Source of the DNA: Methanothrix harundinacea | GTDB lineage: Archaea; Halobacteriota; Methanosarcinia; Methanotrichales; Methanotrichaceae | Assembly: GCA_001509375.1 (NCBI GenBank) | Contig: LGFT01000004.1 | Coordinates: 1 to 57,915 of the forward strand | Reading direction: 5' to 3' | DNA length: 57,915 bases | Shown here: piece after piece, positions 1 to 57,915 of the stretch | Layout: every line of letters starts with the position of its first letter | Position numbering within the stretch: position 1 is the first letter of the stretch | Program-made: the position numbers and the translations under genes | Notes under the pieces: model-generated | Told to the model about the DNA's origin: nothing | Database searches by the model: none | What the model saw: the letters and a program-made list of their open reading frames with translations, nothing else

Positions 1-237
1 GGGGTGGGAAAAAGCATCTCCGAAGACCTGTGGCAGATGGGGTTTCGCAAGGTTGAGGAGTTGAATCAACGGGACCCGGAGGAGCTTTACCAGAGGTTCT
101 GTATTATGAAGCAGAAGCCTGTGGACCGTTGCATGCTCTACGTCTTCCGCCGTGCGGTCTACTACGCGTCCCACCGGGACCACGATCCAGAATTGCTCAA
201 ATGGTGGAACTGGAAAGACGGCGCCCGCAGACGATGA
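1..237 (+). CDS. Helix-hairpin-helix protein, Cdd1-like (5' partial)
   Basis: The reading frame is open from the first base and ends with TGA at 235-237, so the N-terminus lies outside the window. The visible 78 residues begin inside a G-V-G-K helix-hairpin-helix turn followed by SISEDLWQMGF, then DPEELYQRF and a helix with VDRCMLYVFRRAVYYA. This matches the Cdd1/pathogenicity-locus family of small (about 90-residue) HhH proteins, which are presumed nucleic-acid binders of unknown role. The GTG at position 4 is probably the internal Val of the HhH motif and not a start. Only about ten residues would then be missing. The family call is from pattern recognition. Confidence 0.7.
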   Translation, partial: GVGKSISEDLWQMGFRKVEELNQRDPEELYQRFCIMKQKPVDRCMLYVFRRAVYYASHRDHDPELLKWWNWKDGARRR

Positions 238-399
238 TTGGCGCGGCGGAGACGAGGCACAGCTCTTCTTTGGTATCATAATCCGGTATAATTATATAAA
301 AATCTATATGGGTATGGATTGCCGTCTTGAACCACTTGTAAAAAAATAGAAATCATACGCGGCAGATGTGTGGCGTCTGAGGAAGGTCGCCAGCCCAGC

Positions 400-648
400 T
401 CAATAGATCGCGTTCTGGTAGAGGAGGACGCCCCAGAGGGCGCCGAGAGCCATGATCGCCGCCGCTGACCGCCGGAGGCCCAGATCGTAGTAGGTGATCC
501 CCACCGCCACCATGATGGCGACGTTCATCATCGCGGTCGTGGGCTCTATGGCGCCGTTCCTGTTAACAAAGCCGCTCCAGACCTGGGGCAGGAGGGCGAA
601 GGCCCCCATCACCGATCCCATGGTGAGCATAAGATCATGCCAAGTCAA
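400..648 (-). CDS. Small PQ-loop/SemiSWEET-like membrane protein
   Basis: 82 residues that are almost entirely hydrophobic, with about three membrane segments (roughly residues 6-26, 38-56 and 62-80). A GAFALLPQVW stretch near residue 15 resembles the PQ-loop Pro-Gln of SemiSWEET/MtN3-type half transporters, and 82-90 residues is the usual length for a one-unit version, which would work as a dimer. Known SemiSWEETs move sugars; the substrate here cannot be read from sequence. It stands alone, convergent with the upstream HhH gene. A three-helix protein of another family is possible. Confidence 0.5.
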   Translation of the reverse strand: MTWHDLMLTMGSVMGAFALLPQVWSGFVNRNGAIEPTTAMMNVAIMVAVGITYYDLGLRRSAAAIMALGALWGVLLYQNAIY

Positions 649-1185
649 CTTCGTCTTCCTTTTTCCTATTCAGACTCCAAAGCTGCTTTCTTTTCAGCTT
701 TTATCGATTAATCTGGCTGACAATTGCTTTATTATCACAATCTTTCTGAATTTGATCTATCCCATATCAATATGTCGGCCAGAGATCTCTTTATATGGCT
801 ATACTGAGGCGAATATGATTATATCTGTAAATTAATCAAATATCGCCTTCCAACAATTCAATCACAATTTGAATTGAGATTGAATGTATTCTACCCGGAT
901 TAATTGCAATTCAATGAAGATAAACCTTTTGATCAGAATCATATCTCACATATCTGATTATATTGGTCTGATTTTAGTAATTTCATATTTTATTGTTAAA
1001 TCAACCAGAATAAACGGTTAAAATGAAATTAAAGTTTAATTGGACATAATTTCCTTATAAAAATGTATTTTTAAAGGCTAAATAAGAAAAGAGTGACTCT
1101 GAGTCGGGAAAACAAAATCTCCAAGTCAAATGGGGCGAAGATTGGGATAAAGTTGTCCTGATCCCCGAGGCTTCAGCCAGAAAGG
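649..1185. other. AT-rich intergenic region without a convincing gene
   Basis: This 537-base stretch is far more AT-rich than the flanking genes. No open frame here has the codon pattern of the neighbours. It holds inverted repeats (856-885) and a TATA-like CCTTATAAAAATG at about 1052-1064 on the plus strand, followed by G+C-richer sequence from about 1085 running into the 3' end of rqcH. An unannotated small RNA starting near 1085 is possible but not shown. Confidence 0.5.
856..885. repeat. Inverted repeat ATTCAATC/GATTGAAT
   Basis: Arms 856-863 and 878-885 are perfect 8-bp reverse complements. The sequence between them, CAATTTGAATTG, is itself partly palindromic. In an AT-rich gap this could be chance, a protein-binding site or a remnant. 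Confidence 0.35.
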
Positions 1186-3105
1186 TCATTCCTTCATCCG
1201 AGATCCCCCCGGAGGCAGAAAGCTCACGATAGCATCGATGGAGGCGACGGACTTGAGGTACCTTCGGTCCTCCTCCTTCTCTGCGAAGCTTCGATAGATC
1301 CTCTTTGCCAGATCCTCGGGGCTGAACTCTCCGGGCTCGACCTCTACGACCGGGTCGGCCTTAGGCTTGATCGCCGAGACGGGGCCGCCGATGAGCTGGT
1401 CGCCCGCGATCCCCACGGCGACGCCGGCGGGAACATTCCTGAAGTAGCGACGCTCGCCCCTTATGACGAAGGCGCCCTTCTTTATGAACTCGCCAGGCCC
1501 AGGGGTTTTGGTCACCTGCTCGGCATTAACGAGATAGCAATCCCCCTCGAAGAACCCCTCCTTCCAGACGCTAGAGTAGCTGACGGCGAACTGTGCCGCC
1601 TCCTCCTGGGTCAATTCGGGGACCTCCTCGCCCATCGTCTTGATGACGGTTAAAGGGGCACCTGGAGCGTCGGTGTGGAGAGCCAAGTCCCTCTTTTCGA
1701 GGTACTTGGCATAGATCTCCTCATTGCTGGAGGCGTCCCTTCCCCCGATGACGAGAAAGCCGTCTGACGAATAGAACCAGCGGAACCTCTCGTACCACCT
1801 CGGCTTTCGTCGCCGGGCGACCTTCCTCGTCTTGACCTTTTCGGGGGCGGCCCTTCTCTCGATGATCTTCTTCGTCTCTTCGAGAGCCTTCTCCGCCCCC
1901 TCTCTTTTTTTCGTCTGCTCCTTCGCCCTGTCGTAGTACCGCTGGGCGTTCTGGGGAACGGTGAGGTTTGCGTTCAGCTCGAGCTCCGGTCCCCCCTCGT
2001 CGAGGCGAAGGCGAAGCTCGCCCTGGTAGTCGAGGGAGAGGATCTTATCGGCTATGGGAAGGCCTGAGGTCTTGATCTTCGCCCAGATCTCCGAGTAGGA
2101 ATAATCTTTATCGAGGGCCCCGGATATGGCGGAGAGGATCGCCTCGATCTCGCCGTACCGCTCATAGATCTTCTCCCCCAGGGCGGCGTACTCTCTTCCC
2201 TTCTCTCGAAACTCCTGGATCGAACGCTCCTGCATCTCCTTTCTTCGCTCAAGACTCGACTTCGGCTTCGGCCTCTCCGCCTCCTCGAAAGAGAAGTATT
2301 CGTCTAGGGCCCGGCTGAAGCTCTCAAACTCCCGCCGCGAGAGGTTGCCATAGATCATCAGGGGCGCTGGCAAGACATCGACGACCTCGACCTCGTCGAT
2401 AACGAAGTGTGGATCAGTCTGGGCGAGGCCGAAGACCTCTCCCAGGGCCCGATGGACCCGATCTATCTCCTCGCCGGTTAAGGAGTAAGCTGGCTCCGTC
2501 TTGTTAATCCCTGTTCTGAGACAGACCTCCTCGGCGTAGGTCCCTCCCATGTTCAGACCCCGAACAAGGGTTCTCACCAGCTCCGACTCCGACTGCGCCA
2601 GGAGGAGGGAGAGGTCGTTTCTCGAGACGGTCCGGGGGTCGAGCTGCTCCTCCCGGTACTGGTACTTCTCGCCAGCCAGGAGCTTTCTGTCCCGGAAGGC
2701 CAGCGGCCGCAGCGGGAGAACGATCCTCCCGTAATCGTCGAGGAGGAGGACGTTCCCCTTGGGGAAGATCTCGGCGATGAGAATGTACCGATCGTCCCCA
2801 CGCTCGATCACGATCTCCACCACTCGGTCGAAGCCGTGCTGGCGGACCCCCACCACCCTGCCGCCGGTGAGCCGGCTTCGGAGCATTGTGGGAAACTGAG
2901 GCGGCATCTTGGGAGCTTCCCGAGGCTTCTCGGTAAGGTGGATCCGCCTCCCGGCCTCCAGGAGAAGGTCGAGCTTTCCCTGCCCTGGGGACTGAAAGGA
3001 GATAATCACCCTGTCGGGGGCCAGCTGGTAGGCCTTGCCCACGAACCCCCCCACCAGCTTCTCCCGCAGCTCCTCGACGACCGCCGCCACGTCCACGTTG
3101 CTCAT
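1186..3105 (-). CDS. rqcH: RqcH/NEMF-family ribosome quality control protein (NFACT)
   Basis: The 639-residue product has the NFACT order: N-terminal NFACT-N with the conserved D-R pair at about residues 93-94 (GFDRVVEIV), an HhH section (RGLNMGGTYAEE), a long charged coiled coil in the middle, and a C-terminal NFACT-R/DUF814 block (YERFRWFYSSDGFLVIGG). RqcH/NEMF proteins bind the obstructed 50S subunit carrying peptidyl-tRNA and add C-terminal Ala tails, and the D-R pair is needed for tailing in studied bacterial homologues. The start is placed at ATG 3105 (MSNVDV), which fits family N-termini. ATG 3117 is a second choice, and the longer GTG 3165 version would add an unrelated hydrophobic stretch and run into the divergent gene. 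Confidence 0.9.
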   Translation of the reverse strand: MSNVDVAAVVEELREKLVGGFVGKAYQLAPDRVIISFQSPGQGKLDLLLEAGRRIHLTEKPREAPKMPPQFPTMLRSRLTGGRVVGVRQHGFDRVVEIVIERGDDRYILIAEIFPKGNVLLLDDYGRIVLPLRPLAFRDRKLLAGEKYQYREEQLDPRTVSRNDLSLLLAQSESELVRTLVRGLNMGGTYAEEVCLRTGINKTEPAYSLTGEEIDRVHRALGEVFGLAQTDPHFVIDEVEVVDVLPAPLMIYGNLSRREFESFSRALDEYFSFEEAERPKPKSSLERRKEMQERSIQEFREKGREYAALGEKIYERYGEIEAILSAISGALDKDYSYSEIWAKIKTSGLPIADKILSLDYQGELRLRLDEGGPELELNANLTVPQNAQRYYDRAKEQTKKREGAEKALEETKKIIERRAAPEKVKTRKVARRRKPRWYERFRWFYSSDGFLVIGGRDASSNEEIYAKYLEKRDLALHTDAPGAPLTVIKTMGEEVPELTQEEAAQFAVSYSSVWKEGFFEGDCYLVNAEQVTKTPGPGEFIKKGAFVIRGERRYFRNVPAGVAVGIAGDQLIGGPVSAIKPKADPVVEVEPGEFSPEDLAKRIYRSFAEKEEDRRYLKSVASIDAIVSFLPPGGSRMKE

Positions 3106-3140
3106 CGCCTTCTTCATAATGGCCGAAAAGGGCGATGGAA

Positions 3141-3150
3141 AGATAAATAG
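3141..3150. promoter_or_regulatory. AT-rich box between divergent rqcH and Mut7-C genes
   Basis: AGATAAATAG is the only AT-rich element in the short gap between the two divergent starts. On the minus strand it reads CTATTTATCT, about 35 bp from the rqcH start, a reasonable archaeal TATA position. For the plus gene it lies rather close to the start. Confidence 0.3.
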
Positions 3151-3168
3151 TTGCGGCCGTCCCACCAG

Positions 3169-3636
3169 ATGATGGACCTAGGCCGATATCTCGCAGACGA
3201 GATGCTCATGAGGCTCGCCCGGTGGCTGAGGATGGCGGGCCACGACGTCTCTAACCCGCCTGAGGGGGCCGACGACTCGGACCTGATCGAGCTCGCCCTG
3301 GCGGAGGGGAGGACCCTTCTCACGAGGGATAAGCTCCTTGCGAGGCGGTGCGAGAATGCGGGGGCCAGCTGTCTTCTTGTGAGATCACCACACCTCGATG
3401 AGCAGCTTTCGGAGCTCTGGGCGGCGGGGGTCTCCATGAAGCTGAAGCCGAGGCCGGAGAGGTGTACCCTCTGCAATGGGATCCTCCGAAAAGTGGGGAC
3501 GAGGAAGATCGATGATTCCTCCAGTCCGGTGGATAACGACGACGCCCTCTGGAGGTGCGAGGTCTGCGGCAAGCTCTACTGGCGGGGAGCTCACTGGCAG
3601 GGGATCAGAGAGAGGCTGGAGGGGAGAGGCCGGTGA
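3169..3636 (+). CDS. Mut7-C RNase-domain protein with zinc ribbon
   Basis: 155 residues from ATG 3169. The family signature begins at once: YLADEMLMRLARWLRMAGHDV, then SDLIELALAEGRTLLTRDK, as in the Mut7-C (COG1656) PIN-like fold with conserved Asp residues. The C-terminal third has two Cys pairs (CTLC and CEVC) that form a zinc ribbon, ending WRGAHWQGI. The domain is predicted to be an RNase, but the reaction has not been generally established. The upstream TTG at 3151 would add six residues overlapping the rqcH promoter, so 3169 (or 3172) is preferred. Confidence 0.85.
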   Translation: MMDLGRYLADEMLMRLARWLRMAGHDVSNPPEGADDSDLIELALAEGRTLLTRDKLLARRCENAGASCLLVRSPHLDEQLSELWAAGVSMKLKPRPERCTLCNGILRKVGTRKIDDSSSPVDNDDALWRCEVCGKLYWRGAHWQGIRERLEGRGR

Positions 3637-3751
3637 CCTTCCAAACGAAGCTGAATTTATCTCTATTCATATTTAATTATAGTATCTATTCGCTCCAAGA
3701 ATTCGTTTAGAGTCGTGATGCGTCCTTGGAATGAGATCTTCCTCTCAGAGA

Positions 3752-4390
3752 TTAAGGTCTCCCAAGCCGTCCCTCCACCTCCCGGAGCTGCACCTCCAGC
3801 TTCTTCTGGCCGATGGCGTTGGTGAGGTCGCCCCGGGTCCTCTCGAGGAGGGATCGGGCCATGTCCCCCTTCCGCCGCAGCCCCTTGGTGATGGCGTCGG
3901 GATAGTCGAATAACATCAAAAGGTGATATATCTCCTCCATCGCCTCCAGGTAGACCTCCCCCTCCTCGGGCCTCCCCTGCCTGATCAGGTCCAGAATGTG
4001 CCTTCTCAGCTCACCTGTCGTGTCGCCCAGGCCCCCGAGGTAGCTCGTCATCTCGACGCCGACCTCCTCAGGGGTCGGAGTCGCTTGTTCTGTGATGATG
4101 GAGAATACGATCCTCGCCTCGGCGTACTCCTGCTCTGCGCCGTCGACGAATCCGGCGTATCGGACGTCGGGATGGTCAGCCAGAAGGTCGGTGATCCTGG
4201 CCAAGACATCTCCGGCTTTGTCGGTCAATTCCTGGGCTCTGTCGAACTCTGCCCGGTGGATCGACCTTATGGCAGCCCCACACCTCCTGATCACGACCCT
4301 GGTGAGAGCGAGCGCCTCCTCCCTCGCCTGGTCTTTAGCCTCGAAGTAGCGTGAGATGTCTTCGGAGAGGTCGTCGAGGGATGAGATCAT
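3752..4390 (-). CDS. Translin-family protein
   Basis: 212 residues, all-helical in pattern, matching archaeal translin homologues (COG2178): N-terminal DISRYFEAKDQAREEAL, central EYAEARIVFSIIT, and C-terminal LFDYPDAITKGLRRKGDMARSLLERTRGDL. Eukaryotic translin and TRAX form octameric C3PO, an RNase acting on RNA passenger strands and tRNA fragments. The archaeal version is presumed to bind or cut RNA, and its substrate is unknown. It is the last gene of the leftward aRF1 cluster, starting 6 bp after the isomerase-like gene. Confidence 0.88.
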   Translation of the reverse strand: MISSLDDLSEDISRYFEAKDQAREEALALTRVVIRRCGAAIRSIHRAEFDRAQELTDKAGDVLARITDLLADHPDVRYAGFVDGAEQEYAEARIVFSIITEQATPTPEEVGVEMTSYLGGLGDTTGELRRHILDLIRQGRPEEGEVYLEAMEEIYHLLMLFDYPDAITKGLRRKGDMARSLLERTRGDLTNAIGQKKLEVQLREVEGRLGRP

Positions 4391-4396
4391 TGAAGG

Positions 4397-5170
4397 TCAC
4401 TCCAGATGGTCCAAGAAAGTCTTCAGGTTTCTCATGGACTGGACTCCCTGGACCAGGGTCCGGGCCTCGGTCACGAACCGGCCTTCATACCCGTTGAGGG
4501 CTTTTGCTACCCTCGACCAGTTGACGTTTCCGCTCTTGACCGGGAGGTGCTCGTCTCTTGCGCCCTTGTTGTCGTGGACATGGACGTGGACCATTTTTTC
4601 TTTGAGAGGCAGGAACGAGTCGACGTTCCCATTGGTGTTGGCGTGGCCGACGTCGAAGACGAAGCCCAGGTTCTCCCGGCGGACGTTCTCCAGCATCCCC
4701 AGAATCTCCTCTGGTGTCCTTCCCAGCATCGACTCTATGTTCAGCATATTCTCGACCGCTATGATCATCCCGAACTCATTGGCATGGTCGCAGATCTCTT
4801 GTAGACCCAAAATGTTCTGCTCCCAGGCCCGGTCGGGCATCTGCTTACCCAGTGGGGAGAGGTATCCGGGATGGACGACGGCGAGGCTGGAAAACTCCGA
4901 GGCCAGGCTGATGCAGGCCTTCATCTGCCGGATCGTCTCTTCCCAGATCGGCTGGTTCATGCTTGCGAGGTTCAGATCGGAGTAGGGGAGATGGATGGAG
5001 ATGACGAGGTTGGTCGTCTCGACGATCTCCCGGGCGAGGGGCATAGTCTCCGCCGTCAGCCTCTGCTTGCCTTCGTTGACTATCTCCCAGCCGGAATAGC
5101 CGAGATCCTCCAGTTGATACGCCCAGTCGAAAGGCTGGTCTACGAGGGCGCTGGACGAAAAGCTAAACAT
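4397..5170 (-). CDS. Sugar-phosphate isomerase/epimerase (xylose isomerase-like TIM barrel)
   Basis: 257 residues with the AP-endonuclease-2/xylose-isomerase TIM-barrel pattern: IHLPYSDLN near residue 60, VVHPG, an IAVENM glutamate, FVFDVGHAN, then HVHVHDN and a C-terminal VTEAR. These His, Glu and Asp residues are the metal ligands of the family. The start at ATG 5170 is chosen because GGAGG lies just upstream; a TTG at 5182 is the alternative. The gene overlaps UPF0201 by 8 bp and is followed closely by the translin gene. The substrate is unknown; endonuclease activity is also possible for this fold but less likely given the resemblance to COG1082 proteins. Confidence 0.8.
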   Translation of the reverse strand: MFSFSSSALVDQPFDWAYQLEDLGYSGWEIVNEGKQRLTAETMPLAREIVETTNLVISIHLPYSDLNLASMNQPIWEETIRQMKACISLASEFSSLAVVHPGYLSPLGKQMPDRAWEQNILGLQEICDHANEFGMIIAVENMLNIESMLGRTPEEILGMLENVRRENLGFVFDVGHANTNGNVDSFLPLKEKMVHVHVHDNKGARDEHLPVKSGNVNWSRVAKALNGYEGRFVTEARTLVQGVQSMRNLKTFLDHLE

Positions 5171-5579
5171 GCTCCTCCGCAAGGTCGATCTCCTCTATGG
5201 GCCTTCCCTCCGAGGTCCGCGGCGCGAGCCAGTTTATGAGGGTCGCTGGTCCTCTGATCTGAACGTGGATCGAGCCGAGGGGCTCCTCCTCGGGAGGGAA
5301 GTTTATTCTGGAAACAGTGGCTGCTTGCTTGTTCAGCCTGAACTGCACGGCGTCGCCGACCACTCCTTGGAGCATCACCGATCGCGCCGTGTCAAGGATT
5401 CTCTGCACCCTCAGGAGTCGGCGGAAGGTTGAGAGAGTTTCTGTGCCTCCTCGCCCCTCGATCCGGCCTCCTCGACGGGAGAGTTCGATCCCAGGAAATA
5501 GGTTTTCCAGGGCGCATGCCACCTTTTCGGGGCTTTCGGTGGGCCTGACGGCCGCGCTCAGGGACAGCTCGATCATCAT
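5163..5579 (-). CDS. UPF0201 family protein
   Basis: 138 residues starting MMIELSLSAAVRPTESPEKV, the pattern of archaeal UPF0201/COG1325 proteins (compare I-x-V-x-A-x-V-x-P-T-E-D), with LENLFPGIE and a C-terminal INFPPEEEPLGSIHVQI. The function is not established, though an RNA-related role has been suggested from gene context. The frame stays open upstream to 5792 but that part is low-complexity Ser/Pro sequence overlapping the aRF1 gene, so ATG 5579 (or 5576) is taken as the start. It sits 97 bp after aRF1 and overlaps the next gene by 8 bp, consistent with one operon. Confidence 0.8.
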   Translation of the reverse strand: MMIELSLSAAVRPTESPEKVACALENLFPGIELSRRGGRIEGRGGTETLSTFRRLLRVQRILDTARSVMLQGVVGDAVQFRLNKQAATVSRINFPPEEEPLGSIHVQIRGPATLINWLAPRTSEGRPIEEIDLAEEHV

Positions 5580-5676
5580 CTCCCTCGGTTTTTCGTTCTG
5601 GTATTTTAGGTTTCGGAATTTAGGACTGGATGGCTGAGATGTCGATGGTGCCGGGGAAGATGAGCTGGCGAGAATA

Positions 5677-6918
5677 TCAGACGCTGCTCGTTCTGAACCG
5701 CAGGATTGCGGCGATCCCGCCGAAAGCCCGATAGAGCTGGGCCCCCTCCTCGAAGTCGGTGGATATGATCTTGACTTCGCTTCCGCTCTCATCGGCCATC
5801 CTTGAGAGGTCTGCTATGATGTCCACCTCGCCGGTGATCTCCAGCTGAGATCCGCACTTGGGGCAGTTCTCCGGTGGAGGGCTGTTCGGGGACCTCGTCT
5901 CATCCTTCGCATAATCGCAGCTGGCATTGGTGCAGCGGATCGTTGCTCTGGTCTTTCTGAGGTCCTCGGATAGTAGGAGGGTGTCGACCGCCCCCATGGT
6001 CAGGTTCTGCCTGACCTCCTTCTCCCCATAGGAGGCGAGCCCCTTGTCGCTCACCAGCTCCTTCATGAACCTCCTCATGACGAGCTTCTCCTGGGTCAGC
6101 TCCAGGTCGAGGAGCCTATCCTGGGCCGCCTCCACCAGCTCGTAGAGTCCCGACTCGTCGGTGTAGGTGACGTCCAGGGCTTCCAGGATCTTCTGTTGAA
6201 GCTCGTGGTGAAGGAACGAGCCATTGACGAACTCCTCCTTCGTGGGGGACGGCCCTCCGATCAGGATTCCCTCCAGGTCGTCTCTATCGATCGGAAGGAA
6301 AGCCTCGGTGGCGCTATCTCCTATCCTCTTGTAGAAGTCGTGGATCGCGATCAGCCTCAGCTGCTGGAATCTCCGGCTGCTCTGGCCGCCCTTTCTCTGC
6401 TTTCCCGGGACTGAAGAGGTGAGATGCTTTATCGCTTCGACCTGTTTTCCTTTCAGGGTCCCGATCGTCGCCTCCCTTCTATCCAGGACTATCAGGCCGA
6501 AGGTCTTCTTATCCGCCAGCATATCTTCGAGGGGGGTCAGAAGGAAGGAGGAATCGCAGTGGTAGCGGTAGGTTACTATCGGCTCGGGCGGCTCCAGGAC
6601 CTTGGAGTACATGTCTGTCTTGTTGCTGCCGACGTCGACGGCCCCCACGAATATGACGACCCCATTGGGCGGGGGCCTTGGGATGAGGCGGAGCCTGGCC
6701 ATCACCGACTCGAGGGCGCTCTGGACATTTGTGCGGGTCAGCTTGGATTTGATGTTGGACGCTTGACCGTGCTCGTCCCGCAGCTGAGCAGTCACGTCCG
6801 AGATCTGCTTGTCGGGAGGGATGTAGAGAGAGATAAGCTCTGTACCTCTCCCGCTCTTGCTCCTCAGATCTTCGAGCAGACGTTTGAATTCGTACTTCTC
6901 TTGGGCGGTAAATTCCAT
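5677..6918 (-). CDS. prf1: Peptide chain release factor aRF1
   Basis: 413 residues. The codon-recognition NIKS motif is at residues 55-58, the GGQ peptidyl-hydrolysis motif at 177-179 (KQRKGGQSSRRF), and a mini-zinc ribbon (C-x4-C ... CPKC) lies in domain 3. These make it the archaeal class I factor reading all three stop codons. ATG 6918 is chosen because GAGGAG sits seven bases upstream; TTG 6933 would add five residues. It heads the leftward cluster aRF1-UPF0201-isomerase-translin, and its start faces the MTIP gene across about 250 bp. Confidence 0.97.
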   Translation of the reverse strand: MEFTAQEKYEFKRLLEDLRSKSGRGTELISLYIPPDKQISDVTAQLRDEHGQASNIKSKLTRTNVQSALESVMARLRLIPRPPPNGVVIFVGAVDVGSNKTDMYSKVLEPPEPIVTYRYHCDSSFLLTPLEDMLADKKTFGLIVLDRREATIGTLKGKQVEAIKHLTSSVPGKQRKGGQSSRRFQQLRLIAIHDFYKRIGDSATEAFLPIDRDDLEGILIGGPSPTKEEFVNGSFLHHELQQKILEALDVTYTDESGLYELVEAAQDRLLDLELTQEKLVMRRFMKELVSDKGLASYGEKEVRQNLTMGAVDTLLLSEDLRKTRATIRCTNASCDYAKDETRSPNSPPPENCPKCGSQLEITGEVDIIADLSRMADESGSEVKIISTDFEEGAQLYRAFGGIAAILRFRTSSV

Positions 6919-7165
6919 CTGGTATCTCCTCAAAAGGGCCAGTAAATGGCGGCATGATAGATATGCGGACGTCCTGGGCGGACGGACGTTTCAGAGGCAA
7001 GAGGGGGAAGGGCCTTATGTAGGTTTCGCCATAAAGGACTCCAAATACACACTGATGACCCGGAACTGCCAGATTTCCTGGCCTATACCTCAAAAAGCCA
7101 GAGTCTCCGAACCTGTTTTCTTCCTCAGGACAAGCCCTTTAACTTCTGAGGATCTCCTGTCGAAT

Positions 7166-7918
7166 ATGGAAAAGAAGATCGCGGTGATCGGCGGAACCGG
7201 AATCGAGATCGAAGGTGAAGCCCTCTTCATCGATACCCCCTATGGCAGCGTGATGTCGAGGCTTACGAAATTGGGCGATGAAGAGGTACTCTTCATCCCT
7301 CGCCACGGTGAGGGCCATATTCCTCCCCATCGGGTGAACTACAGGGCCCTTCTCTGGGCTGCGAAAGCCTGGGGGGCTCTTCGGGTCATATCCACCAACA
7401 CCGTGGGGACTATGTCATGGCACCAGGTGGGAAGCTTCGTCGTCCCCGCTGACTTCGTGGAGTTTACCAAGTCTCGTCCTTCGACCTTCTTCGAGGAGGA
7501 GGCGGTTCATGTAGATCTGACGAATCCCTACTGCCCCGAGGTGAGGCGATCCCTAATCGAGGGCGCGAATGACGCGGGCGCTCTGGTTGCCACTGGGATC
7601 TACGTCTGCACCGAGGGACCGCATCTGGAGAGCCCCGCCACGATCGGGATGCTGAGAAGCTTCGGCGACGTCGTGGGAATGACGGGCTATCCAGAGGTCG
7701 TCCTGGCCCGGGAGCTGGAGCTATGTTACGCCTCGATATGCATCGTCACCAACCCCGCCGCCGGGATGAGGAGAGATGCCATGTCCGCGGCGGAGATCAC
7801 AGGCGAGATGGCAAAATCCGCCCGTCTTTTGAGAGATATCGTAGGAGCCGCAATTTCGATGATGCCCGAGGAGAGGCGCTGTCAGTGCGACCGAGCTCTC
7901 ACTGAGGCGAGGCTATGA
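7166..7918 (+). CDS. S-methyl-5'-thioinosine/6-oxopurine nucleoside phosphorylase
   Basis: 250 residues of the MTAP/PNP family (phosphorolysis of a purine nucleoside). Visible are GGTGIE at 9-14, the phosphate-site PRHGEGH, STNTVGTM, and GMTGYPEVVLARE at 171-183. The base-selecting position after CYASICIVT is Asn196, where adenosine-specific MTAP has Asp (TDYDCW) and PNP has Asn. This favours 6-oxopurine substrates such as methylthioinosine, in line with the methanogen route in which MTA is deaminated first. ATG 7166 is used; an upstream extension of the frame overlaps the aRF1 start and is not family-like. Confidence 0.88.
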   Translation: MEKKIAVIGGTGIEIEGEALFIDTPYGSVMSRLTKLGDEEVLFIPRHGEGHIPPHRVNYRALLWAAKAWGALRVISTNTVGTMSWHQVGSFVVPADFVEFTKSRPSTFFEEEAVHVDLTNPYCPEVRRSLIEGANDAGALVATGIYVCTEGPHLESPATIGMLRSFGDVVGMTGYPEVVLARELELCYASICIVTNPAAGMRRDAMSAAEITGEMAKSARLLRDIVGAAISMMPEERRCQCDRALTEARL

Positions 7919-7978
7919 TAGCCTGTTTTAGGTCGATCTGCACGGATTGGAGCAGGAGCCGAAGACATACATCTACCT

Positions 7979-8767
7979 TTAGACATAGGTCTTTTCCTTT
8001 TTGCAAACCAAGACCAGAAAATCAGGAATCCGAGCGCCATCAAGCCGCTCTGGATAGAGTATGGACCAAGATTCAGGAGGTTCAGGTTCCACCAACTGCA
8101 AAAGGCGAAATCCGCAAGAGATCAAGGAGTTCACAGTATCGCCTAGGGTCCGATGGAAGGCTATTGTAGGTTCCATCCCTGATTTTGGGCTCCAGGGGAC
8201 GAGAAACGGTCCCCTCTCGAAATAGCGGTCGACTTTTCTGTACAGCTTTTTTCCTTCTCCGTCCTTCACCCAGCCGAATACGGGGGTGGAAAAACACGGG
8301 TGGTTTACGATGTGGAGATAAATGCCACCAGGCTGTAAAAGACGGCTGAATTCCCTGAAGGCCCCCTCGAAATCTGCGGCGTCCTGGATGACATTGTTGG
8401 TGACTACAGCGTCAAAAGAACGGTCGGCCAAAAAGGGCAGAGAAGCTATATCTCCGTTATGATATGTGACCGATAAGGGGTCGGGTTGCTCTTCTGCCAG
8501 AGCAAGGGCCAACATCCGATGAGAACACTCCACAGCTGTAACAACGGCACCACGTTTGGCCAATTTCCGGCTCAGGTAGCCGTCGCCACAGCCGGCATCG
8601 AGTATGCGTTTCCCCCCGATATCTCCCAGCGTCTCAAATATTATAGGATCCAATAAATCTCGGCGGTTAGGGTCCTCCCCTCCGAAATTCCGGTGCCACG
8701 CATCTGCATTGCAGTTCCACCTTTCTGTGCTGTCATTCTGGGTATAACGCATCAGGTCTCCCCTCAC
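7979..8767 (-). CDS. SAM-dependent methyltransferase (class I)
   Basis: 262 residues. The SAM-binding motif I ILDAGCGDGYLS is at about residues 55-66, followed by an acidic residue at the end of strand 2 (VTAVECS), FDAVVTNNVIQD (motif IV region) and a LLQPGGIYLHIV strand. This is the Methyltransf_11/25 type. The substrate is not visible; small molecules, including quinone-like or sugar acceptors, are typical of the group. It is a single gene, convergent with the MTIP gene. Confidence 0.82.
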   Translation of the reverse strand: MRGDLMRYTQNDSTERWNCNADAWHRNFGGEDPNRRDLLDPIIFETLGDIGGKRILDAGCGDGYLSRKLAKRGAVVTAVECSHRMLALALAEEQPDPLSVTYHNGDIASLPFLADRSFDAVVTNNVIQDAADFEGAFREFSRLLQPGGIYLHIVNHPCFSTPVFGWVKDGEGKKLYRKVDRYFERGPFLVPWSPKSGMEPTIAFHRTLGDTVNSLISCGFRLLQLVEPEPPESWSILYPERLDGARIPDFLVLVCKKEKTYV

Positions 8768-8848
8768 TGCAATCAGGGTTTAACCGCTCTTCTTCAGTCT
8801 GCCCAGAATGGCCCGGCTGGGAACAGGCGATGATGCGTAACGTGTAGC

Positions 8849-9226
8849 CTAGAGAACGGTGACGCTGATGCTCGCCTGGCCGCTGGTTCCGGCTCCATCG
8901 ATGACCGTCAGGATGACGGTGTAACGCCCGTTGCTCATCTCCGAGGGCGGCTTCGAGAAGGACCTCTCGGTGGAGAGGGATCCGTCCAAAGACGACGACC
9001 AGCGATAAGAGTAGGGCGTCTTCCCGCCCGTCGCCTCGCCGTCGAACTTCACGGCCTCGTCGCCGGATAAGATCGAGCCTGTGGCGGGCGAGATTATCGA
9101 TACCACCAGCTCTGAGATCTGCTCGTCTGATGAGCCAGATGGCGTCCCTTCTTCGCTCTGATCCGAGCAGCCTGCCACGATGCAGGCTGCAAGGCAGATC
9201 AATAGAGAGATCGTCTTCGCGTTCAT
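8849..9226 (-). CDS. Secreted lipoprotein with one PKD/Ig-like domain
   Basis: 125 residues. There is a signal peptide with lipobox ACIVAGC giving Cys20 as lipidated residue, then a short Ser/Glu/Gly linker and a single beta-sandwich domain with SPATGSILSGDEAVKFDGEATGG, YRWSSSLDG and YTVILTVIDGAG, the classic PKD/Ig pattern. It is probably an envelope-anchored adhesion or binding domain. It lies just downstream of the CooC gene (20 bp) on the same strand and may share its transcript. Confidence 0.75.
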   Translation of the reverse strand: MNAKTISLLICLAACIVAGCSDQSEEGTPSGSSDEQISELVVSIISPATGSILSGDEAVKFDGEATGGKTPYSYRWSSSLDGSLSTERSFSKPPSEMSNGRYTVILTVIDGAGTSGQASISVTVL

Positions 9227-9245
9227 GATCGTTCAGAGATTTTGT

Positions 9246-10010
9246 TCAGGCGCTGAGGAGCTGGTCAGTGATCTTCTTTGCGGCCTGAACCGCCGGCGAG
9301 TCGTCGGGGAGGTCGAAGACCGTCTTCCCTTCGTAGGCGATATCTGTGAAATTGGGATCCTCGGGGATCGTGCCCAGGTACTTGAACCCCAGGCTCTCTG
9401 CGGTCTCTTTGACCTTCTCCAGCATATCGGGCCTGGTCTTGTTGGCGACGACGTAGTAGTTCCCGATCTCAGCCCCCACCTCAGCGGCCACATCTTTGAT
9501 CCGCTTGAGGGTGTCCAGGCTCACCTTGCTCGCGTCGGTCACGATTACGGCGTCGTGGATCCTGCCCGAGGTCTTCCTCGCGATGTGCTCCACCCCGGCC
9601 TCGCAGTCCATGAGGAGGTATTTGTAGGCCTCTCCCTCGACGGTCTTCTCGAAGACCGCCTGGAGGAGGTCGTTTACTGCGCAGAAGCAGCCCGCACCCT
9701 CCCCCCGGCCCATGATGAGCATATCGTAGCCGTCCTGCTCACCCTCCATCAGGAGAGTTTCGAAGAGGTTCTGGAATATATCGATCCCTGTCAGCTCTGG
9801 GCTCTCTTCCCGTTGCCGCTTGTACTTCTGCAGCATATCGGAGAGGGTCGGAGTCCCCTCCGCTCCCAGGAGGCATGCAAGACACTCGTTGGCGTCGGCG
9901 TCGATGGCCAACACCTCTCCCTCATTCCGCTTGACCAGCTCGCGCAGGATAAGGGCAGTGAGGGTGGTCTTGCCGGTGCCGCCTTTGCCGAAGAATCCCA
10001 GGATCTTCAT
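9246..10010 (-). CDS. cooC: CooC-type CO dehydrogenase maturation ATPase
   Basis: 254 residues of the MinD/NifH-like P-loop class. The deviant Walker A is GKGGTGKTT at residues 8-16, switch residues lie in AIDADAN, GCFCAVNDLL supplies the C-x-C pair typical of CooC, and MDCEAGVEHIARKTS is the expected switch II region. CooC dimers load nickel into the C-cluster of carbon monoxide dehydrogenase, which acetate-using methanogens carry in CODH/ACS. The gene overlaps the end of the S3Ae gene by four bases (ATGA), so it is translationally coupled to a ribosomal protein. A related ATPase for another Ni or Fe-S target cannot be excluded. Confidence 0.88.
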   Translation of the reverse strand: MKILGFFGKGGTGKTTLTALILRELVKRNEGEVLAIDADANECLACLLGAEGTPTLSDMLQKYKRQREESPELTGIDIFQNLFETLLMEGEQDGYDMLIMGRGEGAGCFCAVNDLLQAVFEKTVEGEAYKYLLMDCEAGVEHIARKTSGRIHDAVIVTDASKVSLDTLKRIKDVAAEVGAEIGNYYVVANKTRPDMLEKVKETAESLGFKYLGTIPEDPNFTDIAYEGKTVFDLPDDSPAVQAAKKITDQLLSA

Positions 10011-10603
10011 GAGGCAACGGGCCCCGCGAGAATTTCTGTCTTCCTGATCTCCACCCTGCGCAGCGGGTAGATCTCTTTTGCATCCCTGTAAATGTCGAGA
10101 GAGAGCCTTCCGAGGACGACCTCCTGGATGAACTGGTTGAGGTCGAGGGCTCCCGCCTTCTCCTGAATTATGCTCGTGGCGATGTTTCTGATCGACTTGA
10201 CCTGGGTGGTCCTCGCCCTCTTGACGGTGAAACAGCTCGGCTTGACCCTGACCTTGTAGCCGTCGCTGGTGGTGACGTCGATGATGGAGTCAATCCGTGA
10301 AGTCCTCCTCTTGACCAGGGACCGGACGTAATCGCTCGTAAGCTCATGGCCCACGAAACTGGTGTAGGCTGAGTCTCCGGCCACTTGGTCCACCTTGAAC
10401 TTGAGCTTGGTGTTCTGTTTGGAGAAGTTGTTCGTCAGCTCCCCCAAAGTGGTCTCTATGATCCTTCCCATCAGCTTGCTCGGATCGCTGGCCAGGGTCT
10501 CCCCGACGGGAGACTTTCCGAACATATCAGGACCCACGACTTTGTACCACTGCTTGGTCTTGACCTTCCTGCTGTCAGACTTTCTCTGTGACCTTCTAGC
10601 CAA
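10007..10603 (-). CDS. rps3ae: 30S ribosomal protein S3Ae
   Basis: 198 residues with the archaeal S3Ae/eS1 pattern: basic N-terminus, WYKVVGPDMFGKSPVGET, LGELTNNFSKQNTKLKFKV, GHELTSDYVRSLVKRRTSRID, and a C-terminal YPLRRVEIRKTEI. It is a small-subunit protein near the mRNA exit. The start is TTG at 10603, with GGAGG nine bases upstream. A TATA box lies at 10665-10673. The stop overlaps the start of the CooC-type gene. Confidence 0.95.
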   Translation of the reverse strand: MARRSQRKSDSRKVKTKQWYKVVGPDMFGKSPVGETLASDPSKLMGRIIETTLGELTNNFSKQNTKLKFKVDQVAGDSAYTSFVGHELTSDYVRSLVKRRTSRIDSIIDVTTSDGYKVRVKPSCFTVKRARTTQVKSIRNIATSIIQEKAGALDLNQFIQEVVLGRLSLDIYRDAKEIYPLRRVEIRKTEILAGPVAS

Positions 10604-10664
10604 TAAATATCCTCCAGTAAGGGTAATTGCTTCAGATAGCTTCAGAGTAGACCCAAGCTTACTG

Positions 10665-10673
10665 TATATAAAG
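10665..10673 (-). promoter_or_regulatory. TATA box of the S3Ae-CooC operon
   Basis: On the minus strand the sequence reads CTTTATATA, a strong archaeal box A, about 62 bp upstream of the S3Ae start. This predicts a leader of about 35-40 bases containing the GGAGG. Confidence 0.55.
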
Positions 10674-10678
10674 AGATC

Positions 10679-10709
10679 GCCCCTTCCACCGAATATGGGA
10701 GGAAGGGGC
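10679..10709 (-). terminator. Hairpin after the secreted-protein gene
   Basis: GCCCCTTCC (10679-10687) pairs perfectly with GGAAGGGGC (10701-10709) around a 13-base loop. It lies 9 bp past the stop of the leftward gene at 10718 and just before the S3Ae TATA box, so it probably separates the two transcription units. Confidence 0.5.
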
Positions 10710-10717
10710 GGGCCCGG

Positions 10718-12049
10718 TCAGCAGTCGAAGGGCCAGACGTAGATGTAGACGTAATTGCTCCAGTCGTTGCACTGGTAGCAGAGCAGGTGCCAGCCAGGGG
10801 CGTTGCTCTTAAACCAGGTAGTATACCACCCCTCCTTCTTGTAGCCGAGGCTCTTCACCTCGGGGGCGCAGTAGTACCCGGACTTGCAGGGCGGCCACTC
10901 GAAGGACCAGTACATCCCCGGCCGCTTGATCTTGGACCAGAGCTGAAGCCACTCGCCCTTCTGGGTGCTGGCCACCGTCGTCAGCTTGTTAGGGCGGATC
11001 TGGACGAAGTACTCGTTGTACTTCGATGCGGCCATCGGCGTATAGACCAGCCCGAAATCGGATATGGTGTCGGTGCCTTCGCCGTAGCCGGGAGGCGATA
11101 TGCTGCCCTTGCCGTCGTAGCTGTATCCGGTGGCGTAACTGCCGCAGCCAGTGGCATAAACGCCATAGCCTGAAACCCCGGCGTTCGGGGCACAGGCGCC
11201 CATACTATCGGTTGAATAGCTGTTGTATCCGGATCCATCGGTGGAGCCGCTGTAATCTGGAGCTGGCAGCCGCAGGTCTGTTGGCATCAGCCCTTCAGAT
11301 ACGGGGTCTGGTGGCGTGGGCGTGGCCGAGCCGAGGTTCGTCGAGAGGCCGCCGCTGCTCAAAGACGACGACGATGGCTTTGTCTGAGGCGCCTCTATCT
11401 TCGAATAGCTCGGATTCTTCTCTTCCGCGTATGATCCGCCATCGGGCCAGACATAAATGTAGACGTAGTTGCTGGACTTGTCGCAGTGGAAGCAGATTAT
11501 ATGCCAGCCTGGATCATCACCTTTGAACCAGCCCTTGAGATAGTCGGGCCAGGTCCAGAAACACCAGTTGACCGTCGGTGTGAGCTTGTTCGGGTACCAC
11601 TCGTAGACGAAGAAGTTTCCAGTATAGGCGACCTTCGCCCAGAGAGGAAGATACCCACCGTTGCTGCAGCCCGCCACCGTCGTAACGCCGTCGCGAGTCT
11701 GGACATAGAGCTTGTTCTGAGATTCGGCCGAGCCGGGCCAGTACCATGAGCCAGAGCCGGTTCCTGAAGTCCCATCCATACTGGACAGGACGGTCTCAGG
11801 AGGCGTGGCCGAGGTGAAGCTCAGTCGTTCGTCGGGAGATAAGCTGTACATATCTGGCGTCCCGAAGTCCAGCTCCGTGGGCGAATAGCCCTCCTCGTAA
11901 GGCCCTTTCAGGCTCGGAGCCTCGGCGTGGTACGATCCCATGGTATTGGTCGAGGCCGATCCTCCTGATTGTTCAACAGTCCCTACCGCGCCGAGGGCCG
12001 TCGGCGCCAACGCCAAAAGCGCTATCGCAAGATAAACTAAGCATTTCAT
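10718..12049 (-). CDS. Secreted Trp/Tyr-rich protein with two copies of a surface domain
   Basis: 443 residues with a clear signal peptide (MKCLVYLAIALLALAPTALG) and a GGAGG ribosome site before ATG 12049. Two copies of a domain of about 100 residues occupy roughly 110-210 and 335-443. Each has L/F-V-Q, then a G-x-L-x-L-W-x-K core, FxVYEWYP or SFEWPP, a Trp-rich middle, W-F-K, PGWH(I/L)(I/L)C and end-strand SNYVYIYVWP. A long Ser/Gly/Pro/Tyr-rich linker separates them. Paired Cys residues (C-x2-C near each end) suggest disulphides outside the cell. The same fold pattern recurs in the genes at 16863 and 37121. Function unknown; cell-surface binding is the likely role. Confidence 0.75.
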   Translation of the reverse strand: MKCLVYLAIALLALAPTALGAVGTVEQSGGSASTNTMGSYHAEAPSLKGPYEEGYSPTELDFGTPDMYSLSPDERLSFTSATPPETVLSSMDGTSGTGSGSWYWPGSAESQNKLYVQTRDGVTTVAGCSNGGYLPLWAKVAYTGNFFVYEWYPNKLTPTVNWCFWTWPDYLKGWFKGDDPGWHIICFHCDKSSNYVYIYVWPDGGSYAEEKNPSYSKIEAPQTKPSSSSLSSGGLSTNLGSATPTPPDPVSEGLMPTDLRLPAPDYSGSTDGSGYNSYSTDSMGACAPNAGVSGYGVYATGCGSYATGYSYDGKGSISPPGYGEGTDTISDFGLVYTPMAASKYNEYFVQIRPNKLTTVASTQKGEWLQLWSKIKRPGMYWSFEWPPCKSGYYCAPEVKSLGYKKEGWYTTWFKSNAPGWHLLCYQCNDWSNYVYIYVWPFDC

Positions 12050-12328
12050 GCTACCCCCTCCAAAACTCCCTTCGTTTCAGATCAACCCATTTAAGGCACT
12101 TATCTATTTAATATTTTTCGACTCGATCGGACGATAATCCCGCCCTTCCCACCAGGAGATGGTCATCGGTCCAATCTATGATATGAGATTGGATTTATAG
12201 CTATGGCAGGATGCCGCCATGAGACCGGTTTGAGCAACAAGTTTAATCTACAAGTTCTCTCAGAAATAATACGAAAAATATAGCTCCAGATCTGACCTTC
12301 TGGGCGCTTTTTATGCAGGTATCGCCTT

Positions 12329-13318
12329 ATGACACCCAGATTCGAAGAGGAGATAAGTCTCATCAAGAAGGTCATAGTGGACTTCGGTGAGGGTCGCAGA
12401 TCTAACCTGGCCATCATATCCGACCCCTTCTACGGTGAGTCAGAGCTGATGGATAGGGTCGAGGGGATGATAGAAGATGTGTGTATCAGGATCAACGCCC
12501 AATCTCTTATCCAAAGCCTTGAGATTCTGAAGGACTCACCCGGAAAGATCGTGATCGTCGAAGAGGCCCACCGCCTCTACCGCCGAACGATCGGCGGCTT
12601 TGACGCGATGAACCGGTTTTTGAATATGCTTCTCTTTTCGGATCGGCTCTTCATCACCACCTGGAACAGCGCTTCCTGGAGGTACCTCGATGAGGTCCTG
12701 GGCCTCGGGCGTCATTTCCCCCAGAAGGTCAGCCTATCCAAGATGAAGACAGATGAGATCCGGGAGATGCTCCTCTCCGGCTACGAGGAGGGAGAGCTGA
12801 CCTTCCTCGAGGGAGAGAGGGGTGACGAGGAGAAACGGAAGATCTTGAAGTGGGCAGGCCGCAAAAAGGCCCTGATGGGCCACAGCCTCGAGATACCTTA
12901 CCCGATGGTCGACGTGGGATCGATCAGGTCCCACCTCGACAGGAGCGAGAAGAAGTCGCCCGATGAGGTCTTCTTCGAGAAGCTCGCCCGGATCTCCGAC
13001 GGAAACCCCGGAGTCGCCGAGCTCCTCTGGAAAGAGGCTTTGGACTATCCTGAGGTCAGAAACGCCCTGAAGGACCCACCATCCATCGATCTCAGCCGCG
13101 AAGAGTCCTTCGCCCTCAGCATCGTCCTTTCCATGGGGTCAGCAAAGCTCGCTTATCTCTCAGATGTTCTGGAGCCATTGGGGATCTCTGCCCAGAATAT
13201 CGCAAACCTCTTGGAAGAGAGGGGGCTCGTCTCCATCGACGGAGAGGTGGCGTCGATGAGGGCCGAGGCCCTGAAGAGCGCTCTTGAGCACCTCCGAAGG
13301 CTGAGGCTGGTGTGGTAG
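12329..13318 (+). CDS. AAA/STAND-like ATPase-fold protein with degenerate P-loop
   Basis: 329 residues. A hydrophobic strand with acidic end IVIVEEAHRLYRR at about 74-86 looks like Walker B, LFITTWNSASWRY resembles sensor 1, and SDGNPGVAELLW is like the lid of Orc/STAND ATPases, with a winged-helix-like C-terminus (MGSAKLAYLSDVLEPLGIS). Where Walker A should be (ISDPFYGESELMDRV, residues 30-44) there is no GKT/S, so ATP hydrolysis is doubtful. It is followed after one base by the MscS gene, so it is almost certainly co-transcribed and may modulate that channel. The family is not recognised with certainty. Confidence 0.6.
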   Translation: MTPRFEEEISLIKKVIVDFGEGRRSNLAIISDPFYGESELMDRVEGMIEDVCIRINAQSLIQSLEILKDSPGKIVIVEEAHRLYRRTIGGFDAMNRFLNMLLFSDRLFITTWNSASWRYLDEVLGLGRHFPQKVSLSKMKTDEIREMLLSGYEEGELTFLEGERGDEEKRKILKWAGRKKALMGHSLEIPYPMVDVGSIRSHLDRSEKKSPDEVFFEKLARISDGNPGVAELLWKEALDYPEVRNALKDPPSIDLSREESFALSIVLSMGSAKLAYLSDVLEPLGISAQNIANLLEERGLVSIDGEVASMRAEALKSALEHLRRLRLVW

Positions 13319-13319
13319 G

Positions 13320-14189
13320 ATGGCAGATAATTCGGTGGCAGCGTACTCAAACCTCTCAGGGTCCGCGAACGTCCCTTCAAACATCCCGGACCTGGGCATC
13401 AACTCGTACACCGTGATCAACGCCCTTCTGGTTCTGGCCCTGGCCTACGTCGCCGCCCGCATCGCCGTCTTCCTCCTGACGGCCCTTTCTGAGAGGGTCT
13501 ATGAGCATCGGATCACCGTCAAGATGACGATCCCCATCGCGAAGTTCATCATCTACGGCTTCGCCTTATACCACATCGCGGGGTCGGTCTTCCAGCTCTC
13601 CGCCGTCCAGCTGGTGGCCTTCTGGGGCATAGCGGGCGCCGCGATAGGTTTCGGCCTCAAGGATAGGGTCGCCGAGATTGTAGGAGGGATAGTCATCGTC
13701 CTGGACAAACCCTACCAGGTCGGCGACAAGGTGACCATCGAGGACTATTACGGCGAGGTCCGGGACATAGGGATTAGGGCGACGAGGCTAGTCACCCCCG
13801 ATGACAACCTGGTCTCGGTCTCGAATCAACAGGCTCTCAACCAGATCCTGGCTAACGCCAACGCCGGAAGCCAGGAGATGATGGTGGTGATCGACCTCTT
13901 CATCGACTCGTCCTCAGACGCCTCAAGGGCTATGGAGATCCTGAGGGATGCGACGGTAACCTCCCGGTACGTCTACATATCCGACAAGAGACCGGTGACG
14001 ATCCTCCTCAAGGACTATCCCTTCTATCGGAGGGTGAGGTCCAAGGCCTACGTCTACGACCTGAGGGACGAGTTCCCCTTCGAGACGGACGTGACGAAGA
14101 GGGCCTGGGATGCCTTCGAGGCGGAGGGGATAGAGCCGCCGAAGGCGGGGGTCGTGGATCTTGGGGGCGGGTCCGCTATCGATAGTTGA
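13320..14189 (+). CDS. MscS-family mechanosensitive channel
   Basis: 289 residues with about three membrane helices (roughly 32-54, 70-92 and 94-116). The third carries the pore-lining Ala/Gly pattern WGIAGAAIGFGLKDRVAEIVGG. The beta domain VLDKPYQVGDKVTIEDYYGEVRDIGIRATRLVTPDDNLVSVSN follows directly, the classic MscS order, and then the C-terminal mixed alpha/beta part. The channel opens under membrane tension to release osmolytes. It is the second gene of the rightward cluster, one base after the ATPase-like gene. Confidence 0.9.
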   Translation: MADNSVAAYSNLSGSANVPSNIPDLGINSYTVINALLVLALAYVAARIAVFLLTALSERVYEHRITVKMTIPIAKFIIYGFALYHIAGSVFQLSAVQLVAFWGIAGAAIGFGLKDRVAEIVGGIVIVLDKPYQVGDKVTIEDYYGEVRDIGIRATRLVTPDDNLVSVSNQQALNQILANANAGSQEMMVVIDLFIDSSSDASRAMEILRDATVTSRYVYISDKRPVTILLKDYPFYRRVRSKAYVYDLRDEFPFETDVTKRAWDAFEAEGIEPPKAGVVDLGGGSAIDS

Positions 14190-14210
14190 AACTTTATGAG
14201 GTGACAAGAT

Positions 14211-15395
14211 ATGGGAGTTTATAGAGAGGTCAGGCCGGGGGTATTCTCCGTCGGCGTCATCGACTGGGACCGGCGGCTCTTCGACGAGCTGATACCGCTG
14301 CCGGACGGGACGAGCTACAACGCCTACGTAATTCGGGGAGGGGATAAGACCGCCCTCATCGACGCCGCAGATCCGCCCTTTGCGGAGGAGCTGCTGGATA
14401 ACATTGAGGCCCTCGGTCTCGACCGGCTCGACTACGTGGTAGCAAACCACGCCGAGCAGGACCACTCGGGAGCGATCCCGAAGGTCCTGGAGCGCTATTC
14501 GGACGCGTTGGTCGTCTGCACCCCCCGGTGCCGGGAGCTTCTGGAGAGCCACCTCAAGATCCCGGCCGAGAAGTTTGCGACCGTCGAGGATGGAGCGACT
14601 CTATCCCTCGGCGGAAAGACCCTGGAGTTTTTCTACACCCCCTGGGTCCACTGGCCCGAGACGATGGTCACGTACCTCCAGGAAGATAAAATCCTCTTCT
14701 CTTGCGACTTCTTTGGGTCCCACTTCGCCACCAGCGACCTCTTCGCCGATCAAAGGATCATCTATGAGCCGGCGAAGAGGTACTACGCCGAGATCATGAT
14801 GCCCTTCCGGGCGATCATAAGAAAAAATCTGGAGATCGTCGATTCTCTGGACCTGGAGCTGATCGTCCCAAGCCACGGCCCCATCTTCGACGATCCCTCC
14901 TTCATCATCGATGCCTACAAGGACTGGTCTTTCGACGATGTCAAAAACGAGGTGGTGATCCCCTTCGTCTCGATGCACGGGAGCACGCGGCTGATGGTGG
15001 ACCACCTGACCGACGCATTGATCGCCCGGGGGATCGGGGTGAAGAGGTTTGATATCGCCGCCTCGGACGTGGGCAAAATCGCTGAAGCCCTAGTCGACGC
15101 CGCGACCCTGGTCCTCGGGGCCTGCACCGTCCTTGCGGGGCCACACCCCAACGCCGCCACCGTCGCCATCCTGGCCAACGCGCTCCGTCCCAAGACACGG
15201 TTCGCCTCCATCGTCGGATCCTACGGCTGGGGCGGCAAGACGGTGAAGGCGATCCAGGGGATGATCCCCCTTTTGAAGGTGGAGCTCATCGACCCGGTTC
15301 TGGCGAAGGGCCTACCGACGGAGGAAGACTATCAGGCCCTCGACCGGCTCGCTGACGAGATCCTGAAGAGACACAGGGAGCTGGGGATAGCGTGA
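14211..15395 (+). CDS. fprA: FprA-type diiron flavoprotein (F420H2 oxidase family)
   Basis: 394 residues. The N-terminal metallo-beta-lactamase domain has the diiron motif H80-x-E82-x-D84-H85 (NHAEQDHSG), a second metal site around VHWPETM, SCDFFGSH and a late PSHGPI. The C-terminal flavodoxin domain begins IPFVSMHGSTRLMVDHL and ends with SYGWGGKTVKAI. This A-type flavoprotein in methanogens reduces oxygen to water with F420H2, protecting oxygen-sensitive enzymes. NO reduction is the alternative for the family. It starts 21 bp after MscS and is followed by a DsrE-like gene. Confidence 0.93.
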   Translation: MGVYREVRPGVFSVGVIDWDRRLFDELIPLPDGTSYNAYVIRGGDKTALIDAADPPFAEELLDNIEALGLDRLDYVVANHAEQDHSGAIPKVLERYSDALVVCTPRCRELLESHLKIPAEKFATVEDGATLSLGGKTLEFFYTPWVHWPETMVTYLQEDKILFSCDFFGSHFATSDLFADQRIIYEPAKRYYAEIMMPFRAIIRKNLEIVDSLDLELIVPSHGPIFDDPSFIIDAYKDWSFDDVKNEVVIPFVSMHGSTRLMVDHLTDALIARGIGVKRFDIAASDVGKIAEALVDAATLVLGACTVLAGPHPNAATVAILANALRPKTRFASIVGSYGWGGKTVKAIQGMIPLLKVELIDPVLAKGLPTEEDYQALDRLADEILKRHRELGIA

Positions 15396-15456
15396 GCGAC
15401 AACAGGCCATTAGAGGCAAAGAGGAAAGAGATGTGGGATATCGGGGTGATCTGGCG

Positions 15457-15822
15457 ATGACTGACGGCTGCTACAAGGGGAAGGTAGCCCTCTTCGCCTT
15501 CAACGGCGATCCCATGTGCTTTGCTCACGTATTGATAAACGCCCTCGACATGAAGGAGAAGAACTACGACGTCAGGGTGATCATCGAGGGGTCTGCAACG
15601 AAGCTGGTGGCGACGCTTGCGGACCCGGAGAAGCCTTTCGCGAGTCTTTACGAGAAGGTTAAGGCCGCCTGTCTGATCGACTGTGTCTGCAGGGCCTGCT
15701 CCGCCAAGATGGGATCTCTCAAGAGCGCCGAGGTGCAGGGACTTCCCATATGCGACGAGCTTTTGGGCCACCCCAGCATCGCCAGGTACATGGACGCCGG
15801 GTACACGGTGCTGACTTTCTGA
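15457..15822 (+). CDS. DsrE-like small Cys-containing protein
   Basis: 121 residues. It opens YKGKVALFAFNGDPMCFAHVL, has the DsrE/F-like beta-alpha-beta pattern (YDVRVIIEGSATK), and a Cys-rich section CLIDCVCRAC that could handle sulfur or metal. Members of this fold relay sulfur or act in redox, but the exact role is unknown here. ATG 15457 is preferred (GGTGAT lies upstream); a GTG at 15433 is possible. Its place between FprA and PanE suggests co-transcription with the oxygen-defence flavoprotein. Confidence 0.65.
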   Translation: MTDGCYKGKVALFAFNGDPMCFAHVLINALDMKEKNYDVRVIIEGSATKLVATLADPEKPFASLYEKVKAACLIDCVCRACSAKMGSLKSAEVQGLPICDELLGHPSIARYMDAGYTVLTF

Positions 15823-15844
15823 TCCCGATGGGGCGCAGAGATTC

Positions 15845-16873
15845 ATGGCGAAGGTCTTGATCTATGGGGCGGGTTCGATAGGCTCGTTCTTCGGCTACCT
15901 TCTTTCAGAGGTTGTGGTGGGCGATGGTGGAAAGGAAGAGAACCGTACTCCCATCGTCGAGAACGTGGCCCTTCTGGGAAGGAGGGGCCACATCGGGAAG
16001 ATAAGAGAGAAGGGGCTCGAGGTCGCCCTGACTGAAGGAGACATCCCCCTCTCGATCCGCTTCAGATACACCTTCGCCGACCTCGACGAGCTGGCGAGGT
16101 CGGAGTTCGTCCCCGAGGTCGTCGTCGTCACCGTCAAGACCCCTTCTCTAACTGCGATCGCGAAGGAGATCAAGGAGTCTGGCCTCCTCGCGAATAAGCT
16201 CTCTGACGCCTGGTTCGTCCTCTTGATGAACGGGATGGGAAACCGGGAGAGGTTCGACCTCCCCGACGATCGCATCTTTGAGGGAATCACCTCCATCGGC
16301 GTCGTCTTCTCTGGGGAAGGGGGGATCGAGCTGAAGGGGAGGGGAAAGACCGTCTTCGAGGCCGAGATCGGCGAGGATCTGAAAGAGTTCCTCGAGGTCC
16401 GGCTCTCGGAGAAGGGCTTTGTGGCGGAGTTTGCTGTGGACTTCAGGGCCCAGCAGTGGATGAAGCTCTTCGCCAACGCCGTCATAAACCCGATAACTGC
16501 CCTGACCCGGGAGAAGAACGGGATCGTCCTCTCAGAGCACCTGGCGGGCGTCGTGGAGACGATCGTTGGAGAGTGTGTGGCAGTCGCAGAAAAGGAGGGA
16601 CAGAAGTTCGACGAGCGGGAGGTCCTAAAGTTCGTCCGGAACGTCGCCAAAGAGACCTCCGCCAACACCTCCAGCATGCTCCAGGACGTCCTCCGGGGAA
16701 GGTGGACTGAGATCGACTCGATAAACGGCTATATTTTCGACATCGCGGCGAAGCACGACACGAAGGTTTTGGCCAACGAGATGTTGTGCGGACTTGTTAA
16801 GGCGATAGAAACGCGTGAAACAAAGGTGGCAGCCTCAGATCGACTGCCACGAAATGTCAAAGTTAAAGGTTGA
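15845..16873 (+). CDS. panE: 2-dehydropantoate 2-reductase (ketopantoate reductase)
   Basis: 342 residues. The N-terminal dinucleotide fold is VLIYGAGSIGSFFGYLLSE, followed by VVVVTVKTPS, MNGMGN, and the C-terminal helical domain with a Lys-Asn pair region (QWMKLFANAVINPITAL) and NTSSMLQDVLRGRWTEIDSING, all family hallmarks. It reduces ketopantoate to pantoate for coenzyme A synthesis. An insertion of about 15 residues after GYLLSEVVV (Gly/Lys/Glu-rich) lengthens it relative to the usual 300. Its 3' end overlaps the convergent secreted-protein gene by 11 bp. Confidence 0.88.
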   Translation: MAKVLIYGAGSIGSFFGYLLSEVVVGDGGKEENRTPIVENVALLGRRGHIGKIREKGLEVALTEGDIPLSIRFRYTFADLDELARSEFVPEVVVVTVKTPSLTAIAKEIKESGLLANKLSDAWFVLLMNGMGNRERFDLPDDRIFEGITSIGVVFSGEGGIELKGRGKTVFEAEIGEDLKEFLEVRLSEKGFVAEFAVDFRAQQWMKLFANAVINPITALTREKNGIVLSEHLAGVVETIVGECVAVAEKEGQKFDEREVLKFVRNVAKETSANTSSMLQDVLRGRWTEIDSINGYIFDIAAKHDTKVLANEMLCGLVKAIETRETKVAASDRLPRNVKVKG

Positions 16874-17687
16874 GCTTGTAGGTGTAGCCGGTGAGGAACG
16901 TTCCCCGCTCGGAATAGGTCCGTCCTCCGGAAGATATCTCCAGGATATGATACTGGTTTCCGGCGACGTTCAGGCTATAGGTTCCGTCCAAGGGGTCACC
17001 ACCCTGGCCGTCGCCACCGACGTAAGATCCGTCGACGAAGACGCTGTAGCCCCGAAGCCAGCTTGAGCTGAAGATCACCCTCGCAGATCCGGTCGAGGGC
17101 CACGGAGCAGGACTTGGTCCAGGCGCCGGTCCCGGTGATGGGGGCCAGCCGCCGCTTGCGACGTCCACTATGACAACGTTGCTCGGTTGGTTGTTGACGA
17201 CGAAGATCAAAATGTGTCGCCCAACCTCGTCGGCCTCGAAGATGAGCCTGCTGTAACCCGGATAGAAGGAGTAGGACTTGGGAAGAAGCCTGCCATCCGG
17301 ATATATCTCGTAGAAGTCGGCCCTTCCGCCGCTGGAGGAGTAGGCTAGGAGAGATAGGTATGCCCCCAAGGGGCAGACAACTCGCTGAGCCCAGCTCGAT
17401 GATCCCATGATCCAAAGGGAGTTTCCCCCCATGTACGTCGACTGGTAGGATGCATAGGACGTGGACCGATCTGCTAAACGGATCGATGACGGCTCCCGTC
17501 CGGCCGGGTTGTAGCTCTCAACGACGCCGCTAGCTGCCGGAGCCTCCATCGCGAAGAAGTCGGTGAACTCCGCCGCATCCTCAGAGCCGTATTCAAAATC
17601 TTCAGGGGGGTTGATGGAACACACCATCGGAATCCCGGCGACGAGGACGAACAACAGTAGACAGGCAGTCAATCCAACGGGTCTCAT
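16863..17687 (-). CDS. Secreted surface-domain plus PEGA-like protein (copy A)
   Basis: 274 residues from ATG 17687 (GAGGTG upstream). A signal peptide is followed by an acidic stretch and one copy of the surface domain also found at 10718 and 37121: NSLWIMGSSSWAQ, GAYLSLLAYSSSGG, ADFYEIYPDG, FYPGYSRLIFEAD, GRHILIFVVNNQPSNVVIVDV. A Pro/Gly/Ser hinge leads to a PEGA-like C-terminal domain (GYSVFVDGSYVGGDG ... YHILEISSGGRTY). PEGA domains are small surface beta-sandwiches. About 70% of the layout is shared with 37121..38080, so these are paralogues. Molecular role unknown; probably envelope-exposed. Confidence 0.78.
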   Translation of the reverse strand: MRPVGLTACLLLFVLVAGIPMVCSINPPEDFEYGSEDAAEFTDFFAMEAPAASGVVESYNPAGREPSSIRLADRSTSYASYQSTYMGGNSLWIMGSSSWAQRVVCPLGAYLSLLAYSSSGGRADFYEIYPDGRLLPKSYSFYPGYSRLIFEADEVGRHILIFVVNNQPSNVVIVDVASGGWPPSPGPAPGPSPAPWPSTGSARVIFSSSWLRGYSVFVDGSYVGGDGQGGDPLDGTYSLNVAGNQYHILEISSGGRTYSERGTFLTGYTYKLNL

Positions 17688-17714
17688 GGATAACACCTCT
17701 TTAGTTTATGTCTC

Positions 17715-17734
17715 TGATGGTACAAAAATTTTGG
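17715..17734 (-). promoter_or_regulatory. Upstream element shared with the paralogue at 38 kb (copy A)
   Basis: The plus-strand text TGATGGTACAAAAATTTTGG lies 28-47 bp upstream of the start at 17687. The same block, with one extra base, precedes the paralogous gene at 38080. The AT-rich half is at a suitable distance to serve as or include the TATA region; TGATGGTAC could be an operator. Confidence 0.55.
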
Positions 17735-17737
17735 CAC

Positions 17738-17782
17738 GGACTGGCGAGTTTGGCTGATCGGCACGCCTTCTGCCGCCAGTCC
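17738..17782. repeat. Perfect 9-bp inverted repeat between divergent genes
   Basis: GGACTGGCG (17738-17746) and CGCCAGTCC (17774-17782) are exact reverse complements 27 bases apart. The pair sits between the leftward secreted-protein gene and the rightward YjbQ gene. It could be an operator or an RNA hairpin. Confidence 0.5.
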
Positions 17783-17879
17783 CCCCCTTTTCGCTAAGTT
17801 CCGACTATCCTCTGAAAAGTTTGATCAAGGGTGAATTCTAAAATATGTTGCGAATCACAGATCGCGTCTTCAAATTGAG

Positions 17880-18305
17880 GTGCTCCCCTTGATAGTTACA
17901 GAACACGTCGACTTTCAGACAAATGGAAACGCCGAGATGAAGGACCTGACCGCAAAGGTGGCAGCAGCTGTCGAGAGGTCGGAGCTTCGAGCGGGAGTTG
18001 CCGTCGTATTCGTCTCCGGCGCCACCGGAGCCGTCACCACCATCGAGTACGAGCCGGGGCTCGCGGAGGATATGTTGGGTGCGCTGGAGAGGATAGCTCC
18101 CCGGGAGATCGAGTACGCCCACAACCGGCGGTGGGGCGACGGAAATGGCCACTCCCACATCCGGGCTTCGGTGATCGGTCCGAGCCTCACTGTGCCTTTC
18201 TCCGACGGAAAGCTAATGCTGGGCACCTGGCAGCAGATAGTCTTCCTCGACATGGATAATATGCCTCGGTATCGGAGGATCGTCGTCCAGATCATGGGCG
18301 AATGA
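17880..18305 (+). CDS. YjbQ/UPF0047 family protein
   Basis: 141 residues from GTG 17880. The family core is complete: GVAVVFVSGATGAVTTIEYEP, then NRRWGDGNGHSHIRASVIGP, then LGTWQQIVFLDMDNMPRYRRIVVQIMG, with the metal-binding His residues. Family members form small trimers; some show weak thiamine-phosphate synthase activity, but the physiological role is not established. Single gene, divergent from the secreted-protein gene. Confidence 0.88.
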   Translation: MLPLIVTEHVDFQTNGNAEMKDLTAKVAAAVERSELRAGVAVVFVSGATGAVTTIEYEPGLAEDMLGALERIAPREIEYAHNRRWGDGNGHSHIRASVIGPSLTVPFSDGKLMLGTWQQIVFLDMDNMPRYRRIVVQIMGE

Positions 18306-18355
18306 AATCGTCGGCGAGCTGAAACTCACCAGATCTCGATAAGGGACGAGGCGCT

Positions 18356-19294
18356 TCACCCGCTGAAGGCCAGCAAGGCTACGAGGATCGTGAACCTGAC
18401 GAGAATGCTCATCCCCGTCGAGAAGACGACTATCCCCACTCCCAGGCGCGGGCCGAAGAGCCCTACATAGCGGGGAAGAAGGCTTCTTATGGCGAAGAAG
18501 GGAAGCATGAACATGCTTCCCAGCATCAGGACGATCATCGCCTGGACTGGTGTGATTCCGTTGCTCGCGATCATAGGGCCGAGGAGGGATATCCCCACGA
18601 TGGGGCTTGCGACATAGGTGGTCAAGGGGACTATGGTCTCTGGCGGAATGCCGAAGATCTCCGCCAGGGGCAGGACGCTGAAGGCCTCGAAGGCCCCCCG
18701 ATCCCTGAGGGCGAAGACGGCCGTCGTCATGGTGATGTAGATGGCCGCGATCTTGAAGAAGAGCCTCCTCTCCCGCCGGAAAGATCGGATCAAAGCTTCC
18801 CAGAGGGAGACCTTCTCCTGGCGGCTGGCTTCTGGTACCCGACAGGCCCCCTCTCCAAGAAAGAGCCTGCTAAGAATCACCACCACCGAGATCTTGACGA
18901 GAGCCGTGATTATGAAGACGAGGGCGTAAAATCCTCCCACCACCAGACCCAGGGCCGGAAGAACGATCGGGATCTGGTAGGTGAACAGCTCCCTGAAGTA
19001 GACGGGTATGCTGTTCATGACGGCGCATAGGATCACCTCCTTCTCTTCGAGACATCCCTCGTCCCTAAACCTCGCCACCATGCCGTTGGCCGCCACCGCA
19101 GACCCCAGAGATACGACGAAGGCCGAGGCGCAGGCGTCGGGGAGCCTCGTGAAGGAGATGATCGGCCTTGCTATCCGGGCGAGCCCCTGCATCAGCCCCA
19201 TCTCCGTCAGGACGCCGGCGCCGAAGAGGCCGATGCCTATCATCGCCAGTATCGGAGCTGCAAACTCCAACACCCTGAGGAAGAGGTCCATCAT
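18356..19294 (-). CDS. Gate/nucleoside-recognition-domain membrane protein
   Basis: 312 residues with about eight hydrophobic segments in two related halves. LARIARPIISFTRLPDACASAFVVSLGSAVAANGM and the later VASPIVGISLLGPMIASNGI are the paired re-entrant Gate motifs seen in the MJ0871/MJ0880-like archaeal family. A cytoplasmic loop (RQEKVSLWEALIRSFRRERR) separates the halves. The family is related to concentrative nucleoside transporters and FeoB cores; the substrate is not known. Confidence 0.75.
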   Translation of the reverse strand: MMDLFLRVLEFAAPILAMIGIGLFGAGVLTEMGLMQGLARIARPIISFTRLPDACASAFVVSLGSAVAANGMVARFRDEGCLEEKEVILCAVMNSIPVYFRELFTYQIPIVLPALGLVVGGFYALVFIITALVKISVVVILSRLFLGEGACRVPEASRQEKVSLWEALIRSFRRERRLFFKIAAIYITMTTAVFALRDRGAFEAFSVLPLAEIFGIPPETIVPLTTYVASPIVGISLLGPMIASNGITPVQAMIVLMLGSMFMLPFFAIRSLLPRYVGLFGPRLGVGIVVFSTGMSILVRFTILVALLAFSG

Positions 19295-19433
19295 AGGGAG
19301 AAGGTTCTTCTTGCCGGTAGATCAAACTATTCCAGGACGGGGGCCAGCTCGGTCTATATTTTTGTCCTGGATTTCTTTTTCTCGGAGTTGAACAACATCT
19401 TTCATCCTGAAAATTGAGCGTTTCCTTTTAGCA

Positions 19434-19444
19434 ATATTTATATG
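19434..19444 (+). promoter_or_regulatory. TATA box for the first tri-repeat gene
   Basis: ATATTTATATG about 67 bp before ATG 19511, giving a predicted leader of around 40-45 bases. Confidence 0.45.
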
Positions 19445-19510
19445 TGATATCGGAGAAAGATAGGTACCAAATAGAGGGGAGTAAAAGCAACTGATGTGGG
19501 GTGACTCATA

Positions 19511-20212
19511 ATGAGAATTCTTCCTTTCAGCAGGATCGCACTATCGATGCTGGTTTTGACCCTGATGGCCTCCTCGGTCTCCTGGGCCCAAGACGAGATG
19601 CAGTATGGATCAAAGGTGAGATGGAACGATGTAGACGAGGGTGGGCCTCTCAGTCCTTTTTATATGGGTCCAGAGTTCGCCTTCTGGGATGGGGGCATTC
19701 GGGGGGTCTTCGATCCTGAGGATCCAGTCTACATAAACATAGATCCCACCGACGATGAGGTCAGCGAGAACGACGTTCGCCTGACCATTTTTGGCGATCT
19801 TCCTGCAGGGTCTCAGGTGGCCAAGGCAGATAACGACGTAGGACAGCCGTTGACGAAGTTCGGAACGGGCACCACTCCAAGGGCAGAGCTGAGGTTCCTG
19901 GACGTGAACGGTGATAGGGCTTACAGCCTAAATGACCCGATTTATCTGAATGTAGTTCCAGGGAAGATAAATTCCGGCGACGTCAGGATCACAAATTATC
20001 AGGGTTATCCTGCGGGAAGCAGAGTGGCGGATTCGGATCTCGATAACGGCCTTCCGACCTCAACCCTTCCGGGAATGCTGAGCTTCTTCAACACCAACGG
20101 AAACATCAACAACGGAGGATACGCCATCTACGATCGAGGGGACATCGTCTACATGGATACCCAGTATCCCTTCTACATGGTGACTATAAACGATGTCAGG
20201 ATGTCCATCTGA
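19511..20212 (+). CDS. Secreted three-repeat protein, paralogue 1
   Basis: 233 residues: a signal peptide (cleavage near SVSWAQ, residue 27) and then three repeats of about 65 residues, starting at YGSKV, AGSQV and AGSRV. Each runs through an Asp-rich segment (for example KADNDVGQPL), a variable core, a loop such as FLDVNGDRAYSLNDPIYLN and a closing D-V-R-(L/I/M). The loop looks like an EF-hand/dockerin-type calcium site (D-x-N-G-D), but the family is not one I can name. No anchor is visible, so it is probably released or held by partners. It is first of three tandem paralogues, with its own promoter. Confidence 0.7.
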   Translation: MRILPFSRIALSMLVLTLMASSVSWAQDEMQYGSKVRWNDVDEGGPLSPFYMGPEFAFWDGGIRGVFDPEDPVYINIDPTDDEVSENDVRLTIFGDLPAGSQVAKADNDVGQPLTKFGTGTTPRAELRFLDVNGDRAYSLNDPIYLNVVPGKINSGDVRITNYQGYPAGSRVADSDLDNGLPTSTLPGMLSFFNTNGNINNGGYAIYDRGDIVYMDTQYPFYMVTINDVRMSI

Positions 20213-20423
20213 ACTTCCATCGACCCCTCGTCTTCCCCTTCTTAGGAGGGCGAGGGAGTTGGGGACAATGGTTTTTCTTGGATCTAGACCCTTTTATGGC
20301 CCGGTGTCAACGATTTAGACGCGCCCGTTTTCCTTTTTGAGGGCTAGATCGAAATTTTTCTCCGATTAAAATCGCCATCAATATCATAGATCCCCTATAT
20401 CTCTCTGAATCCCCAAAAAAGTA

Positions 20424-20432
20424 CTTATAAGA
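20424..20432 (+). promoter_or_regulatory. TATA box for the second tri-repeat gene
   Basis: CTTATAAGA lies about 38-46 bp before TTG 20470, in an AT-rich leader; CTATAAGAAGGGGGG follows closer in and supplies the ribosome site. Confidence 0.5.
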
Positions 20433-20469
20433 TTACGATAGACTGTAACCTATAAGAAGGGGGGTTAAT

Positions 20470-21216
20470 TTGAAGGGATTAACGAAAGTCTGTATGCTGA
20501 CCGGACTGGTTTTAGCCCTTAGCTTGAATGGTGCTTTGGGACAGTTCGGGTCCAAAGTGATGACAGGAGACGCCGACGTCGGTCGTTTTATCGAGGATTT
20601 CCCAGCGCCTTTGAATCCGTCTCTCGGTTACTGGGATACAGGAGCAAATCCTGGAATCTATGACTCTGGCGACACCATTTATCTGGACATTTTGGGAAAT
20701 GGCATCATCGACGCCAATGATATAAGGCTTACCGATTATTATGGATATCCTGCGGGTTCAAAGGTGATATCCTCAGATAACGACATTAATAAGCCTCTGG
20801 TCGCTCTGCCGGGTCAGGCGGCTGGCATTTACTATGCAGACCTCTACGGCAGCCAGGGTTACGACTTCCAGGACCCTGTATACGTTCTGGCGATGACCCC
20901 TGCGGCCCTAGGTGCCAGGACCTCCACCAAAGACGTGCGACTGGGTCCAGTCTGTGGTCTATCTCCTGGGACGAAGGTGCTCGACTACCATCCTGACAAC
21001 GATGGGCCGGCGATTCCCATGATTGTGCCGTTGTCCGCCGGAGGGCCGGTAGCCACCATCAGGTTCTACAACACCAATGGCAACGTGGACGGGAACGGAG
21101 ATCCGATCTACGACTACAGCGACAACGTTTACATAGATGTATCACTTCCCAGCGTTCCGATGGGAGGTTATCCCTTCGGGTTTGTGGTTCCGAACAACAT
21201 CCGACTTTCTGCGTGA
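20470..21216 (+). CDS. Secreted three-repeat protein, paralogue 2
   Basis: 248 residues from TTG 20470, preceded by a GGGGGG ribosome site. The signal peptide ends near ALGQ (residue 25). Three repeats begin FGSKV, AGSKV and PGTKV and end NDIRL, KDVRL and NNIRL. Asp/Asn-rich loops recur, such as YNTNGNVDGNGDPIYDYSD in repeat 3. Same architecture as the neighbours at 19511 and 21254. The next gene starts 37 bp on, so paralogues 2 and 3 are likely one transcript. Confidence 0.7.
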   Translation: MKGLTKVCMLTGLVLALSLNGALGQFGSKVMTGDADVGRFIEDFPAPLNPSLGYWDTGANPGIYDSGDTIYLDILGNGIIDANDIRLTDYYGYPAGSKVISSDNDINKPLVALPGQAAGIYYADLYGSQGYDFQDPVYVLAMTPAALGARTSTKDVRLGPVCGLSPGTKVLDYHPDNDGPAIPMIVPLSAGGPVATIRFYNTNGNVDGNGDPIYDYSDNVYIDVSLPSVPMGGYPFGFVVPNNIRLSA

Positions 21217-21253
21217 TGAGGATTCAACGATCTCAAGATATCTGGAGGATAAC

Positions 21254-22027
21254 ATGACGAATTTGATGAGGGCCTGCGCTCTTGCGGCCCTGGTCTTCTT
21301 TCTCTGCATCGGTGGGACAAGCGGCCAGTTCGGGTACAGGATAACCAACTCTAGTCCAGAGAACGGGATGATCGTCGAGGACTTCGCATCTGCTGGCTCG
21401 GTGACTCAGACACCGGTACAGATGGGGTACTCGGTTGGGGGTGACGATACGGTGTATTTGCACATCGGAGAGGTCGCCATGACCGGCTCGAAGGTAGGGA
21501 TCAACGACATAAGGCTGACAATTTCTCCTTTCGGCCCACCTGGCTCAAAGGTAGGGGTTGTGGATGGAGATCGTGAGAACGATCTGAGGCGGTTTTCGTC
21601 GGGTCTGCCGCGAATTGTCTTCTTGGATGACGGCACCATTATAGGGCAGTTCGATCTGGACGATCCGGTTTACATCAAGGTCGTAACCCCGTTCGATAAG
21701 ATCGGGCCTGGAGACGTCAGGTTGGACTCTCCTGTGGACCTGCCGGGCACGAGGGTATTAGACTTCGATCCGGATAACGGTGCTTCTTGTTCTGTCCTGC
21801 ATTCCGGTCCCAGCTTCAACCTGTGGCTGCCGGGGGCGAGAGGTGTGGTCAGGTTCTACAACGCCAACGGAAACCTCTACGCCAATCCAGGTGCTCTCTT
21901 CGGCACTTGGCCCAGCCCGCCAATTTACGATGCACCTGACGTGGTTTATTTCGACGTATCGAGCCCCACAGCATATCCACGGAACTTCGGCTATCTTACG
22001 CCCAACGCCATACGCATGAGCAATTAG
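21254..22027 (+). CDS. Secreted three-repeat protein, paralogue 3
   Basis: 257 residues from ATG 21254, with GGAGG seven bases upstream. The signal peptide ends near TSGQ (residue 25). Repeats begin FGYRI (most diverged), PGSKV and PGTRV and end NDIRL, GDVRL and NAIRM. Repeat 2 has LDDGTIIGQFDLDDPVYIK, again a possible metal loop. Repeat 3 carries an inserted loop (YANPGALFGTWPSPP). A hairpin terminator follows directly. Function unknown; tandem duplication is evident. Confidence 0.7.
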   Translation: MTNLMRACALAALVFFLCIGGTSGQFGYRITNSSPENGMIVEDFASAGSVTQTPVQMGYSVGGDDTVYLHIGEVAMTGSKVGINDIRLTISPFGPPGSKVGVVDGDRENDLRRFSSGLPRIVFLDDGTIIGQFDLDDPVYIKVVTPFDKIGPGDVRLDSPVDLPGTRVLDFDPDNGASCSVLHSGPSFNLWLPGARGVVRFYNANGNLYANPGALFGTWPSPPIYDAPDVVYFDVSSPTAYPRNFGYLTPNAIRMSN

Positions 22028-22050
22028 AGCGCCGATGGGCGCTTTTTCTT
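22028..22050 (+). terminator. Intrinsic-type terminator after the tri-repeat cluster
   Basis: AGCGCC (22028-22033), loop GATG, GGCGCT (22038-22043), then TTTTTCTT. It starts one base after the stop codon of paralogue 3. Confidence 0.65.
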
Positions 22051-22131
22051 CTATTTTTGCTATGGAATTATTTTTCGCTCGCATCAGTCTCTCGATCGAT
22101 TAAAATACTCCCGGCCCCAACCAACTTATCG

Positions 22132-22764
22132 ATGCGACTTTTGGGCGCCGACGAGGCGGGAAAGGGTCCCGTGATCGGCTCGATGTTCGTGGCTGGCGTG
22201 GTCATCGAAGAGGACCAGCTATTCGACCTGGCGGCCCTGGGGGTGAAGGACTCCAAGCTCCTCGCGCCTGCAAGGAGGGAATATCTCGCCTCCAAGATCG
22301 AGAAGCTCGTCCTAGATCGCTACGTCCTGGAGGTGAGGCCGGAAGTGATCGATGAGCTTCGTCAGCTGATGACGATGAACGAGATTATGGTCAGAAGCTT
22401 CTCCAAGGTGGTGGAGAAGCTCTCGGCGGACAGAGCGATCCTGGACGCCGCCGACGTCAACCCAGGTCGGTTCGCCCGGAGGGTGAAAGAGGTGAGCGGG
22501 ACTGAGATGGATGTCGTCGCCGAGCACCGGGCCGATAAAAATCACTTGGTGGTGGCTGCGGCTTCGATCCTCGCCAAGGTTGAGAGGGACAGGTCTGTGA
22601 GGGAGATTGAGAAGTCTCTGGGCCTCAAGATCGGGAGCGGCTACTCCTCAGACCCGGCCACTGTCCTGTTCCTTGAAAATTGGGTGGAAGAGAACGGCGA
22701 CCTCCCCCCCTTTGCGAGGCGGAGCTGGAAGACCGCTGAACGGTTAAAAGCTAGGTTTATATAG
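22132..22764 (+). CDS. rnhB: Ribonuclease HII
   Basis: 210 residues. The N-terminal GADEAGKGPVIGSMFVAGV carries the first catalytic Asp-Glu pair, LGVKDSKLL follows, then ILDAADVN, and EHRADKNHLVVAAASILAKVERD with later catalytic acids and the KSLGLKIGSGYSSDP loop. This is the archaeal type 2 RNase H, which removes RNA primers and single ribonucleotides from DNA. ATG 22132 is chosen because the family starts a few residues before the DEAGKG motif. Confidence 0.95.
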   Translation: MRLLGADEAGKGPVIGSMFVAGVVIEEDQLFDLAALGVKDSKLLAPARREYLASKIEKLVLDRYVLEVRPEVIDELRQLMTMNEIMVRSFSKVVEKLSADRAILDAADVNPGRFARRVKEVSGTEMDVVAEHRADKNHLVVAAASILAKVERDRSVREIEKSLGLKIGSGYSSDPATVLFLENWVEENGDLPPFARRSWKTAERLKARFI

Positions 22765-22797
22765 ACTTCCTGTGTTTGTAGAAATGAGGGATAAAAT

Positions 22798-23937
22798 TTG
22801 GATATCGAGGACACACTGCTCATGATTCCAGGGCCGGTAAAGGTGCCCCAAAGGGTACTCCGGGCCATGTCGAAGCCCATGATCAGCCACCGGAGCGCCG
22901 ATTTCGAGACGATCTACGAGGACTGCAGATCACGCCTCAAAGAACTCTTCGATACGAAGAACGATGCCGTGGTCCTGAGCGGTAGCGGAACCGCTGGCAT
23001 GGAGGCGGCCGTAGGCGGAATCATCGGAAAAGAAGATAAGATCGTCACCGTCACCAATGGCAAGTTCGGCGAGAGGTTCACCGAGCTGGGCGACCGGTAT
23101 GGCACTTCTGTCCCTCTGGACTTCGTCTGGGGCACGCCCTTCGACCTGGGCCGCATTGAGGCCGCTCTTGAAGATGGGGCAAGGGCCATAGCCATGGTCC
23201 ACAACGAGACCTCCGTTGGGATCGTCAACCCTGCAAAAGAAGTCGGAAAGCTCGCCCGCAAATACGACGCCATATTCATCGTCGACGGCATATCCTCCGT
23301 TGGAGGAAACGAGTTTTTCACCGACGAGTGGGGCATCGACATCGCCATCACCGGATCTCAGAAGTGTCTAGCAGTTCCCCCGGGCCTTGCCATGGTGACC
23401 GTGAGCAAGAAGGCCGAAGAGTTGCTGGAGGACGGAAAGGGCGGCTACTACACTGACCTCAAGGCCCACCTCGATAAGGCGAAGAAGAACCAGACGCCTT
23501 ACACGCCAGCCGTCTCCCTCTTCTATGCCCTCCAGGAGGCGCTCTCCATCGCCGCAGAGGAGGGCTTTTCCGAGAGGCGGGCTCGGATGGCGAGGCTGGC
23601 CAAAGGGGTGAGAGAGGCAGCATTGGCCCTCGATATCGAGCTATTCCCTCAGGTGAACGAGCACTCCACCTACTCCAACACCGTCACCGCCATGAAGATG
23701 CCAAACGGCATCACTGATGGCCAACTTCGCGGAGGGATGCGAAAACGCGGCGTCGTCGTATCCGGCGGCCAGTCGGGCCTCAAGGGAAAGATATTCAGGA
23801 TAGGAACCATGGGCGCCTGCACCGAAGCCGACGTTCTCAGGACCATCCAGACTCTGGAGCTGGTATTGGAGAAGGAGGGCTTGATAACCTCTCTTGGAGC
23901 CGGCCTCGAGGCTGCGAGCAAGGCGATCGACGCGTAA
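22798..23937 (+). CDS. Class V aminotransferase (alanine-glyoxylate / serine-pyruvate type)
   Basis: 379 residues. It begins LLMIPGPVKVPQRVLRAMSKPMISHRS, the usual opening of this group, has GSGTAGMEAAV for cofactor phosphate, HNETSVGIVNP, FIVDGISSVGGN with the PLP-binding Asp, and the Schiff-base Lys in ITGSQKCLAVPPGLA. Substrates in methanogens may be alanine/glyoxylate, serine/pyruvate or phosphoserine-like compounds and cannot be fixed here. The start is TTG 22798, with GAGGG upstream, 33 bp after rnhB. A TTTATATAG at about 22756-22764 may be its TATA box. Confidence 0.85.
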   Translation: MDIEDTLLMIPGPVKVPQRVLRAMSKPMISHRSADFETIYEDCRSRLKELFDTKNDAVVLSGSGTAGMEAAVGGIIGKEDKIVTVTNGKFGERFTELGDRYGTSVPLDFVWGTPFDLGRIEAALEDGARAIAMVHNETSVGIVNPAKEVGKLARKYDAIFIVDGISSVGGNEFFTDEWGIDIAITGSQKCLAVPPGLAMVTVSKKAEELLEDGKGGYYTDLKAHLDKAKKNQTPYTPAVSLFYALQEALSIAAEEGFSERRARMARLAKGVREAALALDIELFPQVNEHSTYSNTVTAMKMPNGITDGQLRGGMRKRGVVVSGGQSGLKGKIFRIGTMGACTEADVLRTIQTLELVLEKEGLITSLGAGLEAASKAIDA

Positions 23938-24070
23938 GGACCGCGTCAACATTTTTCTTTTGGCGGCTATCTCTACATTGGGTTATCCGTTAACATTTAA
24001 TAGAGACATATCTTATAGCTCTCGGGGGTACTTTGAGGATAATCCCATAAATCGGGCGGGTTGATAAAGC

Positions 24071-26044
24071 TTGAGATCTCCAAGATGTGCACTACTGGTT
24101 TTTGTCGTGATCACGCTAACTCTGATACCAACAGCTATGGGCCAGACGGAAGCCTCACTGAGTTTCCAGCAGGCTGGAACCTCAAAGGTGCCCTTCAACG
24201 TCAATCAACCTATCGCCTACAAAGTTCACCTGGTCAATGGGATGACCTGCCCCATGCGTTATGTGGTGGAGATGGAAGTCGGGCCCGATTACACCGATTA
24301 TTCTGTTTCAAAAAAGTTTACGTCTGACGTAAGCCTCACGGCCCACTCGTCCCAAGATGTCAATTTTGAAGTTAACTTCAGGTCGCCGGAGATGAGCCGT
24401 GGAGCCTTCGGGTTATGGGCCACCGACGAGAACGATACCAGCATCTGGGAGAGGGGTTGGTACAGAGTGCAGATCGCTCCTCTAGTCGGAGATCAGGTGG
24501 CTTTGGAGGGTTACGACGGCCAGCCCGGTCTGATCAAGATGATCACCGTCTACAAGAACGCCGATGTCTTCCCTAAGATGGGCACCAACGATACCCGTTA
24601 CAGCTATCGTATTGACGTCTTCTCGAGTTCAGAAGACGTAGTGGCTCTTCAGGCAGCTCCAGAGGCGATCGGACCCTGGAGGGACTTGGGAAGCCAGAAC
24701 TACACCAATGTCGGCAATTGGCAGACTTTGAGGTGGGAAAACGTCTCCCTCGACTTCGATTTCATCGGTGCCCACTACAGGTTCGTGGGACGAAAGCAGA
24801 CGGAGAACTTCGAAGGCCCCTTCTGGCCTGTGGATTATGAGTACAAAGACCCCGGCGTAGATCCTGCCGACGGATTCTCTGGGTCGCCCTTCACCTACGT
24901 CCTCGACTTCAATGGCTCAAAGAACCTGGACGTGGGATTGAACATCTGGGACATAGATCAAAACCAGTTCAAGCTCGTCGAGAAGAAGAAGTACAGCAAC
25001 GCCACCTTCTGGCAGAGGATGGTATGGACAGGGGTCATGCCGAGCGAGATGATCGGCTCGGAGGGGGCCAGCTCCTACTATTTCAGCTTCTACTACCCTG
25101 GATCCGAGAGCCCTCTGGGCACCAGTCGGGAGGAGTTGGGGAAGGTGTACCAGGGACCTGAGATCGTCCTGGTAAAGTATGAGAACGCTTCCGTCTCTCC
25201 GGAGAGGGGCGGCACTGTAGCTAGGTATACATACTCTGTAGATGTCAGCACTGCCCTTCCCGTCTGCGACATCGAGCTTCAGACGAGCGAGCCGGGTTCC
25301 TCCCTCTGGAGGTCTCGGGGGATCGCCACATACAACGGCGACCCAAAAATCTGCTGGAAGGATGTATCTTTCGATGGTGACGTCGCCGGCAACGTAAGCT
25401 ATCGGTTCATACGGGCGGCTTCTCCCCCTACAGTTTACCAGGGGCCAAAGCTCATCAAAGAATCGATAACGGGAACGGTAATGCCCCGAAGGGGTGTTAT
25501 GCAGATCTTCCCTGATAATAACAACCTCAACAGGTACGTTTACACGATTCAAATTGAAAACCTTGGGAATGATTCTGAGGATGTGGGGGGGGTTTGGGTT
25601 GAGCTCCTGGTCAAGGCGCCCAACTCCGTCTGGAAGACTGTGGGCGAAAGAAAACAGTACGCTTCTTCAAATGGGAATGTATCCTGGGTGATCAAGCCTT
25701 TTATAGACGTTGAGTTTCTCGGATCTGCGGAATACAAGTTCCTGATCAACGGCGTCGATACCGAGATATTCCGGGGACCTGAGATCGTGGCCATGTACAA
25801 AAACCTCGATTATGAGGACGTCAGTCCTGGTCGCTATAACTACGTTGCCTGGGTGAACGGAAGCGTCAACTTGACCGCCGACCTGATCCACTCCACCGAC
25901 AACGAGAACTGGAAGAATTTGGAGGATTGGAAAGGCTACACAGCGGGATCGGGATGGCAGAAGTTAATCTGGAATAACAAACCCGGATACAGGTTCTACG
26001 AGGTCGATATCAAATTCGGAGAAGAGGCGGGGCCCAAGGCATGA
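24071..26044 (+). CDS. Large secreted protein with five beta-rich repeats
   Basis: 657 residues from TTG 24071 with a signal peptide ending near TAMGQ. After an N-terminal domain of about 140 residues come roughly five repeats of 85-110 residues, each with a Y-x-Y strand, a W-x3-G-x3-Y section, a W-x-D/N-V strand and a closing YRF...F-x-GP-x-I (for example EGPFW, YQGPEI, YQGPKL, FRGPEI). Many N-x-S/T sequons suggest N-glycosylation outside the cell. It has no anchor. It overlaps the next gene by ATGA, so it heads the operon that includes the FtsZ-like GTPase. A run of eight G lies at 25585-25592. Not a family I can name. Confidence 0.7.
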   Translation: MRSPRCALLVFVVITLTLIPTAMGQTEASLSFQQAGTSKVPFNVNQPIAYKVHLVNGMTCPMRYVVEMEVGPDYTDYSVSKKFTSDVSLTAHSSQDVNFEVNFRSPEMSRGAFGLWATDENDTSIWERGWYRVQIAPLVGDQVALEGYDGQPGLIKMITVYKNADVFPKMGTNDTRYSYRIDVFSSSEDVVALQAAPEAIGPWRDLGSQNYTNVGNWQTLRWENVSLDFDFIGAHYRFVGRKQTENFEGPFWPVDYEYKDPGVDPADGFSGSPFTYVLDFNGSKNLDVGLNIWDIDQNQFKLVEKKKYSNATFWQRMVWTGVMPSEMIGSEGASSYYFSFYYPGSESPLGTSREELGKVYQGPEIVLVKYENASVSPERGGTVARYTYSVDVSTALPVCDIELQTSEPGSSLWRSRGIATYNGDPKICWKDVSFDGDVAGNVSYRFIRAASPPTVYQGPKLIKESITGTVMPRRGVMQIFPDNNNLNRYVYTIQIENLGNDSEDVGGVWVELLVKAPNSVWKTVGERKQYASSNGNVSWVIKPFIDVEFLGSAEYKFLINGVDTEIFRGPEIVAMYKNLDYEDVSPGRYNYVAWVNGSVNLTADLIHSTDNENWKNLEDWKGYTAGSGWQKLIWNNKPGYRFYEVDIKFGEEAGPKA

Positions 26045-27468
26045 AGAGAAGGTCTATAGCAATATTTCTGCTAATTTTCTTCTACCTTCTGGGATCTGTC
26101 CAGGCTGCCGAGGGTCCGGGAGGGCCGAGTGGGTCTTCGGGCGGCGGTGGCGAGTCCAGCAGCTCCAGCGGTGGCAGGAAGATAGTCAAGCTGGATCTGG
26201 AGGATTTGATCGGAAACCTTGAGAAGTGGAAGCAAGACGACCCTTCCAATTATGAGTACCTTAAAAAGCTTCTCCACATACCCTTCGTCCCGCCCAAGGA
26301 TTACGCAGCTCCCACCGTTTATCTTTGGTACCCTTCAGGCAAGACCAATATCACGAGAAACGATAAGCTTGACATATACGCCTATGTAAAGAACGACAAC
26401 CCCATCGAGGTTCGTTCGGACGTTTACCTCTGGCTGGAGGCTAAGGGTCCCGGCGAGGAGGAATTTACGAGGGTTGGATCTCAGAGGGTGATCCTCGCCA
26501 ACGAGTACTCAGAAAAAAATAACGTCACCACCAGGGACTGGTCTGGCATGACCCCCTTCGTCGATTCAAAGGCTATAGGAAATGCTACCTTCCGCATATG
26601 GTTCAACGACATGCATAGCACCTACTACACCGACACCATGTACTCTAACCCCTATAATCGGGGCGAATACCACAGCCTCCTCGAGCTGGACTTGGTCAAC
26701 AGCCCTCCCGAAGTTGACGAGGGAAGCATCGGGGTCGAGCCGGCCAGGGCCAGGTACAACGATCCTATCCGGTACCTATCCAGGTTTGTCGACACCGATG
26801 GGGACATGATCAACGTTACCATCCACGTCCTCGACGACCAGAAGGGGGAATTGAGGAACGAGACCCAATACGTGAAATCTGGAACGAACGTCACCTTCAT
26901 CGCCAGCGAGTATGGTTTCTTTGGAGAGGGGGATGCGGGAAAGAACTTCTCTTACCGCTACACCTACGGCGACGGCCTCAACAGCATTATCACGGAGATC
27001 TTCCCCGGGCCCACCCTTCTGCCGAGCCCCAAGATATTCGTCTCGGACCCCCATGTTGAGGCCGCAGACGAGAACCGATACTGGTGGCAGAACTACAGGT
27101 TCAGCCTAAAGGCGAAGAACCCGGAGATGAATAACCTCAGAATAGACCTTTACACCAGCACGCCGTCTCATCCCAACAGATATCAGGATACGAGGGTTAT
27201 AAATTCCTCAGATGAGGCGCAGGACGTCCTCTTCGACATCAAACCCTTCGACGTCTCTGACGCAAACGAGAGCTTCACCTACAGCTTCAAATACTCGGCG
27301 ACGGACCAGAACTCTCGAGAGGAAACCGGCGACTTATCTGGTGGCAGCATCAACCCGAAGATCGTCAGGTATCCGATATACTCGATGGTGACTATCGGAA
27401 ACCTTCTCGCCGTCATCCTGGCGGCGCTGGTGGGCGGGATCGTGATAGAGAGGAGGCTATACCAATGA
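26041..27468 (+). CDS. Secreted beta-rich protein with C-terminal membrane anchor
   Basis: 475 residues: signal peptide (to about VQAAEG), a Gly/Ser-rich linker, a coiled segment (LEDLIGNLEKWKQDD), several Ig-like domains (TVYLWYPSGKTNITRNDKL; SPPEVDEGSIGVEPARARYND; DGDMINVTIHVLDD) and a single membrane helix at about 449-469 followed by a short basic tail (IERRLYQ). So the bulk is outside and a few residues face the cytoplasm. Sequons are frequent. ATGA overlaps at both ends couple it to the upstream secreted repeat protein and the downstream polytopic protein; it may anchor the former. Confidence 0.72.
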   Translation: MKRRSIAIFLLIFFYLLGSVQAAEGPGGPSGSSGGGGESSSSSGGRKIVKLDLEDLIGNLEKWKQDDPSNYEYLKKLLHIPFVPPKDYAAPTVYLWYPSGKTNITRNDKLDIYAYVKNDNPIEVRSDVYLWLEAKGPGEEEFTRVGSQRVILANEYSEKNNVTTRDWSGMTPFVDSKAIGNATFRIWFNDMHSTYYTDTMYSNPYNRGEYHSLLELDLVNSPPEVDEGSIGVEPARARYNDPIRYLSRFVDTDGDMINVTIHVLDDQKGELRNETQYVKSGTNVTFIASEYGFFGEGDAGKNFSYRYTYGDGLNSIITEIFPGPTLLPSPKIFVSDPHVEAADENRYWWQNYRFSLKAKNPEMNNLRIDLYTSTPSHPNRYQDTRVINSSDEAQDVLFDIKPFDVSDANESFTYSFKYSATDQNSREETGDLSGGSINPKIVRYPIYSMVTIGNLLAVILAALVGGIVIERRLYQ

Positions 27469-28154
27469 ACGGCCTGAACGAGACGGTGGCGAGCGCCCAG
27501 GCCGTCGATATATCGTCACCTTCAGGCCTGGTGCCCGAGGGGCTGACGAGCTTTCTTGCCGACGTATATTCCAACGGCCTTCTGGGCCTTGGGCTCTTCC
27601 TCCTCCTGTTGGCCCTGGGCCTCGCGCTTCACGGGCTGAACATGAAAAGGACCTATGAGAGGGTGGCGGCCACCACCAACGGCGGCGAGGTCTCTCGAGA
27701 CGATCTTCGTGAGGAGATGTTCGTCCGTCAGGGCTCAAACTTCAACGCAGCCGCCGTCACAGGCTGGCTGCTCCTCTTTGTGGCCTTGAGCTACTTCTAC
27801 TTCCTGACGCCTGAGATCTTCCCCCGATACAACTACTACCAAGTCCCGACCCTGGCTTCGGGACCCCTGGGGTTTTTTGCCTTCGGGTTCGTCGTCCTCC
27901 TTTTGGCCCTCGGAGCTGCCGCTTTCGTTCCGAGGGAATTTTACGGCTACTATGAGCTCTCGAGACGGATGAAGGTCGCCATCATGCTCACAGGGCCAGT
28001 GCTGGCGATCTCCATCCTTCTATCCGTCCAGCAGGGGACGACATTTCCTCAGGTCGAGCCGGCCTCGAGACTTCTCGCCTTTCTGGCCCTCTTCGCCTCG
28101 GAGCTGGCGCTGCTCTGGCCGATATATGCCGAGGCCCTGGGAGGGATGAGATGA
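27465..28154 (+). CDS. Polytopic membrane protein of the FtsZ-like operon
   Basis: 229 residues with about five helices (37-57, 96-115, 133-154, 171-188, 202-221). A cytoplasmic or external loop of about 40 charged residues lies between helices 1 and 2 (KRTYERVAATTNGGEVSRDD). No known transporter or enzyme motif is visible. It overlaps both neighbours by four bases (ATGA), the downstream one being the FtsZ/tubulin-like GTPase, so a role as its membrane partner is a reasonable inference. Confidence 0.68.
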   Translation: MNGLNETVASAQAVDISSPSGLVPEGLTSFLADVYSNGLLGLGLFLLLLALGLALHGLNMKRTYERVAATTNGGEVSRDDLREEMFVRQGSNFNAAAVTGWLLLFVALSYFYFLTPEIFPRYNYYQVPTLASGPLGFFAFGFVVLLLALGAAAFVPREFYGYYELSRRMKVAIMLTGPVLAISILLSVQQGTTFPQVEPASRLLAFLALFASELALLWPIYAEALGGMR

Positions 28155-29689
28155 AACTTTGTATCGTCGGAATCGGTGGGTGTGGAGGTCATCTGGCGGA
28201 ACGCTTTCTCAATAACCAGGATATATCTTTGCTTAAGAAGTCCCTGGGGGAGCACGTCTCCTTCGGAGGCGTCAAGGGCCTGTGGCTCGAGGCCGACGTT
28301 CAGGAGACGGAGAATCAGGACTTCTTCGGCCCCCTGGAGAGGGGATGCTATCCCGGCTTTTTCGTCCCCCACGACGTCATAGGCTCTGAATCGAAGACCT
28401 CGAAGCTGATCGTCGATCGTTACGGCTATGACGTCAAGAAACAGGGATTCATGAGACAGGCAGAATTTTTGAAGGCTGTCTTCGAGATCTTCGAGAGCGA
28501 CGAGGACGTAAAGCGGACCGCCCTCTCGGAGCACGAGTCTGAAAACCCGATCCTCAGAGCCGCCTGGGACCGGATACGCCCCTACACCACTCTCACGGGC
28601 CCCAGGGATAACAACAACGGGTCAGAGATGTGCGACGGGATCCTCTTTCTAGTCTCCTTCGGCGGCGGGACGGGGACCGGCTTTGTAAACCCCATCACCA
28701 GGTACATCAGGAGCGAGAGGCCTGCCTATCCCGTCTTCGTGCTGGGGGTGCTCACCGAGGAGGGGACCGACCCCCAGCAGAGGGCGAAGGAGGCGAAGAG
28801 GGACCTGGGAGCCACCATCTCCCTCTACGATCTTTTGACCAAGAGGGTCGGGGTGGGGGTGGACGGGGTGATCGTTATCGACAACCAGATCATGGTGGAG
28901 AAGTTCGGCCAGAACTACCCCGCCATCGACGACTACATCCACCAGGCCATGAAGCCTTTCGTTGCCGCACGCCACTATCCCGGGGAGGACCCGCCGAGCC
29001 TCGCCATGAGGGAGAAGTTCATTGAGGGGCTCGACCACCCGCCCATCCTCGTCCCCTGCTACTTCCGGGATAGGAGGAGAAAGGACCCCGAGGAGAACCT
29101 GGTCAAAAAGGCCCTCTCTGAGGGTATGCTCTTCGGGTGTGATCCCGCCATGGCCGAGAGGGCCTACGTCTTCACCAGGGGTTTTGTGGGCCTCGACAAG
29201 ATCCTGGGGGCGGTGGCGCGGCAGACCGGCCTTGCCGAAGATCGGATCGAGCCCTGGAGGAAGCTCGGGGAGAACCACGCCGACGAGATCCTGATCCTCC
29301 TGCGAAACCCCTATGGGGAGGAAAGAGGGTGCGAGGTTAAGGGAAACCTAGAATATCGGATTCACAGGGTGATCAGGATGGCTCTCAGGTACATGGACGA
29401 TCCCGAGAGCAATTTGATCCCCGATGGGATGCCGGATCTGACGAAAACGTCCCTGGAGGACTACTTCTACGGGGACGACGGGGTCCGGGGCCGGCTGAAG
29501 GTGGGTCTCCAAAGGATCGAGGAGGGAAAGACGCCCTTCTTCCTCGATGAGAGGAGGATCTTCGAGAGGTCGAACTTGAACTCCGGCGTCCTCGAGCCTC
29601 ATCGGGGCGGCAGGAAGGTCGACGACGAGGAGATCCGAAGGCTCGTGGAGGGAGAGGTGAAGAGGGTCCTCGCCGAACGGGGGCTCTGA
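28151..29689 (+). CDS. Divergent FtsZ/tubulin-superfamily GTPase
   Basis: 512 residues, no membrane segment. The N-terminal strand and loop KLCIVGIGGCGGHLAERF is in the position of the FtsZ T1 loop; the tubulin signature GGGTGTG is at 171-177 in LVSFGGGTGTGFVNP; the following PVFVLGVLTEEGTD and DGVIVIDNQ match the strand order of FtsZ after T4, and NYPAIDDYIHQAMKPF may hold the T7 region. It is longer than FtsZ (about 360) with an insert between T1 and T4 and a C-terminal extension of about 150 residues. It lacks the ordinary FtsZ tail. Comparative work has proposed FtsZ-like families tied to membrane remodelling (FtsZl types), and this could be one. Here it is coupled to membrane and exported proteins. 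Polymerisation is inferred only. Confidence 0.8.
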   Translation: MKLCIVGIGGCGGHLAERFLNNQDISLLKKSLGEHVSFGGVKGLWLEADVQETENQDFFGPLERGCYPGFFVPHDVIGSESKTSKLIVDRYGYDVKKQGFMRQAEFLKAVFEIFESDEDVKRTALSEHESENPILRAAWDRIRPYTTLTGPRDNNNGSEMCDGILFLVSFGGGTGTGFVNPITRYIRSERPAYPVFVLGVLTEEGTDPQQRAKEAKRDLGATISLYDLLTKRVGVGVDGVIVIDNQIMVEKFGQNYPAIDDYIHQAMKPFVAARHYPGEDPPSLAMREKFIEGLDHPPILVPCYFRDRRRKDPEENLVKKALSEGMLFGCDPAMAERAYVFTRGFVGLDKILGAVARQTGLAEDRIEPWRKLGENHADEILILLRNPYGEERGCEVKGNLEYRIHRVIRMALRYMDDPESNLIPDGMPDLTKTSLEDYFYGDDGVRGRLKVGLQRIEEGKTPFFLDERRIFERSNLNSGVLEPHRGGRKVDDEEIRRLVEGEVKRVLAERGL

Positions 29690-29705
29690 ACCGGGGAGGG
29701 CCGAA

Positions 29706-30284
29706 ATGGCGAAGAAGGCCGCACTCCTGGTATCAGCCCTGATCCTCATCGGGGCTTACGCCCTCTTCTTCGGCGGTGAGGACGACTTCCCCAGCGGCGG
29801 CTTCTGCGGAAGAGACATGCCGGACCCCTACTACCTTGATCTGAAGCCCGCCGACGTCCAGAACCCCGACGACGTGATCAGGTACTCCAGTTCCATCAAA
29901 GGCTACGCAGAAGACCTGGACGTCTTTGAGAGGGCCGCCTTTTATGAGTGGTACTTCAAAAGCCACGGGTTTGACGTCTCCTTCGCCTACGCCGAAAAGT
30001 TCGCCGATACGGAGAACGACCACCTCTGGCTCCTGGTGAGGAACAGGAAGGGCGAGGTGATCGAGGTCGACCCCTCCTTCTCGGAGGTCGGAGGATCGTC
30101 GATGGTGCCTCTCGACCGGGCGTACGCCGTTCGCGACCGGGAGTTTGACGACATCTATTCGGCGAAAGAGGCCCTCGGCGAGGATGCTGTGACCTGGTGG
30201 AGGGATGAGAAGGCCTGCAAGGTGCTGAATGAGAACGTCCTGGTGACGGAGAAGGAGAGAGCGCAGAGTATGGCGGACGCCTAG
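29706..30284 (+). CDS. Membrane-anchored transglutaminase-like domain protein
   Basis: 192 residues with an N-terminal membrane helix at 6-22 and a domain outside. FERAAFYEWYFKSHGFDVSFAYAE (74-97) followed by NDHLWLLVRNRKGEVIEVDPSF (104-125) resembles the helix-His-Asp order of transglutaminase-like proteins, but the position of the nucleophilic Cys is Phe/Tyr, so it is probably not catalytic. It starts 16 bp after the FtsZ-like gene, with GGGGAGG upstream, and closes the operon. The fold call is tentative. Confidence 0.55.
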   Translation: MAKKAALLVSALILIGAYALFFGGEDDFPSGGFCGRDMPDPYYLDLKPADVQNPDDVIRYSSSIKGYAEDLDVFERAAFYEWYFKSHGFDVSFAYAEKFADTENDHLWLLVRNRKGEVIEVDPSFSEVGGSSMVPLDRAYAVRDREFDDIYSAKEALGEDAVTWWRDEKACKVLNENVLVTEKERAQSMADA

Positions 30285-30312
30285 AATATTATCCTATTCA
30301 GCCCGTTCTCCC

Positions 30313-30332
30313 TGTTTCTTTTAGTTCTTTTA
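30313..30332 (+). terminator. T-rich tracts after the FtsZ-like operon
   Basis: TGTTTCTTTTAGTTCTTTTA begins about 29 bases after the last stop, a typical archaeal T-tract terminator. The remaining AT-rich gap up to the convergent tex gene shows nothing else. Confidence 0.35.
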
Positions 30333-30476
30333 TGCCCCTTATCAAACTCAAAATTTTTAAAACTTAAAATATACCCGCGTTTAATTCGATTTTTATCGAC
30401 CTTAAAATAACATGAGGAAATGAGGCGAGGATCGAGGATAAGAGGAATCTAGCGGGTCATGTCAGCATGCCGAGCT

Positions 30477-32663
30477 TCAGATTTGCCTTAACTGACCATC
30501 TAGCCCTTCGATATCGGGGTTCACTTTCATAGAAAGGTGTATCCTCCTCCTGTCCAGGTCCACTTTTTGGACTGTGACCTCCACCTTCTGGTGGACCCTC
30601 ACCACCTCCGCCGGGTCCCTGACGAATCGGTCTGCGAGCTGGCTGATGTGGACGAGTCCATCCTGGTGGACGCCGACGTCGACGAAGGCGCCGAAGGCGG
30701 CGACGTTGGTCACGATCCCCGAGAGTCTCATTCCTGGCCGGAGATCCTCCATACTCTCGACGCCCGGAGTGAAACTGAAAGCCTCAAACTCACGGCGTGG
30801 GTCTCGGCCGGGCTTTGAGAGCTCTGCAAGGATGTCTTCGATGGTGGGAAGGCCTGCCCTCTTGGAGACGTACCGCTCGGGGTCGATCCTCCCCTGGAGG
30901 GCGGAGTCTTTCATCAGCTCCTCGACGGATACGCCGAGGTCTTCGGCCATCGCCTCCACTATCCCGTAGCTCTCGGGATGGACCGCAGACCCGTCAAGAG
31001 GATTTATTCCGTCTTTTATCCTTAGAAAGCCCGCCGACTGCTCGAAGGCCTTAGGGCCGAGGCCGGGGACCTTCTTCAGCTCCTCTCTTGACCCGAAGGG
31101 TCCGTTCTCATCTCTGTACCGAACGATCGATCCCGCCAGTTTCGAGCCCAGCCCCGAGACCTGGGATAGAAGCTCTTTGCTCGCCGTGTTCAGGTCGACT
31201 CCCACCGCGTTGACGCAAGTTTCGACCACGTCCTCGAGCTTCCTCTTCAGGGCCGTCTGGTTGACGTCGTGCTGGTACTGGCCCACGCCTATCGACTTTG
31301 GATCGATCTTGACCAGCTCTGCCAGGGGGTCCATAAGACGCCTGCCGATGGAGACGGCGCTCCTTATGGTCGCGTCCTCGTCGGGGAACTCGTCTCTTGC
31401 GCACCTGGATGCCGAGTAGACGGAGGCTCCGGCCTCGTCCACCATCACGATCGGGATCTCGCCGGGAAGCTTCAGCCCCTTCAGAAACTCTTCCGTCTCC
31501 CTCCCGGCGGTACCGTTTCCGACGGCGACAAACTCCACCCCGAACCTTTTGCACAGCTCCATTATCTTGTCGGCCGCTTTGTGGCTCTCTTTTTGGGGCG
31601 AGTGGGGATATATGACGTCCTTTGCGACCAGAGATCCCTGCCGGCCGAGGACGACCACTTTGCAGCCGGTCCTAAACCCCGGATCTATGGCCAGGACCGG
31701 CCTTCCTCCCAGGGGCGGCTCCAGGAGAAGCTCTCGGAGGTTTCTCGCGAAGACCTCGATCGCCCTCTCCTCAGCCCTCTCCCTGACGGCGGAGAGGCTC
31801 TCCCTCTCCATCGATGGGGCCAGAAGCCTCCTGCGGCCGTCTTCGACCGCGAACTGGACCTCCTCGGCGGCAGGAGAGGCGGGTCCCTTCCCCTTTTTCC
31901 GAACGAAGAGCGACTCCAAGATCGCTGATGCCCTCTCCTGGGGCGGCTCGACGTGCAGGACCAGAAAGCCCTCCCTCTTGCCCCTCATCATCGCCATGAC
32001 CCTGTGAGACGGGGCTCTCGCGAGGGGCTCAGACCAGTCGGCGTAATCCCGGTACTTCGCGCCCGGCCCCTCCAGGTCTCCGGAGGCCTTCGATCGCAGA
32101 GCCCCCTGAGAGAGGAAGAGGTTGCGCATCCTCGACCTCGCCTCCGGGTCCTCGCTGACCCTCTCAGCGATGATGTCCCGGGCTCCGGCCAGGGCCTCCT
32201 CGACCGACCCGACACCCTTCTCCGGATCGACGAACCGGGCCGCCTCGGCGGCGGGATCGATCCTCCCCTGCTCGAAGATCAGACCCGCCAGGGGCGAAAG
32301 GCCCCGCTCCCGGGCGACGGTGGCCCGGGTCCTCCGCTTGGGCCTATATGGGAGGTAGAGGTCCTCCAGGACGGATAGCGTCTCGGCAGCCATGATCCTC
32401 TTCTCGAGGTCGCAGGTGAGCTCTCCTCTTTCATGGAGGGATTTCAGGATCGAGTCGCGCCTCCGGTCCAGCTCGATGTATTTTTTGAGAAGGTCCCTGA
32501 CGGCGGCGATGGAGACCTCGTCGAGTCCACAGGTCGCCTCCTTTCTGTACCTTGCGACGAACGGGATAGTCTTGCCGTCGTCGAGAAGCTCCGCTGTGGC
32601 CCTTACCTGGCCGGTCGCGAGGCCGAGCTCAGCAGCGATCATCAATATGTGAAGCTCGTTCAT
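30477..32663 (-). CDS. tex: Tex/YhgF family RNA-binding protein
   Basis: 728 residues with the complete Tex order: N-terminal helical part (MNELHILMIAAELGL ... FVARYRKEATCGLDE), DLYLPYRPKRRTRATVARERGL, an RNase H-like YqgF fold (VLAIDPGFRTGCKVVVL), a double HhH (LNTASKELLSQVSGLG; FGSREELKKVPGLGPKAFEQ) and a C-terminal S1 domain (GMRLSGIVTNVAAFGAFVDVGVHQDGLVH). Tex acts in transcription or RNA metabolism and binds nucleic acid. The start at ATG 32663 matches the family; an upstream extension is not conserved in character. Its gene follows a hypothetical gene by 56 bp. Confidence 0.93.
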   Translation of the reverse strand: MNELHILMIAAELGLATGQVRATAELLDDGKTIPFVARYRKEATCGLDEVSIAAVRDLLKKYIELDRRRDSILKSLHERGELTCDLEKRIMAAETLSVLEDLYLPYRPKRRTRATVARERGLSPLAGLIFEQGRIDPAAEAARFVDPEKGVGSVEEALAGARDIIAERVSEDPEARSRMRNLFLSQGALRSKASGDLEGPGAKYRDYADWSEPLARAPSHRVMAMMRGKREGFLVLHVEPPQERASAILESLFVRKKGKGPASPAAEEVQFAVEDGRRRLLAPSMERESLSAVRERAEERAIEVFARNLRELLLEPPLGGRPVLAIDPGFRTGCKVVVLGRQGSLVAKDVIYPHSPQKESHKAADKIMELCKRFGVEFVAVGNGTAGRETEEFLKGLKLPGEIPIVMVDEAGASVYSASRCARDEFPDEDATIRSAVSIGRRLMDPLAELVKIDPKSIGVGQYQHDVNQTALKRKLEDVVETCVNAVGVDLNTASKELLSQVSGLGSKLAGSIVRYRDENGPFGSREELKKVPGLGPKAFEQSAGFLRIKDGINPLDGSAVHPESYGIVEAMAEDLGVSVEELMKDSALQGRIDPERYVSKRAGLPTIEDILAELSKPGRDPRREFEAFSFTPGVESMEDLRPGMRLSGIVTNVAAFGAFVDVGVHQDGLVHISQLADRFVRDPAEVVRVHQKVEVTVQKVDLDRRRIHLSMKVNPDIEGLDGQLRQI

Positions 32664-32719
32664 GGTCGACGCTCGAAATGTCTGAAGAAAACTCTGGGCA
32701 AAATCGAAAACCTCAAAAT

Positions 32720-33223
32720 CTACACTCTCCGCTTGTTGGTCCGTCCCTTCTTCACCTCGAAGAGGTAGGTTTTGTCCTCTTCGAGCTCGTGCCAGAGGTT
32801 TCTGTAGTAGTCCTCCTTCCACTCTGCAAAACCGTCATCGAAACCCGGATCCCTCTCGTCGATGTGTATCAAAAAGCCCCTCTCAGAGAAGGGGGCGCAG
32901 AGCCTCAGTTTCTCCATGCTGCTTTTTATCCTCGATCGGTCGTAGGGCTTGATCTCATCCCCCTCCCTTGTGATGGTCACAGGCTCGATGACCACAAGGC
33001 ATTCGTCGCCCTTGAAGATGGAGATGGGGGGGCGGCAGTCGCCGACGGGGTGGTTGATGAGCATCTTCATGATCTTATTTTTGTCGGTGTGGGCCCGGAG
33101 GTGGTGGTAGAGGGATGTGAGAAAGTCGTCTTCGGTCTCGATCTTTCCATTCCGAAAGTCCTCCACCGACCCCTTAAACGCGTCCACGACGCTCCGCTCG
33201 AATTTGCTTATCCTAGCAGGCAC
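32720..33223 (-). CDS. Hypothetical protein upstream of tex
   Basis: 167 residues from GTG 33223. Charged, soluble, mixed alpha/beta with no recognised domain: ISKFERSVVDAFKGSVEDF, a central VVIEPVTI strand, RGFLIHIDERDPGF and a basic C-terminus (FEVKKGRTNKRRV). The E-x-K near the end could recall a nuclease fold but no PD motif precedes it. Gene placement suggests co-transcription with tex. Confidence 0.6.
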   Translation of the reverse strand: MPARISKFERSVVDAFKGSVEDFRNGKIETEDDFLTSLYHHLRAHTDKNKIMKMLINHPVGDCRPPISIFKGDECLVVIEPVTITREGDEIKPYDRSRIKSSMEKLRLCAPFSERGFLIHIDERDPGFDDGFAEWKEDYYRNLWHELEEDKTYLFEVKKGRTNKRRV

Positions 33224-33380
33224 CTCTCATCCCTCCTCCGCATCGGCCTTTGGTTTTCCAAACTACTAAAAACTAACTTGAAATTGAAACGACAAATTCT
33301 ACTTTCTCCGGAAAGGTTCTTTTCCGCCTCGAGGAAGGTTTTTCATCCCTTCGGAACTGTTAATGGCTGAGAGATAAAAG

Positions 33381-34706
33381 GTGGAGAAGCTGAATAAATT
33401 ATCTCCAAGCTGCGACGAAGGAGCAGACCAGATACCAGATAGACGGAGATGTAGAGGGGCTGGTGAACCCCTCGACCTTATCGTCATCGGAGCGGGCCCA
33501 GCCGGCCTCTTCTGTGCAATAAACGCCTCAGGGAAAGATAGAAAGATCCTCGTCCTTGAGAAGAAAAAGTCTCCGGGCAGTAAGCTCCTAATCTCGGGAT
33601 CGGGTCGCTGCAACCTGACCCACGACGGGGATATGCAGTCCTTCCTCGACCATTACGGCGATAACGGTCGTTTCCTCCGACCGGCCCTGTTGGGCTTCAC
33701 AAACCGCGACCTAGTCGCCTTCTTTGAAGAAAGGGGCCTGGCCATGATCACCCTGGAAGGGGGGAAGGTCTTCCCCGAGACCCAGAGGAGCCGGGACGTC
33801 CTGGCCGTCCTCCTCGCGGAGGGCGAGGCCCGGGGGGTCCAGATCGTCTGCGGCAAATCTGTGACCTCCATCGAGAAGTCGGGGGAAGGCTTTCTCGTCG
33901 CCTGCTGGGATGAGACCTACCGGTCACGCACGCTCGTCATCGCCACCGGGGGCCGGTCGTATCCCGCCACCGGCTCCACCGGCGACGGCTACGGCTTCGC
34001 CGAGGCCCTCGGCCACGCCATCGCCGAGATTGGGCCAGCTCTCGCCCCCGTCCGGATTCGGGACTACCCCTTCGCCGACCTCGCCGGGATCTCCCTTCCG
34101 GGCGCCAGGGTCTCGATCTTCAGGGGCAAGAAGGTGAGGGAGCACGAGGGAGACGTCCTCTTCACCCATGAGGGGCTCAGTGGCCCAGGGATCCTCGACC
34201 TGTCCAGGAGCATCCGGGCCGGGGACGTCCTGAGGGTGTCATTTGTAGTGGACGAGACGAGGGAGGATCTGGAGCGGTGGCTTCTGGATCGGTCGAGAGG
34301 AGATGGGGCGCGAAACCTGAGGTCGATTTTGGCAGAGATGGATATTCCCGCTCGGCTCGCATCGAGGGTCCTTGAGATCTTGGAGATCCCTCAGGACCTG
34401 AAATGCGCCTCGATGACCAGAGAGATGAGGATCGGCCTCGCGGACCGGCTCTCCGGCTTTCCCCTTGTGGTGGAGGGGCTCGGAGGCTACGGTTGCGCCA
34501 TGGCGACCAGGGGTGGAGTGGACTTGAAGGAGGTAGACTCGAAGACGATGGAGTCGAGGCTCGCCAGGGGCCTCTACTTCTCCGGCGAGATCCTGGACGT
34601 GGACGGGGACACCGGCGGCTACAACCTCCAGGCCGCCTTCTCCACGGGGTTCTTAGCCGCAAGGAGCATACAAAAACGATTGTCAGATCAAGAGGGCACT
34701 CGGTGA
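33381..34706 (+). CDS. HI0933/BaiN-family FAD flavoprotein
   Basis: 441 residues. An N-terminal dinucleotide motif LDLIVIGAGPAGLFCAINAS (about 31-50) is followed by KKKSPGSKLLISGSGRCNLTH, the family hallmark, then LVIATGGRSYPATGSTGDGYGFAEALGH and a C-terminal FAD loop GLYFSGEILDVDGDTGGYNLQAAFSTG. It is a soluble NAD(P)/FAD oxidoreductase; the substrate in archaea is unknown (bacterial relatives include BaiN). GTG 33381 is the first start; about 30 residues precede the FAD fold, which is long for the family, but no later start codon is visible before it. Confidence 0.88.
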   Translation: MEKLNKLSPSCDEGADQIPDRRRCRGAGEPLDLIVIGAGPAGLFCAINASGKDRKILVLEKKKSPGSKLLISGSGRCNLTHDGDMQSFLDHYGDNGRFLRPALLGFTNRDLVAFFEERGLAMITLEGGKVFPETQRSRDVLAVLLAEGEARGVQIVCGKSVTSIEKSGEGFLVACWDETYRSRTLVIATGGRSYPATGSTGDGYGFAEALGHAIAEIGPALAPVRIRDYPFADLAGISLPGARVSIFRGKKVREHEGDVLFTHEGLSGPGILDLSRSIRAGDVLRVSFVVDETREDLERWLLDRSRGDGARNLRSILAEMDIPARLASRVLEILEIPQDLKCASMTREMRIGLADRLSGFPLVVEGLGGYGCAMATRGGVDLKEVDSKTMESRLARGLYFSGEILDVDGDTGGYNLQAAFSTGFLAARSIQKRLSDQEGTR

Positions 34707-34735
34707 GCATTAAGCGAGGACGAGGGAGGCTGGAT

Positions 34736-35560
34736 ATGGACGATCTCAGAAGTTATGGAAGGCCGCCCTTCAACGTAGTCGTCGTCCACGGCGGCCCTGG
34801 AGCCCGGGGAGAGATGGCACGGGTGGCGCGTGAGCTATCCAAAAGATGGGGAGTCCTGGAGCCGCTCCAGACGGCGACCTCGCTTCTTGGGCAGGTCGGA
34901 GAGCTGAAGGCGGCTCTGGAGAAGGAGGGAGATCTTCCAGCAACGCTAATAGGCTTTTCCTGGGGCGCTTGGCTTTGCTTCATATTTGCCGCCAGCTATC
35001 CAGCGATGGTCAAAAAGCTGATCCTCGTCGGAAGCGGCCCTTTTGAAGAGAGGTACGCCGCCAGAATCGCAGAGACGCGATGGAGCCGCTTGAGCTTGGG
35101 GGAGAGGGCCGAAGTGGAGTCCATCGTGAAAATCTTAGAGGGGCCCGAGAGCGCCGGGGCGGAAGAGAAGAACGCGGCGATGGCGCGTATGGGAGCGCTC
35201 TTCTCGAAGGTTGATGCATACGATCCTGAGGCATGCGAACCCGGAGCTGTCGAGCTGCGGGCTGACGTATTTCAGGTCGTCTGGAAAGAGGCGGCAGATT
35301 TGAGGAGGACTGGAAAGCTCCTGGAGCTGGGGGAGGTGATCGAGTGCCCAGTGGTGGCGATCCACGGAGAATATGACCCCCATCCCGCAGATGGGGTCGA
35401 GGGCCCTCTTTTAGCCGTTTTGGATAGCTTCAAGTTCATCCTTCTTGAGAGATGTGGGCATGCTCCGTGGACCGAGAGGTGGGCAAAAGAGAAATTTTAC
35501 GATATACTGGATGAAGAGCTGGAATCAACTCTCCTCGAAGAGGCTACATCATCCCAATAG
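34736..35560 (+). CDS. Alpha/beta-hydrolase
   Basis: 274 residues. It shows VVVVHGGPGARGEM (oxyanion HGGPG), the nucleophile elbow GFSWGAW with Ser, an acid in IHGEYDPHP, and the catalytic His in ERCGHAPWTER, all in correct order. An HGGPG plus this spacing resembles proline iminopeptidase-type hydrolases, but substrate is open. ATG 34736 has GAGGGAGG upstream; a GTG at 34703 overlapping the preceding stop is the alternative. Likely co-transcribed with the flavoprotein. Confidence 0.83.
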   Translation: MDDLRSYGRPPFNVVVVHGGPGARGEMARVARELSKRWGVLEPLQTATSLLGQVGELKAALEKEGDLPATLIGFSWGAWLCFIFAASYPAMVKKLILVGSGPFEERYAARIAETRWSRLSLGERAEVESIVKILEGPESAGAEEKNAAMARMGALFSKVDAYDPEACEPGAVELRADVFQVVWKEAADLRRTGKLLELGEVIECPVVAIHGEYDPHPADGVEGPLLAVLDSFKFILLERCGHAPWTERWAKEKFYDILDEELESTLLEEATSSQ

Positions 35561-35574
35561 CCATCTGATCGCCA

Positions 35575-35583
35575 CTTATATCA
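35575..35583 (+). promoter_or_regulatory. TATA box of the VOC gene
   Basis: CTTATATCA lies 25-33 bp before ATG 35608, predicting a leaderless or nearly leaderless transcript. Confidence 0.45.
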
Positions 35584-35607
35584 GAATCAAAAAACAAAAG
35601 GACATTT

Positions 35608-35967
35608 ATGCCACGAGTGATTCATTTCGAGATCGCCATCGACAAGGCCGACCGTGCTGTGAAGTTCTACTCTGAGGTCTTCGGTTGGAAGGTGGAGAAG
35701 TGGGGGCCGATGGACTACTGGCTCGTCCAGACCGGCGAGGGTCCCGGGATCGACGGCGCCCTCAAGAATCGGGAGAGGCTCCACGAGAGCACCACAAACA
35801 CCGTGGAGGTTCCATCCCTTGAGGAGTACATGGCGAAGGTCGTCGATAAGGGCGGCGAGGTGATCTCTGAGAAGATGACTATACCAGGCCACGGATACTT
35901 CGCGTATTGCAAGGATACCGAGGGGAACGTCTTCGGCATAATTGAGAGCGACGAGTCGGCCCAATGA
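35608..35967 (+). CDS. VOC-family (glyoxalase/bleomycin resistance-like) protein
   Basis: 119 residues with one VOC unit pair: VIHFEIAIDKADRAVKFYSEVFGWKVEKWG at the start and GYFAYCKDTEGNVFGIIESDE at the end, carrying the His and Glu metal positions. A dimer of such chains makes the metal site. Members of this subgroup (PRVIHFEI type) are common in methanogens; substrate unknown. Confidence 0.85.
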   Translation: MPRVIHFEIAIDKADRAVKFYSEVFGWKVEKWGPMDYWLVQTGEGPGIDGALKNRERLHESTTNTVEVPSLEEYMAKVVDKGGEVISEKMTIPGHGYFAYCKDTEGNVFGIIESDESAQ

Positions 35968-36036
35968 GGCCGAAAGACGCCGGAAAAAGGATTTGCTCGA
36001 AGGTCCGCTTCTGCCGACGGCGGCTTGGCCCAAGGC

Positions 36037-36288
36037 TCAGTACTTCTCGAGGAACCACTTCTTATCGAATTCTTTGATCTGTTTGACCGTAGTTTCCGGC
36101 TTCCAGACCACTACCATAGCTATGTCCCTTTCGATATCGATCATGTTGTACAGCTCGACCTTAACAAAGGCCGGGACGGTGTAGGCGGTGATGGCCACCT
36201 TCTTTGCGTCCTCGATGAACTCGACGTAATGCTCTTTTCTGATTATGTAGGTGCTGTCAAAACTATCCTCCAAGATCTTCACCTTCAA
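36037..36288 (-). CDS. Small hypothetical protein
   Basis: About 83 residues if TTG 36288 is the start; the frame remains open further upstream but there it overlaps the cupin gene. Sequence runs KVKILEDSFDSTYIIRKEHYVEFIEDAKKVAITAY, then VELYNMIDIERDIAMVVVW and a C-terminal FDKKWFLEKY. It is compositionally like a real gene (alternating strand/helix pattern) but matches no family I know. It follows the cupin gene by about 40 bp, same strand. Confidence 0.5.
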   Translation of the reverse strand: MKVKILEDSFDSTYIIRKEHYVEFIEDAKKVAITAYTVPAFVKVELYNMIDIERDIAMVVVWKPETTVKQIKEFDKKWFLEKY

Positions 36289-36326
36289 GGATATGATCCC
36301 CGCTACATCTACTAAGATTTTTCTAT

Positions 36327-36695
36327 TCAGGCGACCTCCTCGTCTTCCTCGCCCCAGGCTGGATATACGATGCAGAGGAAGGCCAGGGGGCCATCGCCTC
36401 GGTTTTCGATATGCTGCATCGACCCCGGCGGGATGTATATCGCCATGCAAGGACCCACCTCCGCAGACTCGTCGTCGATCACCATCCTGCCCCGCCCCTC
36501 GAGGATGAAGTAGACCTCCGAGGAGGTCTTGAGGCGATGGGGACTCGATGCCTCTCCGGGCCTGAGCCGGGCGTGGGCGAGGCTGTATCCCATGAAGAGC
36601 TCCTCATCCTCTCGCTTGGGATGGAGAAGCTCACAGATATCGGTCCCGTCCAGGGCCACGAACCGAGAAGCGTCTTCGAGGTTTTTAATGAACAT
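36327..36695 (-). CDS. Cupin-domain protein
   Basis: 122 residues, a single small cupin. Motif 1 is seen as SSPHRLKTSSEVYFILEGRGRMVID (the second His of the usual HxH is Leu, so metal binding may be altered) and motif 2 as GPCMAIYIPPGSMQHIENRGDGPLAFLCI. Such archaeal cupins are of unknown substrate, possibly sugar-phosphate isomerase-like. It lies 4 bp after the truncated deaminase remnant. Confidence 0.85.
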   Translation of the reverse strand: MFIKNLEDASRFVALDGTDICELLHPKREDEELFMGYSLAHARLRPGEASSPHRLKTSSEVYFILEGRGRMVIDDESAEVGPCMAIYIPPGSMQHIENRGDGPLAFLCIVYPAWGEEDEEVA

Positions 36696-36699
36696 CTCT

Positions 36700-36963
36700 T
36701 CACCTCTGCTCCAGAGGTCGTAAAAATATTTTCGGGTTGCATTCTGCCAGAAATTGATCCCAGAGCCCGAGATATCTCAGGATGAACTCGGCCAAAAGAT
36801 CCTTGCGCTCAGAGAGGTCCAGGTTCTCGACCTCGATCCCGTGGGATTCCATGAACTCCCTCGCCACAGGGGTGCTCTCCGCCTCCCCAGTCACCACCTT
36901 CCCTACCCCGAACTGGACCGCTGCGCTCGTGCAGAGGTAGCAGGGCATCATCGTCGAGTGTGA
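36700..36963 (-). pseudogene. Truncated cytidine/guanine deaminase-family remnant
   Basis: The frame reads stop-SHSTMMPCYLCTSAAVQFGVGKVVTG and on to FMESHGIEVENLDLSERKDL. This is the C-terminal half of a CDA/TadA-fold deaminase: PC-x2-C supplies two zinc Cys and the V-x-F-G strand follows. The N-terminal half with the H-A-E zinc/catalytic motif is missing, and a stop codon (36964-36966) cuts the frame. An ATG at 36951 could still give an 83-residue peptide, but it would lack the catalytic Glu. The break is next to a hairpin like those at IS200/IS605-type ends. Confidence 0.65.
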
Positions 36964-36970
36964 CTACTCC

Positions 36971-36986
36971 CCGCCCTGAAGGGCGG
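36971..36986. repeat. Hairpin resembling an IS200/IS605-type element end
   Basis: CCGCCCTGAAGGGCGG is a perfect short palindrome with arms of seven bases. Sequences of this type (CTCC-CCGCCC-TGAA-GGGCGG-AGCTT) are common at ends of IS605/IS1341-group elements in archaea. No transposase is present; this would be a solo end or miniature remnant. It lies a few bases outside the deaminase break. Confidence 0.45.
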
Positions 36987-37120
36987 AGCTTCTAGTTTTT
37001 GGCAGAGAGATAAAAATCGAATCGCCTTCGAATGGGCTTCGAGAAAAATTCTGATCTGGGAAGGAGCTCTCGCCCCCCCCCAAATCCATTCTTTCTAGAG
37101 ACCGTTTTTCTGAATGCCCC

Positions 37121-38080
37121 TCACATCGTGAGGGTGTAGGCGTAGCCGCTGCTGAAGTACCTGTAATACGATTTCAAGTAGCCTGGGCTTGTTATCTTTA
37201 TATTGTGGTACTGGTCCCCCGTTACGGTGAAGCTGACGATCCCGTCGAGCCTGCCGTCGCTGTAGTCGCTGTAGCTCCGGGTGTCGTCGACGCTGACGCT
37301 GTATCCGGATAGCCAGCTCGATTTGACCGTCACCCGGGCGTAGGATGGCGCTGGACCCGGACCGGGGCTTGGCGGCCATCCGCCTCTCGAGACGTCGATG
37401 ACAACGGCGTTGGACGGCTGGTTGTTGACGACGAAGAGGAGGATGTGACGTCCGACGGTGTCAGCCTGGAAGCTTATTCGGGTGTATCCAGGCCAGAAAT
37501 AGGTCGTATCTTTGTCCACGTTGCCGTTCGGGTATATCTCGTACAGGTCTGCCGATCCACCGCTGGGGGAGTAGGCGAGAAGCTGGAGGTACGCCCACTG
37601 AGGGCATGATGCGTACTGGGTCCAGCTCCTGGACCCCAGGATCCATAGGGAGTTTGTTCCGCCGTAGGTGGAACGGTAGGTCGAGTAGGAGACCGATTGG
37701 CCCCCGAAGTATACGGCAGAGGGCTCGCTCCCGGAGATCGAGTACTGCTGGACGCCGCTCCCGCCTGATGCTGGCTCATCCATGCTGTAGTACGCTTCGG
37801 CAAGGCCGGAACTACCGACAGTGCCGGTCGACCGATATGTCTCCACCCCCTCCGGCGACCCCGGAAACTCCATCAGCATCTCGGGCGCCTCGTCCTCGCC
37901 GTAATAGGTCGCGCCGAAGCTCATGCCGGTCTCGCCACCGCCATAAGAGTACGCCTCATATCCCACGTCGACTCCTTCGTCGGCGTAATCGGTAATCAAC
38001 TCTTCAGTCCATTCCTCTGCCGCGGCAAATCCCACGGAGAAGATGATCAAAAGGGAAATCAATGCTCCTTTAGAGCTCAA
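37121..38080 (-). CDS. Secreted surface-domain plus PEGA-like protein (copy B)
   Basis: 319 residues from TTG 38080 (GGGGGTG upstream; this start is placed by homology to copy A at 17687, where ATG takes the same place). A signal peptide (to about GFAAAEE) is followed by a 100-residue acidic Tyr/Gly-rich region, then the surface domain: NSLWILGSRSWTQ, AYLQLLAYSPSGGSADLYEIYP, FWPGYTRISFQAD, GRHILLFVVNNQPSNAVVIDV. A Pro hinge and a PEGA-like domain close it (GYSVSVDDTRSYSD ... YHNIKITSPGYL). Paralogue of 16863..17687 with a longer N-terminal region. Confidence 0.78.
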   Translation of the reverse strand: MSSKGALISLLIIFSVGFAAAEEWTEELITDYADEGVDVGYEAYSYGGGETGMSFGATYYGEDEAPEMLMEFPGSPEGVETYRSTGTVGSSGLAEAYYSMDEPASGGSGVQQYSISGSEPSAVYFGGQSVSYSTYRSTYGGTNSLWILGSRSWTQYASCPQWAYLQLLAYSPSGGSADLYEIYPNGNVDKDTTYFWPGYTRISFQADTVGRHILLFVVNNQPSNAVVIDVSRGGWPPSPGPGPAPSYARVTVKSSWLSGYSVSVDDTRSYSDYSDGRLDGIVSFTVTGDQYHNIKITSPGYLKSYYRYFSSGYAYTLTM

Positions 38081-38110
38081 GAGTAACACCCCCAATCTCC
38101 TCTATCGCTT

Positions 38111-38131
38111 TGATGGTACAAAAAGTTTTGG
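38111..38131 (-). promoter_or_regulatory. Upstream element shared with copy A (copy B)
   Basis: TGATGGTACAAAA followed by AGTTTTGG, 31-51 bp upstream of the start. It matches 17715-17734 except for one inserted base. Flanks beyond the element differ, which implies selection and not simply recent duplication. Confidence 0.55.
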
Positions 38132-38273
38132 AGAATTTTTGGATATTACTATAAATGGGCGGCTGATCCGTCACAGGATGCGACGACTATCGGAGACGAG
38201 ACGCCTGCATCGTCAGAACATCTCCATCTCCAAAGTTAATAATCCCGATTTTTCGAGTGATGCTGCGCCTTAT

Positions 38274-39974
38274 TCACATCGACTCCAGGGCAGGGATCCC
38301 AAGGGTCTCCAGAGTTGCTCGGAGGCAATTTCGGGCCGCCTTGACGAGGGCGAGCCTCGCCTCCCTGAGGCCCGGATCCGCCTCCAGGACGGGGCTCGAC
38401 CGATAGAACTGGTTGAAGATCTCGGCCAGCTCCCTGGCGTAGGTGGCGAGCATATGGGGCTTCAGATCCCTTGCCGCCATTTCAACTGCAAGATCAAACT
38501 GGGATATCTTCTTGACGAGGTCGATCTCCTCGGGGCCGGTGAGAAGCCGGGGGTCGAATTGGCCGAAGTCGCCCGCCTTGTCGAGGATGCTGCAGGCCCT
38601 CGCGTGAGAGTACTGGATGAAGGGGGCCGATAACTTCTCGAAGTCCAGGGCCGCCTTCCAATCGAAAACGGTGGCCTTGTCCGGAGAGACCTTGACCACA
38701 TCGTATCTGACGGCACCGAGGGCTACGTCTTTTGCCACCGCTCGCCTGAACTCCTCGGTCTCCTCAGGCCTTCGGGCTGTGACCTCTCGATAGGCCTGGG
38801 CCTCGACCTCGTCGAGGAGCTCGTCGGTGGAGATGAACTTCCCCTTCCTGGTGCTCATGGAACCCGTCGGAAGGGATACGAACTCGAATATGACGATCTC
38901 GGGCTCTCTGACCCCCATGAGGCGGAGGGCCACCTTGAGCTGGCCTGAGATGAGCTTGTGGTCGGCCCCGAGGACGTCGATCATCCGGTCGGACCGCTCT
39001 GCCTTCCACTTATGGTAAGCCAGGTCTCTTGTGGTATAGAGGGATGTCCCGTCGGACCTCTTGAGGACGAGCTTCTTCTCAAACCCCTCGCCCGAGAGGT
39101 CAAGCTGGAGGGCGCCCTCCTCCCATTCGGTCAATCCCGTCGCCTCCAGGGCTTTGACGATCTCTGCCTTCGATCCGTCCCGGACGAACTCTCCCTCCCA
39201 ATGGTAGGAGTCGTGAGTGATGTTCAGCCTCGCCAACGTCTCTTCGATCCCGGAGAGGGCGTAGTCCACCGCCTCTTTGAACTTCGCTGCCGTATCGGGG
39301 TCGCCAGCCTCGTAGAGCTGCATCAGCCGGTCGACCTCCGCCTTAAGCTCCGGCTCTGCGGCCAGGTCCTTGTTCGCCTGGATGTATATTCGCGCTATGG
39401 CGTGGTCGGCCTTCGAGTCGTCCAGAGGATATCGGCCGCATCCCCAGACGACGATGGCGATCTGCCGGCCCATGTCGTTGACGTAATACTGGGCCTCCAC
39501 GCCGCAGCCTGCCCGGCGGAGAATCCGCACCAGGGTGTCTCCGATGACGGAGTTTCTTATGTGGCCTACGTGGAGGGGGCCGTTGGGGTTGGCGGAGGTG
39601 TGCTCGACGATCACCCTCTCGGTCAATGACCCCTTCCAGCATCCATCGCCTTCGGCCTCTCGGACGGCCTCGTCAAGGAATCTGCGACTCGCATAGAAGT
39701 TCAAGTAGGGACCCATCGCCTCGACCCTTTCCACGGTGCCGTTCCCCTCGATGACCATCGCCTCTTTCAGCTCCTGGGAGATCTTTGCGGGATTTTTCTT
39801 GAGAAGGGGCGCGAGCCTGAAGGATACGGTGGAGGCGAGGTCGGCGTGGGGGCTCGTCTCCAGCAGAAGCTCGTTTCCATTGATCTTGGCCTCGGTCTCG
39901 GGCAGCAGAAACCCGCATCGATCCATGGCGTCGCGCAAGAGCGACTCGACATCTCTCCAGAAGTCCAGGAACAT
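38274..39974 (-). CDS. argS: Arginyl-tRNA synthetase
   Basis: 566 residues, a class I synthetase. HVGH (135-138) in SANPNGPLHVGHIRNSVIGD is the HIGH motif; STRKGKF stands in for KMSKS, as in archaeal ArgS. An N-terminal Add-1 domain precedes and a C-terminal anticodon-binding helical domain with the DALR pattern ends it (FIQYSHARACSIL ... EIFNQFYRSSPVLEAD). It charges tRNA-Arg. Confidence 0.96.
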   Translation of the reverse strand: MFLDFWRDVESLLRDAMDRCGFLLPETEAKINGNELLLETSPHADLASTVSFRLAPLLKKNPAKISQELKEAMVIEGNGTVERVEAMGPYLNFYASRRFLDEAVREAEGDGCWKGSLTERVIVEHTSANPNGPLHVGHIRNSVIGDTLVRILRRAGCGVEAQYYVNDMGRQIAIVVWGCGRYPLDDSKADHAIARIYIQANKDLAAEPELKAEVDRLMQLYEAGDPDTAAKFKEAVDYALSGIEETLARLNITHDSYHWEGEFVRDGSKAEIVKALEATGLTEWEEGALQLDLSGEGFEKKLVLKRSDGTSLYTTRDLAYHKWKAERSDRMIDVLGADHKLISGQLKVALRLMGVREPEIVIFEFVSLPTGSMSTRKGKFISTDELLDEVEAQAYREVTARRPEETEEFRRAVAKDVALGAVRYDVVKVSPDKATVFDWKAALDFEKLSAPFIQYSHARACSILDKAGDFGQFDPRLLTGPEEIDLVKKISQFDLAVEMAARDLKPHMLATYARELAEIFNQFYRSSPVLEADPGLREARLALVKAARNCLRATLETLGIPALESM

Positions 39975-40126
39975 GAGAACATCACCGTACGATTCAGGGT
40001 GGGGAAGTTCGATATACCGATATAAGCGTTGCGACGGCGCCCCGCTAGATAATAGTTGGTGGTTCGGAAAAAGGATAATATAATAAGGCGGTGTATACGT
40101 TTCAGGCAGATATGGGGTAATCGATC

Positions 40127-41362
40127 ATGAAGAAGATTCTGGCATTTCTTGTGCTGATCCTGGCCCTCGCCCCGGCCTCAGCCGCCGCCGAAGGCGGCTC
40201 GCCCGAGATCGAGGCGATCACCATCGTCAGCCTTCCCGTAGACTCGGTGACCATCTATCCAGACGGCCTCGCCACGGTGAAGAGGACCGGGGTGATGGAG
40301 GTAACGGAGGGGGTCCACCAGCTCGTCGTGGACTTGCCGTCGTCAGTGAAGATGGAGTCGGTGAGGTTTTCCGCTACCAACGCCACCGTCAAGAAGGTGG
40401 TATACGACGACAACCCTGAGTACACCCTCAACGTCTCGTCCACAGGACTCCAGGAGTTCGAGCTCGTCTACCTGATGCCGAGGGCAGGCCAGTGGAAGCC
40501 CAGCTACTCCGTCCACCTGATGGAGGAGACGGTCCTAGTATCGGCCCAGGCGGTGGTGGCAAACAACTTCGGCGAGGACCTGGAGGCGGTCAAGCTGAAG
40601 CTCGTATCAGGGCCGCCCCAGTTCGTAGCCCTGGAGAAGTACCTCACCGTGGGGAGCGCCTCCCTGCGCGCCGTCGCTGAAGAGGCGGAGATGGATTATG
40701 CCCCCGCTGCAGCTCCCGTCCCCGCCACCGGAGAGCTGGAGACCCTCTACATCTACGAGCTGGACGGCCGAAAAGACCTGGAGGTGGACAAAGAAGTGGG
40801 CTTCCCCCTCTTCGATGAGACGGCCCCTATAATGAGGAGCTACATCTGGGACGCTTACTATCAGAACGAGGGGCCGGTGACCGAAGTCGTCAAGGCTAAC
40901 AACACCATGAAAGACCCCTGGCCCGCCGGTTCGGCCCTCCTCTACAAGAACGGCGAGTACGTCTCGGAGGTGGAGATTCCCTTTACGCCCACAGGGACAG
41001 AGGCTGAGATCGAGGTGGGGTCCTCGGCAGACCTGAAGGTCGAAAGGAAGCTTGCAAACTACACCTCTGCAGAGGAGATAGTCACAATTCCGGGAGCCGG
41101 AAATGCGAGCTCCGCGATGAAGGTGACGACGGAGACCTGGACCTACCGCCTCACCCTCAAGAGCAACATAGATCGAAACGCCACCGCTGAAGTCTCTGAC
41201 ATTAAGCCCCTCAAGGCAGAGCTGATCGCTGCAGAGCCGGAGCCTGTGGAGATGACGGCGACGGGCCTAGATTGGAAACTGGAGATTTTGCCCCGCGAGG
41301 AAGTGGCGATAGAATACACCTATAGGGTTGTGACAAGAGAGGTAATGGCGAGCGGCAGGTGA
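40127..41362 (+). CDS. Secreted DUF4139-domain protein
   Basis: 411 residues: a signal peptide (MKKILAFLVLILALAPASAAAE), then VDSVTIYPDGLATVKRTG, the opening of DUF4140/4139 proteins, followed by the DUF4139 core YLMPRAGQWKPSYSVHL, VVANNFGEDLEAVKLKLVSGPP and a C-terminal ITTE-like strand set (TWTYRLTLKSNI). The full-length bacterial relatives include a coiled coil that is missing here. Function unknown; envelope-localised. Confidence 0.82.
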   Translation: MKKILAFLVLILALAPASAAAEGGSPEIEAITIVSLPVDSVTIYPDGLATVKRTGVMEVTEGVHQLVVDLPSSVKMESVRFSATNATVKKVVYDDNPEYTLNVSSTGLQEFELVYLMPRAGQWKPSYSVHLMEETVLVSAQAVVANNFGEDLEAVKLKLVSGPPQFVALEKYLTVGSASLRAVAEEAEMDYAPAAAPVPATGELETLYIYELDGRKDLEVDKEVGFPLFDETAPIMRSYIWDAYYQNEGPVTEVVKANNTMKDPWPAGSALLYKNGEYVSEVEIPFTPTGTEAEIEVGSSADLKVERKLANYTSAEEIVTIPGAGNASSAMKVTTETWTYRLTLKSNIDRNATAEVSDIKPLKAELIAAEPEPVEMTATGLDWKLEILPREEVAIEYTYRVVTREVMASGR

Positions 41363-41376
41363 GCTCGCCATCTACC

Positions 41377-41390
41377 AAAATTTTTTAATT
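41377..41390 (+). terminator. T-rich terminator after the DUF4139 gene
   Basis: AAAATTTTTTAATT, with six T at 41381-41386, 14 bases after the stop and 3 bases before the convergent Hsp20 stop. Confidence 0.4.
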
Positions 41391-41392
41391 CA

Positions 41393-41830
41393 TCATCCCT
41401 CAATGGGGACCGAGTGAGGCTTCACCACGATCAGCTTGGGGAGGTGGACGGCTAGAACCCCGTCCTCATACTTCGCCTTAACCTGCTCCGGCTTCACCTC
41501 GGCCGAGAGCCTGATCCTTCGGCTCGTCTCGGCTTCGGGCCTCTCCCTTTGAAGGTATTTTCCCGCCGGTCGTTCGAACTTCGCCGTAACGGTTACGGCG
41601 TCCTCAGTCACCCCCAGGTCGATCAGCTCCTTCTTCGTCCCTGGAAGGTCGACGTAGACTATTATCTCCTCAGGGCTGTCGATGACGTCCACGGCCGGGG
41701 CCTCCCCGACCTCGGGGAGGTTCTCGGCGACTTCGCCCAGCATCTTCCTGAATACCTCTCTAGCCTGGACCGACCTCTTCATCGACTCGATGACGGCCCT
41801 TCCCACCATCCTTTCAGCATCCTCTCTCAT
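41393..41830 (-). CDS. Hsp20 small heat-shock protein
   Basis: 145 residues with an N-terminal helical arm, then an alpha-crystallin domain: PAVDVIDSPEEIIVYVDLPGTKKELIDLGV, ETSRRIRLSAEVKPEQVKAKYEDGVLAVHLPK, the A-x-x-x-n-G-V-L signature included, and the C-terminal tail. ATP-independent holdase. The usual C-terminal I-x-I motif may be the VKPHSVPI end. Single gene downstream of pyrC on the same strand. Confidence 0.9.
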   Translation of the reverse strand: MREDAERMVGRAVIESMKRSVQAREVFRKMLGEVAENLPEVGEAPAVDVIDSPEEIIVYVDLPGTKKELIDLGVTEDAVTVTAKFERPAGKYLQRERPEAETSRRIRLSAEVKPEQVKAKYEDGVLAVHLPKLIVVKPHSVPIEG

Positions 41831-41872
41831 AGTAACTACCTCAGATTTTTACAGAATTTTTGCACATTAACT

Positions 41873-43189
41873 TCAATCTTCAGACCTCGCCCTCAACGTC
41901 TTCTTCCACCCCGGTCCCGGAAGGTTCTTTCCGAAGCCCGGCTTTGCGAAGAGCTCCCCGTCCTTATAGACCACCTCGCCCCGGATCATGGTGATGGCCG
42001 GAAAGAGGGCTCGCCTCCCCTCGTAGGGGGTCCACTCCGCCCCGCTGTGGAGCCGGTCGGCCCTGATATCGCTGGCCGCTCTTGGATCGATGATGGCGAG
42101 GTCCGCGTCCATCCCCAAGGCGATCCTCCCCTTCGACGAGAGGCCGAAGATCTCGGCGGGCCTCCGGGAGAGGGCGTCGACCATCCGGTCGAGGGAGAGG
42201 AGGTTTGACCGAACGGCCACCAGCATCAGCGGCATCATCGTCTCGACCCCCGGAACCCCCGGCGGGGCGTCCCAGATCTCGTCCTTCTTCTCCTCTGGGA
42301 GGTGGGGGGCGTGATCGGAGGCGACGACGTCGATGTCTCCCTTCTGGAGGCCATCCCAGAGGGCGTCCTTGTCCCGGAAGTCCCGGAGGGGTGGGTTCAT
42401 CTTGAGGAAGGTGCCCTGACGCCTCCAGTCCCTCTTCGTGAAGAGGAGGTGGTGGGGCGCCACCTCGCAGCTGACCCGCCTCCCTCCCCTCTTCGCCGCT
42501 CTGACGAGTTCCAGCCCCTCGGAGGTGCTGAGGTGACAGATGTGGACCCTCTCGGCCATCTCCAATACCTCCTCGATCGCCTTCGCTTCGGCCCGGTTCG
42601 GCCTTGCGAGGGAATAGAGCTCTGGATCCCTCATATCCCTCAGTGGCTCCGTATTCTCCCGGATCACCTCTCGGTCCTCGGCATGGATCGTGGGGAGGAG
42701 GCCCGCCTTAGCAGCCCCCTCCAGAATTCGTCTCAGCTCCCCGTCATCGTGGTCGTAGGTGAATATCTCGCCGATGGCAGACGCCCCCAGCTCGGCCAGC
42801 CTCTTCATATCTCCCGGCCCGCCGTTGAGGCAGAAGTCGACGACAGAGCGCCTCTGGGCGATCTCAAGCTTCATTCGATAATATCGGGCGTCCACGGTGG
42901 GCGGGTCGGTGTTCGGCTGGTCGACGACGGTCGTCACCCCCCCGGCGACGGCCGAGGTTGAGCCCGTCTCCCAGTCCTCCTTGTGAGTATAGCCAGGGTC
43001 CCTGAAGTGGACGTGGAGGTCGATGGCGCCCGGAAGAACGATCTTGCCCCGGCCATCTACCGTCTCCTCTGCCTGATAATTGCCTCCGATGCCGGAGATC
43101 TTTCCGTCCCTTATCCAGAGGTCGACGTTCTGTAGGCGGCCGTCAAAATAGACCCTGCCGTTCTTGACGACCAGATCCATCCTGGTCAT
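41873..43189 (-). CDS. pyrC: Dihydroorotase
   Basis: 438 residues of the amidohydrolase superfamily. [23 protein letters not shown] gives the H-x-H metal site and substrate Arg; FCLNGG, THAEDREV and ICHLST continue the metal sites, and VASDHAPH the catalytic Asp. It makes dihydroorotate in pyrimidine synthesis; the class I type fits. Its start overlaps the end of the adenosine-specific kinase gene by ATGA, so the two are translationally coupled. Confidence 0.93.
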
Positions 43190-43668
43190 AGCTTGTATCC
43201 AAACTTCCTCAGCATCCCTCTCCGATCGGCCACGTCCTTCTCCGACTCAACCCCTTTCGGCGCGGAGCCATCGACGACGCCCAGGATCCCTCCGCCCTGC
43301 TCAGTCCTGGCCACCACCACCTCTACGGGGTTGGCGGTGGCGCAGAAGATGCCACAGACCTCCTGGACCGCCTTTACGGCGTTCAGGACGTTTATGGGGA
43401 AAGCTTCCCGGAGCAGGATGACGAAGGTGTGGCCGCACCCCATGGCGAGGGAGTTTTTTTTCGCGGCATCGATCAGGTCCGGGTCATTTCCCTCAGATCG
43501 GACGAGACAGGGGCCGCTCGCCTCGGAGAAGGCGATCCCAAACTTGGAATTTGGGGCGGTTCCAGCCATCGCCTCGTAGAGGTCTTCTGCGGTCTTTATG
43601 AAGTGGCTCTGGCCCAGAATCAGGTTAGAGTTCTCGGGGATGCCAAGCTTTACGGTCTCAAGCTCCAT
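43186..43668 (-). CDS. Adenosine-specific kinase (PF04008 family)
   Basis: 160 residues with [62 protein letters not shown]-like text ([25 protein letters not shown]) and [10 protein letters not shown]: the compact family typical of methanogens and thermophiles. The family name comes from a structural report of adenosine binding; in vivo role is uncertain. First gene of a pair with pyrC. Confidence 0.88.
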
Positions 43669-43708
43669 CTTAATATCCTCCTGACCAAAAATAAGGATGG
43701 GAGATGAC

Positions 43709-43718
43709 TTATATTTAT
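43709..43718. promoter_or_regulatory. Shared AT-rich box between divergent genes
   Basis: CTTATATTTA reads as TAAATATAAG on the minus strand, about 41-50 bp before the kinase start, and lies 43-52 bp before the plus-strand PhoU/TrkA-C gene at 43761. It could serve both. Confidence 0.45.
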
Positions 43719-43760
43719 GGCTTTGAGACAGAAACCAACGACACTTTTATTTAATCACCG

Positions 43761-44972
43761 ATGGAAAGAGAACGAGTGGAGAGCGGCATGAGGAAGATCG
43801 AGTACTGCCCCATAAGCATGAAGAAGCTTCTGGTCAAGATGAAGGACACCAGCGAGCTGATGGTGGATCTGGGATATTCTGCGGTCCTCTACGACGACGA
43901 CGACCTGGCGATGGAGGTGATCAGGCTTGAGGAGAAGATGGACGTTTACGACTATCACGTCCAAATCTCGGCGATGCTTGCCGCCAGGACCGTCGAGGAT
44001 GCCGAGGCCCTCTCCGGAGTCCTCCAGATCGCCGCAGCGGCGGAGATTGTGTCCAATGCCGCTGGGGACATCGCCAGCATCGTCCTTTTGAAGATGGGGA
44101 TACCCCACGAGCTGAAAAAGGACCTCCGACGGGCCGACGAGACGGTGGCCCGGGCGGTCGTGGGAGCCGATTCGAAGGTGGCGGGCCGGAGCCTCGACAA
44201 GATATCCTTCGAGACGGAGGTAGGGATGAGCGTCATCGCCATAAGGCGCGGGGAGAGCTGGATCTACGATCCAGAGCCAGAGATCGAGATCGTGGCCGGA
44301 GACATCCTCTTTGCGAGGGGCCATGACGAGGGAGTACCCCTCTTCCTCGAGATGGTGACGGGCAAACCTCAGGTCCCCAAAGCTTACCAGGAGAGCGGGA
44401 TAGGCCAGCTTGATCGAGCCGTGGACATCATTGTCAAGATGAAGAACAGGTCAGAGCTGGCGGTGGGGCTCGCCTACACTGCCGTCCTCTTCGACAGCGA
44501 GGAGGTCGCGATCGAGGTCGAGGTGATCGAGCAGGAGATGGACGAGATGAAGTATGATCTCCAGCGCTGGGTCCTCCAGGCGGCAAAGCACGTCGACGAC
44601 ATCGAGAACCTCCGGGGTCTTCTCCATCTGGCGGTCTCGACGGAGATCATCAGCGATGCCGCCCTCAAGATCGCTAACGTCGTCCTCCACGACATCGAAC
44701 CCCACCCCATCCTCGCCATGGCCATGAGGGAGTCGGACGAGGTGATAACCAGAGTCGAGATCGCTCCGGGGGCGGAGATGGACGGAAAGACCCTGGGCGA
44801 CCTGGACCTGGAGACCGAGACCGGGATGTACGTCCTGGCAGTAAAGAGGGGTGGGAGATGGAACTACAATCCCAAAGCCAAGGTGACCCTGGGGGCGGGC
44901 GACCTTATCTTCGCCCGGGGGAGCAAGAGCGGCGAGGAGCAGCTCTTGAAGATGAGCGGCGCTCGATCTTGA
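43761..44972 (+). CDS. Tandem PhoU-TrkA-C protein
   Basis: 403 residues made of two similar halves (about 15-205 and 210-400). Each has a PhoU-like helical part (KDTSELMVDLGYSAVLYDDDDLAMEV; KNRSELAVGLAYTAVLFDSEEVAIEV) then a TrkA-C beta part (VAGRSLDKISFETEVGMSVIAIRRGESWIYDP; MDGKTLGDLDLETETGMYVLAVKRGGRWNYNP). TrkA-C binds nucleotide-like ligands in K+ channel regulation; this COG3273-type soluble protein probably regulates K+ or phosphate transport. No membrane part. Confidence 0.85.
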   Translation: MERERVESGMRKIEYCPISMKKLLVKMKDTSELMVDLGYSAVLYDDDDLAMEVIRLEEKMDVYDYHVQISAMLAARTVEDAEALSGVLQIAAAAEIVSNAAGDIASIVLLKMGIPHELKKDLRRADETVARAVVGADSKVAGRSLDKISFETEVGMSVIAIRRGESWIYDPEPEIEIVAGDILFARGHDEGVPLFLEMVTGKPQVPKAYQESGIGQLDRAVDIIVKMKNRSELAVGLAYTAVLFDSEEVAIEVEVIEQEMDEMKYDLQRWVLQAAKHVDDIENLRGLLHLAVSTEIISDAALKIANVVLHDIEPHPILAMAMRESDEVITRVEIAPGAEMDGKTLGDLDLETETGMYVLAVKRGGRWNYNPKAKVTLGAGDLIFARGSKSGEEQLLKMSGARS

Positions 44973-45017
44973 TTCGTCTCTTCTAAGTAGTCTTGATCTC
45001 TTGAGGGACGGTCTCGG

Positions 45018-45227
45018 CTATCTCCGTCTCTGGGCCTTTCTTCGGAGGACTATCGTGGAGGTCACAAAGTAGCTGGAGGCGAAGATCGCCGCGGCCAAGA
45101 ACGATTCGCCGAGGCTCGGGCTTCCAGAGTAGTCCAGGTAGAGGGTGTAGACAAGAAAGAAGATCAGACCCGCCACCAGGGTCTGATAGGCGAGACTCCG
45201 CCTTTTGAAGTTCGAAAGGATGCTCAT
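45018..45227 (-). CDS. Small two-helix membrane protein
   Basis: 69 residues from ATG 45227: MSILSNFKRRSLAYQTL then two membrane helices (about 16-32 and 40-60) and a basic tail KAQRRR. Conserved-type small membrane protein, no function known. Starts 17 bp downstream of the larger membrane protein gene, so likely co-transcribed. The longer frame to 45326 overlaps that gene and is not supported. Confidence 0.6.
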   Translation of the reverse strand: MSILSNFKRRSLAYQTLVAGLIFFLVYTLYLDYSGSPSLGESFLAAAIFASSYFVTSTIVLRRKAQRRR

Positions 45228-45244
45228 GAGGGGTTCGTCAGTCC

Positions 45245-46141
45245 TTACAGGTACTTCACCTCTTCGTCTGAAACTGGGGGGGCCAGAGAGATATTCCCCC
45301 CTCTCGTCATGTAGAGCCTCGTCCACCAGACGGTGGTGAGGGGGCTTATCACGAGAATGCTCGCAACGCCGCTCAAGATCGAGAAGATGGCGCTGGCGGT
45401 CTCCGATCCTGAGAAGGGAACTGCCACAAACTGGATCGCCACCGTGACCGCCATCACCACGAGCCAGACGAGAAAGACGTCCATCTTATTTTTGAGGAAG
45501 AACCCGACCCCTGTCTTTATCGCCCCGATCGGACCTAGCCCCTCCACCACCAGGGCGTAGGGGACCATCGCCAGGAGGAGGGATACTAAAAGGCCGTAGG
45601 CTATGATCAGGATTATCCAGAGGACGAGGGGTCCAAATTCTGGGTTGCTGCTCTCGAATAGAGCCCCCAGGTCCGATAGGAAGGGGAGGGATAGGAGAGT
45701 AAATCCGGCTAAGATGATGATCGTCGTCAGAGCCTCGGCCAGAAAGAGGCTCAGGAAGTGGCGCTTTCCCGAAGTCCACATCACCTTGAGTGCAGTTTTT
45801 CCCGCATTTGTCGCCTCTTTTGCCATTCCGATGGCTCCTGCGGTGAAGAAGGAGCCGGAAAGAAACATCGCCAGGATGACGATGAGAACGACCGCTGCCA
45901 TAAGGCCGATGTTCGTCGTGCTTTGGAGGAGGGTCATTAGCTGCTCAGGATCTTCGAAACCCTCCGAGGAGGAAATGAGGCCGGGCGATGCGGTGATCAA
46001 TGGGTACATAATGAGAATGGCCATGATCACGGCCAGCAGCATCATCGCGGCGATCATGAGGACGAAGGGGACGGCGAGTTTGAGGTTCCGCCTCCAGGTC
46101 TCAAAACCCCTCCTTATCAGGGTTCCAATATCTTCGTACAT
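45245..46141 (-). CDS. Six-helix integral membrane protein
   Basis: 298 residues. Membrane helices lie about 22-47, 78-105, 129-155, 170-198, 221-243 and 249-272. The opening IGTLIRRGFETWRRNLKLAVPFVLM, then VMWTSGKRHFLSLFLAE and TGVGFFLKNKMDVFLVW are typical of the archaeal DUF-type 'glycerophosphoryl phosphodiesterase membrane domain'-like proteins. Function unknown. Confidence 0.7.
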   Translation of the reverse strand: MYEDIGTLIRRGFETWRRNLKLAVPFVLMIAAMMLLAVIMAILIMYPLITASPGLISSSEGFEDPEQLMTLLQSTTNIGLMAAVVLIVILAMFLSGSFFTAGAIGMAKEATNAGKTALKVMWTSGKRHFLSLFLAEALTTIIILAGFTLLSLPFLSDLGALFESSNPEFGPLVLWIILIIAYGLLVSLLLAMVPYALVVEGLGPIGAIKTGVGFFLKNKMDVFLVWLVVMAVTVAIQFVAVPFSGSETASAIFSILSGVASILVISPLTTVWWTRLYMTRGGNISLAPPVSDEEVKYL

Positions 46142-46249
46142 GGATACCGCCTTTATCCTCGGAGGTATAACATTCTTTCGAGAGGCTCTTACGGCAAGGG
46201 GCCCTCCGATTCTCCCGGATATCTTCTGAATTATTTTAAGTAGAGAAGA

Positions 46250-46729
46250 TCATCCGCTCATGTCCCAGAGGTCGTCGCCGACGTGGTGGACCGACTTGAC
46301 CGCCTTCCCCGACCCCCTCATCTCAGGGCCGGGAAGGAGGGCGACTCCGATGGCCAGGGGCTTTCTGTGCCTCTCCTCGACTATCACCACGGGATCTCCG
46401 GGAGCGATCCCGGGGTCTGCTTCCACGATCCCGGGGGCCATCACGTCCGCGCCGTTGACTATGAAGCTGACGGCGCCAGAGTCCACTATCACCATCTTCT
46501 TCTTTGGCGCAAACTCGAGGGCGCCCCGGACCGTGAAGAAGGGCCGATCCTCCACCATCATGAAGACCGGCCTTCCCTTCAGGAGGATCAGATCGAAGTC
46601 GTGATCAGTTTCTGCTACCTCTAAAGACAGATCCCGCAGGGCTTCGGGATCTTCCAGGAACGGCTCAATCATCTTGAGGATCTTCTTCGACTCGCTCCCC
46701 TTGAGGTGGTGCCTGGATTTGATTTTCAT
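46250..46729 (-). CDS. PUA-domain RNA-binding protein (MCT-1/DUF1947-like)
   Basis: 159 residues from ATG 46729. An N-terminal KIKSRHHLKGSESKKILKMI (pre-PUA), then LLKGRPVFMMVEDRPFFTVRGAL and the PUA domain KKKMVIVDSGAVSFIVNGADVMAPGIVEAD ... GDPVVIVEE ... PLAIGVALL. Matches archaeal COG2016 homologues of MCT-1, a translation-linked RNA-binding protein. Divergent from LSm with a common AT box; predicted leaderless. Confidence 0.88.
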   Translation of the reverse strand: MKIKSRHHLKGSESKKILKMIEPFLEDPEALRDLSLEVAETDHDFDLILLKGRPVFMMVEDRPFFTVRGALEFAPKKKMVIVDSGAVSFIVNGADVMAPGIVEADPGIAPGDPVVIVEERHRKPLAIGVALLPGPEMRGSGKAVKSVHHVGDDLWDMSG

Positions 46730-46751
46730 ATTAGCCCCATTCCCCGACAAG

Positions 46752-46759
46752 TTTAAATA
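46752..46759. promoter_or_regulatory. Palindromic TATA box for PUA and LSm genes
   Basis: TTTAAATA in the 84-bp gap. It lies 23-30 bp from the PUA start (leaderless position) and about 55-62 bp from the LSm start. Confidence 0.45.
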
Positions 46760-46813
46760 CGCAACGTGCAAGTCTCGCAACGTAGCTTTTGTCTTGCGAC
46801 TGGAGAGAGGCCG

Positions 46814-47032
46814 ATGGCTCAGAGACCCCTTGATATTTTAAATGAATCGCTGAATGGGCCCGTAATAGTCAAGCTAAAGGACGGAAGGGCGTTTCGGGGA
46901 GAGCTTCAGGGTTACGACATCCACATGAACCTGGTGCTCGACAACACCGAGGAGATCAGAGAGGGAGAAGATTCCAAGAAGCTCGGAACGGTCGTCGTTC
47001 GAGGAGACAACGTAGTTTACATTTCACCGTGA
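46814..47032 (+). CDS. LSm/Sm-like archaeal RNA-binding protein
   Basis: 72 residues. Sm1 is [32 protein letters not shown] and Sm2 [16 protein letters not shown], both complete. Archaeal Sm proteins form heptameric rings binding U-rich RNA. ATG 46814 has GGAGAGAGG upstream. The L37e gene starts 10 bp on. Confidence 0.94.
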
Positions 47033-47042
47033 GGTTTTATAA

Positions 47043-47225
47043 ATGACGAAAGGCACCCCATCGATGGGAAGGCGCCACAAGAAGACCCATGTCAAGTGTC
47101 GTCGCTGTGGCAAGGTATCCTTCAACTTCCATACCAAGACCTGTGCATCCTGCGGCTTCGGCAGGTCCAAGAGGCTCCGGGGCTACGTCTGGCAGAAATA
47201 CAGCAGCAACAGCGGCGGAAACTGA
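47043..47225 (+). CDS. rpl37e: 50S ribosomal protein L37e
   Basis: 60 residues: [20 protein letters not shown] then [23 protein letters not shown]. Two C-x2-C pairs bind zinc. LSm and L37e adjacency is common in Archaea. GAGG lies just before the start. Confidence 0.95.
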
Positions 47226-47238
47226 CCGGAGGTCCGGG

Positions 47239-48654
47239 TTGCAGGACAAGTGCGGCGTGGTGGGGATCTCCTCAGAGGATCCGTGTCGCAACGTCGCCAA
47301 ATCGATCTACTACGCCCTCTATGCCCTGCAGCATCGGGGCCAGGAGTCCGCTGGCATCTCCGTCTACGACGGCAAGGTAGTCAGAACCCACAAGGCCATG
47401 GGCCTCGTCGCGGAGGTCTTCAACAATTCCCGGATAGGCGCCCTGGAGGGGCCGACGGGGATAGGTCACGTCCGGTATTCCACCACTGGCGAATCGGCCA
47501 TAAAGAACAGCCAGCCCATTTTGGTGAAGTATAAAGATAGCTCGGTGGCCATCGCTCACAACGGCAACCTCGTCAACGCCGGAAAGCTCAAAGAGGAGCT
47601 GGAGGCGGAGGGGGAGGTCTTCCACTCCACCTCCGACACCGAGGTCATGGCCCGCCTTTTCGTAAGGGCTATGCTGGAGCGGGAGGACCCCGTCGAGGCG
47701 GTCCGTACGATCATGAGGAAGGCAGTTGGATCCTACTCCGTCGTTCTTCTGATGGGAAATACCGTCATAGCGGCGAGAGATCCACTGGGGATAAAGCCCC
47801 TCTGCGTCGGGAAGACCGACTCTGACGTCATCATCGCCTCCGAGAGCGTCGCCATCGACACCCTTAATGGGACTCTGGTAAGGGACGTACGGCCCGGGGA
47901 GATGGTGATCGCGAGAGACGGAGATGTCCGATTCTATCAGTTGTCTCGTTACCAGTGCCCCGCCCACTGCGTCTTTGAGTACATCTACTTCTCCCGCCCC
48001 GACAGCATCATGGACGGGAGGCTCGTCTACGACGTCCGGGTCAGGATCGGGGCGACCCTTGCCGAGGAGTACCCCTACGACGCCGACACGGTGACGCCGG
48101 TCCCCGACTCCGGCATCACCTTCGCCATCGGCTATCACCAGCGGTCGGATATCAAGTACCGGGAGTGTCTGATGAAGAACCGGTATATAGGCAGGACCTT
48201 CATCATGCCCGGCCAGGAGATGAGGGAGATCGCGGTGAAGTTGAAGATGAACACCATCCGACCCAACATCGAGGGGAAGAGGATAATCATGGTCGACGAT
48301 AGCATCGTCCGGGGAACGACCAGCAGGCGGATCGTCGACATGGTGAAGTCCGCCGGGGCGAAGGAGGTTCACGTGAGGATCGGGAGCCCTCCAATTCTGG
48401 CGCCATGCTACATGGGAATAGACATGGCCACGAGGGAGGAGCTGATCGCAGCCCACAAGACGGTGGCCGGGGTCGAGGCGGTGATCAACGCAGACTCCCT
48501 CGGCTATATAAGCCACGAGGGGCTGGTGAGGGCTATAGGAATCCCCAGGGACCAGCTCTGCATGGGCTGTCTTACTGGAGTTTACCCCATCGAGATTCCC
48601 GGCGAAGTCTGCCGTCTAGCCCAGACGAAGATCACGGAGTATATCCCCGAGTGA
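47239..48654 (+). CDS. purF: Amidophosphoribosyltransferase
   Basis: 471 residues from TTG 47239 (GGAGGT upstream). The nucleophilic Cys is at residue 5 (MQDKCGVVGISS), so a very short propeptide would be removed. Glutaminase motifs include YYALYALQHRGQESAGI and GHVRYSTTG; the PRPP loop is IIMVDDSIVRGTTSRRIV. Cys residues in PAHCVFEYIYFSRPDS, APCYMG and LCMGCLTGVYP match the iron-sulfur ligands of the Bacillus-type enzyme. It commits PRPP to purine synthesis. Starts 13 bp after L37e. Confidence 0.95.
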   Translation: MQDKCGVVGISSEDPCRNVAKSIYYALYALQHRGQESAGISVYDGKVVRTHKAMGLVAEVFNNSRIGALEGPTGIGHVRYSTTGESAIKNSQPILVKYKDSSVAIAHNGNLVNAGKLKEELEAEGEVFHSTSDTEVMARLFVRAMLEREDPVEAVRTIMRKAVGSYSVVLLMGNTVIAARDPLGIKPLCVGKTDSDVIIASESVAIDTLNGTLVRDVRPGEMVIARDGDVRFYQLSRYQCPAHCVFEYIYFSRPDSIMDGRLVYDVRVRIGATLAEEYPYDADTVTPVPDSGITFAIGYHQRSDIKYRECLMKNRYIGRTFIMPGQEMREIAVKLKMNTIRPNIEGKRIIMVDDSIVRGTTSRRIVDMVKSAGAKEVHVRIGSPPILAPCYMGIDMATREELIAAHKTVAGVEAVINADSLGYISHEGLVRAIGIPRDQLCMGCLTGVYPIEIPGEVCRLAQTKITEYIPE

Positions 48655-48718
48655 ACTTCAAGCCAAACGGCGCGGGATCCAAATCTTGGGAAAACGGTAG
48701 AGTAGTTGGGTCCAAGTT

Positions 48719-48737
48719 CCGCCTGGACTTCAGGCGG
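48719..48737 (-). terminator. Hairpin overlapping the stop of DUF1699 copy 1
   Basis: CCGCCTG (48719-48725), loop GACTT, CAGGCGG (48731-48737). The stop codon of the gene (48730-48732) is inside. Same layout at copy 2. Confidence 0.5.
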
Positions 48738-49137
48738 TGATCTTGGACTTGGCGATATACTTGATCAGGTCGGGGGCGAGCCTCGTCTTCCTCTGGATCG
48801 CAGCGGTCGCCTCTTCGATGCTCTCTCCTTCTTTGATCATGGTACCGATCTCTTCGATCGCGCCCTCGTCCACCACGTAGTACTCATCAATATCTTTTCT
48901 GTGGCCCCAGACGTCGCCTTCCAAGAGGTCGATCCCCTGCATCTCCAGGAAGAGCTTGATCGCCTTGGACATGGTCTTGTGGTAGGAGGGGGGGACCTGT
49001 ACGGCTCTTAGCCTTGGGCAGCTCCTCATCAGGTCGAGGAAGTCGACGTTCGAGGGCCTGAATGCCAAGTGGACGATTCTCTCGTTAGGGTTCAGGTGGG
49101 AGATCTCATCTTTTGAACTCACAACTCTAATTCTCAT
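48730..49137 (-). CDS. DUF1699 family protein, copy 1
   Basis: 135 residues: MRIRVVSSKDEISHLNPNERIVHLAFRPSN..., VQVPPSYHKTMSKAIKLFLEMQGI, GDVWGHRKDIDEYYVVDE, ending LAPDLIKYIAKSKITA. DUF1699 is known from Methanosarcinales; function unknown. Small soluble alpha/beta pattern, possibly DNA-binding in its C-terminal helices (inference). About 85% identical in appearance to copy 2. Carries a shared upstream element at 49196. Confidence 0.88.
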   Translation of the reverse strand: MRIRVVSSKDEISHLNPNERIVHLAFRPSNVDFLDLMRSCPRLRAVQVPPSYHKTMSKAIKLFLEMQGIDLLEGDVWGHRKDIDEYYVVDEGAIEEIGTMIKEGESIEEATAAIQRKTRLAPDLIKYIAKSKITA

Positions 49138-49573
49138 GACAATTCACCTCAACAAATACTAAGATGTAAATCTGACTATTAATAGTCAATTGTGTTGTAT
49201 ACTAACGTCCATATGGAGCATCCTTCGAGGATGATGGCATGCAGCGGATTTTGAGACAGGAATACTTCAACGCCATCTCTCCCAAAAGATCCCCTCATTT
49301 CGGCGCGATCTTGTGAAATTAAAAAATTTGACGGCCGAAATCCTTCTCGACCCTTTTCTCTATACCTCCTCACCAAAAGGGGACGGTCTTTGAAGGATCA
49401 TCTCCTCGGAGCCGTAAGGGGTGGAGATGGTCTTTGAAGATAAAAGTATAGATTCGGATAGCGAATGGCGGGGAGAATCAGATGGGAATCTGATAGAGAA
49501 AGGGGAATCGGATCATGAATCTCGCCATCCTATGGGTTCTTGGATGACGGGGTCCGATATCCGCCTGAAGATT
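49138..49573. other. Intergenic region between DUF1699 copies 1 and 2
   Basis: 436 bases. Near copy 1 it holds the promoter region (TATTAATAG at about 49177-49185 and the element at 49196). The middle has two short direct repeats of GGTCTTTGAAG (about 49384 and 49428). No convincing coding frame; the end is the hairpin of copy 2. Confidence 0.5.
49196..49221 (-). promoter_or_regulatory. Conserved upstream element, DUF1699 copy 1
   Basis: 26 bases beginning TGTATACTAACGTCCATAT and ending GAGCAT (plus-strand text), 59-84 bp upstream of the start. 25 of 26 positions match the element before copy 2. Confidence 0.6.
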
Positions 49574-49581
49574 TCAGGCGG
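49561..49581 (-). terminator. Hairpin overlapping the stop of DUF1699 copy 2
   Basis: CCGCCTGAA (49561-49569), loop GAT, TTCAGGCGG (49573-49581): a perfect 9-bp stem enclosing the stop codon 49574-49576. Confidence 0.55.
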
Positions 49582-49981
49582 TGATCTTGGACTTGGCGAT
49601 GTACTTGATTAGGTCGGGGGCGAGACCCGTCTTTCTCTGGATCGTGGCGGTCGCATCCTGGATGCTCTCGCCTTCTTTAATCAGGGTTCCGATCTCTTCG
49701 ATCGCTTCCTCGTCAACTATGTAATACTCATCGATGTCCTTTCTGTGACCCCAGACGTCCCCCTCCAGAAGGGTGACTCCCTGCATCTCCAGGAATAGCT
49801 TGATAGCCTTGGATAGGGTCTTGTGGTAGGACGGAGGCACCTGCACCACTCTCAGCCTTGGGCAGCCCCTAATCAGGTCGAGGAAGTCGACGTTTGAGGG
49901 TCTGAAGGCCAGGTGGACGTTTCTCTCGTTCGGGCTCATCTTCCGAATCTCCTCTTTCGAACTCACAACTCTAATCTTCAT
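49574..49981 (-). CDS. DUF1699 family protein, copy 2
   Basis: 135 residues, closely similar to copy 1 throughout (MKIRVVSSKEEIRKMSPNERNVHLAFRPSN..., GDVWGHRKDIDEYYIVDEEA, TGLAPDLIKYIAKSKITA). Upstream are TACTAAGATGTAA, a CTATAAATAC TATA box on the minus strand (about 50020-50029) and the conserved element at 50039. Function unknown. Confidence 0.88.
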   Translation of the reverse strand: MKIRVVSSKEEIRKMSPNERNVHLAFRPSNVDFLDLIRGCPRLRVVQVPPSYHKTLSKAIKLFLEMQGVTLLEGDVWGHRKDIDEYYIVDEEAIEEIGTLIKEGESIQDATATIQRKTGLAPDLIKYIAKSKITA

Positions 49982-50346
49982 GGTCTTTCACCTTTACAAT
50001 TACTAAGATGTAATCAAAGTATTTATAGCTACTTATGATGTATACTAACGTCCATATTGAGCATGCAGATAGATAAATAAGTTCCCAACGGCTTCAGAAT
50101 TGTGATAGCACGTGTCATTCTCCCTTTAAAATTGGCATTTTATCATCTTCGTCTTCCGCATTAAACGAGGAATTTCCATAAGCCGACCCCTTGCTGCATA
50201 CATCGTCAAAGGTGGGTCGAAAGAGGGCGTCATCTCTTTGTCGGAATTTATCGGGGCCGGGATCGAAAGATTTCGGAAGATCCCCTGGCCACAGTTGGTG
50301 CGGAACTCAGAGCTCATCGAAGTGGTCCAAGGATTCCGCCTGAGTT
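49982..50346. other. Intergenic region between DUF1699 copies 2 and 3
   Basis: 365 bases. The first 83 hold the promoter and conserved element of copy 2. The rest shows no gene that I can support and ends with a degraded form of the CCGCCTGA...TCAG hairpin at 50336-50351. Confidence 0.5.
50039..50064 (-). promoter_or_regulatory. Conserved upstream element, DUF1699 copy 2
   Basis: TGTATACTAACGTCCATAT then TGAGCAT, 58-83 bp upstream of the start, at the same distance as in copy 1. Confidence 0.6.
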
Positions 50347-50754
50347 TCAGACTGTGATCTTGGACTTGGCGATGTACTTGATCAGATCGGGCGCGAGCCT
50401 CGTCCTCTTCTGGATCTCTTCTGCGGCCTCATCGATGCCGACGCCGCTGGAGATCATGGACTCGATCTCTTCGACCGTCTCTTCGTCTATCAGGAAATAT
50501 TCGTCGATGTCCTTTCTGTGTCCCCAGACATCGCCCACCAAAAGCTCTATCCCCTGCATCTCCAGGAAGAGCTGGATCGCCTTGGACATGGTCTTGTGGT
50601 AGGACGGAGGCACCTGGACGGCCCGGAGCCTAGGGCATATCTTCATCAGGTTTAGAAAGTCTACGTTCGAGGCCCTGAAGGCGAAATGGACAATTCTCTC
50701 ATTTGGGTTCAGATCGGGTATCTCAATTTTTGAACTCACAACTCTAACTCTCAT
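50347..50754 (-). CDS. DUF1699 family protein, copy 3
   Basis: 135 residues, the most diverged of the three (VGDVWGHRKDIDEYFLIDEETVEEIESMISSGVGIDEAAEEIQ), but the core VQVPPSYHKTMSKAIQLFLEMQGIEL and the end LAPDLIKYIAKSKIT are kept. The upstream element of copies 1 and 2 is absent and the stop-codon hairpin is degraded, so regulation has probably changed. Function unknown. Confidence 0.87.
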   Translation of the reverse strand: MRVRVVSSKIEIPDLNPNERIVHFAFRASNVDFLNLMKICPRLRAVQVPPSYHKTMSKAIQLFLEMQGIELLVGDVWGHRKDIDEYFLIDEETVEEIESMISSGVGIDEAAEEIQKRTRLAPDLIKYIAKSKITV

Positions 50755-51016
50755 GGATCCTCACGATCGGCGAGATGAAAACAAAATACTAATAGACGCT
50801 TGTGACGATCACTTCTGTGCAGATCAGATTCTTGCTGCCGAAATATCTCCAGGACGGAGTTCAAGTCCAGTCTTTTTAAACGGATCTGGCGCCCCTTTCA
50901 AGCGAAGATTTTACGAGACTAAGGTCGAGGTCCCTGATATGACTTTGGATAATAATTTTTTAGGATTTCATAATCAATAAAAAAAATAATCGCCTACTTA
51001 TATAATTCATCTTCGA

Positions 51017-52216
51017 TCATCTTCTTCCAATCCGCCGGCCCTCCTCGTCGTAGTTCATTGACTTCTCCCAACCCGCAGCCCTCCAGACGGCGTCGAAGGC
51101 GGGCCTCAGGACCTCTTCGGGGCTGTATTCGAAGCTCTCCACCATGATCTCCGGGACCAGGAGGGCGTCCCGATCTATCTGTACGTCCTTGATCCCCGAT
51201 TTCGCTGGGATGTCCACCTGCATGAAGCGGCCCTCGACCCCGAGAAGGCTGAGCATGAAGAAGACGGGAGGCTCGACCTCGAGGTGCTCCTGAATGCAGG
51301 TGTACTTGGGAAGGGCCTCCAGGAGGGTCTCCTCGAACCTCGAGCTTGGGATCATCCTCTCGCTTTCGGGCTCCATCTGATCTCTCGACTGATCGCCGAG
51401 AATGACGGAGTCGACGGCCTCGATGATCCCGCTGACGAAGGTCTGGGAGTAAGAGCCCCGGTCGTCGTAGGTCAATAGGCCGTCGAAGTTGTACCTCCAA
51501 CCCGAGAATAGCCCCGTCAGGGGAAGGGGAAGGGTGCCTTTGCCGCGTTTGTAGCTCCTGACTAGGGAGGAGACGTCGAACCTCGAAGACGGCTCGAAGG
51601 CCCCGGAGGGGACGACCTGGAGGATCATCTTCGGCCCCTCGTTTAAGGGAGTCGGCGTCTCCCCGGCCACTATCTTCGCGAGGGCGTCCGCCCGAAAGTC
51701 TCTCATCCTCTCAGCGGCGGTCCCGGTGATCGAGAAGGCGGTCCTGATCTCGAAGACGTCGAGAGGATACTTGCCGGCGGAGTTTCGGGAGTAAAACCGG
51801 GAGGACCCTTTGGTGATCATGTGGGGGGAGGCCCAGCTCTTGGGGATCCGGACGACGATGACGAACCTTTCATTCTCCAGAGGGACGGCCCTCATGGATA
51901 TCCCCGGGATCCGGGGGGCGATCCCCGTCTGGACCATGCTATCGAGACGGAGGATCTCTTTATCTGGGTCTATCCCTGCGAGGCCCGGGATCTTGACGGG
52001 GACCCCGTTCTCCTCGGCGACCCCGTAGATGAGGTGGCCACCTGAGGCGTTGGCGAAGGAGGAGACGTCCCGGAGAAACTCTCTCTTCTCCAGATCCGAG
52101 GGTCCCGGCAGGCGCCTCTTGTAGTCGATGACCTTGCTCTCCGGTACCTCGTCCTCCATCAACCTCTGGATGTCCGCCTCTTCCAACATGTCGAGAGGTT
52201 TGTCGTTGAGGGTCAT
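51017..52216 (-). CDS. AlbA_2-domain (Schlafen AAA-like) putative DNA-binding protein
   Basis: 399 residues. The N-terminal ESKVIDYKRRLPGPSDLEKREFLRDVSSFANASGGHLIYGVAEENG and HMITKGSSRFYSRNSAGKYPLDVFEIRTAF are the AlbA_2 domain of predicted transcription regulators. The C-terminal 230 residues are not recognised. In another frame the last bases would read GGPADWKKMIEDELYK, a natural-looking tail, so a late frameshift at a G-rich run near 51040 is possible. It is divergent from glucokinase. Confidence 0.8.
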   Translation of the reverse strand: MTLNDKPLDMLEEADIQRLMEDEVPESKVIDYKRRLPGPSDLEKREFLRDVSSFANASGGHLIYGVAEENGVPVKIPGLAGIDPDKEILRLDSMVQTGIAPRIPGISMRAVPLENERFVIVVRIPKSWASPHMITKGSSRFYSRNSAGKYPLDVFEIRTAFSITGTAAERMRDFRADALAKIVAGETPTPLNEGPKMILQVVPSGAFEPSSRFDVSSLVRSYKRGKGTLPLPLTGLFSGWRYNFDGLLTYDDRGSYSQTFVSGIIEAVDSVILGDQSRDQMEPESERMIPSSRFEETLLEALPKYTCIQEHLEVEPPVFFMLSLLGVEGRFMQVDIPAKSGIKDVQIDRDALLVPEIMVESFEYSPEEVLRPAFDAVWRAAGWEKSMNYDEEGRRIGRR

Positions 52217-52362
52217 GGCACCATCTTTTGGGATGGATCTCAGAGGATTTAGCGGTTGCGGATCTGGACATCTCCGGAAGGTTTTTTGCAGCTGAAGACG
52301 GAGGGGGTTAGAGCGGGCGCGGGGAGGGAGGAACGACGAAGACGAGAATCCACCAGCAAAAG

Positions 52363-53370
52363 ATGAAGACAGAGGAGTACGATGGTTTCGTCCTCGGCGG
52401 CGACGTCGGCGGGACGAACACCAACATCGCTGTCGCGGGCGAAAAGGATGGAGAGGCGACGCTCATATACTCCGCCCACTTCGAGAGCAGAAAGCTCGCC
52501 TCTCTCGTCCCGGCAATCCGGGTGGCCCTCGAATACGGCCGGGAGAATTACGGGATCGAGGTGGACCGGGGGGTGGTGGGGGTCGCGGGAGCCGTTACCG
52601 ATTGCAGCCGGATCAAGCCCACCAACCTCTCCTGGGTGGTGGACGCAGAAGAGATCAAAAGGGAACTCGGGCTGAAGGAGTTTCGGATAGTAAACGACTT
52701 TCAGCTCATCGGCTGGGGTATCGCCTCCCTGAAAGAGGAGGACCTCTTCGAGGCAAAAGAAGGCGAGCCGGGGTTTGGCGAGACCCGGGGCGTCATCGGC
52801 GCCGGTACGGGCCTGGGAAAGTCGATCCTCTTATTCGACGGAAAAAGATACGTCCCCATCCCCAGCGAGGGGGGGCACGCCGACTTTCCGATCCACAACC
52901 GGTTCGATTTGGAGCTGGCGGACCATATCCGGGCCGAAAGGAAGACTCCGGCCAGCTATGAGGATCTACTGTCGGGCAGGGGGATCGAGAGGATCTACGA
53001 TTTTCTGAGGGAAAGGCGAGGGAGGACTGAAAAGACGATCGAGATCGAGGAGGCCGAGGATAAGGCCGCAGCGATCTCGAAATATAAGGGAACAGACCCC
53101 CTATGCCAGGAGACATTCAGGATCTATGCGAGGTGCTACGGCAGGTGCGCGAAGAACTTCGTTCTGGAGGCGCTCGCCACCGGCGGTTTGTACATAGCGG
53201 GCGGGATCGCCGCGAAGAACAAGGAGATCTTTGTCTCCCCGGACTTTCAGGCCGAGTTTCTGAACGCCGAGAAGCAGAGGCGTATTCTGGAGAAGACGCC
53301 GGTTCGCGTCATCACGAACTACGACGTCAGCATCATCGGGGCCTGCAACGCCGCCGTCCTCCTTAGATAA
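52363..53370 (+). CDS. glk: Glucokinase (PF02685-type)
   Basis: 335 residues of the ASKHA fold. Phosphate-1 motif GGDVGGTNTNIAVAG at 12-26, VNDFQLIGWGI with the catalytic Asp, GAGTGLGKSILL, and the Glu/His-rich sugar site SEGGHADF, then a C-terminal GGLYIAGGIAAKN. The Glk family phosphorylates glucose with ATP; it is uncommon in archaea, where ADP-dependent or ROK kinases are usual. ATG 52363 is adjacent to the phosphate motif. The opposite AlbA_2 gene may regulate it (inference). Confidence 0.88.
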   Translation: MKTEEYDGFVLGGDVGGTNTNIAVAGEKDGEATLIYSAHFESRKLASLVPAIRVALEYGRENYGIEVDRGVVGVAGAVTDCSRIKPTNLSWVVDAEEIKRELGLKEFRIVNDFQLIGWGIASLKEEDLFEAKEGEPGFGETRGVIGAGTGLGKSILLFDGKRYVPIPSEGGHADFPIHNRFDLELADHIRAERKTPASYEDLLSGRGIERIYDFLRERRGRTEKTIEIEEAEDKAAAISKYKGTDPLCQETFRIYARCYGRCAKNFVLEALATGGLYIAGGIAAKNKEIFVSPDFQAEFLNAEKQRRILEKTPVRVITNYDVSIIGACNAAVLLR

Positions 53371-53408
53371 GTGATATCTATAAATAATAAAATAATCCTC
53401 TATAAATT

Positions 53409-54872
53409 TCAAACGTCAGCGACCCCTTTGCAAAGCTCCCCCCGCTCCAGATCCTCCTTGAAGTAGTCCCGGGGCGTCTTCAGCCTCAAGAGGAGGCCGA
53501 GCTTCCTTTTTGCGTAGAAGGGGACGAGCCTCAGGGTCTCTTTCAGGAACCACTTGGGGTAGAGCCTTTTGATCTTGGTGTAGCGGAACCACGCCAGGTC
53601 GTAGTACCGGGCGTTCATCTCCCAGGTGATATACTGGACCATTTCGGCGGTGAGGTGTTTTGTGTTCAGGTTCGCGTGAAGGCCGTCGTAGTATCGGTAG
53701 TCGTCGCAGGAGATGAGCCCCATCTCTTTTAGCTCCGCCCTCATCTCCGTCTTGGGGTATGGGGTGCTGATGTAGAAGATCGGTATGTCGACTTTCAGCT
53801 TTCTTGCCAGCTTGAAGTTCGACCATAGGTCCTCGGCGTCGTCCTCGGGATTTCCGCCGATCAGCCCTGCCGAGACGATGATATCGTTATCGTGCATGTA
53901 CTCGACCGCCTTGTCGGCGTTGTCGGACATCTTCCCCTTGCCCAGGAACTTGAGGTTCTCCTTGCTGGTGTTCTCGATCCCCAGAAAGACGCCGTCGAAG
54001 CCGGCCTTAGCCATCTTCTCGACGAGCCTCCGGCTTGAACCGATCCCCCGGGCCGAGGCCTGGACTTTGTACTTGAGGTGGTCGAGGCCCGCCTCGACGA
54101 TGGCGTCGCAGAGCCTCTCCATCCGTTTTACGTCCAGAGTCATGTTGTCGTCAGGAAAGAAGATCGACTTCGCGCCGTGGGCCTCGGCGTCCCTGATGTC
54201 GTCCAGGATCCTTTCGAAGGGGTACCTGCGGAAGGAGAGGCCGTACATCTGCTGGATGGAGCAGAACTTGCAGCCGTTGGTGCATCCCCGGCTCGTCTCG
54301 ACGGAATCGATTGCCATCCCGAAGCTCTGAAAGCCCTTGGTGATCAGCCGCGAGTCGCGGTTTGGCAATTCTATTTCGGAGACGTCCAAAACGGGCCTTG
54401 GGGGGTTATGGACCATCTTATCCCCCTTCCAGTATGAGAGCCCCTTCACCTCGGCGAGATCGCGTCCATCGTCGATCGCTTGGATCAATTCCCGGAAGGT
54501 CCCCTCCCCCTCGCCCCGGACGACGTAGTCTGCGAGCCTGCCCTCCTCACTATCGGCGATCTCGTCGTAGTTCAGCGTCGGGTGGTAGCCGCCGAAGACC
54601 GTCGCAGCTCCGCTCTCCTTCGCCATCTTGGCGAGGGGGAGCATGGCGTGGTACTGAAAGCTCATGCAGCTGAGGCCGACCAGGTCGTAGCCGTTCCTCA
54701 AGATTCCTTCAAGATAATCTTTCGGCCGTTTCACTGCGTGAAGGTCTGCGACGTGAACGTCACAGATATCATCGACGTTCCCGGCGATGGAGACGAGGCC
54801 GTAGTTCGGGATCCTCGCTATCCGGTCGAAGTCGGGCTGGACCACCGGCGATGATAGAAGGAGGACCTTCAT
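53409..54872 (-). CDS. B12-binding radical SAM protein 1
   Basis: 487 residues. The N-terminal cobalamin-binding Rossmann part runs KVLLLSSPVVQ ... YDLVGLSCMSFQYHAMLPLAKMAKESGAATVFGGYHPT; the radical SAM cluster motif C-x3-C-x2-C is SRGCTNGCKFCSIQQ (about 195-209); then FPDDNMTLD, FLGIENTSKENL and AGLIGGNPEDD, as in the HpnP/BchE-type class. C-terminal helices finish it. Such enzymes methylate or rearrange lipids, pigments or small molecules; no substrate is seen. It follows protein 2 by 4 bp and is co-transcribed. Confidence 0.85.
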   Translation of the reverse strand: MKVLLLSSPVVQPDFDRIARIPNYGLVSIAGNVDDICDVHVADLHAVKRPKDYLEGILRNGYDLVGLSCMSFQYHAMLPLAKMAKESGAATVFGGYHPTLNYDEIADSEEGRLADYVVRGEGEGTFRELIQAIDDGRDLAEVKGLSYWKGDKMVHNPPRPVLDVSEIELPNRDSRLITKGFQSFGMAIDSVETSRGCTNGCKFCSIQQMYGLSFRRYPFERILDDIRDAEAHGAKSIFFPDDNMTLDVKRMERLCDAIVEAGLDHLKYKVQASARGIGSSRRLVEKMAKAGFDGVFLGIENTSKENLKFLGKGKMSDNADKAVEYMHDNDIIVSAGLIGGNPEDDAEDLWSNFKLARKLKVDIPIFYISTPYPKTEMRAELKEMGLISCDDYRYYDGLHANLNTKHLTAEMVQYITWEMNARYYDLAWFRYTKIKRLYPKWFLKETLRLVPFYAKRKLGLLLRLKTPRDYFKEDLERGELCKGVADV

Positions 54873-54876
54873 GGTA

Positions 54877-56271
54877 TCATCTCGCCCCCGCCTCCAAAAA
54901 CCAGGGCTTCTCGGGGTTGAAGTCGAAGCGGTTCGCCCGGGAGACGTAAGACGCCACCTCCTTCATCCCAGCGACCCCCGCATACCGGTAGGCGTTGGCC
55001 CAGACTCTGAAGCTGGTCCGCAGCGGCGTCATCCGGTTGTAGACCTGCTTAAGAGACCAGCCCAGGATCTCCTCCATCTCCGCTGGCGGGATGTTCTGGT
55101 GGTTCCATACCAGGTGCTTCATGTCGAATCGATGCCAGTCCTCCTCGAAGATCCCGTAGTTCTCCTCCAGCTCGTCCCAGAGCTTCGTCTGGGGCAGCGG
55201 GGTCATGATGCAGATCTGGGTTATGTCCAGCTTGAGGTTTGCGAGATCCTTGATGTCGGTTTTGAGGGACTGCCTTGTGTCCTCGGGAAAGCCGATCATG
55301 TAGTAGCCGACGGTGCCGAGGCCGTACTTCTGAAGGAGCCGGACCGTTTCTAGGACGTCCTCGGTACCCTCCTTCTTGTTTATGTCGTCGAGCTTCTCCT
55401 GATGGAGGTTCTCGATCCCGATGGCGGCCCCCGCAAACCCCTTCACGTGCCGGGATTTTTTCCCGGTGACGGGATCGGGTCTCGTCCTCATCTCGACCCA
55501 TTCGGGGATCTTCTTTCGAAGGTAGTCGGCCCTTGCCATGCAGCCCCAGACCATCCCGTACTCGTCCAGGAGGTCGACGACCCGATCGGCGTGTCGGCGG
55601 TTCGCGCCGAAGTTCTCGTCCTCGATCAAAACGACGTTGATCTCGTGCTCCTTGTAGTAGGAGATCACCTTCTCCAGGCTCTCCAGGGGGACGGGGTGGG
55701 GGCGGTTACAGAACTTTGGGGTCTGGCAGAACTTGCACCCCACGCCGCAGCCCCTCGTCGTGAACATGATCCCGTAGATGTTCAGCTTCTTATTGAAGGG
55801 GGTTCCCAGGTACTCGATGAGGGGCGGATGCAGCACCTGGTTTTGCTCGATCTTCCGCCCGAAGTAGGGGGCGACCGTCCCCTCGGCGTACCCCTCGAAG
55901 ATCCGATCGAATTTGTCCTGGATCGATGGGGTGAGGGCGCCGTAGTTTCCTGCCCAGAGTTCTCCGACCTTCCCGGTGGCCCGGGCCGCCTCGACCATCT
56001 CCAGGATCTCGCAGGTCTCATTGAGATAGAAGGAGAAGCCGACGACGTCCCAGCCTTCTGCAAGCTTCTTTTTGTACTCCTCGAAGGTGGGGTACTCCAG
56101 GATCTCGATCTCGGGGATGTTCTGCTTGAGAAAGCGCAGGCCGAAGGACTGGAGCCGGGGCCAGTAGAACCGAAACCACTTGGAGCGGGCGTTGGAGCCT
56201 ATGTAGTCGTAAGGCTCGGGATCGTTTTTGTAAACCGTGGTGAAGAGGACTTTGGAGGGCATAATCGCCAT
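54877..56271 (-). CDS. B12-binding radical SAM protein 2
   Basis: 464 residues. The N-terminal part (WDVVGFSFYLNETCEILEMVEAARATGKVGELWAGNYGALTP) has the B12-binding fold; TTRGCGVGCKFCQTPKFC holds the C-x3-C-x2-C cluster; EDENFGAN, AAIGIENLHQEKLDDINKKEG and YYMIGFPEDTRQSLK are the usual later motifs. Substrate unknown. Together with the downstream gene it may form a two-step or heteromeric modification system, such as lipid tailoring (inference). Confidence 0.85.
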   Translation of the reverse strand: MAIMPSKVLFTTVYKNDPEPYDYIGSNARSKWFRFYWPRLQSFGLRFLKQNIPEIEILEYPTFEEYKKKLAEGWDVVGFSFYLNETCEILEMVEAARATGKVGELWAGNYGALTPSIQDKFDRIFEGYAEGTVAPYFGRKIEQNQVLHPPLIEYLGTPFNKKLNIYGIMFTTRGCGVGCKFCQTPKFCNRPHPVPLESLEKVISYYKEHEINVVLIEDENFGANRRHADRVVDLLDEYGMVWGCMARADYLRKKIPEWVEMRTRPDPVTGKKSRHVKGFAGAAIGIENLHQEKLDDINKKEGTEDVLETVRLLQKYGLGTVGYYMIGFPEDTRQSLKTDIKDLANLKLDITQICIMTPLPQTKLWDELEENYGIFEEDWHRFDMKHLVWNHQNIPPAEMEEILGWSLKQVYNRMTPLRTSFRVWANAYRYAGVAGMKEVASYVSRANRFDFNPEKPWFLEAGAR

Positions 56272-56311
56272 TTGCCCACCGATCGAAGATTAAGGTTACG
56301 ATTCCAACCCT

Positions 56312-56440
56312 TCAATCCTGCGCCCCGTTGAGGGCCGAAAGCACCTCATCGGCATCGACCTTGCCCCAGTGGTAGCTCATCGCCTCGCTCATATGCCGGG
56401 CGTATGCCGCCTCCTCCTCGGGCATATTCCAGGGCCTCAT
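56312..56440 (-). CDS. Small possible gene (42 codons)
   Basis: From ATG 56440, MRPWNMPEEEAAYARHMSEAM and on to VLSALNGAQD: charged and helical. The ATG directly follows a TGA in another minus-strand frame, upstream, that reads ...FREIVGDRVSAAPSERL...EIQMQLSAT with no obvious start. The pair looks like the remnant of a toxin-antitoxin-like or other small two-gene unit. Not recognised; could be a decayed gene. Confidence 0.3.
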   Translation of the reverse strand: MRPWNMPEEEAAYARHMSEAMSYHWGKVDADEVLSALNGAQD

Positions 56441-56770
56441 TCAGGTCGCTGAAAGCTGCATCTGGATCTCGCAGATGACGTGCTTCCCATCGGCCTCTGG
56501 CAAGCAGAGCCTCTCCGAAGGGGCGGCCGAGACCCTATCGCCGACGATCTCTCGGAACTTATCGATCAGATCCATGGAAGACCTCATAATCTGGATTTAT
56601 GCGCCAAAACGGCGGGTGGAGTCGGAGGAGGGATTCCGTCGGGGGGATATAATAGAGTGTCGATAGGCGGGGCGATCGGGTTATTGGAAGGAAGTAATCA
56701 GATCCCGATCGAAATCCATCGCAAGCTTTTTCGTGTAATACCGTTATCGAAGTCTTGGAGGAAGGAGAGA
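56441..56770. other. Gap between radical SAM cluster and restriction gene
   Basis: Apart from the minus-strand frame described above (about 56441-56590) there is a TATA-like GATATAATAG near 56645 on the plus strand and an inverted repeat at 56674-56710. No other gene can be supported. Confidence 0.45.
56674..56710. repeat. Inverted repeat GATCGGG/CCCGATC
   Basis: Arms 56674-56680 and 56704-56710, exact. It lies 60 bp before the restriction gene and may be an operator; a short one, so chance is possible. Confidence 0.35.
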
Positions 56771-57915
56771 GTGGCAGTTCCAGAAAAGATCATTGAGTTG
56801 GTGGAAAATTTTGATCGGGATATCGATAAATATAAACATAGTTATAAAGAAGAGGATATTAAAATTAACTATATAAATCCTTTTTTTGAAGCTCTGGGAT
56901 GGGATGTACGAAATAAAAGCAATAACCCGCCGGATCAGAGGGAGGTCAGGTTTGAAGATACCTTGAGGTCAGAGGGGGAGACCCAGAGGCCCGATTACAG
57001 CTTCTGGCTGGACAGAGAGAGAAAACTCTTTCTGGATGCCAAGAAACCTTCAGTGAATATCGAAGGGGGAATGGCCCCAGCATTCCAGATAAAGCGTTAT
57101 GCATGGTCGGCCAACCTGCCCCTTGCTATCGTAACCGACTTTGAAGAGTTTGCCGTTTACGATTGCAGGACGGAACCGTTCAAACTTGATAAGCCCAAAA
57201 AGTCGAGATTATTATTAATAAAATATTATGAATACGAGAAGCGATGGGACGAGATCGCCTCGTTGTTCTCCAAAGAGGCCGTCCAGAAGGGGTCCCTCGG
57301 CTCCATCCCTCCGCCGAGGGGGAAAAAGGTCGACGATGCCCTCCTGGAGGATATCTCTGATTGGCGAAATGCTTTGGCGGCGAGCATCACGAAGATGAAT
57401 TCAGTGATCTCTCAGAAGAGCCTGAACTATGCCGTCCAGATGACGATCGACAGAATCCTATTTCTTAGAATCTGTGAAGACCGGTCAATCGAGGACAGAG
57501 AAAGGTTGAAGAAGCTTCTTGATGAGGATGCTGTATATCAAAGTCTGTTTGAACTATTTGAAGTAGCTGACAAGAAATACAATTCTGGCCTGTTCCACTT
57601 CCATCCTGAGGAGGAAAGGAACAACTTTGATACCATCACCCCATCGATAAAGATCGAGGACAAGGTTCTAAAGAATATAATCCAGGGGCTATACTATCCT
57701 GACAGCCCCTACGTCTTCTCTGAGATCCCTGCCGATATTCTTGGTCACGTTTACGAGCAGTTCCTGGGGAAGGTTATCCAGCTAGACGAGAGCCACAAAG
57801 TGAGCGTGGTGGATAAGCCTGAGGTTAGGAAGGCCGGAGGCGTTTATTACACTCCATCTTATATTGTGGATTATATTGTTAAAAACACCGTCGGCAAGCT
57901 TTTGGAGGGAAAGAC
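56771..57915 (+). CDS. Type IIG-like restriction-modification protein (3' partial)
   Basis: At least 381 residues, running off the end of the window. GTG 56771 has GGAGGAAGGAGAG upstream. The N-terminal domain has P74-D75 ... D89-A90-K91 (RPDYSFWL ... LFLDAKKP), a PD-(D/E)xK nuclease motif. After a helical linker, AGGVYYTPSYIVDYIV at about 355-370 is the region that precedes the SAM-binding motif of class-I N6-adenine methylases. So it should cut and methylate in one chain (type IIG/Eco57I-like). The SAM (FxGxG) and NPPY motifs would come after the window end. It uses more AT-rich codons than its neighbours, a sign of transfer. Alternatives are BREX-type or stand-alone methylases. Confidence 0.82.
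   Translation, partial: MAVPEKIIELVENFDRDIDKYKHSYKEEDIKINYINPFFEALGWDVRNKSNNPPDQREVRFEDTLRSEGETQRPDYSFWLDRERKLFLDAKKPSVNIEGGMAPAFQIKRYAWSANLPLAIVTDFEEFAVYDCRTEPFKLDKPKKSRLLLIKYYEYEKRWDEIASLFSKEAVQKGSLGSIPPPRGKKVDDALLEDISDWRNALAASITKMNSVISQKSLNYAVQMTIDRILFLRICEDRSIEDRERLKKLLDEDAVYQSLFELFEVADKKYNSGLFHFHPEEERNNFDTITPSIKIEDKVLKNIIQGLYYPDSPYVFSEIPADILGHVYEQFLGKVIQLDESHKVSVVDKPEVRKAGGVYYTPSYIVDYIVKNTVGKLLEGK

Follow-up and report, generated by a model that had tools for sequence, protein, structure and literature searches.

Three consecutive genes of Methanothrix harundinacea, referred to here as g1, g2 and g3, encode members of an uncharacterised secreted domain family that is widespread in one class of methanogens and has a fixed three-unit architecture. 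The genes lie on the + strand of a 2.38 Mb genome, within a stretch of 57,915 nucleotides that is called the window below. The reading we favour, and to which we give about an even chance, is that these proteins are exported to the cell envelope or the extracellular matrix and form a module there that is stabilised by calcium.

Gene Cluster and Transcriptional Layout

The original prediction, made from the letters of the window, described three neighbouring paralogues, each with a signal peptide. Both points were borne out, as the three open reading frames match one another in pairwise BLAST comparisons at E values of 1e-22 to 1e-34, and a Sec-type signal peptide can be read at the start of each protein. 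The features of the cluster are as follows; the TATA-like elements and the hairpin were read by eye and are putative.

19434-19444, + strand: TATA-like element atatttatatg, 5' of g1
19511-20212, + strand: g1, 233 aa, signal peptide and three units
19511-19588, + strand: g1 signal peptide MRILPFSRIALSMLVLTLMASSVSWA, read from sequence
19607-19807, + strand: g1 unit 1
19808-20014, + strand: g1 unit 2
20015-20209, + strand: g1 unit 3
20424-20431, + strand: TATA-like element cttataag, 5' of g2
20470-21216, + strand: g2, 248 aa, TTG start, GGGGGG Shine-Dalgarno, signal peptide and three units
20548-20754, + strand: g2 unit 1
20755-20967, + strand: g2 unit 2
20968-21213, + strand: g2 unit 3, insert-bearing
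21254-22027, + strand: g3, 257 aa, signal peptide and three units
21332-21541, + strand: g3 unit 1, Asp loop deleted
21542-21745, + strand: g3 unit 2
21746-22024, + strand: g3 unit 3, with a long insert
22029-22059, + strand: terminator-like hairpin GCGCC-GAT-GGGCGC with T-runs, 1 nt past the g3 stop

The listing of open reading frames placed the start of g3 mechanically at 21137; the true start is probably the ATG at 21254, which is preceded by a GGAGGA Shine-Dalgarno sequence at 21244-21249. Since a TATA-like element stands 5' of g2, the g2-g3 pair is probably a separate transcription unit. Taken together, the TATA-like elements, the spacing of only 37 bases between g2 and g3 and the hairpin after g3 suggest that g1 is probably transcribed alone and g2 and g3 jointly. 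The next gene 3' of g3 encodes ribonuclease HII (PF01351).

The Three-Unit Repeat and Its Architectures

Each mature protein consists of three units and nothing more, the first beginning almost directly after the signal peptide, and a unit HMM finds all nine (9/9). As an independent check that the units are homologous, a profile was built from unit 1, unit 2 or unit 3 only of 59 proteins and run against the other two positions; these profiles recovered 117/118, 112/118 and 116/118 units elsewhere at E<1e-3 (345/354 in total), and at that threshold no shuffled sequence passed out of 2,360 per test. The predicted count of three units per protein, nine in all, is upheld; the units, predicted at about 65 residues, range from 65 to 93 residues.

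The family consensus unit is GSKVKDGDPDIGKPLSPLPSAGAEIRFLDANGNGIYDLGDPVYLDISPPDGTVSANDVRLTDVGGLPA. It runs from GSKV through a DxD turn, a beta-strand, an Asp/Asn loop and another beta-strand (VYL) to a second short Asp loop (GxVxxND) and a closing VRL. The best-conserved columns are G1 (98%), V4 (94%), the second D of DxD (94%), the Tyr of VY (99%), loop Asp9 (84%), loop Asp12 (99%) and the Arg of DVRL (94%). The list of motifs in the original prediction is correct apart from some deviations: g1 unit 2 (GSQV) and g3 unit 1 (GYRI) have degenerate forms of G-(S/T)-(K/R)-V, unit 3 of both g2 and g3 has N or A where the closing D would stand, and the loops are mostly degenerate.

The unit number is fixed among the 73 Methanotrichaceae open reading frames recovered (some loci having been fetched twice, from two collections): 72 have exactly three units, and the lone exception is a two-unit frame at a contig end. 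In a second family, belonging to the same class, most of the proteins measure 700-850 aa and the trio itself occurs in triplicate (3x3). L077 has nine units in three clean trios whose thirds match mutually at E values of 1e-25 to 1e-43; L078 (752 aa) is organised likewise, although some of its units are eroded, and across L077 and L078 the thirds match at 1e-14 to 1e-43. The fixed number of three in Methanotrichaceae and the 3x3 arrangement in the second family mean that the domain is the trio, of about 200-230 residues. The 3 and 3x3 architectures offer a clean case of nested repeat evolution.

Several relatives possess a fourth paralogue that ends in an SdrD B-like domain (PF17210; L039:9802-10938, E 1.7e-22; L007:9768-10904, E 6.2e-20), fused to the three-unit module and separate from the unit itself. 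The cluster in the window genome has no such fourth gene, and ribonuclease HII follows directly after g3. In some relatives (L073, L076, L057, L069 and L072; proteins of 355-483 aa) units 2 and 3 are separated by long inserts, of some 110-250 residues. In L076:8396-9790 the insert is a Cys-rich low-complexity stretch with repeated KCDDRC-like motifs.

Aspartate Loops and the Case for Calcium

In its full form the loop reads D1-x-N3-G-N5-G-x-Y8-D9-x-x-D12 (DxNGNGxYDxxD), a pattern of residues that fits the EF-type ligand rule described in PMC3123361, where such loops are also reported between strands in non-EF folds. The likeness of this full form to the Dx[DN]xDG loops (Rigden et al. 2011, PMC3123361) extends to Asp/Asn at positions 1, 3 and 5, a hydrophobic residue at 8, an acidic or polar residue at 9 and Asp at 12, as well as to an extracellular setting and a location between two beta-strands, both predicted in the present case. 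Differences also exist: none of the described contexts matched this domain, and many copies here are degenerate.

Near-perfect loops occur in L078, with DINDNGQYDLYD and DRNDNGMFDSED as first loops and DMDNDGKVSVGD and DMDDNGEVSDGD as second loops, DINDNGQYDLYD and DMDNDGKVSVGD being 12-residue examples. Across 62 family proteins the strict EF-loop pattern was counted 21 times, against 0.05 in within-protein shuffles (maximum 1), a figure that measures the pattern and not separate events, because homologous sequences are not independent. Among proteins with three units, a minority of units keep all of positions 1, 3 and 5 at 12-residue spacing (3/59 first units, 15/59 second units and 14/59 third units), and a [DN]x[DN] loop start, often with an insert, is found in 53/59 third units. 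On this basis, each Methanothrix protein may reasonably be supposed to have one or two candidate calcium sites. Within the window proteins themselves, most loops lack residue 1, 3 or 5: strict D-x-N-G is seen in g1 unit 2 only, N-x-N-G takes its place in the third units, the others are degenerate and g3 unit 1 has lost its loop altogether.

These many incomplete ligand sets, along with the acidic composition of the family (D 10.9%, E 2.7%, K+R 6.9%), would suit a purely structural envelope protein whose Asp loops merely make the surface acidic and hydrated, with no specific metal site. We regard this as unlikely, since the near-invariance of loop Asp12 (99%), the frequent Asp9 (84%) and the complete EF-like loops of the second family show more specificity than acidity in general would require. 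A calcium role for the family is probable, judging from its sequences.

Beside these loops, L078:7463-9718 shows a tail after its units (residues about 695-752) with an EF-hand-like segment, FDADQNGVISAGELSSAIDAFY, which matches Pfam below threshold (E 9e-4). This C-terminal tail is possibly an attachment module.

Predicted Structure

Structure prediction, one of the checks proposed at the outset, was run with AlphaFold2 on shallow alignments of 16 sequences drawn from the window and four fetched loci only, and only two of the five models per job were good. The resulting models are all-beta, with pLDDT 89.5 and pTM 0.88 for g1 and pLDDT 83 and pTM 0.85 for g2; by DSSP, the g1 model is free of helices and the g2 model has none that reaches 4 residues. 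In both, short strands are repeated three times. The loops of the g1 model, numbered on the mature protein from the Q at window position 19601, are placed as follows.

19688-19723, + strand: g1 unit 1, 12-residue Asp loop DGGIRGVFDPED (D30-D41), between predicted strands EFAFW (25-29) and VYIN (43-46)
19901-19936, + strand: g1 unit 2, EF-loop-like DVNGDRAYSLND (D101-D112), between predicted strands ELRF (96-99) and IYLN (114-117)
20090-20143, + strand: g1 unit 3, extended loop NTNGNINNGGYAIYDRGD (N164-D181), between predicted strands 159-163 and 182-186

The strand-loop-strand arrangement is thus present in 3/3 units of the g1 model, and in the unit 2 loop (DVNGDRAYSLND) ligand positions 1, 3, 5, 9 and 12 all carry a suitable residue. 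With fair confidence, the models indicate an all-beta fold in which the loop sits between two strands.

A Foldseek search of the PDB gave no significant match to any fold (best E 0.5 for g2 and 0.56 for g1); re-examination with VIA-align gave a single chain at Z 2.0 for g2, whereas no chain reached Z 2 for g1, and the best Foldseek match among viral models had E 1.6. The lack of a PDB fold match is not proof of a new fold. For structural biology, the trio is a candidate for a new domain, one whose models are fairly confident and find no PDB match.

A three-fold all-beta domain also brings to mind a lectin-like carbohydrate-binding module of pseudo-three-fold symmetry, in which the Asp loops would hold calcium or sugar and the protein would stick cells to the glycans of partners or to their own glycoprotein coat. 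Jacalin-type lectins, which are three-fold beta proteins, do recur low in the g1 Foldseek list, and the diversification of the paralogues and the variation in loop length would fit varied ligands. However, these jacalin matches are non-significant (E 2-7, TM about 0.2), VIA-align retrieved none at Z of at least 2 and Pfam lectin families yielded 0 matches; we regard this alternative, too, as unlikely.

Distribution and Evolutionary History

The distribution search, which had also been proposed, used the unit profile (alignment A1), and it places homologues well beyond the source genome. Matches were found in 39/50 Methanotrichaceae genomes (27/33 among the better ones) and in 18/112 genomes of the second family, which, inferred from kinship, is probably Methanosarcinaceae. 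Outside these two families, no unit-profile match was found among 393 genomes drawn from the phylum. As seen among the genomes of the phylum, the family therefore appears confined to one class. With g2 as the query, a match was obtained in 32/61 relatives, and the 752-aa relative L078 as the query gave 0 matches in plasmids.

Units at the same position across proteins share a mean identity of 41%, against 29% for neighbours within a protein, and the nearest neighbour shares the unit position in 176/177 units. This greater likeness by position implies that triplication preceded the paralogues, which would descend from one three-unit ancestor older than themselves. In a quick tree, the clade that holds g1 spans eight genera (support 0.999), g2 belongs to another group of several genera (support 0.80), and g3 is united with the fourth gene in a genus-specific clade (support 1.0). 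The distribution marks the family as old, and g1 belongs to its oldest, cross-genus paralogue clade.

The pattern of presence and absence bears on a possible role as an accessory part of the Methanothrix sheath, for instance as spacer plug, hoop linker or lining. The family is present in the sheathed Methanotrichaceae, and PMC11576556 describes the proteins that plug and assemble the sheath as unknown. The sheath proteins SH and MspA (PMC11576556, PMC6242892) are likewise secreted beta proteins of the same organisms, encoded in gene clusters. The SH core is made of two six-stranded (antiparallel) sheets, the present family of three units. SH occurs in all Methanotrichales (PMC11576556), whereas the present family is patchy, its 39/50 Methanotrichaceae genomes leaving 11/50 with no match, the near-complete G022, G024, G010 and G020 included. 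Its relatives in the second family, moreover, probably belong to Methanosarcinaceae, which is not one of the sheath-bearing groups listed in PMC11576556. Because several near-complete relatives do without the family, an essential or obligatory sheath component is unlikely, and we hold even an accessory role to be improbable.

Comparison with Known Families and Systems

The family had been predicted to match none that could be named, and this proved to be the case in the libraries searched. Searches of Pfam and NCBIfam with whole proteins and 53 units gave nothing above cut-off inside the units, and the PDB searched by sequence returned unrelated proteins (the lowest E was 0.61 for a single protein as query and 1.1 for the unit profile). 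The suggested resemblance to dockerin or EF-hand loops survives at the level of the loop, which is Dx[DN]xDG-like, and fails at the level of family membership.

Several candidates were considered, and none was supported. Dockerin_1 (PF00404) matched 1/53 units, at E 0.039, and no whole protein, with none at gathering score; EF-hand families (PF13499, PF13202, PF13405 and PF00036) gave only sub-threshold matches, mainly in the L078 tail outside the units, and no helix flanks the loops. A dockerin loop-helix (F-hand) pair was discarded, as the model has a strand after the loop. An FG-GAP/VCBS calcium-blade propeller found no Pfam match at E<=1 in the 53 units or in the proteins and no significant Foldseek match, although a fold missing from the Foldseek list is not thereby excluded.

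A dockerin or EF-hand pair is accordingly very improbable: the comparable 12-residue loop pattern, the single Dockerin_1 unit and the sub-threshold L078 tail speak for it, but no unit reaches the gathering score, the second loop of L077 and L078 follows about four residues on, and the predicted strands flanking the loop, in place of helices, suggest that the domain is neither.

The best functional analogy is offered by CanA of Pyrodictium abyssi, which polymerises when it binds divalent ions (PMC12326000). Like the proteins described here, the cannulae protein CanA is small, secreted, mainly beta, archaeal and accompanied by paralogues. The parallel is functional only, an analogy and not homology; CanA is a single jelly roll with no DxDxDG motifs and no repeat (PMC12326000).

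Functional Interpretation

Under the preferred reading of a secreted, calcium-stabilised module, g1-g3 would be small exported proteins whose whole mature chain forms one three-unit all-beta domain. Some of the loops would bind calcium as Dx[DN]xDG loops do, so that the domain may be locked rigid at extracellular calcium levels. The proteins would then remain outside the cell membrane, either soluble or as structural or adhesive modules associated with the envelope or matrix, and some modules of the family would be joined to the SdrD B-like stalk domain. No anchor or enzymatic domain was found in g1-g3 by sequence, Pfam or NCBIfam; with no anchor of their own, the family proteins would be held in place by protein-protein contacts. 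The signal peptide, the lack of an anchor or catalytic domain, the tandem paralogues, the adhesin-stalk-type fusion and the acidity suggest that the proteins act outside the cell, in structure or adhesion. A search of the main texts of the literature found no expression or proteome record of g1-g3; two papers that name loci in the presumed locus-tag ranges concern other genes.

Methanothrix is a dominant acetate-using methanogen and a filament former in anaerobic granules, and calcium addition has long been used to promote granulation. To our knowledge, what binds Methanothrix filaments outside the sheath is poorly known. A secreted, conserved and probably calcium-binding module is a concrete protein to test. 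A more ambitious version of this proposal, which we consider unlikely as a whole, would see in the family an undescribed all-beta fold of three pseudo-symmetric units with calcium loops, serving as a calcium-switched matrix building block in members of the Methanosarcinia that, in Methanothrix, links calcium to filament bundling and granule formation.

Genomic Neighbourhood

Further along the + strand, 3' of the genes for ribonuclease HII and a class V aminotransferase, a tightly spaced gene run occupies window positions 24071-29689.

24071-26044 and 26041-27468, + strand: two large secreted or membrane proteins with no significant Pfam match
27465-28154, + strand: membrane protein
28151-29689, + strand: tubulin/FtsZ-superfamily GTPase (PF00091, E 1.4e-8)

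The overlapping gene ends suggest a single operon in which a tubulin-like protein is encoded together with surface proteins. The secreted pair at 24071-26044 and 26041-27468 also adjoins the three-unit family in the genera designated g9 and g10. On the other side of the cluster, the - strand at 16863-17696 encodes another secreted protein, which has a proline/glycine-rich linker, matches nothing in Pfam and is kept near the cluster in several relatives.

Follow-up and report, generated by a model that had tools for sequence, protein, structure and literature searches.

A conserved four-gene module of Methanotrichaceae encodes a putative new tubulin-superfamily family together with membrane and surface proteins

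Methanotrichaceae are major acetate-using methane producers. The DNA analyzed here, which we call the window, is a stretch of 57,915 nucleotides from Methanothrix harundinacea, and it carries five closely linked genes, named A to E, on the forward strand. Gene A (24071..26044, +), which begins with a TTG start codon, encodes a secreted repeat protein of 657 aa. Gene B (26041..27468, +) encodes an exported, anchored protein of 475 aa, and gene C (27465..28154, +) a membrane protein of 229 aa from no known family. Gene D (28151..29689, +) encodes a predicted GTP-binding protein of the tubulin superfamily, 512 aa long, and gene E (29706..30284, +) a protein of 192 aa. A previous sequence-only reading had placed five open reading frames at these positions, with 4-bp ATGA overlaps at 26041, 27465 and 28151, a gap of 16 bp between D and the fifth gene, and the motif GGGTGTG at residues 171-177 of D; all of this was reproduced. 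Its grouping of the five genes as one set holds within the window, where linkage is tight, but the conserved unit is one of four genes, A-B-C-D. Only seven distinct loci, a minority, have E after D, and consequently a five-gene unit was rejected and E is taken as accessory. The description of E as transglutaminase-like was also rejected for want of sequence support, since no Pfam transglutaminase profile matched it even at an E-value <=1, hhalign comparison with seven Transglut_core proteins gave probabilities <=1.4%, and no cysteine is conserved. The protein carries a predicted N-terminal TM segment and an HxW...(D/E)PS motif.

By prediction, A has a signal peptide and no TM anchor, B has a signal peptide and a single C-terminal TM segment, and C has five TM segments, in agreement with the earlier description of a secreted five-repeat protein, an anchored Ig-like protein and a five-TM protein. 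A profile of the beta-rich repeat of A (~95 aa) found five copies in A of the window and three to six in nearly all of its relatives; one fragment lying at a contig edge has two, and a shuffled control gave no match. The same profile also finds two to three copies in almost every B, and therefore A and B are made of one common unit. The extracellular part of B is predicted to consist of tandem Ig/Fn3-like domains, as its AlphaFold2 model (pLDDT 83) was matched by Foldseek to tandem Ig/Fn3 chains. In C, the loop between TM1 and TM2 is basic and charged, so that by the positive-inside rule this loop is predicted to be cytosolic, with the N-terminus of the protein outside and its C-terminus inside. 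Neither B nor C matched a known family among PDB sequences, and NCBIfam gave only weak matches far below cut-off, such as that of C to AmaP (0.012). N-glycosylation sequons number 12 in A and 9 in B.

The neighbourhood of D proved to be conserved in related Methanotrichaceae, as the earlier proposal of a linked device had implied: the A-B-C-D order is present at nearly every locus of the family that was examined, and C and D share exactly 4 bp at 24 of 26 loci (B and C at 16 of 26). D was found in 45 of 50 Methanotrichaceae genomes (32 of the 33 of good quality) and B in 43 of 50 (31 of 33). All five genomes without D, one of them complete, are also without B, and in the two genomes with D and no B, D lies at a contig edge in one and is fragmentary in the other. 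Two copies of the module occur in the genome of the window and in two others (G001 and G011). Matches to D were obtained in 141 of 238 genomes of the class, those outside Methanotrichaceae reaching at most 47 bits, the level expected of FtsZ/CetZ relatives, and full-length D is limited within the class to Methanotrichaceae. The sole outsider among 394 genomes of the phylum is the Methanocellaceae MAG UBA148 (G269; loci L102/L163), whose A-B-C-D copy nests inside those of Methanotrichaceae. Comparison of 3-mers gave 0.126 for the UBA148 contig against its own genome and 0.20-0.40 for three module-bearing Methanotrichaceae loci. This closer fit to the host led us to reject misbinning and makes lateral transfer the likelier explanation; the copy was probably acquired in this way, to judge from its nesting and from contig composition. 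When 84,980 species genomes were scanned by a method that requires short exact peptides and would let distant bacterial relatives escape, 44 loci were returned, almost all labelled Methanotrichaceae. A mobile or viral origin was rejected, as tblastn gave no match in plasmids or phages. A-B-C-D is a lineage-specific module, whose conserved order can also reflect co-regulation without physical contact.

Distribution bears on two other explanations of the module. The first is a part in building the proteinaceous sheath or S-layer of these filamentous methanogens, among which Methanothrix soehngenii GP6 makes a sheath; the presence across the family of a module with secreted repeat proteins would suit it. 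This is highly improbable given the complete 3.0-Mb genome G015, which has no module in the syntenic slot after RNase HII/class-V aminotransferase. The second explanation sees in the module a conflict (defence-type) system comparable to the DO-GTPase/GAP1-N2 systems described by Kaur et al. 2020 (PMC7159879), which resemble the module in joining tubulin-domain, vWA, TM and FnIII-repeat proteins. However, PADLOC gave no match for any of the five proteins, DO-GTPase, GAP1 and effector genes were not seen in the module neighbourhood, and inheritance is largely vertical at one syntenic site with no variable effector genes. A defence system was rejected on the PADLOC result, and we consider a conflict role very unlikely.

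The assignment of D to the FtsZ superfamily was confirmed by profiles and by the predicted structure. D scores above the cut-off of Pfam Tubulin (1.4e-8, 35.7 bits; cut-off 33) and below that of Tubulin_2 (PF13809; 11.1 bits, E-value 0.23; cut-off 27), and it is not among the Tubulin_2/FtsZl1 matches reported in the class-wide search. A profile of 26 D sequences matched tubulin, TubZ and CetZ in the PDB at E-values of about 5e-5 to 1e-4, over residues 154-355. The AlphaFold2 model of D (pLDDT 83, pTM 0.85) shows the tubulin fold: Foldseek matched it to tubulin along its full length (E-value 1.5e-13), and among the matches listed the best target-normalised TM-score was that of CetZ2 (0.74 by target length). 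In two trees the D sequences form one branch (support 99/99 and 100/100) outside FtsZ1/2, CetZ, FtsZl1 and tandem tubulin-like proteins of the same class, while support in a first, smaller tree was only 75/93; FtsZl1 was represented in the trees by archaeal sequences. Membership of D in CetZ, FtsZ1 or FtsZ2 was rejected on its position outside those branches. Membership in FtsZl1 was rejected on the Tubulin_2 score, the separate supported branch and the lack of the ~1000-aa form with a coiled-coil/helical C-terminal part. Judged by sequence comparison, D constitutes a new family of its own in the tubulin superfamily, set apart from FtsZl2 and Halo.Tub by the published descriptions of those two groups. 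The trees supported no sister group for D among FtsZ1/2, CetZ, FtsZl1 and the tandem tubulin-like proteins of the class. Across relatives the length of D ranges from about 508 to 690 aa.

Among 26 D homologues, the T4 loop (GGGTGTG, residues 171-177; 28661..28681, +) is invariant and the T1 loop (GIGGCG, residues 7-12; 28169..28186, +) near-invariant, and D has both the T4 signature GGGTG(S/T)G and the T1 glycine loop. In FtsZ, the catalytic site of a subunit is completed by acidic T7 residues of its neighbour. In D, the region that corresponds to the end of H7 and to T7 (approximately 28943..29032, +), located by alignment with FtsZ, CetZ and FtsZl1, contains RHYPGEDPPSLAMREKF; the alignment sets GEDPPSLAMR of D against LINLDFADVR of FtsZ and TDLGD of CetZ. 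Neither the FtsZ N-x-D-x-x-D motif nor the acidic T7 residues are conserved across the D family in this alignment, and the T7 region is variable within the family. Because the GTP loops are kept but the T7 acids are not, GTP binding by D is likely, given its intact T1, T4 and T6 loops and modelled fold, whereas hydrolysis in the usual FtsZ manner is doubtful. D therefore appears likelier to be a scaffold that hydrolyses slowly or not at all than a motor, and turnover of a D polymer may be absent. The earlier term "cytomotive GTPase" thus exceeds the evidence, since the D family does not conserve the T7 acids by which the active site of FtsZ/CetZ is completed.

D has no TM segment, and its C-terminus consists of a variable disordered linker (residues ~474-490) and a short conserved helix (492-509; together 29570..29686, +). 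FtsZ has a like layout, with a linker and a C-terminal peptide that docks to membrane adaptors, its tail being used for docking with SepF/FtsA; the short conserved tail of D alone falls short of proving docking. This FtsZ-like layout, the tubulin fold and the CetZ2 score could also be taken to mean that D is a further FtsZ/CetZ-type paralogue for division or shape, and that the genes beside it encode envelope proteins which these processes require. The host genome, however, already holds three conventional FtsZ/CetZ genes, D is without the T7 acids, and a complete genome lives without the module, which makes such a role quite unlikely.

Genes for Pfam VWA proteins adjoin the module in about six placements that are independent of one another. 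They immediately follow the second module copies on contig C51 of the window's genome and at L052, lie downstream at L051, L057 and L163, immediately precede the module in genus g9, and are found 2 kb upstream of it in G010 and G009. This adjacency occurs in a minority of loci, and no vWA gene lies beside the module in the window itself. Genomes of ~2-3 Mb hold 3-9 vWA domains, and we estimate chance adjacency at a few percent per locus.

Methanotrichaceae nearly always keep together a distant tubulin/FtsZ relative inside the cell, one membrane protein and two proteins on the outside, and therefore probably possess an unstudied scaffold-to-surface device; we infer that an internal scaffold tied via C to external B and A is the most economical reading. 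A-B-C-D may be a GTP-binding, membrane-docked tubulin-like scaffold that organizes an Ig/Fn3-type surface complex, for which we judge the chances to be close to, though below, even. Support for it comes from the fold, profile matches and separate branch of D, the A-B-C-D order, the co-occurrence of B and D and the 4-bp overlap of C and D, together with the topology, the repeat common to A and B, the sequons and the vWA neighbours. D would bind GTP and assemble, on the cytoplasmic side of the membrane, into a scaffold of the tubulin type, and would dock via the five-TM C, probably through the conserved C-terminal helix beyond the variable linker, in a manner pictured after the FtsZ tail with SepF/FtsA. 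The linkage would pass through the membrane by way of C and the anchored Ig/Fn3-type B; outside, secreted A, which shares its repeat with B, would stack on B, and secreted vWA proteins would sometimes join the surface complex. The output would be the clustering or placing of this complex for adhesion or envelope organization, and its direction could be either inside-out placing or outside-in sensing. A bolder version, in which an archaeal machine joins a membrane-docked internal filament of the new family to an Ig/Fn3 stalk by a five-TM coupler and in this way places or moves an external repeat-protein/vWA adhesin complex, is possible but doubtful; if true, cytoskeleton-to-adhesin linkage would have a counterpart in prokaryotes.

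Should the module act as a scaffold coupled to the surface, it would be a clear example of a tubulin-like scaffold whose link to the archaeal surface is made by a fixed set of genetic partners. Its compact set of four genes is suited to asking whether non-FtsZ proteins of the tubulin superfamily organize envelopes. Furthermore, D extends the superfamily by a well-supported family next to FtsZ/CetZ and FtsZl1, which is of use in tracing how the superfamily evolved.

The main rival is an FtsZl1-like membrane remodelling system. The vWA genes near A-B-C-D recall the FtsZl1/vWA operons published by Makarova and Koonin 2010, and in passages of that paper (PMC2875224) FtsZl1 (PF13809), like D, is a tubulin-superfamily protein found with genes for exported and membrane proteins, apart from the division FtsZ. 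The module could then be a diverged branch of that system doing the same job (remodelling, vesicles) with its partners replaced, which we regard as unlikely. Consistent with this are the recurring vWA genes, the make-up of the archaeal FtsZl1 operons examined (FtsZl1 accompanied by an anchored exported protein, a membrane GTPase-like protein and a protein of ~600 aa) and the hhalign alignment of D with FtsZl1 from T1 through T4 (96% probability). However, archaeal FtsZl1 is ~1050 aa long (mostly 990-1190), with a long C-terminal extension that D is without, and has lost the T6-H7 region that D keeps; D reaches only 11 bits on Tubulin_2 and forms a separate supported branch; and A, B, C and E had no profile similarity to FtsZl1-operon partners in the pairs compared by hhalign, so that homology with them was rejected for these pairs. 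The suggestion of an undescribed partner set thus stands insofar as the FtsZl1 partners are not homologous to A-C, and is weakened by the recurrence of vWA genes and by the anchored exported and TM proteins of the archaeal FtsZl1 operons examined. Neither the D family nor its partner set is described in passages of PMC2875224, PMC9871819 and PMC9856176, supplements and subscription papers being outside the search, and no mention or expression of module genes was found in the Methanothrix publications searched.

Other relatives share fewer or different features with D. CetZ, including the single CetZ of Methanosarcinales, has the fold and the T6 DNQ motif in common with D, but it is ~370 aa long, has SGGTGSS in Methanosarcinia where D has GGGTGTG, keeps an acidic T7 and forms a separate branch. 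Halo.Tub is described in passages of PMC9871819 as a Halobacterota group placed outside FtsZ/CetZ, unresolved, with quasi-tandem copies. It and other non-canonical archaeal tubulin-like proteins (PMC9871819, PMC9856176) are, like D, Halobacterota paralogues outside FtsZ/CetZ, and D could be among the sequences counted in those surveys; by description, the quasi-tandem copies of Halo.Tub contrast with the single D of each A-B-C-D module. Finally, FtsZl2, as passages of PMC2875224 describe it, is a proteobacterial family that resembles D in having T1, T4 and H7, no coiled coil and an extra C-terminal region. By the same description, FtsZl2 conserves all loops including T7 and has no conserved neighbours, whereas in D it is the neighbours that are kept and T7 that is not.

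The four-gene module, comprising gene A for a secreted repeat protein, B for an anchored protein with the same repeats, C for a five-TM protein and D for a tubulin-superfamily protein, is present in a second, diverged copy in the same genome as the window (locus L056 on contig C51, 2-6995), with a gene for a secreted vWA protein 87 bp downstream, and two copies are also found in genomes G001 and G011. In the D gene of genome G005 (L055, 8721-10475) a single in-frame TAG interrupts the reading frame, which may reflect a pseudogene, a sequencing error or recoding.

Upstream of the RNase HII gene in the window, three secreted paralogues of 233, 248 and 296 aa lie in tandem (19511-22027), all with GSKV-type repeats. 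In one clade (L048, 9744-11748; L050, 10859-12846; related g8 loci), the region downstream of D repeatedly encodes a thioredoxin-like protein (CVPC) that is secreted, together with a CcdA-like membrane protein, and there may be a redox connection with the surface proteins. A genuine Transglut_core plus KY-like Ig protein is encoded divergently to the adjoining gene A in one relative (L060, 12257-13618), and a GH25 lysozyme-like gene adjoins the module in the Methanocellaceae MAG (L163, 10244-11869).

Other Methanosarcinia carry convergent pairs of tubulin-like genes encoding 404-424 aa (L145, 9551-12027; L146, 10985-13461), the partners within each pair being of two different types, both long-branched. 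These pairs perhaps correspond to the published Halo.Tub, the Halobacterota group of tubulin-like paralogues outside FtsZ and CetZ.
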